This document shows, piece by piece, positions 1-34,257 of a DNA stretch of 34,257 bases (position 1 is its first letter; each line of letters opens with the position of its first letter). A program made the translations under genes and the position numbers. The notes under the pieces were generated by a model. The model saw only the letters and a program-made list of their open reading frames with translations. It ran no database searches and had not been told where the DNA came from. This DNA is from Oscillospiraceae bacterium. Its GTDB lineage: Bacteria; Bacillota; Clostridia; Oscillospirales; Acutalibacteraceae. The stretch lies in assembly GCA_015066225.1 (NCBI GenBank), contig SVOT01000013.1:1-34257 (forward strand), read 5' to 3'.

Positions 1-104
1 GAAAGAATTCAACTAAAAACAAAACTGACTCCGCTTGAAAAACGAAATCAGTTTGTTGCTTAAAATTTAATTTTATCTACCGTAAAGGTCTCTTTTTGTA
101 CTGT

Positions 105-177
105 CCGCACAATTTGGGGCAGTTCAACCTATAAAAGTCCCTTTATTTATATAGTTTTGTGCGGTCTGCGCTTTTTT
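105..177 (+). repeat. Inverted repeat plus T-run at the left edge
   Basis: CCGCACAA at 105-112 and TTGTGCGG at 157-164 form an 8-bp inverted repeat with a 44-nt loop, followed by seven T at 171-177. This could end transcription of a plus-strand gene lying left of the window, but the loop is long for an intrinsic terminator. I see no gene I can support in 1-204. Confidence 0.3.
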
Positions 178-204
178 TACAGCCCCTTTATTTTAATCGT
201 CAAT

Positions 205-1776
205 TTATTTAATCATTGATTCTTCCCAAGAAGCATAGGGCTCGATGCCGAAAATTGTTGCAACTGTGGGAGCAACGTTTGCGAGACCGAATGAACCCTC
301 TTTGAGCTCATAGGAGTTTTTGCTGTAAACAATGAAAGGAACCTCGTTAAGGGAGTGTGCTGTTCTGGGAGCAACGTTACCCTTTTTATCCTTTTCGAGC
401 ATTTCGTCAGCGTTGCCGTGGTCAGCAGTGATAAGAACTGTTACACCGCATTTGTCAGCCGCTTTGAGAACTCTTGCAAGCCCAAGGTCAACAGCCTCAA
501 CAGCCGTGATTGTTGCATCAAGGTTACCTGTGTGGCCAACCATATCGCCGTTGGGATAGTTGCAACGGATAAAGTCGTATTTGCCGCTTTCCATTGCTTC
601 GATAACAGCATCTGTAACCTCAGCGGATTTCATCCAGGGTCTTTCGTCGAAAGAAACCTTGTCTGAGGGAATTTCCATATATGTTTCAAGCTCTTCTGAG
701 AACTTGTCGCTCTTGTTACCATTCCAGAAATATGTTACATGGCCGTATTTCTGAGTTTCGGAAACAGCAAACTGATTCATACCCTTTGAAACAAGAAGCT
801 CTGAAAGAGTGTCTTTAATTTCGGGGGGATTAACAAGGAAACGTGCGGGAAGCTTGAGGTCGCCGTCATACTGAAGCATGCCGGCATAGCAAACATCGGG
901 CTTTGCGCCTCTGTCAAATGCTGTGAATTCATCATTATCAAAAGCCATTGAAAGCTCAATAGCACGGTCACCACGGAAGTTGAAAAGAACAACACTGTCG
1001 CCATCCTTGATTGCACCAACGGGCTCGCCGTTTTCAGCAATAACAAATGGGGGCAAATCCTGATCGATAACTCCGTCGTTTTCTGCACGGTAGGTTTCGA
1101 TTGCTTCGGTAGCGGAAGCGAACTGTCTGCCGATGCCTTTTACGTGTGTATCCCAACCGAGCTTAACCATATTCCAGTTAGCCTCATAACGGTCCATTGT
1201 GATAACCATTCTGCCGCCGCCTGATGCAATTTTGCCGCAGAATGTACCGTCGTTGAGTTCAGCGAGTGCATCTTCGAGCTCTTTAACATAAACAAGACCT
1301 GATGTTGCGGGAACGTCACGACCGTCAAGAAGGATGTGAGCACGAACACTCTTTACACCCTCTGCCTTTGCCTGCTTGAGCATTGCAATAAGGTGAGAAA
1401 TATTTGAGTGAACGTTACCGTCGGAAAGAAGACCGATGAAGTGAAGTGTTGAGCTTTTTTCAACACAGTTGCCTGCGATTTCTTTCCAGGCAGTTGATTT
1501 ATAGATTTTGCCGGATTCAATTGATTCATTAACAAGCTTTGCACCCTGTGAATAAACCTGACCGCAACCGAGAGCATTGTGACCGACCTCGCTGTTACCC
1601 ATATCGTCATCAGAGGGAAGACCAACTGCTGAACCGTGAGCTTTAAGACGAGTGTTGGGACATTCTTTAAGAAGCTTGTCAAGAACGGGTGTGTTAGCAA
1701 GTGTAACAGCGTCGCCGAGACCTGTTTTTGAATAACCGACCCCGTCCATAACAACAAGAAGTACTTTTTCAGACAT
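205..1776 (-). CDS. gpmI: 2,3-bisphosphoglycerate-independent phosphoglycerate mutase
   Basis: Interconverts 3-phosphoglycerate and 2-phosphoglycerate in glycolysis; cytosolic, metal-dependent, alkaline-phosphatase superfamily. About 523 residues, a normal length. Visible motifs are the N-terminal metal site VVMDGVG, the catalytic serine in GNSEVGHNALG, the substrate loop NYPNGDMVGHTGN and the C-terminal metal site TADHGNADEM. I place the start at the ATG at 1776 because an AAAGG ribosome binding site sits 8 nt upstream; a GTG nine bases further out would overlap that site. It lies 59 bp downstream of tpiA on the same strand, so pgk, tpiA and gpmI probably form a glycolytic unit. Nothing looks truncated. 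Confidence 0.97.
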   Translation of the reverse strand: MSEKVLLVVMDGVGYSKTGLGDAVTLANTPVLDKLLKECPNTRLKAHGSAVGLPSDDDMGNSEVGHNALGCGQVYSQGAKLVNESIESGKIYKSTAWKEIAGNCVEKSSTLHFIGLLSDGNVHSNISHLIAMLKQAKAEGVKSVRAHILLDGRDVPATSGLVYVKELEDALAELNDGTFCGKIASGGGRMVITMDRYEANWNMVKLGWDTHVKGIGRQFASATEAIETYRAENDGVIDQDLPPFVIAENGEPVGAIKDGDSVVLFNFRGDRAIELSMAFDNDEFTAFDRGAKPDVCYAGMLQYDGDLKLPARFLVNPPEIKDTLSELLVSKGMNQFAVSETQKYGHVTYFWNGNKSDKFSEELETYMEIPSDKVSFDERPWMKSAEVTDAVIEAMESGKYDFIRCNYPNGDMVGHTGNLDATITAVEAVDLGLARVLKAADKCGVTVLITADHGNADEMLEKDKKGNVAPRTAHSLNEVPFIVYSKNSYELKEGSFGLANVAPTVATIFGIEPYASWEESMIK

Positions 1777-1801
1777 TTTAATCACCTTTTACAGAAAATT
1801 T

Positions 1802-1821
1802 GGGCAGACAGCTGTCTGCCC
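1802..1821. repeat. Perfect 20-bp palindrome between tpiA and gpmI
   Basis: GGGCAGACAG is followed directly by its reverse complement. In the minus-strand transcript it would make a hairpin between tpiA and gpmI. No T-run follows, so it is probably not a strong terminator; a processing or mRNA-stabilising hairpin, or a protein-binding dyad, is possible. Confidence 0.7.
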
Positions 1822-1835
1822 TGAATTATTTAAGA

Positions 1836-2603
1836 TTAAACGCTTGCAGCTTTAACGATAACTGAGAAATCTGCAGCCTTAAGAGATGCACCGCCGATAA
1901 GACCGCCGTCAACATCAACCTGTGCGAGAAGCTCTGCAGCATTACCTGCGTTCATTGAACCGCCGTACTGGATTGTTACACGGCTTGCACATTTGGGGCA
2001 ATAGATTTCACCAAGAACCTCACGGATTGCGTGGTTAACCTCGTTTGCCTGCTCTGCTGTTGCTGTTTCACCTGTGCCGATAGCCCAAACGGGTTCATAA
2101 GCGATGATGATTCTGTCAAGCTCTTCGTTGGAAACGCCCTGAAGAGCGATTTTTGTCTGTGAACGAACAACTTCCATTGTAACGCCTTTTTTGCGTTCAT
2201 CGAGAAGCTCGCCAACGCAAAGGATTACTGTAAGACCGCTGTCAAGAGCAGCTCTTACTCTTTTGTTAACTGTTTCGTCGGTTTCACCGAAATACTGTCT
2301 TCTTTCGGAGTGACCGATGATTACGTATTCAACACCGATAGCCTTGAGCATAGGTGCTGAAACCTCACCTGTGAATGCACCGCTTTCTGCCCAGTGGCAG
2401 TTCTCCGCACCGATTTTGATGTTGGAGCCTGCAGCTGCCTCCTGTGCTGCGAAAATGTCGATATAGGGAACGCAAAGTACCACGTCACAATCTGCATCTG
2501 CAACAAGGGGCTTCATTTCGTTGATGATAGCTTTTGCCTCATCGGGAGTTTTGTTCATTTTCCAGTTACCTGCGATAACTGCTTTACGAAGTGATTTATC
2601 CAT
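1836..2603 (-). CDS. tpiA: Triosephosphate isomerase
   Basis: Interconverts dihydroxyacetone phosphate and glyceraldehyde 3-phosphate; TIM-barrel, cytosolic. About 255 residues. The catalytic Lys is in GNWKMN, the His in IGHSERR, the Glu in AYEPVWAIGTG, and the phosphate-binding IQYGGSM and GGLIGGASL stretches are present. The ATG at 2603 is chosen because AAAGG lies 10 nt upstream; the in-frame GTG at 2621 contains that ribosome binding site. An oddity is CPKC just before IQYGGSM, where family members usually have a charged helix; whether it binds metal is unknown. It follows pgk after a 200-bp gap that holds a large palindrome. Confidence 0.97.
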   Translation of the reverse strand: MDKSLRKAVIAGNWKMNKTPDEAKAIINEMKPLVADADCDVVLCVPYIDIFAAQEAAAGSNIKIGAENCHWAESGAFTGEVSAPMLKAIGVEYVIIGHSERRQYFGETDETVNKRVRAALDSGLTVILCVGELLDERKKGVTMEVVRSQTKIALQGVSNEELDRIIIAYEPVWAIGTGETATAEQANEVNHAIREVLGEIYCPKCASRVTIQYGGSMNAGNAAELLAQVDVDGGLIGGASLKAADFSVIVKAASV

Positions 2604-2706
2604 ATCAATTAAACCTTTCACTTAAATAAAGTTTATTTCAAATGCGTAATGTGTAATTCAAGGGCTACGCCGTTATTATAAAAAACACATTAAAACTACT
2701 GAACAG

Positions 2707-2815
2707 TGATAAATAATAGAGTGCGCATAATGTGCTTTTTAGGCGCCCCGAAGCGTATAAAGATACGCGAGTTCGGGCGACTAAAATGCGCAGGATGTGT
2801 GCTATATTATTTATC
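2707..2815. repeat. About 110-bp imperfect palindrome (MITE/REP-like) at the 3' end of pgk
   Basis: The two halves are near mirror images: GATAAATAATA at 2708-2718 matches the reverse complement of 2805-2815. The pairing continues inward through TTTTAG/CTAAAA and CGCCCCGAA/TTCGGGCG to GCGTAT/ATACGC around an AAAG tip. Several non-Watson-Crick positions are G-U pairs in the plus-strand RNA and would be A-C in the minus-strand RNA, so the plus RNA folds better although the flanking genes run minus. The right terminus overlaps the last codons and stop of pgk. A miniature inverted-repeat element or structured spacer fits; no protein is encoded. Confidence 0.7.
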
Positions 2816-4018
2816 GTTAACGGCTTCAATACCGGGGAGAGCTTTACCTTCAAGGAATTCAAGAGAAGCACCGCCACCTGTTGAGATATGAGTCATCTTT
2901 GCGCCGTAGCCAAGAGTGTTAACAGCTGCTGCTGAGTCGCCGCCGCCAATGATTGTAACAGCATCTGTTTCTGCAAGAGATTCAGCAACTGCGATTGTAC
3001 CCTTTGCAAGGATGGGGTTTTCGAAAACGCCCATAGGTCCGTTCCAAACAACTGTTTTTGCAGATTTAACTGCTGCTGCATAAAGCTCTGCTGTTTTGGG
3101 ACCGATGTCAAGACCCATCATATCTGCGGGGATTTTGTCTGCATCGCAAACTGCAACTTCGATTTCTGCATCGATGGGGTCAGGGAAAGCTTTTGTGATT
3201 GTAACGTCAACAGGGAGAAGAATCTGAACGCCTTTTTCTGCAGCCTTTGCGAGCATATCCTTGCAGTAGTCAATCTTTGTTTCGTCAAGAAGAGATGTGC
3301 CTACGCTGTAGCCCTTAGCAGCAAGGAATGTGTAAGCCATACCGCCGCCGATGATGAGTGTATCTGCTTTGTTGAGAAGGTTTTCAATAACGTTGAGCTT
3401 GTCTGCAACCTTTGCACCACCGAGAATTGTAACGAAAGGTCTCTGAGGATCTTCAACAGCGTTGCCGAGGTATTTGAGTTCTTTACCCATAAGGTAACCA
3501 ACAGCAGCTTCTTCAACGAAGGAAGCAACGCCAACTGTTGAGCAGTGAGCTCTGTGAGCAGCACCGAAAGCGTCATTTACATAGATATCGCAAAGAGAAG
3601 CGAGCTCTTTTGAGAATGCCTCACCGTTCTTTGTTTCTTCGGGGCGGAAACGAGTATTCTGAAGAAGAACAACATCGCCATCCTTCATTTCTGCAACAGC
3701 CTTTTTAGCATTTTCGCCAACGACTACATCGTCTGCAGCGAAAACAACGTCTTTGTTAAGAAGCTCGGAAAGTCTCTTTGCAACAGGTGCAAGGCTTTCT
3801 TTCTCGTTGGGGCCGTTTTTAACTTTACCGAGATGAGAGCAAAGGATAACCTGAGCGCCGTCATCAAGAAGCTTCTGGATTGTGGGAAGTGCTGCTGTGA
3901 TTCTGTTTTCGTCTGTGATTACGCCATCTTTGAGCGGAACGTTGAAATCGCAACGAACGAGCACTTTTTTGCCTTTTGCGTTAATGTCATCAACTGTTTT
4001 TTTGTTTAAAAGTCCCAT
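2807..4018 (-). CDS. pgk: Phosphoglycerate kinase
   Basis: Transfers phosphate from 1,3-bisphosphoglycerate to ADP in glycolysis; cytosolic monomer. 403 residues, typical. Visible signatures are RCDFNVPLK near residue 22, the substrate-binding [13 protein letters not shown], the hinge region WNGPMGVFE and the nucleotide-loop GGGDSAAA. The ATG at 4018 has AAAGGAG nearby upstream. A sigma-A-type promoter lies in front of it, so pgk likely heads the pgk-tpiA-gpmI unit. Its extreme 3' end is formed by one arm of the 2707-2815 palindrome, a sign that the element inserted at, or evolved against, the stop codon. Confidence 0.98.
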
Positions 4019-4059
4019 GTGATTAACTCCTTTATGTTTGTTAATTTTTTACCGAATAC

Positions 4060-4088
4060 ATTTTATAACAAATAACGCTATTTTTCAA
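4060..4088 (-). promoter_or_regulatory. Predicted sigma-A promoter of pgk
   Basis: On the minus strand TTGAAA (4083-4088), a 17-bp spacer and TAAAAT (4060-4065) lie about 40 bp before the pgk start. Confidence 0.65.
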
Positions 4089-4162
4089 GTGTATTTGCTA
4101 TTTTTTGGTATATCATTTTCAACATTCTTTAACCACTCCAACCAGTTATTTTTGGTATATAT

Positions 4163-4822
4163 TCACGCACTCAAGCCCCGCCTTATTTCCTGCAGTATCT
4201 TCTTTTCTCTGCGCGACACCTGAACCTGACTCATACCGAGTATTTTAGCCGTATCAGACTGGGTTTTCGATTGAAAATATCTTAACCTTATTATGGACCT
4301 GTCAACCTCGTTCAATGCATCAATACAGGCATCGAGGGATAATTTTTCTGCTATTTTCTCCTCTTCACCATCAATGGGTACGTCAATCTGCCTCTCGTCG
4401 GAATCCTCCTCGGAGGCCGTCAGCGAAAGCACGGGCATTCCCGCCATAAGAAGCTCGCTGACCTTGCAGACGTCCATTTTGAGATATTCGGCGATTTCGC
4501 TGAGGGTAGGCTCACGTTTCAATTCATCCGCCAGCTTTTCGCTTTCAGCTTTAACCACCCTTGCCTGCTCCTTTAACGCCCTGCTGACCTTCACAGTGCC
4601 CCCATCCCTGAAAATCCGTTTTATTTCGCCCAGAACAGCGGGGACGGCATAGGTTGAAAACACGTAGCCCAAGCTTTCATCAAACCCGTCAACAGCTTTG
4701 ATAAGTCCCACGCATCCCGCCTGAAAAAGGTCATCATATTCAACGCCCCTGCCCTTGAATTTTGCGGCACAGGAATGGACGAGCCCAAGATTATCTTCAA
4801 TAAATTTCTGACGGTCTGTCAT
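4163..4822 (-). CDS. sigF: Sporulation sigma factor F
   Basis: Forespore-specific sigma-70 family factor that directs early forespore transcription and is held inactive by SpoIIAB. 219 residues, somewhat shorter at the N-terminus than the Bacillus protein (about 255). Region 2 (DLFQAGCVGLIKAVDGFD, then YVFSTYAVPAVLGEIKR), region 3 (GTVKVSRALKEQ, PTLSEIAEYL) and region 4 with a helix-turn-helix (TAKILGMSQVQVSRREKKI) are visible. The assignment to sigF rests on its place as third gene after spoIIAA and spoIIAB, with a 4-nt ATGA overlap to spoIIAB. No convincing terminator is seen before pgk, so some readthrough is possible. Confidence 0.95.
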   Translation of the reverse strand: MTDRQKFIEDNLGLVHSCAAKFKGRGVEYDDLFQAGCVGLIKAVDGFDESLGYVFSTYAVPAVLGEIKRIFRDGGTVKVSRALKEQARVVKAESEKLADELKREPTLSEIAEYLKMDVCKVSELLMAGMPVLSLTASEEDSDERQIDVPIDGEEEKIAEKLSLDACIDALNEVDRSIIRLRYFQSKTQSDTAKILGMSQVQVSRREKKILQEIRRGLSA

Positions 4823-5253
4823 CTTACTTTTCCTTTTATTTTCTTTTCAACTGTAACAGTTGTGCCCACGCCGGGCTTTGAACGCACCTTTAATTTATCA
4901 GAAAAACATTCCATAACCGAAAATCCCAAGCCCGAGCGGTCACCGCCCTTGCTTGTATATAGTGGCTCCATAGCCTTTTTCACGTCTTCCATACCGCAAC
5001 CCTTATCCCTTATTGATATTCGGATAACCCCCTCTTCAAAAACGGTGCAGGTTATGTAGATGTTGCCGATATTGTCGCCATAGGCATGAACTATACAGTT
5101 TGTTACCGCTTCGCTGACCACGGTTTTGATATCACCAAGCTCTTCAACAGTCATATCCAGCTGTGAAGAAAAAGCCCCCACTGCAACTCTTGAAAAGCTT
5201 TCGTTTACAGACTTGCTGTCGAAAACCATTTTTAATTGATTGATTTTTTTCAT
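4819..5253 (-). CDS. spoIIAB: Anti-sigma F factor and serine kinase SpoIIAB
   Basis: Binds and inhibits sigma F and phosphorylates SpoIIAA on serine. 144 residues with the GHKL/HATPase fold: N-box SEAVTNCIVHAYG, the G1-type DKGCGMED, and GLGFSVMECF as the G2-type loop. The ATG overlaps the spoIIAA stop by 4 nt and its own stop overlaps sigF by 4 nt, so the three proteins are likely made by coupled translation, as expected for a partner-switching module. Nothing is missing. Confidence 0.96.
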   Translation of the reverse strand: MKKINQLKMVFDSKSVNESFSRVAVGAFSSQLDMTVEELGDIKTVVSEAVTNCIVHAYGDNIGNIYITCTVFEEGVIRISIRDKGCGMEDVKKAMEPLYTSKGGDRSGLGFSVMECFSDKLKVRSKPGVGTTVTVEKKIKGKVR

Positions 5254-5582
5254 TTGCTTTCACTCTCCGTTTTCTGGTTTATCTGAGCCAATTTTTCTAT
5301 ACCTGACATTCGCATTATTTTGTAATCCCTGTTTGACAGGTTGTCCACCCTGAGCTTTATATTCATTGGCGTTATGAACCTGTATCGCCCCATAACAAGA
5401 CCAACCCCCGAGCTATCCATAAAGCTGACGTCACCGAAATCGAGAACAAGTGTATTGACGTTGCCGCAATCACAAACAGCATCATCTATTTGCTCCCTTA
5501 TTGACGGCACGGTGTGGTGGTCTATTTCACCCTTTATAAATGCATACATTTGCGAATCCTTAGTTTTAATTGTTACCGACAT
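5250..5582 (-). CDS. spoIIAA: Anti-anti-sigma factor SpoIIAA
   Basis: STAS-domain antagonist that, when unphosphorylated, releases sigma F from SpoIIAB. About 110 residues. The phosphorylation site is the serine pair in FMDSSGVGLVMGR. The ATG at 5582 has GGAGG 6 nt upstream; the in-frame TTG at 5588 would abut that site and is rejected. It is the first gene of the spoIIA operon. I could not find a convincing sigma-H promoter in front of it; a GAAT lies at the right distance for a -10, but no AGGA-type -35 is visible. Confidence 0.95.
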   Translation of the reverse strand: MSVTIKTKDSQMYAFIKGEIDHHTVPSIREQIDDAVCDCGNVNTLVLDFGDVSFMDSSGVGLVMGRYRFITPMNIKLRVDNLSNRDYKIMRMSGIEKLAQINQKTESESK

Positions 5583-5635
5583 ATTCAACCTCCTGTTTTT
5601 CTTTACATTCTACACCAGCTCATATAAAAAATTTG

Positions 5636-5663
5636 TTGAATTATGGCGCAGAAATGGTATAAT
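5636..5663 (+). promoter_or_regulatory. Sigma-A promoter with extended -10, upstream of the riboswitch
   Basis: TTGAAT at 5636-5641, a 16-bp spacer, then TGGTATAAT with the -10 hexamer at 5658-5663. Transcription would start around 5670, just at the base of the riboswitch. It diverges from the spoIIA operon. Confidence 0.75.
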
Positions 5664-5674
5664 AATTATTATGT

Positions 5675-5817
5675 TATTTCGGGGAAACGGGTGAAACTCC
5701 CGTACGGGCCCGCCGCCGTGAGGTGCAATAATGCCGTTTATCTGTCCGATGCCGCAATCGGAGACACACCATTGGAGAAATCTGAGAAGGTGATAATCGG
5801 TGCACCGAGTCGAAATA
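5675..5817 (+). promoter_or_regulatory. Cobalamin riboswitch
   Basis: The core matches the B12 riboswitch pattern: GGGTGAAACTCCCGTACGGG at 5689-5708, followed by CCCGCCGCCGTGA (the CCCGCCACTGTGA-like element), then a hairpin and the CGGAGACACACC segment at 5758-5769, which corresponds to the B12-box region. TATTTCG at 5675-5681 pairs with CGAAATA at 5811-5817 to close the element as P1. It lies about 80 nt before a transcobalamin-like lipoprotein gene and an ECF S component, consistent with repression of B12 uptake by adenosylcobalamin. The expression platform is not clear; no strong terminator lies before the gene, so control of translation is likely. Confidence 0.88.
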
Positions 5818-5899
5818 CCCGGTAACAAAAATCTCTTACTAACAACAACTGCGAGCGCCGGTTTCAAAAGAGAAATAATTTATAAAGGAGAAATCCAGA

Positions 5900-6397
5900 A
5901 TGCAAAAAAAACACGTAAAAAAAGTGTTGTCGTTGCTCCTTTGTGCTGTGCTTATTGCGGCTATTGCACTGTTCGTGGGCTGTGGCGCCGACAAAAACCC
6001 TGAAACACCAAAACAACAGGAACAGCAAGGCTTAACTGATTCGTCAACCAATGAATCAGCCTTGCCCGACACAGAAAAGCCCTCGCCACAGATTTTGGGC
6101 GAAGGCAAAACAAAGTTCAGCTTTTCTGTTGTTGACTTGGACGGGAAGGAAACCTTTTTCGAAATCCACACAGACAAAAAGACTGTGGGTGAAGCTCTTC
6201 TTGATATCGAGCTCATCGCGGGCGACGAAGGTGCTTACGGATTATATGTTAAAACCGTAAATGGTGTTACCCTTGATTATGAAAAAGACGGTGCCTATTG
6301 GTCGTTCTATATTGGTGATGAATACGCAACAAGCGGTGTGGATTCAACAGAAATCATCCCGGGTAAAGCTTACACATTCAAGGCAGAGAAGGCATGA
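5900..6397 (+). CDS. DUF4430 (transcobalamin-like) lipoprotein, probable B12-binding protein
   Basis: 165 residues. The N-terminus is basic, then a hydrophobic segment ending in a lipobox LFVGC with Cys28, so it is an exported lipoprotein tethered to the membrane. A linker rich in Pro, Gln, Ser and Thr (about residues 30-70) leads to one domain with the DUF4430 pattern: TVGEALLDIELI, GLYVKTVNGV, DGAYWSFYIGDE and SGVDSTEI. This domain family is related to the C-terminal domain of eukaryotic transcobalamin/intrinsic factor. A ribosome binding site AAAGGAG precedes the ATG. The upstream cobalamin riboswitch and the overlapping S-component gene support a role in cobalamin capture; direct binding is inference. 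Confidence 0.88.
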   Translation: MQKKHVKKVLSLLLCAVLIAAIALFVGCGADKNPETPKQQEQQGLTDSSTNESALPDTEKPSPQILGEGKTKFSFSVVDLDGKETFFEIHTDKKTVGEALLDIELIAGDEGAYGLYVKTVNGVTLDYEKDGAYWSFYIGDEYATSGVDSTEIIPGKAYTFKAEKA

Positions 6398-6912
6398 GAT
6401 TAAAGGTTAAAGAAGCTGTTATTTTCGGCATGCTGGGTGCTGTTATGTTTGCATCGAAAATTATTATGGATGCATTCCCCAACATACATCTCATCGGTGT
6501 TTTTGTTGTTGCCGTAACAGTAGTTTATCGAAAAAAAGCCCTTTACCCCATCTACATTTTTGTTATGCTGACGGGGTTATACGGCGGATTCGGTACCTGG
6601 TGGATACCCTATCTTTACATCTGGACCGTGCTTTGGGGTGCAGTTATGCTTATCCCCAAAAATCTGACGACAAAAGCGAAAACAATCGTTTATATGATTG
6701 TCTGCTCGCTTCACGGCTTTTTGTTCGGTTTGCTCTATGCCCCCGTTCAAGCTTTACTTTTTAATCTGAGCTTTGAGGGAACAATCGCCTGGATAATTGC
6801 AGGCCTCCCATTCGACATAACTCACGGCATCAGTAACCTTATCGGGGGCATACTCATTGTGCCTATTATATCAATACTGAAGCTTGCAGAAAAAGCATCT
6901 CACAGAACCTAA
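6394..6912 (+). CDS. ECF transporter S component, probably for cobalamin
   Basis: 172-residue polytopic membrane protein with about five or six hydrophobic segments, the small size and fold of ECF S components. It overlaps the DUF4430 lipoprotein by 4 nt (ATGA), so the two are translationally coupled under the cobalamin riboswitch. The substrate is inferred from that context. The energising module (EcfA, EcfA', EcfT) is not in the window, so it presumably shares one encoded elsewhere. A strong terminator follows directly. Confidence 0.85.
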   Translation: MRLKVKEAVIFGMLGAVMFASKIIMDAFPNIHLIGVFVVAVTVVYRKKALYPIYIFVMLTGLYGGFGTWWIPYLYIWTVLWGAVMLIPKNLTTKAKTIVYMIVCSLHGFLFGLLYAPVQALLFNLSFEGTIAWIIAGLPFDITHGISNLIGGILIVPIISILKLAEKASHRT

Positions 6913-6917
6913 AGAAA

Positions 6918-6951
6918 CCCCTGTACGAATTTTCGTACAGGGGCATTTTTT
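6918..6951. terminator. Bidirectional terminator between the B12 uptake pair and the his operon end
   Basis: A CCCTGTACGA stem with its complement forms a tight hairpin at 6918-6943, with T-rich tracts on both sides (ATTTTTT on plus, TTTCTTT on minus). It ends the riboswitch transcript and the long minus-strand his operon. Confidence 0.9.
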
Positions 6952-8065
6952 ACATATAGCTTTCGATATCTGCCGCCATTTTTTCGGCACAATTATCAAC
7001 GTTTTCAATATATTTTCTTATATATTTTTCCATATACTCGTAGTCATATTCGAGCTCAAGTTTTTCTACAAGTTTTTTTGCATCCTTTTCCTTGTAGCCG
7101 GGCAAATCATTGTAGTCAATAGTAAGACCTCTTACATCCTCATAAAGCTCTGCATCATAATTGTAAAAATACAAAGGAATGCCTTTTATTCCTGCCTCAT
7201 AGACAATACAGGAATAGTCACTTATGAGCTTATCGGCAACAGAGAACATTTCAAAGCTTGAAAAATCTTTATCGAAAATAACCTTATCATTGCATACATC
7301 CACCTCTGAAAGGGGGTGAAGCTTGACTATAAGATTGTATTTATCAAAATCAAAAGCATCAACCAAAGCGTTAAAATATTTATTGAATTCGCTTTCATTT
7401 TTTCTGAAGGTGGGTGCATAAACAACATTAGGCTTATCTGCCAGCATCGGGTATTTTTGATAAATTTTCTGTTTTGTTTTATCTTGATATTCTTTGTTTT
7501 TCAAAAGGTCGATTCTCGGCAACGTGTAGATTTTGAACACGTCCTCTGAAACGTTGAAGCCCTCTGCCAGAACATCAAGATACTCTTTGCCGGCGCAATA
7601 GATGACGTCGTAGTTTTTGTGCATACGCATTAGTTTTGCGGTTTCGGGCGAGCTGCCCTCACCCCATCCGAGAATCTGCCACCCGAATTTTTTGAGAGTT
7701 CCGATTGAGTGCCATATCTGAACAACTGTAAGAGTTTTTTTGTGATTCAAAAGACTGACTATGGGGCTGTATGAATCCAGCACGCACACCTTCGAGGTTG
7801 AGAGGTGATACATCTGTGTGAACATATGAAGCCCGTAGGATATCTTTGTTTTCAAGCCCGAATCAACGCCGCCGTCAAGGGTTTTGCAAAGGTAAACCAC
7901 CTGATGTTTTTTTGAAAGAACATCGCCCAGAAGTCTGAAATCGTCGTTAACGGCGTTAGACTGTCTGCTAATCATAACCACCTTGTCTTTTTGTGGCAAG
8001 AGCTTATAAAAAGCGTAAATAACGTTAAGGGCAAATATAAAAATTTTAATAATAACAGCTTTCAT
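6950..8065 (-). CDS. CDP-glycerol glycerophosphotransferase family protein (TagB/TagF type)
   Basis: 371 residues. Family proteins polymerise or prime glycerol-phosphate chains of teichoic acid or glycan phosphate decorations on the inner face of the membrane. Visible family motifs are QIWHSIGTLKKFG near residue 115, APTFRKN, LIVKLHPLSEVDV and DKLISDYSCIVYEAG (the Asp/Ser-Asp-Tyr-Ser motif). A short hydrophobic N-terminus (residues 1-25) suggests membrane attachment. It begins 4 nt after the end of a second, larger paralogue, and ends at the operon terminator. The exact acceptor and whether it is a primase or polymerase cannot be told. Confidence 0.87.
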   Translation of the reverse strand: MKAVIIKIFIFALNVIYAFYKLLPQKDKVVMISRQSNAVNDDFRLLGDVLSKKHQVVYLCKTLDGGVDSGLKTKISYGLHMFTQMYHLSTSKVCVLDSYSPIVSLLNHKKTLTVVQIWHSIGTLKKFGWQILGWGEGSSPETAKLMRMHKNYDVIYCAGKEYLDVLAEGFNVSEDVFKIYTLPRIDLLKNKEYQDKTKQKIYQKYPMLADKPNVVYAPTFRKNESEFNKYFNALVDAFDFDKYNLIVKLHPLSEVDVCNDKVIFDKDFSSFEMFSVADKLISDYSCIVYEAGIKGIPLYFYNYDAELYEDVRGLTIDYNDLPGYKEKDAKKLVEKLELEYDYEYMEKYIRKYIENVDNCAEKMAADIESYM

Positions 8066-8069
8066 AAAA

Positions 8070-9596
8070 TCACCTTAAAATTTCGTCTGCAATAAGCTTA
8101 CAACTGTCATTCTGACGCTGTATGAACGCTTTAAACCTGTCGTTTACCGAAATGTTTTTTAAACATTCAAGAACCGTCATCAAATCCTTGAAAGATGTGG
8201 TTTCATATTGTTGACTCGAAAAAGCATCAAGCGTGTGAACGGGTCGTTCATACTCATAAAAGAGTTTATCAAATCTGTAAAACACAAGGGGTCTGTTGAA
8301 AAATGAGAACTCATAAGCACAGGATGAATAATCCGTAACCATTATATCTGCAATATAAATAAGGTCGTTTATATCTCTGTGAGAGTAGTCGAATATTCTG
8401 TCAGAATAGCCTTGCGGAATGTTAATTTTTTCTTTAACAAAGGGGTGCATTTTTACAACAAAGCAAAAATCATTTCTTACACAATAGCTGTATATTTCGT
8501 CGAGATTTATATTGTTGTAGTCATAGTAGGCATCGTCTGCAGTAACGCCCCTGTAGGTTGGTGAAAAAAGAATTATCTTTTTGCCTTTGAGAAGCGGATT
8601 TTCGTTATACAACTCTTCGGTGACCTCTGCAATACGCTCATTGCTCAGATAACCCTGCAGCCTCGGCATACCGTACACCTTGAATATATCTTCAGACGCA
8701 CCGAAAACCTCTTTATATATATCTATAAGCTTTTCATCATCCACAATAGCCACAGTGTATTTTCTGTGGCTTGATTTAAAGGGATGTGCGCCGCCGTCCT
8801 TACCGAATCTTGCATAGCCCACAGCCTTGAAGCCAACACCTGCGTGCCAGAGCTGAACAATCTTCTGCTTTTTCGAAAGATTGAGAATGTTCACAACAGA
8901 AACGTAGTTATCAACAACAATAACATCGCTGAAGGCAATATCCACAACAGCCCTCACCATTTTCATCAAACTGTTTTCACCGTGAAGGTTAAAGAAATTA
9001 CCTCTGACAACAATGTCGGGAAAAGCCTGCATATATTCATATTGAAATTTCAGATTCCCGATTGGCTCGTTGCCGTTTTCAGAATAAAATAACACCGTTT
9101 TTGTTTTCTTCTGTCTTATTAATCGCAAAATTTTATAAACAACATTCAAAAAAAACGGAACTGCAATTTTCACAAAAGTCTTTATTTTACCGAAAACACC
9201 CTTACCCTCTGACATACGTGAATTTTTTTTGTATTTTCTGTTTTTCATCATATAGTCAACAGAAACCACAAGCCCCTTTTCGGAATCAATGCCAAAATCA
9301 ACCAGAAGGGCGTAAAAATCCTTTCTGTATTTGAAAATGCGTGAAAAATCATCAAGCTCTGGAATCAACGCATCGCAGACAGTAAGCTTTTCTCCGTTCG
9401 CTTCGAAGAAAAACTCGCCGTCTTCAATCATATCCCCACAAGAAACGTTAGTCACGTTAAGGGTTATTTTGTTATTCTCTGCCTTGAGTAGTGTTTTTTC
9501 ATCGCCCTTGACAAAATAAACATCGCCCTCAACGGCATCTTCGGTTTCAAGAATCAGATTAACTCTGCTCCAATAGATTTTTGTGATTTTGTTCAT
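8070..9596 (-). CDS. CDP-glycerol glycerophosphotransferase family protein with N-terminal extension
   Basis: 508 residues. Residues 1-130 form an extra region of beta-strand character not resembling the catalytic domain. Residues about 165-508 carry the family motifs: QLWHAGVGFKAVGYARFG, LFSPTYRG, FVVKMHPFV and ADIMVTDYSSCAYEF. A hydrophobic segment around residues 140-155 may bind the membrane. It starts 1 nt after hisIE, so it is cotranscribed with histidine genes. The ribosome binding site is distant (AGGAG about 16 nt upstream, inside hisIE), which suggests coupling to hisIE translation. Probable role in teichoic acid or a surface glycerol-phosphate polymer. Confidence 0.88.
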   Translation of the reverse strand: MNKITKIYWSRVNLILETEDAVEGDVYFVKGDEKTLLKAENNKITLNVTNVSCGDMIEDGEFFFEANGEKLTVCDALIPELDDFSRIFKYRKDFYALLVDFGIDSEKGLVVSVDYMMKNRKYKKNSRMSEGKGVFGKIKTFVKIAVPFFLNVVYKILRLIRQKKTKTVLFYSENGNEPIGNLKFQYEYMQAFPDIVVRGNFFNLHGENSLMKMVRAVVDIAFSDVIVVDNYVSVVNILNLSKKQKIVQLWHAGVGFKAVGYARFGKDGGAHPFKSSHRKYTVAIVDDEKLIDIYKEVFGASEDIFKVYGMPRLQGYLSNERIAEVTEELYNENPLLKGKKIILFSPTYRGVTADDAYYDYNNINLDEIYSYCVRNDFCFVVKMHPFVKEKINIPQGYSDRIFDYSHRDINDLIYIADIMVTDYSSCAYEFSFFNRPLVFYRFDKLFYEYERPVHTLDAFSSQQYETTSFKDLMTVLECLKNISVNDRFKAFIQRQNDSCKLIADEILR

Positions 9597-9597
9597 A

Positions 9598-10251
9598 TTA
9601 CTGAGTCATTTTCTCCTGCTTCACCTTATGGTCGATAACATGACGTGATTTAAGCTCTGCCATAATATCATCCACCGATATGCCCATTTCAATCATAAGC
9701 ACAAGAACATGATACATCAAATCTGCAATTTCGTAAACAGTTTCTTTTTTATCGTCTGCCTTACCTGCGATAATTACCTCTGTGCACTCCTCGCCGACCT
9801 TTTTGAGAATTTTATCAATCCCCTTTTCAAAAAGATAGGTTGTGTAAGAGCCTTCCTTCGGGTCAAGCTTTCTGCCCTCAATAGTTTTAACAAGGCTGTC
9901 AACGCTGAATGCGGGAGCAATTTCATCATTCCCAAAAACAGGGTTAAAGAAGCAACTTTCCTCACCTGTGTGGCAAGCGGGACCGTCTTTTTTCACCCTT
10001 ACGGTGAGCGCATCCATATCGCAATCTGCAGTTATGCTCACAATATGCTGATAATTTCCGCTTGTTTCACCCTTGAGCCAGAGCTCCTGTCTTGAACGGC
10101 TCCAGAAACAGGTCTTTTTCTTTTCAAGAGAAATACCAAGACTTTCTTTGTTCATATACGCAAGGGTGAGAACATCCCCTGTTTCGTCATCAACAACAAT
10201 TGCGGGAATGAGACCCTTTTCATCAAATTTAAGCTTTTCAATATCGAACAT
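9598..10251 (-). CDS. hisIE: Bifunctional phosphoribosyl-AMP cyclohydrolase / phosphoribosyl-ATP pyrophosphatase
   Basis: Catalyses the second and third steps of histidine synthesis. 217 residues. N-terminal HisI domain (about 1-110) shows [27 protein letters not shown] and the metal-binding DCDMDA and [12 protein letters not shown]-terminal HisE domain (about 125-217) shows [14 protein letters not shown] and [16 protein letters not shown] lies 8 nt before the ATG. It follows hisF after 1 nt. Confidence 0.96.
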
Positions 10252-10252
10252 A

Positions 10253-11011
10253 TTATAACCTCACTGTAATATCGTTTTCTTTTAATGTCTTTTTCAAATC
10301 CTTTACAGATACCTCGCCGTAATGGAAAATTGATGCCGCAAGACCTGCACTGATACCGGGAACGGTTTTGAAAAGGTCAACAAAATCCTGCTTGCTACCG
10401 GCACCGCCCGATGCGATAACGGGCACATTAACAATCTCGCAAACGGCTTTTAGCATTTCAATATCGAAGCCTTTTTTCACACCGTCGGTATCAATCGAAT
10501 TCACAACTATTTCGCCTGCGCCGTTTTTAACTCCACGTTCAATCCAACTGAGAGCATCAAGCCCCGTGTTTTCTCTGCCACCCTTGGCAAAAACCTTGAA
10601 CTGACCGTCAACTCTTTTGACGTCAACCGAAAGAACGACACATTGGTCGCCGTATTTTTCCGCCGCCGCATGAATCAAATCGGGGTTTCTTATTGCACCG
10701 GAGTTCACGCTGACCTTATCCGCACCGCATTTGAGTACACGGTCAAAATCATCAAGCGTATTTATGCCGCCGCCCACAGTTAAAGGAATAAACACGTTTT
10801 CAGCCGTTTCTCTGAGAATATCGGTAAAAAGCTTTCTGCCGTCTGACGAAGCAGTAATGTCATAAAAAACAAGCTCGTCCGCACCGTTGTCACTGTAAAA
10901 CTTTGCAAGCTCCACAGGTGAAGATATCTCGTTGAGATTTTCAAAATTCGTGCCCTTTACAACTGTTCCGTTTCTCACGTCAAGGCATGGAATTATTCTT
11001 TTTGTAATCAT
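10253..11011 (-). CDS. hisF: Imidazole glycerol phosphate synthase, cyclase subunit
   Basis: Uses ammonia from HisH to convert PRFAR to imidazole glycerol phosphate and AICAR. 252-residue TIM barrel. The catalytic aspartates are in IPCLDVRNG (about residue 11) and [10 protein letters not shown] (about 130); phosphate loops GGGINTLDD and ASGGAGSK are present. GGAGG precedes the ATG, and the start overlaps the hisA stop by 4 nt. Confidence 0.97.
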
Positions 11012-11721
11012 CCCACTACCTCCAACGCATCGCTGATTTTAATGGCACCTGTGTAATATGCCTTGCCTATTATTGCACCAAAAAGCTTCATTGAATTCAG
11101 CGCCTCAACATCATCTAAAGAAGACACTCCGCCCGATGCTATTATATTCACATTAAACCTTTCCGAAAGCTCCTTGTATAGCTCTCTGTTGGTGCCCTGC
11201 ATTGCGCCATCTTTTGAAATATCGGTGCAAATAACTGTTGAAACACCAATTTTTTGAAGCTTTTCAAAAAACTCAAATGTGCCATAGTCGGATTTTTCCA
11301 CCCAACCCTTTATTGCGATCTTGCCGTCTTTTATATCTGCGCCAACGGCAATTTTGTCGCCGTAGGTTTCAACGGCTTTTTTCAAAAATTCTTCGTCTGT
11401 AACAGCCGCCGTGCCGAGAATCACCCTTGTGACTCCTGCATCAAGATACGCCTTTACAGTATCCATTGAACGAATACCACCGCCCACCTCAACGTTAAGA
11501 GAGGTGTTTTCAACAAAGCTTTTTATTATATCAATATTGGGGGTTCCGCCATCACGCGCGCCCTCAAGATCAACCGTGTGAAGCTCGGTTGCGCCCTGTC
11601 TTTCAAAATCCTTTGCAATTTCAATAGGATTTTCGGAATACACCGTCAGGTTATTGTAATCACCCTTGAGCAAACGAACGGCTTTACCTTCATATAAATC
11701 TATTGCGGGAAAAATTTTCAT
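11008..11721 (-). CDS. hisA: ProFAR isomerase
   Basis: Isomerises ProFAR to PRFAR. About 237-residue TIM barrel paralogous to HisF; the catalytic Asp is in PAIDLYEGKAVRL and the second in CTDISKDGAMQG. I choose the ATG at 11721 (MKIFPAIDL) since AAAGGAT lies upstream and the two upstream in-frame starts contain or precede that site. The 84-bp gap to hisH is the only real gap inside the operon and holds possible regulatory repeats. Confidence 0.96.
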   Translation of the reverse strand: MKIFPAIDLYEGKAVRLLKGDYNNLTVYSENPIEIAKDFERQGATELHTVDLEGARDGGTPNIDIIKSFVENTSLNVEVGGGIRSMDTVKAYLDAGVTRVILGTAAVTDEEFLKKAVETYGDKIAVGADIKDGKIAIKGWVEKSDYGTFEFFEKLQKIGVSTVICTDISKDGAMQGTNRELYKELSERFNVNIIASGGVSSLDDVEALNSMKLFGAIIGKAYYTGAIKISDALEVVG

Positions 11722-11740
11722 TATATTACTATATCCTTTC

Positions 11741-11785
11741 ATAGTACGAAACAACGCACACTAAAGCACAGAAGAACTTCGTGCT
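11741..11785 (-). promoter_or_regulatory. Possible internal his regulatory site between hisH and hisA
   Basis: GCACACTAAAG at 11756-11766 is an exact 11-mer copy of part of the operator-like palindrome at the operon promoter (17311-17328). Next to it, AGCACAGAAGAACTTCGTGCT-type symmetry at 11765-11785 gives an inverted repeat with AGCAC/GTGCT ends. On the minus strand TACTAT (11741-11746) could be a -10, but the matching -35 (GTGCTT) is poor. Confidence 0.4.
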
Positions 11786-11805
11786 GTATGCAATTTTATC
11801 CGGCT

Positions 11806-12417
11806 TTATATTTCACAGAATGCTTTAAGAATTTTAAGACCTACGTCCCCACTCTTTTCGGGATGGAACTGACAGCCGTAAACGTTGCCCTTTGCAACCG
11901 CCGCCGTAATCTGTGCGCCGTATTCTGCAGAAGCGATAAGAGAATCCTCGCAGTTAATGCCAAAATAAGAATGAACGAAATATACGCAGTCACCCTCATT
12001 TATATACTTGAAAATCTCATTTTTTCCGTTATGAAATTTAAGGGCATTCCACCCCATATGGGGCACGGCATACTCCTGTGATATTTCTTTTTTCAAAGAA
12101 ACTATTTCACCCTCAATAAGCCCTAAGCCCTCATATTCACCATACTCATAGCTTTTCTCAAAAAGCATTTGCATCCCAAGACAGATACCCATTAAGGGCT
12201 TGCCGTTGCGGGCTTCTTCTATAACAAGCTCAAAAAGCCCGCTTTTGTGCAGCTTATTAACAGCATCGCCGAAAGCGCCCACACCGGGAAGAATTATTCT
12301 GTCCGCCGCTTTTATTATATTTTCGTCGCTTGTTACAACAGCTTCAACACCGATTTTTTTAAGCGAGCATTGAAGCGAAAACAAGTTCCCTACACCATAG
12401 TCAATTATTGCAAGCAT
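11806..12417 (-). CDS. hisH: Imidazole glycerol phosphate synthase, glutaminase subunit
   Basis: Class I glutamine amidotransferase that feeds ammonia to HisF. 203 residues. The nucleophile is the Cys in MGICLGMQML; His and Glu are in CQFHPEKSG; the PGVGAFGDAV oxyanion region is present. AGGAG precedes the ATG, which overlaps the hisB stop by one base (TAATG). Confidence 0.96.
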   Translation of the reverse strand: MLAIIDYGVGNLFSLQCSLKKIGVEAVVTSDENIIKAADRIILPGVGAFGDAVNKLHKSGLFELVIEEARNGKPLMGICLGMQMLFEKSYEYGEYEGLGLIEGEIVSLKKEISQEYAVPHMGWNALKFHNGKNEIFKYINEGDCVYFVHSYFGINCEDSLIASAEYGAQITAAVAKGNVYGCQFHPEKSGDVGLKILKAFCEI

Positions 12418-13004
12418 TATAAAACTCCTTTTGAAGACGGAATCTCACCGTTAAGACTTTCATCAATTTTAACCGCCGCCTTGAGAGTTCTTGCAAAGGA
12501 TTTGAAGGTGCCTTCGATGATGTGGTGGCTGTTCATTCCGTCAAGACCGCGGATGTGAAGTGTTACACCTGCATTAAAAGCAAATGCCACAAAGAATTCT
12601 CTGACAAGCTCCGTATCGAAATCACCTACCATAGGGGCAGGAATTTCAAGATTATAGCGAAGATAAGGTCTGCCCGAAACGTCAACAGCAGTCAAAATCA
12701 ATGCTTCATCCATTGGGAGTGTTGTGTCGGCATATCTTGTTATGCCACCCTTGTCACCCAAGGCCTCTTTAAACGCCTGGCCGAGAGCGATGCCGATATC
12801 CTCTGTTGTGTGGTGACCGTCAACACACAAATCCCCCTTGCAGGAAATATCAAGGTCGAATCTTGAATGCTTTGACAAAAGCACAAGCATATGGTCAAGG
12901 AAGCCGATGCCTGTTTCGATGCTGCAAACACCTGTTCCGTCAAGATTGATTTTTACATATACATCTGTTTCGGCTGTTTTTCTTTTAATTTCTGCTATAC
13001 GCAT
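12417..13004 (-). CDS. hisB: Imidazoleglycerol-phosphate dehydratase
   Basis: Dehydrates imidazole glycerol phosphate to imidazole acetol phosphate; Mn-dependent 24-mer in the family. 195 residues, monofunctional, without the phosphatase domain found in enterobacteria. Metal-binding motifs are [27 protein letters not shown] and [15 protein letters not shown]. The ATG directly abuts the hisC stop (TAAATG). Confidence 0.97.
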
Positions 13005-14069
13005 TTAAACCGCCTCCATAATTTCTTTTATTTTATCAATAAGAATGTGCATTTGCTCGGGTGTACCGATTGTTATTCTGTTAAAATTCTTGATTCTGTC
13101 TGAAGTAAAGTGTCTTACAAGAACGCCCATTTCCTTCAACTTCAGATAAAGCTCTTCACCGCTGACAGTGTCAGATTCGGCAAAAACGAAATTTGCCTTT
13201 GAGGGAAGCACTCTGAAGCCCAGCTTTTCAAGCTCATTTGTGGTGAATTCTCTTGTTTTTTCAATTCTCTTGCAATTTTCGGTGTAGTAGCTTTGTGAAT
13301 CAATAGCCGCCGCACCCGCCACAAGAGTCAATCTGTTTATGTTATAAGGGTTTGTTGAATATCGGAGCTTGTGAAGGTCGCCGATAAGCTCCTTGTTGCC
13401 GATGGCAAAGCCAAGACGGGCACCCGCCATTGACCTTGACTTCGAAAAAGTCTGCACAACAAGAAGATTTTCGTATTTTGAAACAAGCTTTACGGCACTC
13501 TCTGTGCCGAAATCCACATAAGCCTCATCCACCACAACAACGTTGTCCGGGTTGGTTTTGAGAATTTCTTCTATTTCATCAAGACCGAGAGCAATGCCTG
13601 TGGGTGCATTAGGGTTTGCGATAAACACGGCACCGTCGAGATTGCAAAACCTTTTGTAGTCTATTGTAAAATCATCTTCAAGGGGAATTGTTTTATAATC
13701 CGAGCCGTGGAGATTTGCAAATACGCTGTAAAAGCCGTAGGTAATATCTGCAAAATATGTTTTTCTGCCATTGGCACCAAATGCCATAAAAGCAAAATTC
13801 AGAATATCATCGGAGCCGTTTACAAGAATCACGTTTTCTGTGCCCACACCATAAAGGTCGGCGATTTTCTTTGTAAGAACTCTGCCATCGGGGTCCGGGT
13901 AAAGCCTTAAAAGCTCCGCCTCGCTTTTATTCACCGCCGCCACGGTTTCGGGGCTGGGCGGGTACGGTGATTCGTTTGTGTTGAGCTTTATATACTGCTT
14001 ATCCTGGGGCTGTTCACCGGGAACATACGCCGCAAGGGAGCTGTAACGTTTGTCAAGAAATTTACTCAT
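13005..14069 (-). CDS. hisC: Histidinol-phosphate aminotransferase
   Basis: PLP-dependent transamination of imidazole acetol phosphate. 354 residues, class I/II fold. Visible are NTNESPYPPSP near the N-terminus, PNAPTG, VVDEAYVDFG (the PLP-ring Asp) and the Schiff-base Lys in QTFSKSRSMAGARLG. It sits 1 nt from hisD and abuts hisB. The usual next enzyme, a histidinol-phosphate phosphatase, is absent from the operon and from the window. Confidence 0.96.
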   Translation of the reverse strand: MSKFLDKRYSSLAAYVPGEQPQDKQYIKLNTNESPYPPSPETVAAVNKSEAELLRLYPDPDGRVLTKKIADLYGVGTENVILVNGSDDILNFAFMAFGANGRKTYFADITYGFYSVFANLHGSDYKTIPLEDDFTIDYKRFCNLDGAVFIANPNAPTGIALGLDEIEEILKTNPDNVVVVDEAYVDFGTESAVKLVSKYENLLVVQTFSKSRSMAGARLGFAIGNKELIGDLHKLRYSTNPYNINRLTLVAGAAAIDSQSYYTENCKRIEKTREFTTNELEKLGFRVLPSKANFVFAESDTVSGEELYLKLKEMGVLVRHFTSDRIKNFNRITIGTPEQMHILIDKIKEIMEAV

Positions 14070-14070
14070 T

Positions 14071-15348
14071 TCAGTTTCTATTCTCCAATCTTATACTTAC
14101 GCTGTTTGCGTGGGCGTGGAGACCTTCTTCATTCGCAAAGCGAACAACCTTGGAGCCAATGCCGTTAAGAGCCTCACGGCTAAAATATGAGAACTGTGTT
14201 TTCTTAACAAAGTCATCAACCGAAAGGGGGCTTGAGAAGCGTGCTGTTCCGCTTGTTGGCAGGGTGTGGTTTGGACCTGCAAAATAATCACCCAATGCCT
14301 CGGGGCAATTTTTGCCGAGGAACACGGAGCCCGCGTGCTTAACGTAGCCGAGATACTCAAAGGGATTGTCAACGCAGATTTCAAGATGCTCGGGAGCAAG
14401 AAGGTTTGAAGCTTCCATTGCTTCAACAAGCGAATCTGTGATAATAATTTTGCCGTTTGTATCAATGGAGCAACGTGCAATTTCTGCCCGGGGAAGAAGC
14501 GGAATCTGAATTTCAAGCTGTTCGCTGACCTTGCTTGCAAAATCCTCGCTGTCTGTAATGAGAACGGCTGTTGCCATTTTATCATGCTCTGCCTGTGAAA
14601 GCAAATCTGCAGCAATATGTGCGGGGTTGTTTGTCCCGTCAGCAACGACAAGAATCTCACTGGGGCCTGCAATCATATCAATATCAACCGTGCCGAAAAC
14701 CTGCTTTTTTGCCTCTGCAACAAATGCGTTGCCGGGTCCAACGATTTTGTCAACCTTGGGCACGCTTTGTGTGCCGTAAGCAAGAGCCGCAACAGCCTGC
14801 GCACCGCCGATTTTAAATATTCTGTCAACGCCCGCAATGCTTGCCGCCGCAAGAATAACAGGCTTCACCTTACCCTCTTTGGCGGGTGTAACCATAACGA
14901 TTTCGCTGCAGCCCGCAATTTTTGCAGGCACACAGTTCATAAGCACCGATGATGGATAAGCCGCTGTGCCGCCGGGAACATAAAGACCGACCTTTTCAAT
15001 GGGGATAACCTTCTGACCAATAATAACACCTTCGTTTTCATTGATAAGAAAGCTGTTTCTGACCTGTCTTGAGTGGAAAGCGGTTATGTTTTCTTTCGCC
15101 TGCTTTAAAATCTCAATAAGCTCGCTGTCAACCTGGGTTAAAGCATCTTCGATTTCTTCCTTTGTGACCTCAAGAACGTCATCAAGCGCACCGTCGAACT
15201 TTTTGCTGTATTCAACAAGTGCCTCGTCGCCGTTTGCACGAACATTTTTTATGATATCCGCAACAATGCCCTCAACATCAATTGTCTGTTCGCTTCTTTC
15301 GAGAATCTGCTCTGTTGAGATTTCGTTGCGTTTATATATTTTAATCAC
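14071..15348 (-). CDS. hisD: Histidinol dehydrogenase
   Basis: Two-step NAD-dependent oxidation of histidinol to histidine; zinc enzyme. 425 residues. Motifs are GLYVPGGTAAYPSSVLMN, GPGNAFVAEAKK, LSQAEHDK (zinc ligands Gln and His), GPNHTLPTSGTARF and a C-terminal EGLHAHANSV. It starts with GTG, overlapping the hisZG stop by 4 nt (GTGA), which implies translational coupling. Confidence 0.97.
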   Translation of the reverse strand: MIKIYKRNEISTEQILERSEQTIDVEGIVADIIKNVRANGDEALVEYSKKFDGALDDVLEVTKEEIEDALTQVDSELIEILKQAKENITAFHSRQVRNSFLINENEGVIIGQKVIPIEKVGLYVPGGTAAYPSSVLMNCVPAKIAGCSEIVMVTPAKEGKVKPVILAAASIAGVDRIFKIGGAQAVAALAYGTQSVPKVDKIVGPGNAFVAEAKKQVFGTVDIDMIAGPSEILVVADGTNNPAHIAADLLSQAEHDKMATAVLITDSEDFASKVSEQLEIQIPLLPRAEIARCSIDTNGKIIITDSLVEAMEASNLLAPEHLEICVDNPFEYLGYVKHAGSVFLGKNCPEALGDYFAGPNHTLPTSGTARFSSPLSVDDFVKKTQFSYFSREALNGIGSKVVRFANEEGLHAHANSVSIRLENRN

Positions 15349-16937
15349 TGTTTTTCCCTCACAATTTCATCCATGGATATTTTCAATTTATCAATAATGT
15401 CGGATTTAAATTTATAGCTCGCTTTGTTTGAAATGAGCCTTGCGCTTATTCCCACAATCGTTTCCTTGGGCTCAAGGCCGTTTTCGAGAAGCGTTGCACC
15501 TGTTTCAACGATATCAACTATAACGTCGGAAAGGCCAAGAATTGGCGCAATTTCGATTGAGCCGTTGAGCTTTATAATGTCAATATCACGACATTTGTCG
15601 GCATAATAGCTTTTTGCGATATTGGTGAATTTTGTTGCAACACGAAGGGTGCTTGTGCCGTTGTCGGTAAATTCTTTTTTACCCGCAACACACATTCTGC
15701 ATTTGCCCATATCAAGGTCAAGAAGCTCGTAAACGTCGGGCGCATATTCAAGAAGAATATCCTTGCCCGCAACGCCTATATCTGCTGCTCCACGCTCAAC
15801 GTAAATTGCAACGTCTGAGGGCTTGACCCAGAAATAACGAACCTTCTTTTCCGCATTTTCAAAAATAAGTCGGCGATTTTTTTCATATATCTGCGGGCAT
15901 TCAAAGCCTGCTTTTTCAAACATAGCATAAACCTTTTCACCAAGCCTGCCCTTGGGAAGTGCAACGTTGAGCCAGCCATCGTCTGCGGCTTCGTTTGCTT
16001 CTTCTTTGTTTTCAAGAAGCCTGTCAACCTCGTCGAGATAAACAGCAAAGCCGATAGCCCCCGCCTTTTTGTTGACACGCTCCATAAGCTTGTCGTATCT
16101 GCCGCCCGAAAGAACACTTGCAGGCACGCCGTGAACAAAGCCCTTGAACGCAATGCCGTTATAGTAATTCATATCGTTGACAAGAGAGCAATCAATATTA
16201 ATATTCTTTTCATAGCCTTTTTCAATAAGCTTTTCGCAAACCTTTGAAAGCTCGTTGAATGCATTCTGCATTTCGGAATTAACGGCAACCGCACCGATTT
16301 TTTTTAGAACGTCTGAGGGCTTTCCGCAGGCATTCATAATTTCAAGAAGCATATTCCGGAGCGCTTCACCCACGCCAAAGCATTCACACAGTGCTTTTAT
16401 TGCACCCGCATTCTTCTCGGCAATTGCAGAAAGCAGCTCCGTTTTGTTGCCCTCACTCAGCTCCATTGCGTTGAAAAGACCGCTGAGAAGACCGAGGTGA
16501 GAAATATCAAGCACGTAGTTTTCACTGATTGTATAAAGACTGCGTGCGGCGAGAATAATAACGTCGCAAACGTCGTTATCGGTGATGTCGCCCATACACT
16601 CAACACCGGTCTGCATAATTTCGCTGAAGCCGCCCGCCTTTTTAGACTCACGGTAAACATTTTCGTTATAATAAACCTTCTGCACGCCTTTAACGGAATC
16701 ATCAAGGTTTTTAATAATAGAAAAGGTTACGTCCGGCTTGAGAGCAAGAAGCCTGCCGTCGGTATCGGTAAATGTAATACAATTACCGCTGACGAGGAAA
16801 TCCTTGTTAGAGCCGTATAAATCATATTCCTCAAACTTGCTCATTTTAAAGGGCTTGTAGCCGAATTTTGAATAAAGCGAGCGAAGCTCGAATATTATTT
16901 TCTCGGTGGGGTTAAGAACAGAAAAATCAATACTCAT
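15345..16937 (-). CDS. hisZG: Fused ATP phosphoribosyltransferase: HisZ regulatory domain + short-form HisG
   Basis: First step of histidine synthesis. 530 residues in one frame. Residues about 1-320 are HisZ, a histidyl-tRNA synthetase-like regulatory subunit without tRNA charging: LKPDVTFSIIKN, a GFSEIMQTGVECMG motif-2-like segment and SGGRYDKLMERV. After a Glu/Ala-rich linker (about 310-322), residues about 323-530 are short-form HisG: NVALPKGRLGEKVY, RGAADIGVAGKDILLE, the PRPP-binding DVIVDIVETGATLLENGL. The two subunits are separate proteins in most Firmicutes that use the short form. The stop overlaps hisD and the ATG overlaps hisR by 4 nt, and a GGGGGAG ribosome binding site precedes the start. 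The fusion seems complete, with no stop or frameshift at the junction. Confidence 0.94.
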   Translation of the reverse strand: MSIDFSVLNPTEKIIFELRSLYSKFGYKPFKMSKFEEYDLYGSNKDFLVSGNCITFTDTDGRLLALKPDVTFSIIKNLDDSVKGVQKVYYNENVYRESKKAGGFSEIMQTGVECMGDITDNDVCDVIILAARSLYTISENYVLDISHLGLLSGLFNAMELSEGNKTELLSAIAEKNAGAIKALCECFGVGEALRNMLLEIMNACGKPSDVLKKIGAVAVNSEMQNAFNELSKVCEKLIEKGYEKNINIDCSLVNDMNYYNGIAFKGFVHGVPASVLSGGRYDKLMERVNKKAGAIGFAVYLDEVDRLLENKEEANEAADDGWLNVALPKGRLGEKVYAMFEKAGFECPQIYEKNRRLIFENAEKKVRYFWVKPSDVAIYVERGAADIGVAGKDILLEYAPDVYELLDLDMGKCRMCVAGKKEFTDNGTSTLRVATKFTNIAKSYYADKCRDIDIIKLNGSIEIAPILGLSDVIVDIVETGATLLENGLEPKETIVGISARLISNKASYKFKSDIIDKLKISMDEIVREKQ

Positions 16938-17230
16938 TTGCTTTCTCCCCCTTTGAGCTTTTCGATTATTTTCTTGTAGCCGCCATTGCCGTATGAAAGG
17001 CAGCGGTTAACTCTGCCGATGGTGGCGGAGCTTGCACCGGTTTCGGCGGTGATTGTTGAAAAGGTTTTGCCCTCGTCAAGCTTTTTGGCAACGCTAAGGC
17101 GCTGTGAAAGAGAGATGATTTCATTGATGGTGCACAAATCCTCAAAAAACAAAGCACATTCCTCTTCGTTTTCAAGGCTCAATATTGCTTTGTAAAGCAC
17201 ATCAACCTCGCTATTTTTTAAAGGTGTCAT
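16934..17230 (-). CDS. YerC/YecD-family TrpR-like regulator, putative histidine repressor
   Basis: About 98 residues from the ATG at 17230; an in-frame TTG at 17281 would give 115. The TrpR-like fold is recognisable: LENEEECALFFEDLCT, INEIISLSQRLSVAKKLDEG, and a helix-turn-helix FSTITAETGASSATIGRVNRCL, the pattern of the YerC/YecD family. As first gene of the his operon behind a palindrome-bearing promoter it is a likely histidine-responsive autorepressor; from memory this family has been predicted as HisR in Firmicutes. The start is uncertain: the best ribosome binding site (AAAGGAAAGG, 17269-17278) is about 40 nt from the ATG and inside the longer version. Confidence 0.88.
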   Translation of the reverse strand: MTPLKNSEVDVLYKAILSLENEEECALFFEDLCTINEIISLSQRLSVAKKLDEGKTFSTITAETGASSATIGRVNRCLSYGNGGYKKIIEKLKGGESK

Positions 17231-17306
17231 AATTTTTGACCACGGCTTTTGATTGATACCGAAAGCCTTTCCTTTCTGCAAAATCTCATTTTAAAAACGT
17301 GTTCAT

Positions 17307-17335
17307 ATGGTAGCACACTAAAGTGCTAAAGTCAA
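17307..17335 (-). promoter_or_regulatory. Promoter of the his operon with operator palindrome between -35 and -10
   Basis: On the minus strand TTGACT (17330-17335), 17-bp spacer and TACCAT (17307-17312). The spacer contains the palindrome TAGCAC-N6-GTGCTA (17311-17328, plus-strand reading TAGCACACTAAAGTGCTA), which also touches the -10. Such placement is what a repressor site would need; the obvious ligand is the TrpR-like protein encoded first in the operon. Confidence 0.78.
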
Positions 17336-17392
17336 TAGAAAATAACCATTATTTTTGCCACAAATCAATTTTGTCAAAATAAATAAAAACAC

Positions 17393-17421
17393 TTGAAAAA
17401 TACAAGTGTTTTATATATAAT
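17393..17421 (+). promoter_or_regulatory. Promoter of tRNA-Thr
   Basis: TTGAAA (17393-17398), 17-bp spacer, TATAAT (17416-17421), 25 bp before the tRNA. It diverges from the his promoter. Confidence 0.75.
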
Positions 17422-17446
17422 ACTATTCGTGTTCAAAATAAAATCT

Positions 17447-17522
17447 GCTGGAATAGCTCAGTTGGTAGAGCAGCTCATTCGTAATGAGCAGGTCGCGTGT
17501 TCGAGTCACGTTTCCAGCTCCA
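17447..17522 (+). tRNA. tRNA-Thr (anticodon CGU, reads ACG)
   Basis: Full cloverleaf: acceptor GCTGGAA pairs with TTCCAGC, D-arm GCTC...GAGC, anticodon stem GCTCA/TGAGC with loop TTCGTAA giving anticodon CGT, T-arm GCGTG-TTCGAGT-CACGT, discriminator T and encoded CCA. It is followed by its own terminator. Its 3' 25 bases are repeated exactly at 26657-26681, which marks one end of the accessory region. Confidence 0.96.
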
Positions 17523-17526
17523 AAAA

Positions 17527-17560
17527 ATAAAGCATCTGCAATAGCAGGTGCTTTATTTTT
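17527..17560 (+). terminator. Terminator of tRNA-Thr
   Basis: Hairpin ATAAAGCATCTGC / GCAGGTGCTTTAT with an AATA loop (17527-17556), then a T-run, right after the tRNA CCA. Confidence 0.85.
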
Positions 17561-17562
17561 AT

Positions 17563-17748
17563 CCAATCCAAAGGATTGGTATGCTATCACGCCTCAGCGT
17601 GTATGTAATCAGCGAAGCTATATGGCATCACCTTGGTGTATGCAATCCTTCGTATTGATTACATTCATAATTTCATTATGATTACATACGCAACTAAAGT
17701 TGCGATTACATTCCGTCTGCGACGAATTACATACACACCTACGGTGTG
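17563..17748. repeat. Array of nine short hairpins with mirror-symmetric spacers
   Basis: Small palindromes of different sequence follow each other: CCAATCC/GGATTGG (17563), CACGC/GCGTG (17588), AGC/GCT (17611, weak), CACC/GGTG (17629), CAAT/ATTG (17643), TCATAAT/ATTATGA (17665), CGCAACT/AGTTGCG (17689), TTC-GTC/GAC-GAA (17711) and CACACC/GGTGTG (17734). They are separated by 7-9-nt spacers. Before the middle hairpin the spacers read TATGTAAT-like; after it they read ATTACATA, the reverse complement. The whole array can therefore fold into one long stem made of spacers with hairpin side branches. It is non-coding. Confidence 0.8.
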
Positions 17749-17768
17749 ATTTTTCAGCCTTATAAGAA

Positions 17769-17895
17769 CTCAATGCAAGAATCCTGAACGAGCTCATTGA
17801 GAAAAATTGTGGTATCAGAAAAGGAAATCATAAACGGTGAAAAATACCAATGCGTGCATATATACTACAAGTTTGTAGGGTTGATGAGTATATAA
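17769..17895 (+). pseudogene. Relic of a serine site-specific recombinase C-terminus (DUF4368-like)
   Basis: One frame reads ARILNELIEKNCGIRK (from about 17775); after a one-base shift near 17825 the next frame reads EIINGEKYQCVHIYYKFVGL and stops at 17895. This is the ending typical of large serine recombinases of Clostridia (LNELIEKI..HE, then NG.K.Q.V.IYYKFVG). No start, catalytic domain or open frame remains, so this is the scar of a deleted integrase, lying 250 bp from the intact tRNA-Thr. Recognition rests on pattern memory, not a search. Confidence 0.62.
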
Positions 17896-18017
17896 AAATG
17901 TTAGAATTATAGTATCTATTTTTAATATTAAGAATTTCTTAAGATTTCATCTTTATGTTGTTTTTGGGTTTATACAACTGCTATAATAATGATATACCAT
18001 ATTTTAGGAGGAGTTTT

Positions 18018-18713
18018 ATGACACAATTCAAATCAAAAAAGAAAATAATTAAAATAATTGTAAGTGTTACAATAGTTCTTGTGGCAGCAAACATTCTTTT
18101 AAATGGTATAAATTTAGTACCATTCAGATACAGAAATGTGCCTGTTTCTTTCTTAACACCTGATTTAACATGGAACAGCAAGCCGAGTGATATTATATTA
18201 AAATATGATTTACCCGAAGATATGGGCGAAGCAAGCGACATAACAGGTGACCGTACTTTTGATTTTAAGTTTGTTTATGATGAAAAAGATGTTTCTTTAT
18301 CAGCTGATAACAGAGGTGCTCTGAATAGCGAAATCCACCACTACTATTTCACAATAGATTGCAAAACACCTGAAGAAGCGAACAAATACTTTGACGAATG
18401 CCATAAAAAGATAATGGATTTATATAAAAACGAGCCGGATTTTAAGTTTGAGGGAGCAGAAACAGAAACCGATTATGAATTCGCGGATGGCAACGCCGGC
18501 GCATACAGCTCCACTAACGAAAACGGTGTTATAAAAACCACTATCATAGACGATGACGGAAACGAAATTCCGGTTGAAGGAGCAGATAATGTTATACAAG
18601 TGAACACAAAGATAAACAGCTACGGTATATTTAACACATTAGGCGTTCATTGGTGGCTATCTTATTCCGAAGGCGATTCTTCAATTTATTTACAGGCTGA
18701 AATTATGTATTAA
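18018..18713 (+). CDS. Unknown membrane-anchored exported protein
   Basis: 231 residues from the ATG at 18018, which has AGGAGGAG in front; an upstream in-frame ATG at 17955 lacks one. A possible promoter is TTGTTT at 17958 and TATAAT at 17982-17987, which lies downstream of 17955 and supports the later start. The N-terminus is basic (FKSKKKIIK) followed by one transmembrane or signal-anchor helix (about 13-32); the rest is polar, acidic and probably extracellular. I recognise no family. It is the first gene of the accessory region and ends 38 bp before a tRNA-Thr fragment. Confidence 0.75.
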   Translation: MTQFKSKKKIIKIIVSVTIVLVAANILLNGINLVPFRYRNVPVSFLTPDLTWNSKPSDIILKYDLPEDMGEASDITGDRTFDFKFVYDEKDVSLSADNRGALNSEIHHYYFTIDCKTPEEANKYFDECHKKIMDLYKNEPDFKFEGAETETDYEFADGNAGAYSSTNENGVIKTTIIDDDGNEIPVEGADNVIQVNTKINSYGIFNTLGVHWWLSYSEGDSSIYLQAEIMY

Positions 18714-18750
18714 AACCATAATATTAAACCAACAAACAGCTATCCTTAAA

Positions 18751-18792
18751 TACAACCATAGGTTGCAGGTTCGATTCCCGTCACCAGCTCCA
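18751..18792 (+). pseudogene. 3' fragment of a second tRNA-Thr type (copy 1)
   Basis: GGTTGCAGGTTCGATTCCCG followed by TCACCAGCTCCA gives a variable loop, T-arm, 3' acceptor strand CACCAGC, discriminator and CCA, as in tRNA-Thr isoacceptors beginning GCTGGTG. The 5' half, D-arm and anticodon arm are absent. Identical over 42 nt to 21171-21212. The T-stem holds one A-C mismatch, in keeping with a non-functional copy. Confidence 0.85.
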
Positions 18793-18824
18793 AAAAAACC
18801 TCGTTCTTGCGAACGAGGTTTTTT
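18793..18824. terminator. Terminator attached to tRNA-Thr fragment copy 1
   Basis: AACCTCGTTC-TTGC-GAACGAGGTT with A- and T-runs on either side. It works in both directions: after the tRNA fragment on plus, and two bases beyond the stop of the minus-strand gene that begins at 20012. Confidence 0.9.
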
Positions 18825-18825
18825 A

Positions 18826-20012
18826 TTAATTGGTATAATTCTGCAACACATTTAATCTAGCATCGTAATCAGGTGTGGAATCCACCGATGCTCTGAAAAG
18901 TAGTTCTCCGTCATAATCATATCCGGAATAAACAGTTTCTGTGTAATACCAAACGGAACTTATGAATTCCGGTGTTTTTTCATATTCGCCTGTCATATTC
19001 TCAGATACAATCAAGTAAAAATCTTCATATTCAATATATGCAGTTGGAGTTCCTGCATCATAATCTTTTAGCAATGCATCGTTATCGTATATAGCTTCAC
19101 CGTTTCTTTCTCCAATTTTCTCATATAAATCATATTTTTCACTTCCACGTTCCTTTTGAATTATCTCAAGTTTATGATTTACGGTAATAACATAATCAAC
19201 AGAATATCCGTCTGCATTTTGTTTTGAAAAATCGCCGTCGTTTGATTGTGAACTAACAGACAAAAAGAATTGTCATCTTGTATTTTCACTGAATTCAAGT
19301 CATCATAATCCGAACCACCAATGGTTGCGGTTTTTATAACCTTTCCCTTTGAATCTAGAATCGTCATATAAATATCCGTCGGAGAGTAAACACCCTGTGT
19401 TTTAGTTTCAGGGGTCTCTCTTGTTCCGAACAAATAGTATTTATTATCTGTTTCAAAACAATAACTAAGTGCTTCACCCTCAACATTTTCAAAATCCGTA
19501 TCAAATTGCACTTCACCTGAAGCATCACATTTAATGACTCGGGAAGCAAAGCCATTTTCACTTGCCCATACATTTTGATCATACGCATAATCCTCAAAAC
19601 CCACAACGAACAGGAAGCCCCCATCATTTGTTGCCGTAAGAGTTCTAATATGGTATGCATCATCTGACTTGTACGAATAGGCGGATAGTTTATTACCAAA
19701 CAAATCCAGCATTTGAATATTATGAACAACTGAATGATTTTCCTCATTTGAAGAAGAGCTTTCTGTTTTGAGTACCCTCCCATCAAATGGTGTAGCATTA
19801 TGAAAGATATTTTTCTTTACTACATTACGTAGATTTTCCGGAACTTCTCCTACCTGCTCAACTTTCTTTAAATCTTCATCCTGCTCAATTTCATTTATTA
19901 AATCTTCTGATATTAATGCATCGTTGGGTATCTTATCGGTTGAACAGCCAGACAAAAAACAAGCGAGAACAAAAACTATAAATGCAAGAGAAACAGAAAT
20001 TGACTTTTTCAT
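18826..20012 (-). pseudogene. Frameshifted lipoprotein with propeller-like repeats
   Basis: Start at ATG 20012 with AAAGGAG upstream. Signal peptide and lipobox (FLSGC, Cys about 23) mark a lipoprotein. The first frame runs to 19179, the second from about 19263 to 18826. Joining them in the T5 run (plus-strand A5 at 19262-19266) by adding one T gives a smooth protein of about 395 residues through SFFLSVSSQSNDGD. Repeated blocks such as TLTATNDGGFLFVVG and SVKIQDDNSFFLSVSS resemble blades of a beta-propeller. A one-base deletion in a homopolymer could be real decay or a sequencing error. Function unknown. Confidence 0.7.
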
Positions 20013-20324
20013 ATTAATCACTCCTTTGTTACACTGAAAATTAGATAAACAGGATTTTATTTCCATATCTAATCTAGCATAAAGCAAATAATTTTTCAAT
20101 GAACGTAGTGTAAATGATTTTTCGATGAAATCACATTTCAAAAATTGTACCTACACTTATAATTTCAGTCCGATTTTAGTGGCAGGAATAAGTGTTGGCA
20201 CCGTAACGGCACTCAACACGACTCACAACAGACGGCGATGCCGACTGTATAAAGGATTGTGACACGGTCTATAACCACCTGAAATAGTTATCCTTAAATA
20301 CACCAAAACACTCTTCCTATAACC

Positions 20325-20365
20325 AAAAATCCGTTTAACAGATTTTTCTGCTAAACGGATTTTTT
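20325..20365. terminator. Bidirectional terminator after the interrupted gene
   Basis: AATCCGTTTA stem with CTG/CAG extension and complement TAAACGGATT, A-run before and T-run after. It lies 6 bp beyond the TAG at 20372, which marks the original end of the interrupted minus-strand gene. The stretch 20013-20324 holds no gene I can support. Confidence 0.85.
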
Positions 20366-20371
20366 ACACAA

Positions 20372-21073
20372 CTATGCTTTTTTATCATCAACTTTTTTGC
20401 TGTGTTTTCGCTTAATTTTACTCAGCAATAAATCTACTAAATACACTTCCCAAACTATAGTTGATAAATATGCAACACCATAGTTTCTCACACGATTGAG
20501 CCACTCAGGAATCGTCCAATAGTAAATGCCATCACCGCTTGGGTCAACATATTGATTCAGCTCATCATATAACGCAGTGTTATCCTTTGCCTTATATACA
20601 GCAAACTCACTTTCATCGCTCTTTGTCTAGCGTTCATCTGTAAACCTTACAATATAAACGGAGCCATCATATACATAAAACCACAATTGTGAGATTGGCT
20701 CCTTAATACTTTCAAATATTCCGTCTGATTTATAACTACCAGGAATAGCAAAATAAAAAGCAAAGGATTTTTCATTTAAAATATAGAGCATTTTATAGCT
20801 TTCTTTTTCAGAAAGTTTGATTGCAGAATTATCTTTTAAAAGTCTGTCTATGCGTTCAACATCGGCCTCATCAATATTGAAATTTGTATCATTATGTAAA
20901 TACTCTATACCTTTCTCATTTTCTTCTGCAACCATATTATAGATAACCTCTTCTTCGGGTGCATTTTCCCAATACGATATTTGGAATGAGTTTACTATAG
21001 ATAAAATCAAAACATTTACAACTAATACAATTACAAAGGATATTGCAAGCCTTTTGATTTCTTTCTTTTTCAT
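20372..21073 (-). pseudogene. Unknown membrane protein interrupted by an in-frame amber codon
   Basis: Start at ATG 21073 with AGGAG 8 nt upstream. Residues 1-30 are basic then hydrophobic (IKRLAISFVIVLVVNVLIL), a membrane anchor. After 148 codons a TAG occurs at 20627-20629. The same frame stays open for 84 more codons (starting TKSDESEFAVYK), including a hydrophobic segment YLSTIVWEVYLVDLLL and a basic tail, and ends at 20372 just before a terminator. A recent nonsense mutation is the simplest reading; suppression of the amber codon or a sequencing error would restore a 233-residue protein. No family recognised. Confidence 0.72.
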
Positions 21074-21170
21074 AATACCACTCCTAACTCGTAAAGTGTC
21101 TTTATATTTGTAATATATCACAGTAAAAAATGATTTGCAACATTTTAGTTTTTCGCACTCCACCCTTAAC

Positions 21171-21212
21171 TACAACCATAGGTTGCAGGTTCGATTCCCG
21201 TCACCAGCTCCA
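21171..21212 (+). pseudogene. 3' fragment of a second tRNA-Thr type (copy 2)
   Basis: Exact 42-nt copy of 18751-18792, and similarity continues upstream (CCTTAA). It carries the T-arm, 3' acceptor strand and CCA only. Together the two copies bracket the two broken minus-strand genes as direct repeats 2420 bp apart. Confidence 0.85.
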
Positions 21213-21245
21213 AAAAATCCTCGTTCAAAAGAACGAGGATTTTTT
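21213..21245 (+). terminator. Terminator attached to tRNA-Thr fragment copy 2
   Basis: ATCCTCGTTC-AAAA-GAACGAGGAT followed by T6. The CCTCGTTC stem is the same as in the terminators at 18797 and 28310, but the loops differ. In 21246-21424 I see no gene. Confidence 0.88.
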
Positions 21246-21424
21246 ACTTATTCACTATTAACTATTTATTCTTTACTAATTGTTACTGAAACTATGCATC
21301 ACTTCAATTACATTAAATCTTTATTGAAGCTAAACAAAAAACTACCAGTTAAATATAGTATGGAACCAGCACTTAACTTTTTGTGTTTACTAACTATGGA
21401 TTGTCCTAGTGGAAATAAACTTTT

Positions 21425-24400
21425 TTATTGCCTTAACACAAGATTTATAACCTGCTGATAATCTGATGCATCAACAGTTCCGTCATTTGCAAAATCTGTT
21501 GCTAAAAGATAGCTATCCTGAAGCGTTACCAAACCAGATGATGCCAACTGCACCATAGCTGCATCAAGAACATCAACCACACTATCTCCGTTAACATCGC
21601 CGTAAACTACAACATTATATGTATAAACCAATGAGCCGTTTCTGAAAAAATAAAGTACAGAACCAGTTCCGTAATAGTTAGCTTCTGATGACATAGCAGA
21701 TGGAATTGCCATTACGGTGTAACTTGAATCAGCTTTCACGATTTCATCCACTTGTGTCTTAAATGTCTGATGAGTGAAAATAATTCCCGCTTCTTCATTT
21801 ATCACTGTTTTACCTACAGGAACAAGATCTAGAAGAACATACGGTATCTCATTATCTTCGGCATAACTTTGCGCATACGAACCTTCATAGCAATAAATTG
21901 TAAGATTACCACATCCGTCGAAAGCACCGTCTGCTATTTCCGTTACTGATTTGGGAATAGTAATTTTACTTATATTTGCACAACCCGAAAAACAATTATC
22001 TCCTATAGTTTCAACTGTATTGGGGATGTTAACCGAAACAACACTTGATTTATCAAGAAAAGCGTTCTCTGAAAGTGTTTTTGTTTCAAGCCCATCAATC
22101 TCCATCGGAACAGTTATATTCGCAGCAGAACCGTTATAAGCCGTAATTGTCAATGTATTTGCGTCAATTTCTTCATAACTGAAAAGTGCTGCAGGAATAA
22201 CATCAAAGTTTGTTATATCTATCATAACAGTACTTGAAAGAAGGTTATTACCTATAATAGTAAGAGCATAACTGCCGTTTTTGCTTACTGTTGCTTTCAA
22301 CGATTCTGTTACATCCTCACCGTTAAAATAAATTTTAAGATAACCTGATTCACCTGCCACAGGAACTATAGCAACATCATAAGGTGCATCAGTTTTTTCT
22401 GTAACACCGGGAATGATATAACCACTCGGTTCTAAATTATCTATCATAACTTTGTATGAGTCTGATGGTGCACTTTCAAGCCCTGCACCATTTACCGCTT
22501 TAAAACTGTAATGTGCGTTTGTGCTTTCATCAAGAACCAAAACATTTCCTTCAAGCTCATACCAACCGGTACCATCATTGTAATAATATACACAACCTGA
22601 CGGACATTCAATAAGTGTGCTTAGGGTAAATGTTACATTATCCTTTGTCCATTGACCAAATGTACCCTCAAGCTCAACCCTTATTGTAGGAATCGTTCTA
22701 TCTATATTAACTTTAATTTCATAAACATCACTTTCAAGCCCTGAATATGAAACAGCTTTAAATCCATACACAAAAGAACCACCTTCTCTTGCACGAAGTG
22801 TTTCTGTGGTGAGTTTTGTCCATTCGCCTCCGTTAATATTGTAATAATACTCATATACCCCAGAAAAAGTATCTGCTTCGGGAGTAAAATAAACTATATC
22901 ATCAGCCCAATTACCTGCAATATATTCATCGCCATCTTCTCCGCAGATTGCATTAAGTGTTGTTATAACAGGTTTTGCGTTATCTCTGACAAAACCGTCT
23001 GAATAATATGATGAAGACTCATTACCGGCTTTATCTACTGCAACGAACTCAAAATAACCTTTAAAATTTCTATCACAGATAGCTCTTACATCATCCGTTA
23101 TAGTTGTCCAATCGCTAACAGGCGTATAATCAGCACCAACAAGTCTGTATTTGATATAATCAATTCCTGCAACGCCACTGTCTTCAGCGGTTGCGTTGGC
23201 AACAAGGTCTGCACTGTAATAATGACCGAATTCACCGTCGAGATGTCTTTCGGGAGATTCTGTGGGTTCTTGGGTGAGAACAATGTCTGTTATACCGGGA
23301 ACTTCCTTATCAATATTATTAATTTCTAGTGTTTGTTCACTGTAAAGACCATTATTAGCAGTTATCTTAACTACATATTCGCCGTTTCTTTGTACAATGA
23401 AACTTAAAGCATCTGAACCAAAATCTACACCGTTAACCTCAACAGTTTTCAAACCCGAAACACTATAAACTAAATTTTCTATATTTACAGTGTAATCCTC
23501 GTTTGTAACATCGGTTACACTTTGGCTTAAAGTAAATGTTGGAGTTGTTTTATCAAGTTTAACAACTAAAGCTTCGCTTTCATCACTTTCATAGTCCATA
23601 CTATTTACAGCTTTGACATAGAAAATTGCATCTGTATCTGAATTTATTGTAAGAATATTGCCATCTATTTTATTCCATATTTCACTGTCACTCTGTCGCC
23701 AAAAATATGTTGCACCATCAAGCTGGTGTGTGCTGTCTAAAGTGAAAACAACATCTTCAGTTGTCCATTCACCCAACACACCCTCGGTGGTCACCGAAAT
23801 TACCGGTTTACCATATACAATTATCGGGAATGTAGCCTCTGCGCTACGGTCGGCGTGTTCATAAACAACCCTTACATTTTGTTCTACATCATAAGTTTCC
23901 ATTGAAAAAGATGTTTCATCTATTTCATAATCGGTTACTTCTTCACTTTCGGCATTGAGATAATTTGCAACCACCTTAAGACCTGTTGTATCAAAAGTCT
24001 CACCTTCTGCATAAACAGTTTTATCAGGCGGTGTAATTGTGATAGTATCAACCTGCTTGGAGTTGAGTGTTACAGCAAACACAGCGTTATATGTCTTACC
24101 GGCCCTTTCAACAGAAACAATAATATACTGAGTCATATCAAGGGCCTTCACATTCAAGTCACTTACCGTATAGTCAGTTACTTGACATTTGAGCATATCA
24201 TCAGTATAGCTTTCCCAATCCGAATAATACGGTGAAAGGGATTCTTTATTATAGTTTAAATAAACCTCCATACCTGTTAAATCGAGCTCTGTTTCACCCT
24301 CAATATATTCAGTTTTATCCGGTGCTTTAAGGGTAATACTCTCAGGAAGAATTTCTATTATTTCTATCTCCTTTGTTCTTTCTACATGGCTTTGCAACAA

Positions 24401-26467
24401 ATATCTGCTGAAACCATAAAGAGTTGTTGTTCCTGCTTTTTTTCCGGTAACTATTCCGTCATCGGAAACCGATGCATAATCATTTTCTGTATTTCTGTTA
24501 GAACCCATGTATGTATTCGAAGCCGTCCATGGTGCACTACCATCGTTCGTAACAAGTCCCCAATATACCGCTGATTGAGCAAGTGATTCAGGATATGTTT
24601 TCAAGGTGAATCCGTGTGGAATGTCACGAATTACATAATCGTCCCCTTCTACCTGACCGTCAGTATATTTAGAAAGATTCAGCCAACCTCTTGAGACCGT
24701 TATCGTAACACTTCTTGTAACACCTGAAATGGTAGCATACACCGCAGTTGTTCTGGATTTGTTTCTGCCTCCGGCATCACGACCCAATACAACACCATCT
24801 GAAGAAACAGATGCAACTGTATCATCTGCTACACTCCATTTTATTGTATCAAGAAGACTTGTTTCATAATTGTCAGGAGCAAGAACATTTATTGAAAGCG
24901 TCGTAGTTTCACCTTCATCAATGCTTGTTGTTCCGACAATTTCAAAATCAGTTATGGCATTTCCACAGGTTATTTCCAAAGAAGTTTCAACACTACTTGA
25001 ACCGTAAGCACCTTTAGCATAAAGTTTAGCAACACCGACGGAAACACCCGTAACATTACCAATTGAATCAACGCTTATAATACCATTGGTTGCCGGATCT
25101 TCTGCAGTTGCATAAACAACCGCACCTGAATCCTCGTCATAAACACCCCATTGGCGACTTACACTTGAAGATGTGTTAAGACGGCCGGGTGCAACTGTTG
25201 AAGTATAAGTTGCTGTTGCACCTATACCCAAAACGGTATCACCTTCAATTGTAATGTCTGTAAGTGCAGAAACAAGCTGGCGTGTAACCGTCATTTCAAT
25301 ATCTTTTGATACCCCACCCATTGTTGCTGTAATAATTACTTTTTGGGAATATGTTAAACCGTCCCCACCATTAAGACCCGTTACTACTCCACTTTGGTCA
25401 ACAGTTGCGATTGAAGAATCAGCAGAAGACCACACCAAATCACCTTGGTATGCACCCGCCGGGTTAACATTAGCAATTGAGAGTTGAGAAGTTGCACCTT
25501 CTGCAACGCTGGTTTCTCCGTTGATTTCAAAGCTTGTAACAGGCAATTCCGACGGTTCAACAACAGTAAAAGTTATTGTATCGGAAAAAGCTGCATATAA
25601 TGTACTTTCGGGATTAACTCGTATGGTCACCTCGCCTGCAGCAAGGAAAGTAACAAGCCCGTCGTTGCTTATGCGAGCATAATCAGAAGCATCACTATCA
25701 AATGCATTTTTACCTACTGCCCATTTCACACCCTGATCAAGTCTGACAGGAGTACAAGCACCGTATAGTTGAACTGTAGCCCCAACTGCAACTGTTGTAG
25801 GTACTGCCTTTTTATTTGTTATATGCACACCGGTAGGAGCAACAGAAGCAACAACACTTTTTTCAATAACAAATTCCACACTGTCGCTTCCAAGAACAGT
25901 TCCATCCGCATCATAAAGAGTTGCAGTAATAACAACATTCATATTATCAAGAAATGTACGAAGCGACTCTCCTAATGTTTCACCTGCAATACCCGACACT
26001 ATTCCAACAATAGTATCTGTACTTGCACTATCAAGATCTATCCCGGAAGATTCAAATGTTGCCCATATGGCATCAGCAGTTGTGTCGCCCACAAGAGGCA
26101 GACTTCTGATATTCTCATCAATCCAAAGCTGAATTACAGCTTTTTTTGAGAAGTCGTAAGCAGTTACCGTTCCGGCATCATCAACACCTGCAAGTAAAGG
26201 GAGGTTGCTCTCCCATTCAATATATCTTCCATCAGATGTATCAATAGCCGTACCGCTTACAGTACCATCTTCGGCTGTGGAAGGTACAAGTGCTTGTAAC
26301 TGTTGTGTTCTATATTCGGTCAGATACTGTTTTTCAGTGATTTGCACTCCGTCCTCATTAAAAACTTCAACAACACTATCTGCATAAACGCTTGTTACAG
26401 GTATGCAAGAAAGAACAAGAAAAACTGAGAGCGAATAGCTGAATACTCTTTTAATAAAGTTCTTCAT
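21425..26467 (-). CDS. Very large secreted protein with Ig-like domains, leucine-rich repeats and a dockerin-like C-terminus
   Basis: 1680 residues. Signal peptide at 1-30 (basic, then hydrophobic, ending VYADS). About 205-590 holds Big_2-type Ig-like repeats (VAVGATVQLYG, SVAEGATSQLSI, SIDEGETTTLSI, each with a W..D..VA..D..G.V core). About 705-880 has two Big_3-like units (PDKTEYIEGETELDLTGMEV, PDKTVYAEGETFDTTGLKV). About 885-1420 has repeated Ig-like modules with GEWTTEDVVFTLD / GQWTKDNVTFTLS. About 1428-1545 has BspA-type leucine-rich repeats (SVNIPNTVETIGDNCFSGC). The last 62 residues look like a type I dockerin with two Ca-loop halves, GDVNGDSVVDVLDAAMV and TDFANDGTVDASDYQQV. Probably a surface adhesin or scaffold-bound protein. 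It lies inside the tRNA-Thr-bounded region. Confidence 0.9.
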   Translation of the reverse strand: MKNFIKRVFSYSLSVFLVLSCIPVTSVYADSVVEVFNEDGVQITEKQYLTEYRTQQLQALVPSTAEDGTVSGTAIDTSDGRYIEWESNLPLLAGVDDAGTVTAYDFSKKAVIQLWIDENIRSLPLVGDTTADAIWATFESSGIDLDSASTDTIVGIVSGIAGETLGESLRTFLDNMNVVITATLYDADGTVLGSDSVEFVIEKSVVASVAPTGVHITNKKAVPTTVAVGATVQLYGACTPVRLDQGVKWAVGKNAFDSDASDYARISNDGLVTFLAAGEVTIRVNPESTLYAAFSDTITFTVVEPSELPVTSFEINGETSVAEGATSQLSIANVNPAGAYQGDLVWSSADSSIATVDQSGVVTGLNGGDGLTYSQKVIITATMGGVSKDIEMTVTRQLVSALTDITIEGDTVLGIGATATYTSTVAPGRLNTSSSVSRQWGVYDEDSGAVVYATAEDPATNGIISVDSIGNVTGVSVGVAKLYAKGAYGSSSVETSLEITCGNAITDFEIVGTTSIDEGETTTLSINVLAPDNYETSLLDTIKWSVADDTVASVSSDGVVLGRDAGGRNKSRTTAVYATISGVTRSVTITVSRGWLNLSKYTDGQVEGDDYVIRDIPHGFTLKTYPESLAQSAVYWGLVTNDGSAPWTASNTYMGSNRNTENDYASVSDDGIVTGKKAGTTTLYGFSRYLLQSHVERTKEIEIIEILPESITLKAPDKTEYIEGETELDLTGMEVYLNYNKESLSPYYSDWESYTDDMLKCQVTDYTVSDLNVKALDMTQYIIVSVERAGKTYNAVFAVTLNSKQVDTITITPPDKTVYAEGETFDTTGLKVVANYLNAESEEVTDYEIDETSFSMETYDVEQNVRVVYEHADRSAEATFPIIVYGKPVISVTTEGVLGEWTTEDVVFTLDSTHQLDGATYFWRQSDSEIWNKIDGNILTINSDTDAIFYVKAVNSMDYESDESEALVVKLDKTTPTFTLSQSVTDVTNEDYTVNIENLVYSVSGLKTVEVNGVDFGSDALSFIVQRNGEYVVKITANNGLYSEQTLEINNIDKEVPGITDIVLTQEPTESPERHLDGEFGHYYSADLVANATAEDSGVAGIDYIKYRLVGADYTPVSDWTTITDDVRAICDRNFKGYFEFVAVDKAGNESSSYYSDGFVRDNAKPVITTLNAICGEDGDEYIAGNWADDIVYFTPEADTFSGVYEYYYNINGGEWTKLTTETLRAREGGSFVYGFKAVSYSGLESDVYEIKVNIDRTIPTIRVELEGTFGQWTKDNVTFTLSTLIECPSGCVYYYNDGTGWYELEGNVLVLDESTNAHYSFKAVNGAGLESAPSDSYKVMIDNLEPSGYIIPGVTEKTDAPYDVAIVPVAGESGYLKIYFNGEDVTESLKATVSKNGSYALTIIGNNLLSSTVMIDITNFDVIPAALFSYEEIDANTLTITAYNGSAANITVPMEIDGLETKTLSENAFLDKSSVVSVNIPNTVETIGDNCFSGCANISKITIPKSVTEIADGAFDGCGNLTIYCYEGSYAQSYAEDNEIPYVLLDLVPVGKTVINEEAGIIFTHQTFKTQVDEIVKADSSYTVMAIPSAMSSEANYYGTGSVLYFFRNGSLVYTYNVVVYGDVNGDSVVDVLDAAMVQLASSGLVTLQDSYLLATDFANDGTVDASDYQQVINLVLRQ

Positions 26468-26500
26468 AAATATACCTCAAAAATGAATAATACTCATTAA

Positions 26501-26529
26501 TTTTATCACAAAAACATCTTTTCTTCAAC
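26501..26529 (-). promoter_or_regulatory. Predicted promoter of the large secreted protein
   Basis: TTGAAG (26524-26529), 17-bp spacer, TAAAAT (26501-26506) on the minus strand, 34 bp before the ATG, which has GAGG as ribosome binding site. 26530-26656 shows nothing else. Confidence 0.6.
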
Positions 26530-26656
26530 AAGCAGTAGACAAGAAATGGGATCTAAAATTAATAATTTATAAACAAATAGTCTATTATTACAAAAGCAAT
26601 ATCTAACCCAATACCGTTTTTTTACCTAACAAAGATATTTTCAATTAAACCCGGGG

Positions 26657-26690
26657 CGCGTGTTCGAGTCACGTTTCCAGCCCCAAAAAA
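26657..26690 (+). pseudogene. 3' fragment duplicating the intact tRNA-Thr(CGU)
   Basis: The 25 bases CGCGTGTTCGAGTCACGTTT + CCAGC are identical to 17494-17518 of the intact tRNA; the following CCCAAAAAA differs by one base from TCCAAAAAA. The rest of the tRNA is missing. As a direct repeat 9163 bp from the tRNA 3' end it has the form of the distal attachment-site copy of an integrated element. Confidence 0.85.
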
Positions 26691-26735
26691 GACAGTCCTC
26701 GGACCGTCTTTTTTTATCCATTGCGAAAGCAATGG
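26691..26735 (+). terminator. Terminator and extra hairpin after the tRNA-Thr(CGU) fragment
   Basis: GACAGTCC/GGACCGTC hairpin with T7, then CCATTGC-GAAA-GCAATGG at 26718-26735 and TATATCA/GCGTG/TATATCA. The layout (tRNA end, A6, terminator, ATCCA hairpin, GCGTGTAT) mirrors that after the intact tRNA at 17519-17609, although the stem sequences differ. Confidence 0.75.
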
Positions 26736-26889
26736 TATATCAGCGTGTATATCATAAAAACAGTTTCCACTCCGATTATTACAAAAAACAGCCCGAAAAT
26801 TACAAACCATACAAATTCCGGTATATTACTGATAAAGTGTAATCAGAAGGCGGGGCTACAAGTATTAACCCTCGAAAGGAGATAACACT

Positions 26890-28269
26890 ATGCTGATTAC
26901 AGAAAACAATAATCATAATGATTGGACCAGAGCAGAAACATTTACAGATGGTAAGCCAACCTTTAAAAGCACCTGCAAAAACATATTCAAAGAAATATTT
27001 CACAAAGACAGCACCACCGGAGCTGTGTTGCTTTTTATCGCTTTATGCACAATAAATATTCTATCTGTAAAAGCGGGATATGGATACTGGTATTTTGTAG
27101 AGCCATGGGGCGATTATCTTCCCAGTATTGTTACATTGGCTTTTTGGCTTGCGGGATTTATACTCTTTACTGTTTACACAATAATCTGTTGCAGAAAGAA
27201 ACTAAAAAAACATCTGACCGCTATAACAACTGCACTTGGGCTGATCGCTCTCGGCTCCGTTATCACAAGCGGCATATTCTACCCCATATTCAATGCCCTT
27301 GGTCTTGTGTTTAGATACGTGACAAACACCTATGACTCCGAAAGCACTGTAATTGCCATAATCCCGTACACACTGAACATCATAGCTCTGATTATTTACG
27401 TCTGCCTTACATTCCATGCGCTTTATAAGAACGCTGACGGTGAAGTCGCAACATATCGTTTCTCTTCACGTAAAATCGCAGCCATTCTCTCTGTTATCTG
27501 TGCAACACTCCTTGTTTTGTACGGCTTTGCTTTTGCAGAATACGAATACGAAGAGTTTAATGATGATTACTATACAGAGGCTACTCCTGAATATCAAACC
27601 TCAAGACTCACAGCAGAGCAACGTAATTTATATGACGGCATAAAAATCGGAGACGATGCAAACAAAAAGGAAAAAGAACTTTTGGCGAAAGGCTTTGTAA
27701 AGCAAGAACAAAATTATGAGGATTTCATCTATGACTGCCTGTTTCCATACTATATAGATGATTATTTGAACCGAAACTCCCCCGAAAACGCAGTTACAAG
27801 CAAGTATGCAATATACTGTTACTCCCACGAAATGGAGGAGCCTGAAAGCTGGGATGACATTATTAGCTGCATAATTATCTCTTACGACCCAAACGGTAAA
27901 ATCAATTACAAGCTCTTTATACCTAATGCAGACGGTTGCAATACAGATGGATACTATCTGAGCTATGAACACGGCAAACAGACAAGAGAATGGTTTGATA
28001 ATATAAAAAATGGCGAAAGCACTGCTTGTGCTTTAGAGTTCATCAGAAGTACAGGTGCAACTATAATCGAAGCTGAGAAATGCGAAGGTGAAACAAAAAT
28101 TAACACCTATAAAATCATCTTGCAATGTTTCTACCCTCTCGAGGTTGATTTTTGCGATTTCTTGCTTAACCGATATGCAGACAATATGAGTTATTTTTAC
28201 GACTTTGAAATAACAACCGCCGACGGTGCTGTTGTAAAGAAACAAGAAATGCACGATTATGATTATTGA
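26890..28269 (+). CDS. Unknown polytopic membrane protein with large C-terminal domain
   Basis: 459 residues; AAAGGAG lies before the ATG. Five hydrophobic segments occur at about 45-62, 78-100, 110-132, 150-175 and 195-215, followed by an acidic, Tyr-rich C-terminal domain (about 216-459) that would lie on one side of the membrane. I recognise no family motif. It stands alone, just right of the second tRNA-Thr(CGU) end, and is followed by a terminator with the same CTCGTTC stem as the tRNA-linked ones. Confidence 0.8.
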   Translation: MLITENNNHNDWTRAETFTDGKPTFKSTCKNIFKEIFHKDSTTGAVLLFIALCTINILSVKAGYGYWYFVEPWGDYLPSIVTLAFWLAGFILFTVYTIICCRKKLKKHLTAITTALGLIALGSVITSGIFYPIFNALGLVFRYVTNTYDSESTVIAIIPYTLNIIALIIYVCLTFHALYKNADGEVATYRFSSRKIAAILSVICATLLVLYGFAFAEYEYEEFNDDYYTEATPEYQTSRLTAEQRNLYDGIKIGDDANKKEKELLAKGFVKQEQNYEDFIYDCLFPYYIDDYLNRNSPENAVTSKYAIYCYSHEMEEPESWDDIISCIIISYDPNGKINYKLFIPNADGCNTDGYYLSYEHGKQTREWFDNIKNGESTACALEFIRSTGATIIEAEKCEGETKINTYKIILQCFYPLEVDFCDFLLNRYADNMSYFYDFEITTADGAVVKKQEMHDYDY

Positions 28270-28304
28270 TACCGTTACGTTAGAGTCACCCTTCTGATTT
28301 TAAA

Positions 28305-28334
28305 AAACTCCTCGTTCAACCGAACGAGGAGTTT
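28305..28334. terminator. Bidirectional terminator between the membrane protein and the anti-sigma gene
   Basis: AAACTCCTCGTTC-AACC-GAACGAGGAGTTT, with a T-run on the minus-strand side. The inner stem CCTCGTTC/GAACGAGG is shared with the hairpins at 18797 and 21218. Confidence 0.85.
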
Positions 28335-28385
28335 CCACTTTTTATAATTCACTGATAAAATTCAATTCATCACATACAAGAATTC

Positions 28386-29378
28386 TCATTTTATCACCGC
28401 ATATTTAAAAATTTCCTGTGCTTCTTCTTTGGTAAAGCCTGCAAGTTTAATGGCATAAATCTTACTTAAATCTTCTTTTGATTGAAAATATAAAAGATAG
28501 GTTTCGGAATTATCCTCTCCAAGAATATAGTGCCCCTGTGCTACTGCCTCGTCGTTTTCTGAAACGATATAATATGAATTGCCGCCCGACGGCAAAACCG
28601 ATATTGCCATTACCGAATAGTAAGCGCAAGCCTTTGTGTAATCCTCAAATGAGCATAAAAGCTTTGCTTCGGGCGGGTCACTTGAAAGAAAATCCTTTAT
28701 CATTTCATAATTATAGGGGATTGCAATTTCTGTGCTGTATCCGTAATTCTCAATTCCCTTTTTAGCAAATGCGTAAGCAATAGGATATTTCAAAGACTGG
28801 TTAAAATACCTTTTATGATCCTCAAGAGACGGAACAGGCTGACCTTGATTTTCATCATACATAACAATATCTTTACCTTTACCAAAATCAAGAATATATG
28901 TTTGTTCTGTCTTTTTTTTCGTATATTCACCCATATCTGCAGAAAGATACAAATCAAAATATTCGTTACTGTAGTTGCACATTGAGCCGTCTCCGCTCTC
29001 AAATGTCTCACAGGCTTCTGTAACCGTGCTGTAGCTACCTTTATCAAATTCAATTTTGTATAACATCAGCGGCACTTTTAGAAATGCAAAAACACCCAGC
29101 AAAACAAAAACCACCAAAAAAACTGAAACAGTTTTAATAACAGCTTTTTTCTTATCCCTTTTAAACATTTTACCAACTCCTTTTATTAATTCCGACGAAT
29201 CATTGTCAATAGCCTTAATGTCCGGGGAATTTGTTAATTTCTCGTATTCATTTCTGCAGGATGAACAAATTGCCAAATGTTTTTTTATATATTCAGTTGA
29301 TTCTTTACTGCAAAGCTCATCTACATAAAGGGGTAATACATCTTTTATCAAAAAGCAATTTTCTTTACTCAATTTCAC
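28386..29378 (-). CDS. Zinc-finger membrane anti-sigma factor
   Basis: 330 residues. The N-terminal anti-sigma zinc finger shows Cys-x-His-type ligands in YIKKHLAICSSCRNEYEKL (HxxxCxxC, zf-HC2 pattern). A basic stretch precedes one transmembrane helix (about 83-103, VSVFLVVFVLLGVFAFL), and the remaining 225 residues would be extracellular and are not recognised. It overlaps the upstream ECF sigma gene by 14 nt. The start is GTG at 29378 (a TTG six bases downstream has a better-spaced AAAGGA). It should hold the partner sigma factor at the membrane until a surface signal arrives. Confidence 0.9.
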   Translation of the reverse strand: MKLSKENCFLIKDVLPLYVDELCSKESTEYIKKHLAICSSCRNEYEKLTNSPDIKAIDNDSSELIKGVGKMFKRDKKKAVIKTVSVFLVVFVLLGVFAFLKVPLMLYKIEFDKGSYSTVTEACETFESGDGSMCNYSNEYFDLYLSADMGEYTKKKTEQTYILDFGKGKDIVMYDENQGQPVPSLEDHKRYFNQSLKYPIAYAFAKKGIENYGYSTEIAIPYNYEMIKDFLSSDPPEAKLLCSFEDYTKACAYYSVMAISVLPSGGNSYYIVSENDEAVAQGHYILGEDNSETYLLYFQSKEDLSKIYAIKLAGFTKEEAQEIFKYAVIK

Positions 29379-29847
29379 TCATCCTTTCTTCAATTTGTTT
29401 TTTAGCTCTGAAATATGTTACTCTCGCCCAGTTTTCTTTTTTAGAGAAAACCTCTGCTATAATTGAATACGGCATATCCCCTAAGGTTTTCATATAAAAA
29501 ACTTCTTTATAAGGTGTTTCCAATTTTACGGCTTCGGCTAGTATTCTTTTGACGTGTTCATTTTTAATTGCGTTTTCTTCTAAGTTGCTTTCTGATACTA
29601 AATTGGGGTAATCCGAAATATTTTCCGTTTGTTTATTTCTTTTTGAATTAAAGAAAACATTTCTTGCAATACTGCAAAGCCACGTTTCGATTTTACACTC
29701 GTTTTTAAATGTATCAATCTTTTTAATAGCTTTATAAAAAGTCTCTTGCGTTATATCTTCTGCCACGGTTTCATTAAGGCATAAAGACAATGCATAGCTC
29801 TTAACATATTTATAATGCAGATTACACATTTTTTCTAAATCATCCAA
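29365..29847 (-). CDS. ECF-type RNA polymerase sigma factor
   Basis: About 160 residues. Region 2 is seen in YALSLCLNETVAEDITQETFYKAIKKID and WLCSIARNVFFNSKR; region 4 in PYKEVFYMKTLGDMPYSIIAEVF with the helix-turn-helix KKENWARVTYFRAKKQI. I place the start at a TTG (29847) because AAAGGGG lies 8 nt before it; a GTG at 29856 abuts that site. An extended -10 (TGGTATAAT, 29959-29964) could be its promoter. TGTAACAAA at 29878-29886 and its reverse complement at 29931-29939 lie in the leader and might be a regulatory dyad. Confidence 0.92.
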   Translation of the reverse strand: MDDLEKMCNLHYKYVKSYALSLCLNETVAEDITQETFYKAIKKIDTFKNECKIETWLCSIARNVFFNSKRNKQTENISDYPNLVSESNLEENAIKNEHVKRILAEAVKLETPYKEVFYMKTLGDMPYSIIAEVFSKKENWARVTYFRAKKQIEERMSEIE

Positions 29848-29968
29848 AGCCGTCACCCCTTTCGCTTTTTATTCATGTGTAACAAACTCGTTCACTTTTT
29901 CTTTCAATTATTAGAAACATAAAAAAGCTTTTTGTTACAAAAAAATTAAATTTCTTTAATTATACCAC

Positions 29969-30009
29969 AAAAATCCGCTTGACAGAAAAAACTATCAAGC
30001 GGATTTTTT
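29969..30009 (-). terminator. Terminator of typA
   Basis: AAATCCGCTTGA pairs with TCAAGCGGATTT; on the minus strand the hairpin follows the typA stop by a few bases and ends in TTTTT. Confidence 0.88.
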
Positions 30010-30013
30010 AATA

Positions 30014-31837
30014 TCATTTATGCCCGAACTGTTGCTTCATTCGTTTTTCCTTTGAAAGGATTTTCTTTCTTAAACGAATGCTTTCGGGGGTGATTTCAAG
30101 AAGCTCATCCTCACCGATGAATTCCATTGACTGTTCAAGAGAAAGCGTTGTGGGCGGAACAAGTCTGAGTGCCTCGTCGCTACCGGATGCACGGGTGTTT
30201 GTCATCTGCTTTTTCTTACAAACGTTGCAAACAATATCCTCGTTCTTTGCGCATTCGCCGACTATCATACCCTCATAAACCTGCACACCGGGCCCAATGA
30301 AAAGTCTGCCCCTGTCCTGAGTATTAAAAAGACCGTAGCCTGTGCTTTCACCTGTCTCGTGAACAACAATCGAGCCCCTTTCACGCATCTGAATATCGCC
30401 TTTATAGGGCTCGTAGCCTGCGAAAAGGTTGTTCATAATACCGTTACCGTTTGTGTCGGTCATAAACTCTGAACGGTAGCCGATAAGTCCACGTGCGGGA
30501 ATTTTAAACTCGATGTGAGTTGAGCCGCCGTCACGAACGTCCATATTTTCCAGCTCGCCTTTTCGTGAACCGATTTTTTCCATAACAGCACCAACGTAAT
30601 TTTCAGGCACTTCAACAATAAGAAGCTCCATTGGTTCTAAAAGCTCCCCGTCGGGACCTTTTTTGTAAATAACCTGCGGGCGTGAAACCTGAAACTCGTA
30701 GCCCTGGCGACGCATTGTTTCAATAAGAATTGAAAGGTGAAGCTCGCCTCTGCCGCTGACCTTGAAGGAGTCTGTGGTGTCGGTTTCTTCAACACGCATG
30801 CTTACGTTTGTTTCAACCTCTTTGAAAAGCCTTGCACGGATATTTCTTGATGTAACAAACTTGCCTTCCTGCCCGGCAAATGGGCTGTCGTTAACCATAA
30901 AGTTCATTGAAATTGTGGGCTCGTCAATCTCCACAAAGGGAAGTGCCTCGGGGTGCTCCTTGTCACAGGCTGTTTCACCTATATTGAGCTCCGCAATACC
31001 CGAAACGGCAACAAGGTCGCCCATTTTGGCTTCTGCACACTCAACTCGTGACAGACCTTCGAAGTTATAAAGCTTCACAATTTTAGCGTTTGCAGTAGTT
31101 CCGTCCTGGCGGCAAAGAACAACCTGCTGACCTTCTTTAACAGAACCTCTCTCAACTCTGCCCACGCCGATTCTGCCGAGATAATCGTCATAATCAAGGC
31201 TTGAGAAAAGAAGCTGCAGCGGTCCGCTCATATCACCTGTTGGTGGGTCAATATTTTCAAGGATTGAATCAAAGAGGGGTCTCATATCACCCTCTCTTAC
31301 GTTGTGGTCAAGAGAAGCGTAGCCATCCCTTGCAGAAGCGAATACAACAGGGAACTCTATCTGGTCATCGTTTGCGCCAAGCTCAATAAACAAATCAAGA
31401 ACCTCGTCAATAACCTCAAGGGGTCTTGCACCGGGGCGGTCAATTTTATTAATAACAACAATAGCCTTTTTGCCGAGGCTCAACGCTTTTTTAAGAACGA
31501 ACCTTGTCTGGGGCATACAGCCTTCAAATGCGTCAACAAGCAAAAGAACGCCGTCAACCATCATCATAATACGCTCAACCTCACCACCGAAATCGGCGTG
31601 GCCGGGAGTGTCAACAATATTGATTTTAACACCATTGTAATGAACACCCGTGTTTTTTGAAAGAATTGTAATGCCTCTTTCTTTTTCGAGGTCATTTGAG
31701 TCCATAACACGTTCATCAACCTGTTCATTGGAACGGAAAATGCCGCTCTGATGAAGAAGCTGGTCAACAAGTGTGGTTTTGCCGTGGTCAACGTGGGCAA
31801 TAATTGCAACGTTTCTGATATCTTCTCTTCTATCCAC
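30014..31837 (-). CDS. typA: Ribosome-associated GTPase TypA/BipA
   Basis: Translational GTPase that acts on 50S assembly and stress adaptation. 607 residues, typical. G motifs are AHVDHGKTT (G1), RGITILSKNT (G2), DTPGHADFGGE (G3), NKIDRPGA (G4) and the ASARDG region (G5); EF-G-like domains and the C-terminal BipA-specific domain follow (RGLIGYRSEFMTDTNG near residue 450). The start is GTG at 31837 with AAGGTG upstream. The promoter TTGATT-N17-TATAAT lies at 31878-31906. Confidence 0.97.
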   Translation of the reverse strand: MDRREDIRNVAIIAHVDHGKTTLVDQLLHQSGIFRSNEQVDERVMDSNDLEKERGITILSKNTGVHYNGVKINIVDTPGHADFGGEVERIMMMVDGVLLLVDAFEGCMPQTRFVLKKALSLGKKAIVVINKIDRPGARPLEVIDEVLDLFIELGANDDQIEFPVVFASARDGYASLDHNVREGDMRPLFDSILENIDPPTGDMSGPLQLLFSSLDYDDYLGRIGVGRVERGSVKEGQQVVLCRQDGTTANAKIVKLYNFEGLSRVECAEAKMGDLVAVSGIAELNIGETACDKEHPEALPFVEIDEPTISMNFMVNDSPFAGQEGKFVTSRNIRARLFKEVETNVSMRVEETDTTDSFKVSGRGELHLSILIETMRRQGYEFQVSRPQVIYKKGPDGELLEPMELLIVEVPENYVGAVMEKIGSRKGELENMDVRDGGSTHIEFKIPARGLIGYRSEFMTDTNGNGIMNNLFAGYEPYKGDIQMRERGSIVVHETGESTGYGLFNTQDRGRLFIGPGVQVYEGMIVGECAKNEDIVCNVCKKKQMTNTRASGSDEALRLVPPTTLSLEQSMEFIGEDELLEITPESIRLRKKILSKEKRMKQQFGHK

Positions 31838-31877
31838 TTTTTCACCTTCAATAATAATTTCATATCTTAACTAAGAA

Positions 31878-31906
31878 ATTATACCACTCAACAGAGCTTT
31901 AATCAA
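31878..31906 (-). promoter_or_regulatory. Promoter of typA
   Basis: TTGATT (31901-31906), 17-bp spacer ending TGG, TATAAT (31878-31883) on the minus strand: an extended -10 promoter about 40 bp before the gene. Confidence 0.72.
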
Positions 31907-31987
31907 GTTTTTTAACGACACGAATCATAGAAAATACACAAAACATATCTAAAACTATTATATATTTTGCCAAAACAAGTCTGAATA

Positions 31988-32016
31988 TTGAAAAATCAAC
32001 TTCTATTTGTTAAAAT
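31988..32016 (+). promoter_or_regulatory. Promoter of the HAD phosphatase gene
   Basis: TTGAAA (31988-31993), 17-bp spacer, TAAAAT (32011-32016). Transcription would start about 32023, leaving a 5' leader of only about 9 nt before the ATG at 32032. Confidence 0.65.
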
Positions 32017-32031
32017 ATGTGCGGTGATAAT

Positions 32032-32826
32032 ATGAAATTTGAAAAAGTGCTTCTCGCATCCGATTTTGACGGCACGCTGAAAAACGATGACGGCAAAATC
32101 ACAGATGATGTTATTTCCGCAATCAGATATTTTATGGCTGAGGGTGGTCTGTTTACGGTTTGCACGGGGCGTATTTATCAGGGCTTTCACCTCTACAGCC
32201 CCGAATATATCAATGCACCCGTTCTTTTGGGCAACGGCGCCATGGCGTATGATTACGAAAATGACAAGGTTATTTTCAACGATGCAATCGGTGACGAGGG
32301 GCTTGAAGCAATAAACGATGTTTTGAAAGCATTCCCCGGCACCTCTGTTGAATTTTATAATTTCAACGAGGTTTGCTCGCTTAATCTCAACAACCATTCA
32401 GAACAGCATTTCACAAGTCAAGGTATTGACTTCAAAAGAATAAATTCCCCCGAAGAAGCTCCCCGCCCCTGGACAAAGGTTATGATTCTTGCCCACGGCA
32501 AATCCGCCGAGGTTCAAAGAATTTTAGATTTGCACCCGGAGGTAAATTACCTTAAAACAACCGGCGATTATGTGGAAGTTTTGAAAAAAGGTGTGGATAA
32601 AGGTACAGGGCTTTTAAAGCTTGCAAGGGCTCTTGGTTGCAAAGAAACTGACACCTACGCCGCAGGTGATGGCTATAACGATGTTGAAATGCTTGTTGCG
32701 GCACAGGGCGGTTTCGTCCCCGAAAACGGTTCAAAGGAAGCCCTTGCTGTTGCAAAACACATAACAAGGTCAAACAATGATGGTTGCATAGCACATGCGA
32801 TTAAAATACTTGACGAGATATATTAA
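32032..32826 (+). CDS. Cof-type HAD-superfamily hydrolase
   Basis: About 264 residues. Likely a phosphatase acting on sugar phosphates or other small phosphorylated metabolites. Motif I is LASDFDGTLKNDDGKI, the TGR of motif II is in VCTGRIYQG, the motif III Lys is in KKGVDKGTGL, and motif IV is AAGDGYNDVEML. The C2-type cap domain lies between. An upstream in-frame ATG at 32017 directly follows the predicted -10, so the ATG at 32032 is preferred. The substrate cannot be told. Confidence 0.93.
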   Translation: MKFEKVLLASDFDGTLKNDDGKITDDVISAIRYFMAEGGLFTVCTGRIYQGFHLYSPEYINAPVLLGNGAMAYDYENDKVIFNDAIGDEGLEAINDVLKAFPGTSVEFYNFNEVCSLNLNNHSEQHFTSQGIDFKRINSPEEAPRPWTKVMILAHGKSAEVQRILDLHPEVNYLKTTGDYVEVLKKGVDKGTGLLKLARALGCKETDTYAAGDGYNDVEMLVAAQGGFVPENGSKEALAVAKHITRSNNDGCIAHAIKILDEIY

Positions 32827-32829
32827 AAG

Positions 32830-32865
32830 AGCAGATAAACCTACTAAGGGTTTATCTGCTTTCTT
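32830..32865. terminator. Bidirectional terminator between the HAD gene and tyrA
   Basis: AGCAGATAAACC / GGTTTATCTGCT hairpin between two convergent genes, with a TTCTT tail on plus and TCTTTT on minus. Confidence 0.85.
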
Positions 32866-32866
32866 A

Positions 32867-33697
32867 TTAATCTGCTTTAATTTTTGCTTCCTTACCCTCT
32901 TTTAAAAGCTGTTTGAGAGTTACGGGGTCGTTGTTTTTCATTGCATCGCTGTATTTCTGAAGTTCTGATATTATGTTATCGAGCTCGAAAATGAGATTAT
33001 CTTTATTGTCAAGAAAAAGCTCTGTCCACATATCCTCATTAAGGTAGGCAACACGGGTAAGGTCTTTGTAGCTGCCTGCAGAAATGCCTTTTCGTTCAAT
33101 GGCAGACGGGCTTTTAACAAAAGCATTTGAAACCACGTGAGCCAGCTGTGAAGTAAATGCAATAAGTTTATCGTGCTTCTGAGGTGTCATAACAGAAACT
33201 CTGCCAAACCCAAGCTTCATAATAACCTCACGTGCGTTTGCAAGTGTTAAAATATCCTCATTCTCCTTAGGAGTGAGAACAAACGGTGCATTGTAAAACA
33301 TTGTATCCTTTGAGTTTTCAAATCCCGAAAATTGTGTACCTGCCATTGGGTGACCGCCAACAAAAGAAAAATTGTGCTTTTCTGCAATTTCAAAGCATTT
33401 CTCGCACACAGAGCGTTTTACACCGGCGCAATCAATCACAGTAGCTCCATCTTTAAAATTAGCGGCGTTTTTTTCAACAAATTCAACAACCGCTTCGGGG
33501 TAAAGGGGGATAAAAATATAGTCACAGGTTAAAATTCGCTTTTCAGTCAATTCGCCGTCGATGCTTTTTTCATTAATAGCACTTTTGATTACACTCTCAG
33601 ATATATCATAGCCGTAAACTTTGAAACCTGTATTCTTTTTAGCGGATTTTGCAATAGAGCCACCAATAAGGCCAAGACCAACAACACCAATGTTCAT
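32867..33697 (-). CDS. tyrA: Prephenate dehydrogenase
   Basis: NAD(P)-dependent oxidative decarboxylation of prephenate to 4-hydroxyphenylpyruvate, the committed step to tyrosine. 276 residues. The Rossmann motif is GVVGLGLIGGSIAKS at the N-terminus; the catalytic His is in GGHPMAGTQFSGFENS; a helical dimerisation domain follows. There is no C-terminal ACT domain as in Bacillus TyrA (about 370 residues), so direct feedback inhibition through ACT is unlikely. This agrees with the attenuator found in its leader, which would sense tyrosine at the level of charged tRNA. Confidence 0.95.
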   Translation of the reverse strand: MNIGVVGLGLIGGSIAKSAKKNTGFKVYGYDISESVIKSAINEKSIDGELTEKRILTCDYIFIPLYPEAVVEFVEKNAANFKDGATVIDCAGVKRSVCEKCFEIAEKHNFSFVGGHPMAGTQFSGFENSKDTMFYNAPFVLTPKENEDILTLANAREVIMKLGFGRVSVMTPQKHDKLIAFTSQLAHVVSNAFVKSPSAIERKGISAGSYKDLTRVAYLNEDMWTELFLDNKDNLIFELDNIISELQKYSDAMKNNDPVTLKQLLKEGKEAKIKAD

Positions 33698-33718
33698 AAA
33701 AAACCTCCAACAATAAAA

Positions 33719-33754
33719 TAAAAAAATCCCTTGCAGTGATTATACTGCAAGGGA
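33719..33754 (-). terminator. Attenuator terminator in the tyrA leader
   Basis: On the minus strand TCCCTTGCAG pairs with CTGCAAGGGA (33727-33754), then T-run (33719-33726), all before the tyrA start. A competing antiterminator exists: AGTGATT (plus 33781-33787) can pair with AATCACT (plus 33735-33741) in the loop and 3' arm of this hairpin. Confidence 0.9.
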
Positions 33755-33792
33755 ATCAAACGACTAAAAACAGCAGCACAAATCACTATTAC

Positions 33793-33846
33793 TTATTGAG
33801 TTAAGTAATAGTAATAATAGTATGTAGCTGTATTGAACTGTTTCAT
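33793..33846 (-). CDS. Tyrosine-rich leader peptide of the tyrA attenuator
   Basis: 17 codons: MKQFNTATYYYYYYLTQ, with six consecutive Tyr codons (TAC TAT TAT TAC TAT TAC). GAGG lies 9 nt before the ATG. The last Tyr codons form one arm (plus 33802-33811) of a perfect 10-bp hairpin with plus 33786-33795, which covers the end of the leader ORF. When Tyr-tRNA is scarce a ribosome stalled on the Tyr run would open this hairpin and free the adjacent segment to form the antiterminator; when it is plentiful the terminator forms. Its role is regulatory; the peptide itself needs no function. Confidence 0.93.
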   Translation of the reverse strand: MKQFNTATYYYYYYLTQ

Positions 33847-33873
33847 AACCGTTAACCTCTCATTTTTTTCTTG

Positions 33874-33902
33874 ATTTTAACACCATAATAAGCATTTGTC
33901 AA
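33874..33902 (-). promoter_or_regulatory. Promoter of the tyrA leader transcript
   Basis: TTGACA (33897-33902), 17-bp spacer, TAAAAT (33874-33879) on the minus strand. Transcription would begin near 33867, about 20 nt before the leader-peptide ATG. Confidence 0.85.
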
Positions 33903-34090
33903 TATCGATTCGTTGAATTATTCCGATGTTAGCCATCGATATTTTCGATTAAACAAGATATCGAAAATTCGCAAATTCAATCTGCCATAAATTGTTGAGG
34001 AAAATTTGATGAAGTTGCGTGAATTGAGAGCTGAAGCTGTACAAAGGTACTGCGAAGCAAGTAAACACGCAAATCCGCAAATTAACCAAC
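33903..34090. other. Spacer between the rRNA operon and tyrA
   Basis: AT-rich, with scattered partial repeats of TATCGA and CGCAAAT. A 39-codon plus-strand frame begins at 34009 with a GAGG upstream, but it runs into the rRNA terminator hairpin and I do not call it a gene. Confidence 0.5.
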
Positions 34091-34120
34091 AAAAAAGAAC
34101 TCCAGCCAATGCTGAAGTTC
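34091..34120 (-). terminator. rRNA operon terminator
   Basis: On the minus strand GAACTTCAGC pairs with GCTGGAGTTC (one G-U), followed by TTTTTT. It lies about 57 nt beyond the 23S 3' end. Confidence 0.85.
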
Positions 34121-34176
34121 ATCTCTAGTAATATACCCTGAAAACTGAACAAAGTCAAGCGAAGAAACAAACGAAA

Positions 34177-34257
34177 TGGTCAAGCCCTCGACCTATTAGT
34201 ACTGCTTAGCTGAACATGTCACCATGCTTACACACGCAGCCTATCAACCTCATAGTC
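34177..34257 (-). rRNA. 23S ribosomal RNA, 3' end (partial)
   Basis: The reverse complement reads GACTATGAGGTTGATAGGCT at the window edge and ends with ACTAATAGGTCGAGGGCTTG then ACC, the conserved 3' terminus of bacterial 23S rRNA. The exact 3' end is approximate (near 34177). The gene continues beyond the window. No 5S gene follows before the terminator. Confidence 0.95.

Follow-up and report, generated by a model that had tools for sequence, protein, structure and literature searches.

What controls tyrA, the prephenate dehydrogenase gene, in an Oscillospiraceae bacterium of the class Clostridia is the question raised by the DNA analyzed here, a stretch of 34,257 nucleotides (contig SVOT01000013.1 of assembly GCA_015066225.1) that we refer to as the window. 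T-boxes and TRAP are the devices usually named for Firmicutes, and leader-peptide attenuation has mostly been described from Proteobacteria and Actinobacteria. PMC2965389 partly backs this split between the phyla. A model that saw the letters and their open reading frames (the sequence-only reading) had nevertheless proposed a complete ribosome-mediated tyrosine attenuator in front of tyrA.

A candidate tyrosine attenuator upstream of tyrA

Reading the minus strand from 33902 to 33720, we found all of the proposed attenuator elements in the proposed order, namely promoter, Shine-Dalgarno sequence, leader, anti-antiterminator, antiterminator and intrinsic terminator, followed by tyrA (Table 1). 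The 17-codon leader with its six consecutive Tyr codons was exactly as described, and the promoter, the ribosome binding site and the terminator with its T-run were likewise located; the terminator stem pairs 33753-33744 with 33737-33728 and gains a U-A pair at 33754/33727. Two of the proposed helices turned out to be longer. The hairpin that takes in the Tyr codons exists but measures 14 bp (33815-33802 with 33795-33782) and not 10 bp, and the antiterminator does pair 33787-33781 with 33741-33735 but continues in 33777-33773/33748-33744 (7+5 bp). The overlap between the alternative pairings is real as well, and larger than the two bases that had been implied. Since an arm of the 1:2 hairpin takes in six of the seven bases of 33787-33781, the competition between the structures should be stronger than a two-base overlap would allow.

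Table 1. Coordinates of the tyrA leader elements and adjoining genes in the window.
Feature	Position	Strand	Basis
-35 hexamer TTGACA	33897..33902	-	sequence read, promoter scan
-10 hexamer TAAAAT, 17-bp spacer, TG just upstream	33874..33879	-	promoter scan
Shine-Dalgarno sequence GAGAGG of leader ORF	33856..33861	-	sequence
Leader ORF MKQFNTATYYYYYYLTQ, 17 codons plus stop	33793..33846	-	ATG at 33846, TAA 33795-33793
Six consecutive Tyr codons (putative sensor)	33805..33822	-	translation of leader frame
Segment 1, spanning Tyr codons 3-6 and a Leu codon; 5' arm of the 14-bp anti-antiterminator	33802..33815	-	folding, alignment
Segment 2, 3' arm of the 1:2 hairpin; first 3 nt are the stop codon	33782..33795	-	folding, alignment
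Lower 4-bp helix of the 1:2 structure, 5' arm; partner 33777-33774	33827..33830	-	folding, alignment
Antiterminator 5' strand AGUGAUU; partner 33741-33735	33781..33787	-	folding, alignment
Antiterminator 5' strand, second part GCUGC; partner 33748-33744	33773..33777	-	folding, alignment
Segment 3, antiterminator 3' strand GCAGU..AAUCACU, within terminator	33735..33748	-	folding, alignment
Intrinsic terminator stem-loop (3:4)	33727..33754	-	folding, alignment, terminator scan
Terminator T-run	33720..33726	-	sequence, terminator scan
tyrA, prephenate dehydrogenase, PDH_N+PDH_C	32867..33697	-	domain search
HAD hydrolase, next gene after tyrA, opposite strand	32020-32826	+	domain search

The promoter agrees with the consensus at 11 of 12 bases, and its exact pattern occurs once in the window against an expectation of 0.16. 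A looser scan of 33690-34257 returned two sites compared with 1.8 in shuffled sequence, so the promoter call rests on match quality and place and not on counts. The same interval holds four terminator-like sites (0.3 in shuffles). The 161-nt leader RNA folds with -48.7 kcal/mol against -26.1 kcal/mol (sd 3.7) for shuffled versions, a z-score of -6.1, and none of 200 shuffles was as stable. Throughout the 2.04-Mb genome, a run of five Tyr codons was encountered solely in this leader (two overlapping matches); a backward-pattern control gave one match. Judged by its letters, the locus therefore appears to hold what a leader-peptide attenuator should have: a promoter followed by a short ORF that looks translatable (start, Shine-Dalgarno sequence and stop), a run of codons for the presumed product of the regulated gene, and a predicted intrinsic terminator between leader and gene.

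As for the enzyme itself, TyrA contains PDH_N and PDH_C, and no ACT domain turned up at an E-value of 0.001, which bears out what the sequence-only reading had said of it. That the attenuator may be the main tyrosine control, as was also suggested there, is a conjecture. A DAHP synthase of the type found at the aroF loci described below had no match in the window's genome.

Upstream of the attenuator, and in the same direction, lie the end of a 23S rRNA gene (34176-34257, minus strand) and an intrinsic terminator (34120-34097, minus strand); apparently the same post-rRNA sequence precedes tyrA in some relatives. By eye, a repeat of the form TCGAAAAYATCGAT ... TCGATWTTGACA-like can be made out at 33897-33948 (minus strand), reaching the -35 region, and also upstream of tyrA at two same-genus loci that have no attenuator (L010, L011). 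It is possibly an operator. Elsewhere in the window there are a cobalamin riboswitch (5658-5840, plus strand, 48.7 bits) and an open frame of 1680 codons (21425-26467, minus strand).

T-boxes elsewhere in the genome

T-boxes sense tRNA charging by binding the tRNA directly and have no leader ORF. Were a T-box, a riboswitch or a TRAP-like site the sensor at the tyrA leader, the peptide would be incidental, and the genome is not short of such elements: it has nine T-box matches (L072-L080), four of them above threshold. These four precede pheS, thrS, a relative of 2-isopropylmalate synthase and one further gene, while the matches below threshold precede trpB, alaS, an ileS fragment, aspS and a relative of acyl-CoA ligases. 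(Among the eight T-box-downstream genes compared with NCBIfam, pheS, thrS, trpB, alaS and aspS scored over the cut-off, and the ileS fragment and the relatives of 2-isopropylmalate synthase and acyl-CoA ligase below it.) None of the nine is on the tyrA contig, however, and the T-box covariance model (RF00230) has no match at the tyrA locus. Nor does any Rfam family reach threshold in the leader, where the best score is 29.3 bits against a cut-off of 60 and the amino-acid operon leaders stay below threshold (Thr_leader 20.1 of 55 bits, Leu_leader 18.6 of 50 bits). Ten aroF-type loci were also without an Rfam match over threshold. Going by these T-box and Rfam searches, a different RNA sensor at this leader is the least probable of the readings considered here, with hardly any chance of being correct. 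With nine T-box matches elsewhere in the genome and none at tyrA, T-boxes and the leader peptide probably coexist.

The tyrosine leader within the genus

The sequence-only reading had looked to related leaders for support, and the comparison provided it for the most part. Counting each genome once, a Tyr leader precedes tyrA in 9 of the 22 genomes of the genus, the window's own included (G000, G002, G006, G007, G008, G012, G013, G015 and G020); it has five or six Tyr codons and comes with the hairpins and the terminator. The 20 bases GTAATAGTGATTTGTGCTGC, which lie right behind the leader stop or overlap it, are identical in eight of the nine and differ by one base in G012. Phe directly follows the Tyr run in three of the nine leaders, and the residues before the run are fairly alike (NFAAT, NFAVT and NFSVT in several). 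On the other hand, G001 and G018 keep a TyrA that is 75% identical with a promoter directly in front of the gene and no leader, so the switch is dispensable in evolution.

The remaining genomes differ in their gene content. Three (G004, G009 and G019) have aroF directly before tyrA and a mixed Tyr/Phe leader before aroF, tyrA is cut by a contig end in G005, and G016 has just a 34% relative. No clear tyrA was found in six genomes of the genus (G003, G010, G011, G014, G017 and G021), which may be Tyr auxotrophs, may have replaced the gene or may have assembly gaps; G010 is 95% complete.

That pheA in this genus stands under a Phe leader of its own was considered and rejected after 13 of the 17 pheA loci had been read. 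At ten of the 13, pheA lies right behind another gene (an aminotransferase, by eye) and has no such leader; the aromatic short ORFs flagged at L149 and L150 are inside the gene upstream of pheA, and no Phe leader precedes pheA at L140 or L141. The exception is G004 (L145), where a possible aromatic leader, MIRTAYFFNRFMYYISADRLRA, starts 158 bases before pheA. Behind it, to judge by eye, come a GC-rich hairpin and a T-run, an arrangement unlike the tyrA/aroF scaffold. A match of G009 to the 14-mer of segment 2 was set aside as chance; it falls within a long open reading frame that by eye encodes a glycosidase.

Relatives in the family, order and class

Beyond the genus, we searched with covariance models built during this work from 9 (R1), 19 (R2) and 37 (R3) sequences, whose E-values are rough. 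In genome tallies that include uncounted false matches, R1 matched 23 of 398 family genomes at an E-value of 0.1, R2 matched 64 of 398 (38 of 135 genera) at 0.05, and R3 matched 79 of 394 order genomes and 39 of 391 class genomes at 0.01 and 5 of 284 phylum genomes at 0.001, with the window's own genome included in each of the R3 counts. Inspection covered the returned loci and nine secondary copies. Of the 24 R1 matches, 16 loci were inspected: an aromatic leader preceded DAHP synthase at ten, and the other six (L098, L101, L105, L106, L107 and L110) were dropped when no leader was seen. All 15 of the further loci inspected for R2 had Tyr/Phe leaders before DAHP synthase. For R3, leaders were present at 53 of the 56 order and class loci inspected (51 before DAHP synthase, 2 before pheA), while L205, L211 and L212 were dropped for having none; because L205 had reached an E-value of 2.2e-5, values near 1e-5 are not safe. 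The phylum search yielded leaders before DAHP synthase at two of four loci, the other two (L234 and L235) being dropped for lack of a leader. These searches support the view that the attenuator is no oddity of a single genome, as apparent relatives, mostly with leaders containing both Tyr and Phe, occur in other genera of the family and in the order and class.

At the 28 loci of the aroF type (those of G004, G009 and G019 among them), DAHP synthase was identified by tblastn in every case and TyrA in 25, the other three sequences ending early. Seven aroF operons were fetched (G087, G422, G009, G407, G538, G052 and G1042), and in all seven tblastn placed TyrA next and PheA about 5 kb past the aroF start; by eye, the genes between tyrA and pheA resemble aroB, aroA and aroC.

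The first genes behind the nine secondary copies were aroF, tyrA, pheA, tyrS, a phenylacetate-CoA-ligase-like gene, two acetolactate synthases and two 2-isopropylmalate synthases. The four copies before the acetolactate synthase and 2-isopropylmalate synthase genes have leader ORFs rich in Ile, Leu and Val (L217, L218 (G618), L220 (G539) and L222 (G507)) and are likely to be branched-chain leader-peptide attenuators. At L215 (G1105), the leader MTTFLRNRSHKQAYYYLFS precedes a tyrosyl-tRNA synthetase gene, and this copy is possibly a Tyr leader-peptide attenuator of the synthetase. A leader rich in Phe, Tyr and Leu, MFLSVLFVFICLYFYFFAFLFCKSKSVLCCG, stands before the phenylacetate-CoA-ligase-like gene at L214 (G871), which scores under the NCBIfam cut-off.

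Leader codons match the downstream gene

To relate leader to gene, Tyr and Phe were counted in the densest 7-residue core of each leader. The ten leaders that immediately precede tyrA (nine from the genus plus L219) contain 56 Tyr and 3 Phe in total, whereas the two loci at which pheA stands without TyrA in the sequence at hand (L207, L216) contain 0 Tyr and 10 Phe. The one pheA-first operon with TyrA downstream (L195/L231) has 4 Tyr and 3 Phe, and the core of the one tyrS leader has 3 Tyr and 1 Phe. Before aroF (82 loci), at least two of each residue are present in 71 cores, and three cores are not mixed (L137, L192 and L208). When tyrA and aroF loci are compared for cores with no more than one Phe, a Fisher exact test gives p 2.6e-8, a value to be taken as a guide because the loci are related.

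The reading frame is conserved along with the codons. Across the 37 attenuators that were aligned (9 tyrA-type and 28 aroF-type, window included), an ATG ORF preceded by an SD-like site occupies the Tyr/Phe frame in 36, and the remaining locus, L137, has a GTG start; the other two frames have an ATG ORF in 3 (2 with SD) and 2 (1 with SD). These figures should be read with the sampling in mind, as leader ORFs of this set and of the order and class loci were chosen by Tyr/Phe density, and gathering loci with covariance models selects for similarity.

Conservation and covariation of the alternative helices

The three helices are well preserved among the 37 aligned sequences. The percentage of cells paired is 94.6% for the terminator, 85.4% for the 1:2 hairpin and 83.5% for the antiterminator, compared with at most 44%, 63% and 51% for slid versions, although drawing the helices from the window itself favors them over such controls. 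Cells in which both bases have changed number 63, 24 and 10, respectively, against shuffled means of 16.7, 11.6 and 3.8, these being counts of sequences and not of events. For all three helices, none of 500 shuffles matched the percentage paired or the double-change cells; counted by pairs instead of cells, double changes exceeded the shuffles for none of the three (121, 367 and 172 of 500). Against the slid controls, covariation is strong for the terminator (63 double-change cells compared with 17 or fewer) and fair for the 1:2 hairpin (24 compared with up to 22, and a score of 0.241 compared with at most 0.138). The antiterminator has 10 double-change cells, with 11 and 12 in slid versions, and a covariation score of 0.117, near the slid 0.103 and 0.109. 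What speaks for this helix is the percentage paired together with a partner-swap test, its pair-count covariation being weak.

In the swap test, cognate duplexes of segments 2 and 3 averaged -15.98 kcal/mol, compared with -12.31 kcal/mol (sd 0.44) when partners were swapped between genera, and none of 500 permutations of segment 2 was as good as the cognate set, with related loci counted as separate. At five loci (L035, L096, L099, L131 and L138) the cognate duplex was no better than middling among the swapped ones. Against mononucleotide shuffles, 2 of the 37 antiterminators (L097, L131) and 7 of the 37 1:2 hairpins did not stand out. The terminator was found by script at 36 of the 37 loci and set by hand at L116. 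Taken together, two mutually exclusive choices, 1:2 against 2:3 and 2:3 against 3:4, appear to be conserved in the relatives.

The clearest individual example comes from alignment column pair 37/66. In the window it involves the middle base of Tyr codon 5, and the column is codon position two in all 37 rows. Tyr is read in 15 rows, 13 of which have U opposite (A-U), and Phe in 21, of which 18 have A opposite (U-A) and 3 have G (U-G); three rows are unpaired, one of them reading Ile. Conversely, all 13 A-U rows read Tyr, and all 18 U-A and 3 U-G rows read Phe. Both states occur within the genus, Tyr with U at the nine tyrA loci and Phe with A in G004, G009 and G019. The sensed codon and its pairing partner change together at this position.

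A constitutive terminator behind a Tyr-rich ORF that arose by chance, with tyrA read by leakage or from another promoter, would leave this joint change without a cause. It would equally fail to account for the conserved frame and Tyr run, for a segment 2 of 20 bases that eight of the nine genomes share unchanged, for mutually exclusive helices kept in 37 sequences, for a codon content that tracks the gene, and for the lack of a further Tyr5 run in the genome. We consider it very unlikely, even though G001 and G018 manage without a leader and the end of an rRNA gene, with an intrinsic terminator, lies upstream of the region.

A proposed kinetic switch set by the position of the ribosome

The effect of a ribosome on the leader RNA was modeled by masking the bases it would cover. 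With any of Tyr codons 1 to 6 in the A site, the probability of the antiterminator in the window at the stage when segment 3 emerges is 0.82 for its 7-bp part and 0.99-1.0 for its 5-bp part, whereas with no ribosome or with the ribosome on the stop codon it is 0.00-0.01. Over the 37 loci, the stalled state exceeds the ribosome-free state by at least 4 pairs in 32 and the state with a ribosome on the stop by at least 4 pairs in 34. Both controls are passed at 30 loci, and seven fail one or both. Once the RNA is full length, the terminator is always the more stable fold in the model, and a stalled ribosome does not alter this (0.99). The switch must therefore be kinetic and decided during transcription. 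According to the model, then, a stalled ribosome would free segment 2 and a terminating ribosome would mask it.

The following sequence of events is envisaged. When Tyr-tRNA is ample, the ribosome would pass the six Tyr codons and reach the UAA in segment 2, where it would either cover that segment or let 1:2 re-form; the 3:4 terminator would then fold and transcription in the cell would stop near 33720. A shortage of Tyr-tRNA would instead stall the ribosome on the Tyr codons, where it would block segment 1. Segment 2 could then pair with segment 3 ahead of the terminator's completion, and RNA polymerase would continue into tyrA. If the leader is not translated at all, 1:2 should form and the terminator should win.

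Stalling might in principle have another cause. In a TnaC-like nascent-peptide arrest, the tyrA leader peptide itself would stall translation with tyrosine as a ligand in the ribosome, and not because of an empty A site. The fairly similar residues before the Tyr run within the genus would suit such a mechanism, but across genera N-termini and lengths vary while the Tyr/Phe content persists. Moreover, a ligand-induced stall would need the opposite wiring, since stalling in the model predicts read-through of a biosynthetic gene. Arrest of this kind accordingly has very little probability. Given the architecture, its conservation, the joint change of codon and partner, the match between codons and gene, and the thermodynamic behavior of the switch, the element is very probably a ribosome-mediated leader-peptide attenuator, one that regulates tyrA by sensing charged tRNA-Tyr. 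The central claim of the sequence-only reading therefore stands as the best account of the locus, with the Tyr run and alternative helices kept in relatives and the codon content following the downstream gene.

A possible retunable scaffold for aromatic amino-acid genes

The tyrA attenuator would descend from a family of Clostridia attenuators that mostly precede aroF and have mixed Tyr/Phe leaders, the operons that were read containing tyrA and pheA as well. We infer both common descent and a direction of change: an aroF-tyrA-...-pheA operon with a Tyr+Phe leader would have lost aroF in this subclade of the genus, and the Phe codons of the leader would have become Tyr. Such a history fits the three genus members (G004, G009, G019) that keep aroF and the mixed leader, and loss of aroF with Phe-to-Tyr recoding in the subclade is likely.

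A broader proposal, which we favor by a little over even chances, is that a single RNA scaffold of common descent serves as a retunable aromatic attenuator across much of the Clostridia. Mixed Tyr+Phe leaders would be two-input sensors for aroF-tyrA-...-pheA operons, and where these broke up the leader would have been recoded by Phe/Tyr swaps, with segment 2 changing to compensate. The outcome would be switches that respond to Tyr at tyrA, to Phe at pheA and perhaps to Tyr at tyrS. If so, leader peptides would be, alongside T-boxes, a main control of amino-acid genes in these bacteria. In any case, the Tyr leader and its Tyr/Phe relatives precede aromatic amino-acid genes in many Clostridia genomes, and their sequence signature can be used to annotate aromatic amino-acid control there. 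They also amount to a natural experiment in changing the input of a regulatory RNA, as the codon shifts between Phe and Tyr and the pairing partner shifts with it.

Comparison with known systems

The classical amino-acid leader-peptide attenuators of Proteobacteria, described in PMC9413887 and PMC2659441, share with the tyrA leader a short ORF enriched in codons for the amino acid that the pathway makes, the 1:2, 2:3 and 3:4 hairpins, and a terminator before the gene. Unlike them, the element described here combines Tyr codons with tyrA, is found in a Clostridia host and has no Rfam leader family at threshold. Within the Firmicutes, His leader attenuators are reported for bacilli, Peptostreptococcaceae with Lutispora, and Erysipelotrichales in passages of PMC2965389 and PMC9413887. 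They too use leader-peptide attenuation in place of a T-box, but they belong to histidine genes, and those passages mention no aromatic leader. The leucine-rich attenuator peptide of Staphylococcus aureus (PMC5794164) is another leader-peptide attenuator of a Firmicute, but one for leucine and branched-chain genes. T-box riboswitches (RF00230), for their part, have matches before other amino-acid genes in this genome and not at tyrA.

The closest published idea to the aroF-type relatives, compared by description and not by sequence, is uORFC-13-1 (PMC8632094), a uORF with a terminator upstream of aroF that is thought to sense Phe incorporation. According to the section on it in that paper, it comprises 24 examples from Acholeplasma and unassigned environmental sequences with at least one Phe codon, and, unlike the tyrA leader, it is described there without tyrA or a Tyr run. 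A Tyr leader in Clostridia was not among the literature matches listed, which mostly leave subscription journals uncovered, including the 2010 comparative survey by Lopatovskaya and colleagues cited in PMC4833913, and this coverage makes any claim of novelty provisional. The mechanism is classical; what looks new is the Tyr specificity, together with the RNA scaffold and the spread and retuning of that scaffold among Clostridia.
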